A DNA stretch of 12,520 bases, taken from the NCBI GenBank assembly GCA_905215145.1, contig CAJMOW010000026.1, positions 1 to 12,520 on the forward strand. Direction: 5' to 3'. Each line of letters begins with the position of its first letter. The first letter of the stretch is position 1. A program made the translations under genes and the position numbers. The notes beneath the pieces are model-generated. The model was not told the origin of the DNA. It was given only the letters and a program-made list of their open reading frames with translations, and did no database searches. This DNA is from an uncultured bacterium. GTDB taxonomy: Bacteria > Bacillota_I > Bacilli_A > RF39 > UBA660. Shown here in pieces: positions 1 to 12,520 of this stretch.

Positions 1-297
1 AGTTATTTTATCTGCTTGAGCACGTAGAGCTTGAACGGCTGGTCCTTTTGCGCTATTAAGCATTTTAATTTGTAACAAACTTTTATCTGCATTTTTACCC
101 ATTTCTCCGCCTAAGGCATCTATTTCTCTAACTACTATTCCTTTTGCACTACCACCTATTGATGGATTACAAGGCATATCTGCTATATTCTTTATATTTC
201 CTGTTACTAATAAAGTTTTATGACCTAAACGAGAAGTAGCTAGACAAGCCTCACACCCGGCGTGCCCCCCACCAACTACTATTACTTCATATTCCAT
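1..297 (-). CDS. mnmG: MnmG (GidA), tRNA uridine-5-carboxymethylaminomethyl modification enzyme, N-terminal part
   Basis: The first 99 codons of MnmG are present; the gene continues past the left edge, and the family is normally about 620-630 residues. MnmG is the FAD/NADH-dependent partner of MnmE and installs the cmnm5 group on the wobble uridine of certain tRNAs in the cytoplasm. The N-terminus starts [17 protein letters not shown], the Rossmann FAD-binding motif GxGxxG in its MnmG-specific form. Family-typical segments follow: [14 protein letters not shown], then a stretch around [10 protein letters not shown] and the sequence [11 protein letters not shown]. The ATG at 295-297 is preceded by an AGAGGTG ribosome site (305-311) with a 7 nt spacer. 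It has its own promoter just upstream and lies downstream of mnmE, its functional partner. Confidence 0.97.
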
Positions 298-324
298 AAA
301 AAAACACCTCTTTTTGACTAAAAT

Positions 325-353
325 ATTATACAATATATATTTTTTTTTAACAA
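325..353 (-). promoter_or_regulatory. Predicted sigma-A-type promoter of mnmG
   Basis: Read on the minus strand, TTGTTA (348-353) and a perfect TATAAT (325-330) are separated by 17 bp. The site lies between the mnmE end hairpin and the mnmG ribosome site, which fits mnmG having its own transcript start. The background is very AT-rich, so the -35 match (4 of 6) carries little weight alone. Confidence 0.6.
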
Positions 354-355
354 TA

Positions 356-390
356 TATAAAAAGTAATTATTAACTGTAATAATTACTTT
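356..390 (-). terminator. Hairpin over the mnmE stop codon, probable weak terminator
   Basis: A perfect 13 bp inverted repeat (361-373 against 378-390, loop 374-377) covers the mnmE stop codon at 384-386. On the minus strand the stem ends in CTTTTT followed by an AT-rich run. The stem has only one G-C pair, so its strength is doubtful. The mnmG promoter just beyond supports a transcript end here. Confidence 0.5.
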
Positions 391-1736
391 CCTAAACAGA
401 ATTGACTAAATAATTTATTTATAAGTTCATCTTCATATGTTTCACCAATTATCTGACCAAGTATATTCCACATTTCCTTTATATCTATTTCTATCATGTC
501 TATAGGTAAATTATTTTTTATTCCATCTTTTATAGAAGGTAATATTGAATAAGCTTTTTTTAACAAAGCAATACTTCTTGAACTTGTCAAATATGTTAAA
601 TCTAACTTTTCTATTTGATTTATACTAAACATTTTTTTAATTTTTGATTTTAATTCGTCAAATCCCTCATTATTTAACGCACTTATATATATTATTTTTT
701 CAGGATCTAATTTTTTTGTTTCCAAATTTCTACTTAAATCATTTTTATTTATTAGTATCAAATATTTTTTATTTTTCAATTTTTTTAATATTTCTTCATC
801 TGATTTTTCCAAGCATCTATTATTATCTAATACAAATAATATTAAATCTGATTTTTCTATTTGATCTAGACTTTTTTGAACACCTATATTTTCAACTATA
901 TCATCTGTTTTTCTGATTCCTGCTGTATCAACCAAATTAAGTGCGATTCCATCTATGTTTATATTTCCTTCTACTATATCTCTTGTTGTTCCTTCTATAG
1001 AAGTTACTATTGCTTTTTCTTCATCTATTAATTTATTTAAAATACTACTTTTTCCTACGTTTGGTTTTCCAATTATTGATGTATTTATTCCATCTTTTAT
1101 TATTTTTGCATTTTTACTTTCTTCTAGAATTTTTTTCATTTTTATTTCTATTATATTTATATTTTCTAATAACTCGTTGTGTGTAACATCTTCTATATCC
1201 TCATATTCTGGATAATCTATTTTAACTTCTATTGAAGCAAGAAGTGTTAAAATTTCTTCTCTTAGGTCTGAAATAAGTTTAGTTGCGGAACCTGTTAATT
1301 GTCTTACTGCTAATGATAAAGACTTTTCAGTTTTAGAATTTATTATATCCATAACACTTTCTGCTTCAAGTAAATCTATTCTTCCATTTAGAAATGCTCT
1401 TTTTGTAAATTCACCTGGTTCTGCTAAACGACAACCATTTTCTATAAGTAATTCTAATATTTTTGAAACTGATGCTATACTACCATGGCTATTAATTTCC
1501 ACAACATTTTCTTTTGTATAGGTGTTTGGCTCTTTCATAACACTTACTAAAACTTCATCTATTATTTTATTACTTTCTACTATATATCCATAATGTATAG
1601 TATGGGAATTTACATTCAATAAATCTTTTCCTTTAAATATTTTATTAACTATTTTTATTGAATCAGGTCCGCTAACTCTTATTATTGATATTGAACCACC
1701 TGTTGCTGTAGATATTGCTGCTATCGTATCATTCAT
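384..1736 (-). CDS. mnmE: MnmE (TrmE), tRNA-modification GTPase
   Basis: A 450-residue protein of normal family length. MnmE is a dimeric G protein that works with MnmG, using a methylene-THF-derived carbon to modify wobble U34 of tRNAs. The N-terminal folate-binding domain spans about residues 1-120, starting [21 protein letters not shown] helical domain follows, with the GTPase domain inserted in it: P-loop GKPNVGKS (223-230), switch GTTRD (249-253), DTAG (270-273) and NKND (330-333). The chain ends in FCLGK, the essential C-terminal C-[IL]-G-K motif. The ATG at 1734-1736 overlaps the end of the upstream HD-domain gene by 8 nt, and an AGGTG site (1743-1747) lies inside that gene, so the two are translationally linked. 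All key residues are present. Confidence 0.98.
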
Positions 1737-2247
1737 TTTCTACACCTACTTTTATTCCAATATACATTAATAATTTAGAAGGTTCATTAAATATCTCCAT
1801 TGATACATATTTATCAACTGATGATATTATCCAACTTTCTAAATATCTTGGTGGGACTATATTTGATGGAAACATATGTCTTAATATAATATTTCCGACT
1901 TTCTTATTATAATATTGTGGGAAATGTTTTTTAGTATTATTCACAGCTTGTTTTGCGTGTACAAATCCATGCTGCTTAAAAAAAGTAGTCTTTGTTTTAT
2001 TATTTTGCCAAGGTTTATCATAAAAATCATGTAATAAGCCACCTATTGCTGCACTTTTATAATCTAATCCTAATATTTTTGATATTTTATATGAAATAAT
2101 TGAAACTTTTAAACAATGATCATAGACACTTTGTTTTCCATGATGCATATATTCTTTTCTCTTTTGAAATTCTTTTGAATTCAATATTTCATCTACTATA
2201 TCATAATACTCATTAAGTGTTGATTTTTCTATTTCTAACAATTTCAT
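1729..2247 (-). CDS. HD-domain protein, predicted metal-dependent phosphohydrolase of unknown substrate
   Basis: A 172-residue protein of the HD superfamily. Metal-ligand candidates are H44 (in YDHCLKV), the HD pair H73-D74 (in GGLLHDF), H93 and H97 (HGFVHAKQA), H124 (ILRHMFP) and D145 (SVDKYVS). This H...HD...H...H...H...D order fits a catalytically competent HD phosphohydrolase and resembles a small uncharacterised HD family common in Firmicutes. There is no membrane segment or signal peptide, so it is probably cytoplasmic. It is first in a two-gene unit with mnmE (8 nt overlap) and has a good promoter upstream. The ribosome site is weak (AGAGAG near 2253-2259). The substrate cannot be told from the sequence; a nucleotide or cyclic nucleotide is possible. 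A gene here is not part of the usual Bacillus mnmE-jag order. Confidence 0.85.
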   Translation of the reverse strand: MKLLEIEKSTLNEYYDIVDEILNSKEFQKRKEYMHHGKQSVYDHCLKVSIISYKISKILGLDYKSAAIGGLLHDFYDKPWQNNKTKTTFFKQHGFVHAKQAVNNTKKHFPQYYNKKVGNIILRHMFPSNIVPPRYLESWIISSVDKYVSMEIFNEPSKLLMYIGIKVGVENE

Positions 2248-2271
2248 AAAATCTCTCTTTTCTAAATATTA

Positions 2272-2300
2272 ATTCTATGTTATTTTATTAAAATAGTCAA
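2272..2300 (-). promoter_or_regulatory. Predicted sigma-A-type promoter of the HD gene-mnmE unit
   Basis: On the minus strand, TTGACT (2295-2300) and TAGAAT (2272-2277) are 17 bp apart. Each differs from consensus at one position. It lies directly after the terminator of the rpmH-jag unit and about 25 nt before the HD gene start codon. Confidence 0.75.
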
Positions 2301-2307
2301 GTTGTAC

Positions 2308-2334
2308 AAAAAAAATGTAGATATCTACACTTTT
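2308..2334 (-). terminator. Rho-independent terminator of the rpmH-rnpA-yidC-jag unit
   Basis: On the minus strand, just after the jag stop codon, AAAAGTGTAG (2325-2334) pairs with CTACATTTTT (2311-2320) around an ATAT loop. The uninterrupted T-run reaches 2308 (8 T in total, five of them in the stem). The core TGTAGATATCTACA is a 14 bp palindrome. The A-tract on the other side means it could also act on plus-strand transcripts. Confidence 0.8.
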
Positions 2335-2339
2335 ATATT

Positions 2340-2954
2340 TTACTTTTCATTATATTTTATAACAACAGCTCTTTTTGGTTCTTCTCCAACACTTTCTGTG
2401 CTTAAAAATTCATTTTCTGATACTAAATTATGAACAATTCTTCTTTCATATGAATTCATTGGATCTAATTTTACATCTATATGTGATTTTAAAACATCTT
2501 TTATTATTAATTTTATTTGTCTTTCAAAATTTTTTATCTTTTTTCCTTTATAATTTGCTACATCTAAATTAACTTTTATATTTAATCCTGTTTGAACTAT
2601 TAAAGCTTGCTTAAGTATTGTTTCTATTGCTTTTAAAGTTCTTCCTTCTTTTCCTATTAAAATCGAATTATTGTCTGAAACTAATATAATTGATATATAT
2701 CCTTCAGATTCTCTTATTTCTGTATTAATAGAAATATTCATTCCTTTTGCAATATCATTTATATAATTTTTTAGATATTCGATTATATCTTCTTTTTTAT
2801 AACAAATTAACTTTATTTTTTTAGATTTAAATAATCCAGATTCTTGTGATTCTTCTTTTATATATAAGTCATTTTCAGAAACATTAAGTTCATTTAAACA
2901 ATTTTTTAATACTTCTTCTTTTATTTTACCTTCATAATTATATGATGTTATCAT
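2340..2954 (-). CDS. jag: Jag/KhpB (SpoIIIJ-associated) RNA-binding protein with Jag-N, KH and R3H domains
   Basis: A 204-residue protein with three family domains in order. The Jag N-terminal domain is at about residues 1-50. A KH domain with the GxxG loop GKEG (101-104) lies in ILIGKEGRTLKAIE. An R3H domain has R171 and H175 in YERRIVHNL, followed by the family-typical tail GEEPKRAVVIKY. In other Firmicutes this protein binds RNA, often together with KhpA, and affects cell division and envelope synthesis; the role here is inferred from the family. The gene overlaps the end of yidC by 17 nt, and its ribosome site AGAGGT (2962-2967, spacer 7) lies inside yidC. The yidC-jag pairing is the classical one. 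It is the last gene before a strong terminator. Confidence 0.95.
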   Translation of the reverse strand: MITSYNYEGKIKEEVLKNCLNELNVSENDLYIKEESQESGLFKSKKIKLICYKKEDIIEYLKNYINDIAKGMNISINTEIRESEGYISIILVSDNNSILIGKEGRTLKAIETILKQALIVQTGLNIKVNLDVANYKGKKIKNFERQIKLIIKDVLKSHIDVKLDPMNSYERRIVHNLVSENEFLSTESVGEEPKRAVVIKYNEK

Positions 2955-3873
2955 TCTTTTTACCTCTTTTTACCATTAAATTTTGTAAAATTGTAAATGC
3001 ACTATTGAAAATCCAATATAATTCTATACCTGTTGACATAGTGAATGATGCAATTCCGATAAATATTGTTGAAATATTGGTCATCATCTTCATTTGTTTT
3101 TCTTGATCTTCGCCTAATGAAGCTGTTTTATTTAATTTAAATGAAAAATATGTTGCTGCAATAACTAATATAACAAATATTATATAATATATTTTTCCAT
3201 TTGTAATAGCTGTTAAAGGACTTGTACCTAATTGGAATCCCAACAAATTTTCCTCAAATATAGCTGGCATTCTATTCATTGCTTCGTAGAATGCAAAGAA
3301 TAATGGTATTTGTATTAATGAAAATATACAACCTGATAATGGATTAATTTTATATTTTTTATATATCATCATCATTTCTTGGGATTTTTTCATCATTTCT
3401 TCTTGGGATTGTTTATTTTTATATTTATTCTCTAATTTTTTCATTTCTGGTTGGGCTTTTTTCATTAATTCTGATTGCATTGCTGTTTTTTTAGTTAAGG
3501 GATATAATATCAACCTGATTGCAAGTGTTATTATGATAATTGCTAATCCATAATTTTTTACTAATTTTCCCATTAAAACAATTATCCATGCTAAAGGTTT
3601 TACAAATATAGTAGTCCATATTCCCTCATAACCACCAGATGTTACTTTAAAATCATTACACTTTGGTAACTTACTAATATCAACACCATTTTCGTTATAC
3701 AAACCTATAACTTTTTCATTTTCTGGTTGACAAAGAATATTTTTAGTTAGACTTTGACCAGTTTCAGGATTTTGAACAATTTTTTTATTTGAATCAGTCA
3801 AAGATTTTGAACATCCTGTTAATGAAATTAAAGCAATAAATACAAAAAGCAATGTTTTAATTTTTTTTCTCAT
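2938..3873 (-). CDS. yidC: YidC/SpoIIIJ/Oxa1 family membrane protein insertase, lipoprotein type
   Basis: A 311-residue membrane insertase for Sec-dependent and Sec-independent membrane proteins. The N-terminus has a basic start, a hydrophobic run and a lipobox LTGC with the lipidated Cys at 21. Residues 22-85 form an outside segment with two cysteines (C48, C72). Hydrophobic segments at about 86-126, 181-198, 227-245 and 263-299 fit the five-helix Oxa1 core. R120 in LAIRLILYP matches the conserved positive residue of the hydrophilic groove. A basic, Met- and Lys-rich cytoplasmic hairpin spans about 127-175. The start codon overlaps the rnpA stop by 1 nt (TAATG), and AAGGAG (3881-3886) precedes it by 7 nt, so translation is coupled to rnpA. 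Confidence 0.96.
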   Translation of the reverse strand: MRKKIKTLLFVFIALISLTGCSKSLTDSNKKIVQNPETGQSLTKNILCQPENEKVIGLYNENGVDISKLPKCNDFKVTSGGYEGIWTTIFVKPLAWIIVLMGKLVKNYGLAIIIITLAIRLILYPLTKKTAMQSELMKKAQPEMKKLENKYKNKQSQEEMMKKSQEMMMIYKKYKINPLSGCIFSLIQIPLFFAFYEAMNRMPAIFEENLLGFQLGTSPLTAITNGKIYYIIFVILVIAATYFSFKLNKTASLGEDQEKQMKMMTNISTIFIGIASFTMSTGIELYWIFNSAFTILQNLMVKRGKKNDNII

Positions 3874-4211
3874 TAATTTTCTCCTTCAATTATATTTAAT
3901 TTTTTAAAAGCATAGTTTAAATTTATTTCCATTTCTTCATAATTTCTATTTAATATGCCCTTACTAACTATTATAATACAATTAAACCCTTTTTGATAGT
4001 TTTTTTTATCTATTATACTTTTTAATTGCCTTTTCACTTTATTTCTAATAACTGCATTACCTATTTTTTTTCCTACTGATAAACCAAAATGATATATTTC
4101 ATCATTATTTTTTTCAATATAAATTATATAATCCTTGTATTTATATGATTTATTATTCTTAATTATTCTTTCAAAATCATCACTTTTCTGTAATATATTA
4201 ATTTTTTTCAT
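3873..4211 (-). CDS. rnpA: Ribonuclease P protein component
   Basis: A 112-residue basic protein of normal size for RnpA, the protein subunit that helps the RNase P RNA cut the 5' leader from pre-tRNA. The signature region KKIGNAVIRNKVKRQLK (about 48-64) contains the conserved RN[RK] motif at R56-N57-K58. The upstream FGLSVGKK strand and the DDFERIIKN start also fit the family. The ATG at 4209-4211 has AGAGGT (4218-4223) with a 6 nt spacer. It lies between rpmH and yidC, its standard place, and is separated from rpmH by a hairpin that probably lowers its expression relative to bL34. The RNase P RNA gene is not in this window. Confidence 0.96.
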   Translation of the reverse strand: MKKINILQKSDDFERIIKNNKSYKYKDYIIYIEKNNDEIYHFGLSVGKKIGNAVIRNKVKRQLKSIIDKKNYQKGFNCIIIVSKGILNRNYEEMEINLNYAFKKLNIIEGEN

Positions 4212-4232
4212 GTTTATACCTCTTTAATAAAT

Positions 4233-4255
4233 AAAAAGCCACTGAGAATCAGTGG
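4233..4255 (-). terminator. Intrinsic terminator or attenuator between rpmH and rnpA
   Basis: On the minus strand CCACTGA (4249-4255) pairs perfectly with TCAGTGG (4239-4245) around a 3 nt loop, then C and five T (4233-4238). There is no further promoter evident between it and rnpA. It therefore probably lets only part of the transcripts through, giving far more bL34 mRNA than rnpA mRNA. Confidence 0.75.
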
Positions 4256-4260
4256 TTGTA

Positions 4261-4383
4261 TTAATGAGCTAATGTTTTACGCCCTTTTCTTCTTCTTGAA
4301 TTAATTATTTTTGTTTTCATACGTGCTAAAAAACCCATTTTCTTACTTCTTTTTCTATTATTTGGTTGAAATGTTCTTTTCAT
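4261..4383 (-). CDS. rpmH: Ribosomal protein bL34, unusually short (40 residues)
   Basis: The reading begins [18 protein letters not shown] and ends with [12 protein letters not shown], unmistakably bL34, a small basic protein of the large ribosomal subunit. The family is normally 44 or more residues. Set against the common Bacilli form, the first 25 residues and the last 15 align, but the four residues NGRK that usually follow the MxTK segment are absent (a clean 12 nt in-frame loss). The start at 4381-4383 is backed by a perfect AGGAGGTG (4390-4397, spacer 6) and a consensus promoter, as expected for a highly expressed ribosomal gene. It is the first gene leftward from the origin. Confidence 0.95.
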
Positions 4384-4424
4384 TTAGTCCACCTCCTGAA
4401 CTTATAAATTTGTTTGCTCTAATA

Positions 4425-4453
4425 ATTATATAGATTAAACTTCGTTTTGTCAA
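4425..4453 (-). promoter_or_regulatory. Consensus sigma-A-type promoter of rpmH (rpmH-rnpA-yidC-jag unit)
   Basis: On the minus strand TTGACA (4448-4453) and TATAAT (4425-4430) both match consensus exactly with 17 bp between them. Transcription should start near 4418, about 20 nt before the AGGAGGTG site of rpmH. It points away from dnaA, so the origin region lies between divergent transcription units. Confidence 0.93.
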
Positions 4454-4710
4454 CAAATTTATGAATTTCCACTATAAAATTTGATATTAACTTATTTTCC
4501 ACAGAAAAAGATATTAAGAAATATGTTTATTTATATAGTTATCCACGTTTTTCCACAGTTAATGTGGAAAAATATACTAACAACAAATAACATGTTTATA
4601 TTTTTTTCCACATTTATGTTGAAAACTCATTTTTTTATTTAATTTTCTTAATTTAAACTGTGTATTATATTGTTAAAAACAAAAATTTAACTTTTTTCCA
4701 CAATATTTAT

Positions 4711-4738
4711 TTAACTTTTTGTTTTTTTATTGTATTAT
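4711..4738 (+). promoter_or_regulatory. Candidate dnaA promoter
   Basis: TTAACT (4711-4716) and TATTAT (4733-4738) are 16 bp apart, about 35 nt before the dnaA start codon. Both hexamers are imperfect and the region is AT-rich, so this is a best guess. A DnaA box (4694-4702) ends 8 bp before the -35, a position suited to autoregulation. The decamer TGTATTATAT at the -10 also occurs 70 bp upstream (4661-4670), which could be a second -10. Confidence 0.4.
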
Positions 4739-4772
4739 ATAAGTAATTGTTTCTCGTGATAGGGGTGAGGAA

Positions 4773-6122
4773 ATGGATATAAATAATATATGGGATTTAT
4801 TTTTGGAAAAAATGAAACAACAAATTAATCCAATGCATTTTGAAACTTGGTTTGCTGATACCAAACTTATATCTTTAGATGAAAACTGTGCAAAAGTATT
4901 AGTTCCAATGTCAGTTCATAAAAAACATTTAAAAGAGAATTATAACGATTTAGTTGTTGAATTATTTACTGAAATAACAGGAACTAACTTTAATTTTGAA
5001 TATGTACTTGAAGAAGAATTAAAGAACAATATTGTTATAAATACTGATGAAATAGGGGTTCCTTCAATAAGTTTTGATTCTAATTTGGACTCAAGATATA
5101 CTTTTGATAATTTTATAGTAGGGCAAAGTAACAAATTTGCTAAGGCAACTTCACTTGCTGTTGCAGAAAAACCTGGTTACATGTATAATCCATTATTTAT
5201 ATATGTAAAGAGTGGGTTAGGTAAAACTCATTTAATGCATGCTATTGGTAATTATATTAGTAAAAATTCAAATATGAAAGTTTTATATGTAACAAGTGAA
5301 AAATTTGTCGAAGATTTTATAAATATTTATAGAAAAAACAAAAATGATAATAATTTTGAAGATGTGGATTCATTCAAAAAAAAGTATAGAGATATAGATG
5401 TTTTAATGATAGATGATATACAATATTTAGAAATCGCTAATAAAACACAACAAGAGTTTTTTAATACATTTAACGAACTACATTGTAATAATAAACAAAT
5501 TATTATATCTTCAGATAGATCACCAGATGATTTAAATAAACTAGAAGAAAGACTTAGAACTAGATTTAACTGGGGATTAACTATTGATATATTACCGCCA
5601 GACTTTAAATTACGTATGGACATAATAGATAAAAAAATAGAAGCAAATAATATATCTTGTGAATTTCCAAATGACGTTAAAGAATATATAGCAAGCAATT
5701 GTACTTCTGATATAAGAAAATTAGAAGGAGCTATTACTAGGGTATTCGCTTATTCAATTATTATGAATGGTTCTGAAATAACACTTGATCTAGCTATTGA
5801 AGCATTAAAAGATTATTTTGTAAAAAGCATAATATCCAAAAACAAAGTTGATCAAGTACAACAAGTAGTAGCAGCACATTACAATATTACAGTAGAAGAT
5901 TTAAAAAGTAAAAAAAGAAATGCTAATATATCGGTTCCAAGACAAGTTGCTATGTATATATGTAGAACTGTACTTGAGGAATCGTTACCCAAAATTGGAA
6001 TGGAGTTTGGTGGAAAAGATCATACAACAGTTATGCATTCAGTAGATAAAATAAAAAAAGAAATAACTAATGATGCTTCTTTTAAAAATGAAATAGATAA
6101 ATTGATTAGTAAAATTAAATAA
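4773..6122 (+). CDS. dnaA: Chromosomal replication initiator protein DnaA
   Basis: A 449-residue DnaA of normal length that binds the surrounding boxes, oligomerises with ATP and opens the origin. Domain I spans about 1-80 and a short linker 81-105. Domain III (AAA+) starts at YTFDNFIVGQSNKFA. It has Walker A at 145-152, Walker B LMIDDIQ (211-217), sensor 1 at SSD (246-248), the arginine-finger region ERLRTRFNWGL (R264) and sensor 2 SDIRKLEGA (R315). Domain IV contains the box-recognition motif GGKDHTTVMHS (413-423). One oddity: the Walker A reads VKSGLGKT, with Val145 where the GxxxxGKT consensus has Gly; the codon GTA is one base from GGA. The ATG at 4773 follows AGGGGTGAGG (4761-4770). dnaN follows after 146 bp with no clear terminator between. 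Confidence 0.98.
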   Translation: MDINNIWDLFLEKMKQQINPMHFETWFADTKLISLDENCAKVLVPMSVHKKHLKENYNDLVVELFTEITGTNFNFEYVLEEELKNNIVINTDEIGVPSISFDSNLDSRYTFDNFIVGQSNKFAKATSLAVAEKPGYMYNPLFIYVKSGLGKTHLMHAIGNYISKNSNMKVLYVTSEKFVEDFINIYRKNKNDNNFEDVDSFKKKYRDIDVLMIDDIQYLEIANKTQQEFFNTFNELHCNNKQIIISSDRSPDDLNKLEERLRTRFNWGLTIDILPPDFKLRMDIIDKKIEANNISCEFPNDVKEYIASNCTSDIRKLEGAITRVFAYSIIMNGSEITLDLAIEALKDYFVKSIISKNKVDQVQQVVAAHYNITVEDLKSKKRNANISVPRQVAMYICRTVLEESLPKIGMEFGGKDHTTVMHSVDKIKKEITNDASFKNEIDKLISKIK

Positions 6123-6268
6123 ATCACAGTTTTCTAATTTTTATCAACAAGTTTTCCACAGCTGTTTTACTAATAAAAACAATGCTTTAAACAAAGTTTT
6201 CCACAGTTTCCACAACAATAATAACAATAATAATTTAATAAAAAATATATAAAATGGAGGATGATAAA
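6123..6268. other. oriC: Replication origin, right part: DnaA boxes and AT-rich candidate unwinding region
   Basis: The dnaA-dnaN gap holds TTATCAACA (6141-6149), TTTTCCACA (6152-6160 and 6197-6205) and, directly abutting, GTTTCCACA (6206-6214), all on the plus strand. The last two form a tandem pair. They are followed at once by seven trinucleotides of AAC/AAT type (6214-6234) and then an A/T-only run to about 6254. In Bacillus subtilis the unwinding element sits in this same dnaA-dnaN gap after a tandem box pair, so this is the likely melting site. The trinucleotide tract does not match the published DnaA-trio consensus on the expected strand. Confidence 0.85.
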
Positions 6269-7390
6269 ATGAAATTAAAAATAAAACAATCAATATTAAT
6301 GGAACATTTAAATTACGCTATAAAAGGAATTTCAAATAAAAATCTAATTCCTATATTAAATTGCATTAAATTTGATTTAACAGAAGATGGATTATATTTA
6401 ATGAGTTCTGATAATGACATAGCAATTAAAACTTTTATTTCAAAAAATCAAATAGAAAGTATTGATGTTTGTGGAGAGTTAGTTGTTTCTGGTAGATATA
6501 TATATGATATAATAAAAAAACTTCCTAATGAAATAATAAATCTAGAAGAAGTAATGGATTTTAAGTTATACATTACTACATCAAATTCTTCTTTTACACT
6601 TAATTGTAATAATGTAAATGATTTTCCACAGATAAAATTAGAAGAACATAAAAATCCAGTTGTTTTAACAACTAAAACGTTAAAAAATATAATTAATCAG
6701 ACTGTTTTTGCAACTTCTAATCAAGAATCAAGACCTATTTTAACTGGTGTAAATATTAAAATAAATAGAAATATAATGGAATGTACTGCAACGGATTCAT
6801 ATCGTTTATCTAAAAAAATAATAGAGTTAGATAATGAAGTATCTGAACCAGTTGATATAATAATTCCTACTAGAAATTTAAATGAATTAGTTAAATTATT
6901 TATGGATGATAATAATAAAGTTGAATTACATATATTTAACAATAAAGTTATATTTAAGTTTTCTACAATAATTATGATGTCAAGATTGATTAATGGATCA
7001 TTTATTGATACAACTGCACTTATTCCAAAAGATTTTTCAATTATAATGAAAGTAAATTTACAAGATTTATATAATGCTATTGATAGAGCTAGTTTACTTA
7101 CAAATGAAAATGATAAAAATACAGTTAAATTAGAAAGTTTTAATGATAATATTGTATTATCTAGTAATATACCTGAAATAGGAAATGTAACCGAAAAAAT
7201 TAATTTATTAAACACAATAGAAAATAATATTACGATTGCTTTTAGTTCAAAGTATATGATGGATGCATTAAAAGCATTTGATTGTGAAGAAATTGAATTA
7301 ATGTTCAATGGAGAAATAAGACCAATAATTTTAAAAAATCCAGATAGTAATGATCTAATAGAATTAATAGTACCAATAAGAATTGGCTAA
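6269..7390 (+). CDS. dnaN: DNA polymerase III beta subunit (sliding clamp)
   Basis: A 373-residue clamp protein of usual length with three repeated clamp-fold domains (about 1-120, 125-245, 250-373). It forms a dimeric ring that tethers the polymerase to DNA. The start MKLKIKQSILMEHLN, the NDFPQI segment and the carboxyl end LIVPIRIG are family-typical. An in-frame ATG lies 15 nt upstream at 6254. The start at 6269 is preferred because GGAGG (6256-6260) sits 8 nt before it, nothing similar precedes 6254, and the shorter N-terminus matches other clamps. It lies after dnaA as in most bacteria and may be co-transcribed with it. A weak hairpin with nine T follows the stop. Confidence 0.97.
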   Translation: MKLKIKQSILMEHLNYAIKGISNKNLIPILNCIKFDLTEDGLYLMSSDNDIAIKTFISKNQIESIDVCGELVVSGRYIYDIIKKLPNEIINLEEVMDFKLYITTSNSSFTLNCNNVNDFPQIKLEEHKNPVVLTTKTLKNIINQTVFATSNQESRPILTGVNIKINRNIMECTATDSYRLSKKIIELDNEVSEPVDIIIPTRNLNELVKLFMDDNNKVELHIFNNKVIFKFSTIIMMSRLINGSFIDTTALIPKDFSIIMKVNLQDLYNAIDRASLLTNENDKNTVKLESFNDNIVLSSNIPEIGNVTEKINLLNTIENNITIAFSSKYMMDALKAFDCEEIELMFNGEIRPIILKNPDSNDLIELIVPIRIG

Positions 7391-7406
7391 TTAATTCTTT
7401 TTTTTT
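7378..7406 (+). terminator. Possible weak terminator at the dnaN end
   Basis: AAGAATT (7378-7384) can pair with AATTCTT (7393-7399) around an 8 nt loop containing the dnaN stop codon, followed by T up to 7406 (nine T from 7398). There is a single G-C pair, so strength is uncertain. If real, it separates dnaN from comK. Confidence 0.4.
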
Positions 7407-7409
7407 CAA

Positions 7410-7465
7410 AAAATTTAATTTTTTCTACAAAATTCAACAAATTTCGCAAAAAAATAGTGTATAAA
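7410..7465 (+). promoter_or_regulatory. Candidate comK control region: one perfect AT-box and a possible -10
   Basis: AAAA-N5-TTTT at 7410-7422 exactly matches half of the ComK binding site (K-box) known from Bacillus. A partner box at the usual 8 bp spacing (7431-7443) matches only 4 of 8 positions. TATAAA at 7460-7465 is a possible -10 with no good -35, as often found at activator-dependent promoters. The match could be chance in such AT-rich DNA. Confidence 0.25.
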
Positions 7466-7515
7466 AAAGGAAATCTAGTTTTTTTTTGGAAAATTAGATA
7501 TAGGGGAGGTGAAGT

Positions 7516-7971
7516 ATGTTGGATAATTATGAAATAAATAAGTCAACACTTGCTATAATACCAGTTGAATCTAATATAAGTAAGATATATGAACATGATT
7601 CAAATTTTATAATTAATAAGAGTGTGGCTGATATAATTAATCATAGTTGTAAATATTTTGGTAGTTCTTATGTAGGAAGATATGAAGGTGCAAAAAATAT
7701 ATTAGGAGTTAGTTATAAACTTCCAATTATAATAGAAGAAACACAAGAATTAATATTTTTTCCTACGAATTCTCCAAGATTAGATAATTGTTCTTGGATA
7801 TCATTAAAAAATATTAATAATTATATAAAAAATGATAATAAGGTATTAGTAAATTTTAAAAATGGAATTAATTTAGAGTTTGATTTATCAATATTTTCAT
7901 TTGAAAATCAAATATTTAGAGCATTAAGATTGGAAAATATTTTAAAAACAAGAAAATTAATTCAAAATTAA
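7516..7971 (+). CDS. comK: ComK family competence transcription factor, short form
   Basis: A 151-residue ComK homologue. In Bacillus, ComK is the master activator of the DNA-uptake genes and of its own gene, binding paired AT-boxes. Set against B. subtilis ComK from memory, matching blocks run along the whole chain in the same order: YEINKSTLAIIP at the start, then SCKYFGSSYVGR (44-55), K-PI (68-71), FFPTNS (81-86), CSWIS (92-96), NFKNG (113-117) and SFENQIFRA (128-136). The B. subtilis protein is 192 residues; this one stops about 15 residues after the FENQ block and lacks the FMLYP-containing tail used for MecA/ClpCP control. The start is supported by GGAGGTGA (7505-7512). It sits between dnaN and recF, where Bacillus has yaaA, and is flanked by candidate terminators on both sides. 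Whether it activates transcription is inference. Confidence 0.92.
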   Translation: MLDNYEINKSTLAIIPVESNISKIYEHDSNFIINKSVADIINHSCKYFGSSYVGRYEGAKNILGVSYKLPIIIEETQELIFFPTNSPRLDNCSWISLKNINNYIKNDNKVLVNFKNGINLEFDLSIFSFENQIFRALRLENILKTRKLIQN

Positions 7972-8000
7972 GGGTAAAAATATTATTTTTTACTCTTTTT
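7970..8000 (+). terminator. Rho-independent terminator after comK
   Basis: Right at the comK stop, GGGTAAAAA (7972-7980) pairs with TTTTTACTC (7987-7995) with one G-T wobble, a 6 nt loop, and two more flanking A-T pairs, followed by five T (7996-8000). The recF promoter follows at once, so comK and recF are separate transcripts. Confidence 0.75.
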
Positions 8001-8011
8001 ATGTGTTTTTA

Positions 8012-8020
8012 TGTTATAAT
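8012..8020 (+). promoter_or_regulatory. Extended -10 promoter of recF (recF-gyrB-gyrA)
   Basis: TG-T-TATAAT at 8012-8020 is a perfect extended -10 element; no good -35 is seen 16-18 bp upstream, which extended -10 promoters tolerate. The predicted start near 8027 gives a leader of about 70 nt before recF. The tight recF-gyrB-gyrA spacing suggests it serves all three genes. Confidence 0.65.
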
Positions 8021-8057
8021 ATTAAGTGTGTATAGGAGTATTTATTTTATATAAAAT

Positions 8058-8077
8058 TTAAAAATGAGCATTTTTAA
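8058..8077 (+). repeat. 9 bp inverted repeat in the recF leader
   Basis: TTAAAAATG (8058-8066) and CATTTTTAA (8069-8077) are perfect inverted repeats with 2 nt between them, ending 8 nt before the recF ribosome site AGAGG (8085-8089). It could be an operator or an mRNA hairpin limiting recF translation. It is AT-rich and may be incidental. Confidence 0.4.
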
Positions 8078-8095
8078 CATGAAAAGAGGCATAGT

Positions 8096-11120
<3,025 letters not shown>

Positions 11121-11131
11121 GAGGTTAATGT

Positions 11132-12520
11132 ATGGATCATAGTAGAGATAGAAAACAAGAAAATAATATAGTAAATGAAGTAGAATCCTCATTTCTTGAA
11201 TATTCAATGAGTGTAATTGTTTCACGTGCGTTACCTGATCTTAGAGATGGACTAAAACCTGTTCATCGTAGAATTTTATGGTCAATGTATGAATCAAATT
11301 ATACTCCAGATAAACCTCATAAAAAAAGTGCGAGAATTGTTGGGGATGTTATGGGTAAATATCATCCACATGGTGATTCAAGTATATATGAAGCTATGGT
11401 TAGAATGGCTCAAGATTTTAGTTATAGATATCCTTTAGTAGATGGACATGGAAATTTTGGTAATATTGAAGGTTATGGAGCAGCAGCAATGCGTTACACA
11501 GAATCTCGTTTATCAAAAATATCATTGGAATTACTACGCGATATTTATAAAAATACAGTTGATTTTACTTCAAATTTTGATGAATCTGAAAAAGAACCTT
11601 CTGTATTGCCTTCTAAATTTCCAAATATATTGGTAAATGGTACAATGGGAATTGCAGTTGGTATGGCTACTAATATTCCACCACATAATTTAGGTGAGGT
11701 TATAGATGGATGTATTGCTTATATAGATAATCCAGAAATTGATACATTAGGATTAATGCAATATATCAAAGGACCAGATTTTCCAACAGGTGGCGTTATA
11801 TTAGGTAATTCTGGAATTAAAAAAGCTTATGAAACAGGAAGAGGAACAATTACTATTCGTAGTAGAGCTAGAATAGAAGAAAATAACGGAAAAAATTATA
11901 TAATAATAGATGAAGTTCCTTATGGAATAAATACTTTAGAGTTAAAAAATAAAGTTGCTGAATTAGTTCATACTAAAGTTATAGATGGAATATCAGATTA
12001 TCATACTGATTTAAAAGATGGTGTAAAAATTACAATTACTTTAAAAAAGGATGCAAATCCTCAAGTTGTTTTAAATAATTTATATAAACACACTTCTTTT
12101 CAAACTAATTATGGAATAATCTTTTTAATGCTTGATAATGGTGTTCCGAAAACTTTACCATTAAAAGATATAATTTCTAAATATATTGATTATCAAAAAG
12201 AAGTTGTAATTCGAAGAACTCGTTTTGAATTAGAAAAAGCTGAAAAAAGAGTTCATATTTTGGAAGGATATAAAATCGCACTTGATAATATTGATGAAGT
12301 AATAAAAATTATTAAAGAATCAAAATCAGATGTGATAGCAAAAGAAAAACTTATCTTACGCTTTAATTTTACTCAGATTCAAGCAGAAAGTATTTTGGAA
12401 TTAAAATTACGTAGATTAACTGGCTTAGAAAAAGATAAAATTGAACAAGAATTAAATGAATTATTAAAATTAATAGAAGAATTAAAGTTAATTCTTGGTA
12501 GTGAACAAAAAGTACTAGAT
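11132..12520 (+). CDS. gyrA: DNA gyrase subunit A, N-terminal part (cut by right edge)
   Basis: The first 463 codons of GyrA, the DNA-cutting subunit; full-length proteins are about 800-870 residues. The ATG at 11132 is chosen because AGGAGGT (11119-11125, overlapping the gyrB stop) lies 6 nt before it, and an ATG at 11128 runs at once into a stop. The N-terminal winged-helix domain contains [16 protein letters not shown] and the quinolone-resistance region [20 protein letters not shown]. Numbering coincides with E. coli here: S83 is retained and E87 stands at the acidic position, a sensitive-type pattern. The catalytic Tyr is Y122 in MRYTE. The tower and coiled-coil region follows, up to the leading part of the C-gate. 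The C-terminal beta-pinwheel is outside the window. It is in one unit with gyrB (11 bp gap). Confidence 0.98.

Follow-up and report, generated by a model that had tools for sequence, protein, structure and literature searches.

Why does a gene for a competence transcription factor lie inside the cluster of replication genes, close to the likely origin? The question is raised by the window analyzed here, a stretch of 12,520 nucleotides from an uncultured bacterium, in which a sequence-only reading had recognized a comK homolog between dnaN and recF. The Pfam search confirmed this assignment: the product of the open reading frame (ORF) matched the ComK family with 145.6 bits (cut-off of 22.3), its residues 3 to 146 covering positions 2 to 150 of the 152 in the profile (Table 1). 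The NCBIfam search gave no match for this protein, the Rfam search gave none for the window, and a search of the PDB with the ComK profile returned a single match (E = 0.27). We found 566 ComK homologs with E ≤ 0.001, and the ComK domain was present in 120 of 120 among the matches listed; a ComK ORF was absent in 4 of the 141 sequences searched. The dN/dS ratios of the window gene relative to three relatives were 0.23 (L001), 0.20 (L002), and 0.43 (L004), values that point to purifying selection on comK.

Table 1. Features around comK, with positions in the window
Feature	Position	Strand	Description
six DnaA-like boxes	4495..4702	.	5' of dnaA; one mismatch to TTATCCACA; GC-skew sign change
second DnaA-like cluster, three boxes	6141..6205	+	between dnaA and dnaN; one mismatch to TTATCCACA
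dnaN	6254..7390	+	upstream neighbor of comK; three DNA_pol3_beta domains
array box 1, TTCTACA, Spo0A-type	7423..7429	+	sequence match
array box 2, TTCAACA, Spo0A-type	7433..7439	+	sequence match
array box 3, TTCGCAA, Spo0A-type	7443..7449	+	sequence match
candidate extended −10, GTG-TATAAA	7457..7465	+	10 nt after box 3; seen in the sequence; unreported by a simple sigma-70 scan
possible comK leader hairpin	7473..7499	+	12-bp A+U stem; −8.0 kcal/mol; z = −2.2; 6/200 shuffles as good
comK	7516..7971	+	151-aa ComK-family competence transcription factor; PF06338, E = 1.3e−42; dN/dS 0.20-0.43
hairpin and T-run 3' of comK	7970..7997	+	11-bp stem; −9.5 kcal/mol; z = −5.3; 0/200 shuffles as good
recF	8096..9205	+	downstream neighbor of comK; TIGR00611, 298 bits (cut-off 172)

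In the window, dnaN, comK, and recF share one strand with dnaA, gyrB, and gyrA (the last one cut by the window end), and rnpA, yidC, jag, and mnmE make up the other side of the cluster. A search of recF against viral contigs revealed no relative. The GC skew changes its sign near 4400-4800, at the upstream group of DnaA-like boxes, which is likely part of oriC. Exact TTATCCACA boxes were absent from the window, and 8 of its 17 boxes with one mismatch lie outside both clusters. The upstream boxes are about 2.8 kb from comK, in agreement with the earlier estimate that the gene sits some 3 kb from the initiation site. The comK gene of B. subtilis is far from the origin, and the Bacillus-type cluster reads dnaA-dnaN-yaaA-recF-gyrB-gyrA. 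The order of dnaN, yaaA, and recF in such clusters has been published (PMC10721633). The window resembles this cluster in gene order and strand but carries comK where Bacillus has yaaA.

A scan with two peptide patterns, run on one genome per species across 84,980 species, retrieved 336 relatives, and the window proteins were located by tblastn in the best 80 of them. The order dnaN-comK-recF on one strand was found in 71 of the 80 loci (best 80 of 336), and the claim that comK takes the slot of the Bacillus yaaA gene thus stands well beyond the window. A single flanking gene was present in 6 more loci, with the contig ending at the other side, and comK was outside the slot in 3 (L015, L043, and L066). 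The median gaps around comK were 138 and 140 bp. Five slot loci showed a long dnaN-comK gap, of 1217-1777 bp in four and of 825 bp in L036, where dnaN is split over two frames. Judged by eye, the contents of such gaps (L056, 8346-9740; L036, 4914-5399; L045, 8791-9864; L065, 4913-5824) are a transposase-like pair, ORFs resembling pilins, and one resembling a nuclease. Of the 80 relatives, 64 bear NCBI names in Bacillota and 15 in Mycoplasmatota, and their GTDB order is presumably RF39, RFN20, or a similar one; animal guts are named in many of the record titles and not in others. No report of comK in the dnaN-recF slot was found in the titles and abstract beginnings of the papers listed from the open-licence PubMed Central literature.

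In a sample of 296 genomes from the class of one relative (G001), 130 carried comK. Its placement followed DnaN coordinates or, for genomes without a DnaN row, the fetched regions. In 37 of these 130 genomes comK lay beside dnaN and/or recF (slot genomes): both flanks were seen in 14, dnaN alone was seen in 22, and recF alone was seen in 1 (G310, at a contig end). The 14 include G236, whose comK is displaced and broken. The comK match of G126 contains an in-frame stop. One strong comK was off-slot, in G119 (L143), between ligA and gatC. In 92 genomes neither dnaN nor recF was seen beside comK, and the ComK matches were usually weaker; short contigs make the placement tentative in some of these genomes. 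The comK of G285 (L239) was considered as linked to the origin and rejected, the gyrase-like genes 1 kb away being parE and parC-like.

None of the 37 slot genomes had a strong S4_2 (yaaA) match, versus 89 of the 92 genomes with comK elsewhere, "strong" being our own cut, which separates best E values of ≤1.5e−16 from those of ≥4.6e−6 with nothing between. The Pfam cut-off was passed by 225 genomes and our cut by 218, leaving about 7 weak matches, possibly with slot genomes among them; the best S4 match in the slot genomes was weak (6.7e−6, G077). From this exclusion and the conservation of the slot we conclude that comK took the place of yaaA, probably once, in a large clade.

In a ComK tree of 101 of the 137 ComK rows (unrooted, built by a quick method, with several long branches, and without L153, which is broken, and some of L001-L080), the genomes with comK elsewhere fell on one side of a branch with an SH-aLRT of 88. 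The "moved" state takes two changes on this tree, and the three states together take 3, the minimum possible being 2. One arrival of comK and two departures would fit such a tree, in the direction that we infer. Four loci with a moved comK were examined (L015, L043, L066, and L143), so the slot is not indispensable. The moved copies lie near ligA (L143 and L043) and/or gatC (L143 and L066), and L015 has neither. The slot comK of L153 (G236; 4387-7552) is broken into two frames and lies about 2.9 kb away from dnaN, and the interval contains three ORFs that look, by eye, like genes for membrane proteins and glycosyltransferases.

In front of comK, the window reads TTCTACA-aaa-TTCAACA-aat-TTCGCAA (7423-7449), three boxes 10 bp apart that all deviate from TTCGACA. 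This degenerate copy has 17 of 21 matches to three TTCGACA boxes, a score equaled by 0 of 5000 shuffles. The relatives carry as many as three boxes resembling TTCGACA at the same place before comK, also with a 10-bp spacing, and the arrays of the three nearest relatives of the window score only 13 to 15 of 21. A score of at least 17 was reached by 29 of 80 comK upstreams (51 of 80 being under this strong threshold, and an 81st being too short) versus 0 of 534 control upstreams of nine neighboring genes in either orientation, counts that overstate independence since motif and threshold were picked after viewing these upstreams and the sequences are related. The signal appears at a spacing of 10; 8 pass at twice this spacing, 20, and none at the 13 other spacings from 7 to 21. 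Exact TTCGACA occurs 134 times in 1.26 Mb on both strands, 51 of them on the plus strand within 200 bp 5' of comK, in 38 of 81 sequences; the other 43 have no exact copy within 200 bp of the gene. The slot loci L152, L155, and L156 score 11-12, and the moved copies score 17 (L143), 14 (L015 and L043), and 12 (L066) of 21.

A candidate extended −10 follows the array in the window. Of the 58 arrays with a score of at least 15 (found in 93 upstreams, 97 minus L148-L151, among which L149 is a slot row), 42 show a −10-like hexamer starting 9-11 nt past box 3. A promoter and terminator scan of the window found no terminator, and its promoter-like sites were fewer than in shuffles. This simple terminator scan demands 3 G-C pairs and does not report the hairpin 3' of comK, which is likely the intrinsic terminator of the gene. 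A leader hairpin similar to that of the window was found in L001 (z = −2.4), and those of L003 and L005 were not beyond shuffles. Only a weak hairpin follows dnaN (z = −0.9; 36/200 shuffles as good), so read-through from dnaN into comK is possible. On the whole, comK has a separate promoter region and probably a separate terminator, and it may be transcribed apart from dnaN.

The published Spo0A box is TGTCGAA (PMC5295017), of which TTCGACA is the reverse complement, and this points to Spo0A as the likely regulator of the array. Spo0A-type boxes near the comK promoter were found in the clade. The genome-wide counts rest on 23 relatives that were searched (G001-G023), not on the window's own genome. 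All 23 carry Spo0A, with weaker or fragmented matches in G008, G010, G016, and G022; that of G001 matched TIGR02875 with 268 bits (cut-off of 200), and its DNA-binding domain matched Spo0A 1lq1 with an E value of 1.7e−44. The 23 genomes contain 19 exact box pairs, and 16 of these served as an internal control: 5 precede spo0A, 6 precede an ORF of 409-425 aa, 3 precede comK (including two overlapping pairs in one genome), and 2 precede other ORFs. A Pfam search of four of the six 409-425-aa ORFs identified each as a HisKA + HATPase kinase. Upstream of spo0A, a pair score of at least 12 of 14 was found in 14 of 20 cases. When up to 2 mismatches were allowed, 134 pair hits were found versus 92 for the reversed pattern, a moderate excess only.

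Some box pairs were seen at other places. One exact pair precedes a 140-aa protein with a sub-threshold Pfam match only (L189) and one precedes a metallophosphoesterase (L202), both possible Spo0A targets. In L190 (G021), a pair with one mismatch lies near 1501, between rnpA- and dnaA-like ORFs and 220 bp before dnaA, and recalls the Spo0A boxes carried by the oriC of B. subtilis (PMC5295017).

SpoIVA was present in 20 of the 23 relatives, whose assemblies, perhaps incomplete, measure about 0.5-1.5 Mb and have Spo0A throughout. Such a gene content suggests that these small-genome relatives may sporulate, and the SpoIVA count agrees with the prediction of RF39 as spore-forming (PMC10868615). 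The main text of that article contains neither "comK" nor "competence." Direct contact of Spo0A~P with the comK promoter is established for B. subtilis, where three of the sites are read as activating and two as repressing (PMC3297582). Both systems have a ComK-family protein and Spo0A sites at the promoter, direct binding having been shown in B. subtilis. The promoter of the latter combines five Spo0A sites with ComK boxes and Rok (PMC3297582), whereas here we found at most three predicted boxes in a strict 10-bp register, an extended −10, the dnaN-recF slot, and a hint only of K-boxes. The regulatory link between Spo0A and comK is already known, and what is new here is the phased array together with the location and the gene complement.

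It had also been proposed that the lineage retains DNA uptake, and the uptake machinery was indeed found in the relatives. Each of the 23 carried a single comK and one ComEC, and a T2SSE-family ATPase was present in all 23, with more than 400 bits in 21 (that of G007 is cut by the contig start and that of G023 is weaker or cut). Both families are widespread, with matches in 14 of 14 (T2SSE) and 10 of 14 (ComEC) control genomes. The ATPase of G001 adjoins T2SSF, a prepilin peptidase, and a pilin-like start; it matches the GspE, PilB, and ComGA models, all below the cut-offs (266 versus 300 bits for ComGA), and can thus be called "ComGA-like" at most. The example loci of the relatives contain comEA, prepilin peptidase, and T2SSF, with comEA preceding comEC. 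DprA was found in 1 of the 23 relatives and missing in 22 (the B. subtilis control was found), and in the class sample none of the 37 slot genomes had it, against 16 of the 92 with comK elsewhere, one of them weak. This near-absence weakens the idea that transformation is retained. DNA uptake in the clade is plausible from the gene complement, and the results give no support to integration of DNA through the standard, DprA-dependent route.

ComK of B. subtilis acts at K-boxes, paired AT-boxes of the form AAAA-N5-TTTT, and we scanned for this box and its spacings; this criterion reflects the mode of action of ComK in B. subtilis and does not define the protein family. Paired AT-boxes had been expected before comG and comE, and the scan did not bear this out: 20 upstreams of the comGA-like gene showed no enrichment (z = −0.2), and the value for 21 comEA upstreams (z = 2.9) was like those of the control genes dnaA (3.0) and dnaN (2.9). 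The mean excess was largest at the recF upstreams (z = 6.3), where 1 of 73 was a high scorer. High scorers made up 8 of 79 comK upstreams versus 6 of 329 upstreams of five control genes (Fisher test; P = 0.0016, post hoc and on related sequences), a hint that comK may regulate itself via K-boxes. A lineage-specific ComK site may be used instead of the K-box.

Putting together the identity of the gene, its slot, the exclusion of yaaA, and the box array with the Spo0A and uptake genes of the relatives, we propose an account that we hold, as a whole, to be likely: a true comK that acquired its slot probably once, an array switched by Spo0A~P, and a ComK that drives the uptake genes. The gene would have come between dnaN and recF, probably once, in the common ancestor of a large clade of Bacilli with small genomes. 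A starvation signal would act through a sensor kinase to yield Spo0A~P, which most likely binds the three tandem boxes, one helical turn apart, 5' of the extended −10. Bound there, it would switch comK on under starvation, and ComK would turn on the DNA-uptake pilus and ComEA/ComEC. Binding of Spo0A~P to the three-box array before comK is predicted from the motif; that Spo0A activates rather than represses comK, and that ComK controls the uptake genes in this clade, we presume.

The place of comK next to the origin can be explained in more than one way. The gene may have entered the slot when yaaA was lost and been carried along by the conservation of the cluster, its position having no role, and we put the chances of such a frozen accident at about even. 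The near-single transition on the ComK tree, the distribution of yaaA (0/37 versus 89/92), and the persistence of moved copies, of which L143 alone among four has a strong array, all favor it, although the five slot loci with dnaN-comK gaps of 0.8-1.8 kb and the broken copy of G236 reveal a gap that can be disturbed and in which comK mostly stays. The sequence-only reading had suggested a gene-dosage switch, in which, as in the pneumococcus, comK would be kept beside oriC and replication initiation or fork stalling would raise its copies and thereby induce competence; we regard this as plausible but rather unlikely. The pneumococcal comAB and comCDE genes form a peptide-sensing system and not a ComK one. 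These master competence genes lie near the origin, as comK does here, and respond to replication dosage (Slager 2014, cited in PMC6289044), a control that would have to be assumed for comK. Similarly, Spo0A~P of B. subtilis is coupled to replication through the placement of two genes, spo0F close to the origin and kinA close to the terminus (Narula 2015, cited in PMC5295017); a Spo0A-network gene is tied to replication by its position there and would be so here, but there it is the phosphorelay that is positioned and here a presumed Spo0A target. The 2.8 kb to the DnaA-box cluster and the slot kept in 71 of the 80 loci (best 80 of 336) would agree with dosage control. Against it, comK is gone from the slot in four examined loci, and the entire dnaA-gyrA cluster is syntenic, so that position alone is no sign of selection for dosage.

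Other explanations concern the partners of comK. It is unlikely that ComK no longer runs uptake and controls other genes, for instance, the neighboring replication or repair genes: the comGA-like gene without K-box enrichment, comEA not beyond controls, the mean excess at recF (z = 6.3), and the near-absence of DprA would fit such a shift, but only 1 of 73 recF upstreams is high-scoring, and comEC and the T2SSE-family ATPase are found in 23 of 23 relatives. Less probable still is an array bound by a regulator other than Spo0A. The degenerate boxes of the window leave some room for it, but the array motif, read on the opposite strand, equals the published Spo0A box (PMC5295017), the same pair stands at the promoter of spo0A itself, and no relative among the 23 lacks Spo0A. 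Nearly all of the 80 loci are titled as metagenome-assembled or uncultured records, which would leave room for an assembly or binning artifact, but the same arrangement recurs in 71 of 80 separate records with ComK identities of 45-82%, which makes the probability of an artifact negligible.

Returning to the account in which Spo0A~P switches comK on, a bolder extension would make competence a replication-gated branch of the sporulation decision, with Spo0A~P-driven comK by oriC and DprA-free uptake of DNA serving for food, repair, or DprA-independent transformation; we offer it as speculation, and in this complete form it is doubtful. If true, starvation signaling, origin copy number, and DNA uptake would be coupled in one small circuit. 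The anatomical link between Spo0A, comK, and the replication origin is kept across many uncultured Bacilli species, and B. subtilis has the pieces separately, namely, Spo0A gating of comK, Spo0A at oriC, and a replication-coupled phosphorelay. Two questions become testable with this locus: whether chromosomal position itself regulates competence outside streptococci, and what purpose DNA uptake serves in small-genome lineages with the uptake machine and without DprA. In the relatives, DprA is almost missing while comEC and the pilus-type ATPase are retained.

A minor observation concerns the upstream region of the comGA-like gene. A palindromic operator was considered there and given up in favor of a two-way promoter with symmetric halves, to which the opposite-strand pairs of hits led us. 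Centered on the palindrome TATTATATAATA, this promoter is conserved and serves both the comGA-like gene and a pilin-like gene divergent from it (L112-L133). Among the 21 of 23 genomes scanned, opposite-strand hits 19 bp apart occurred in 8 and the symmetric promoter pattern in 19.
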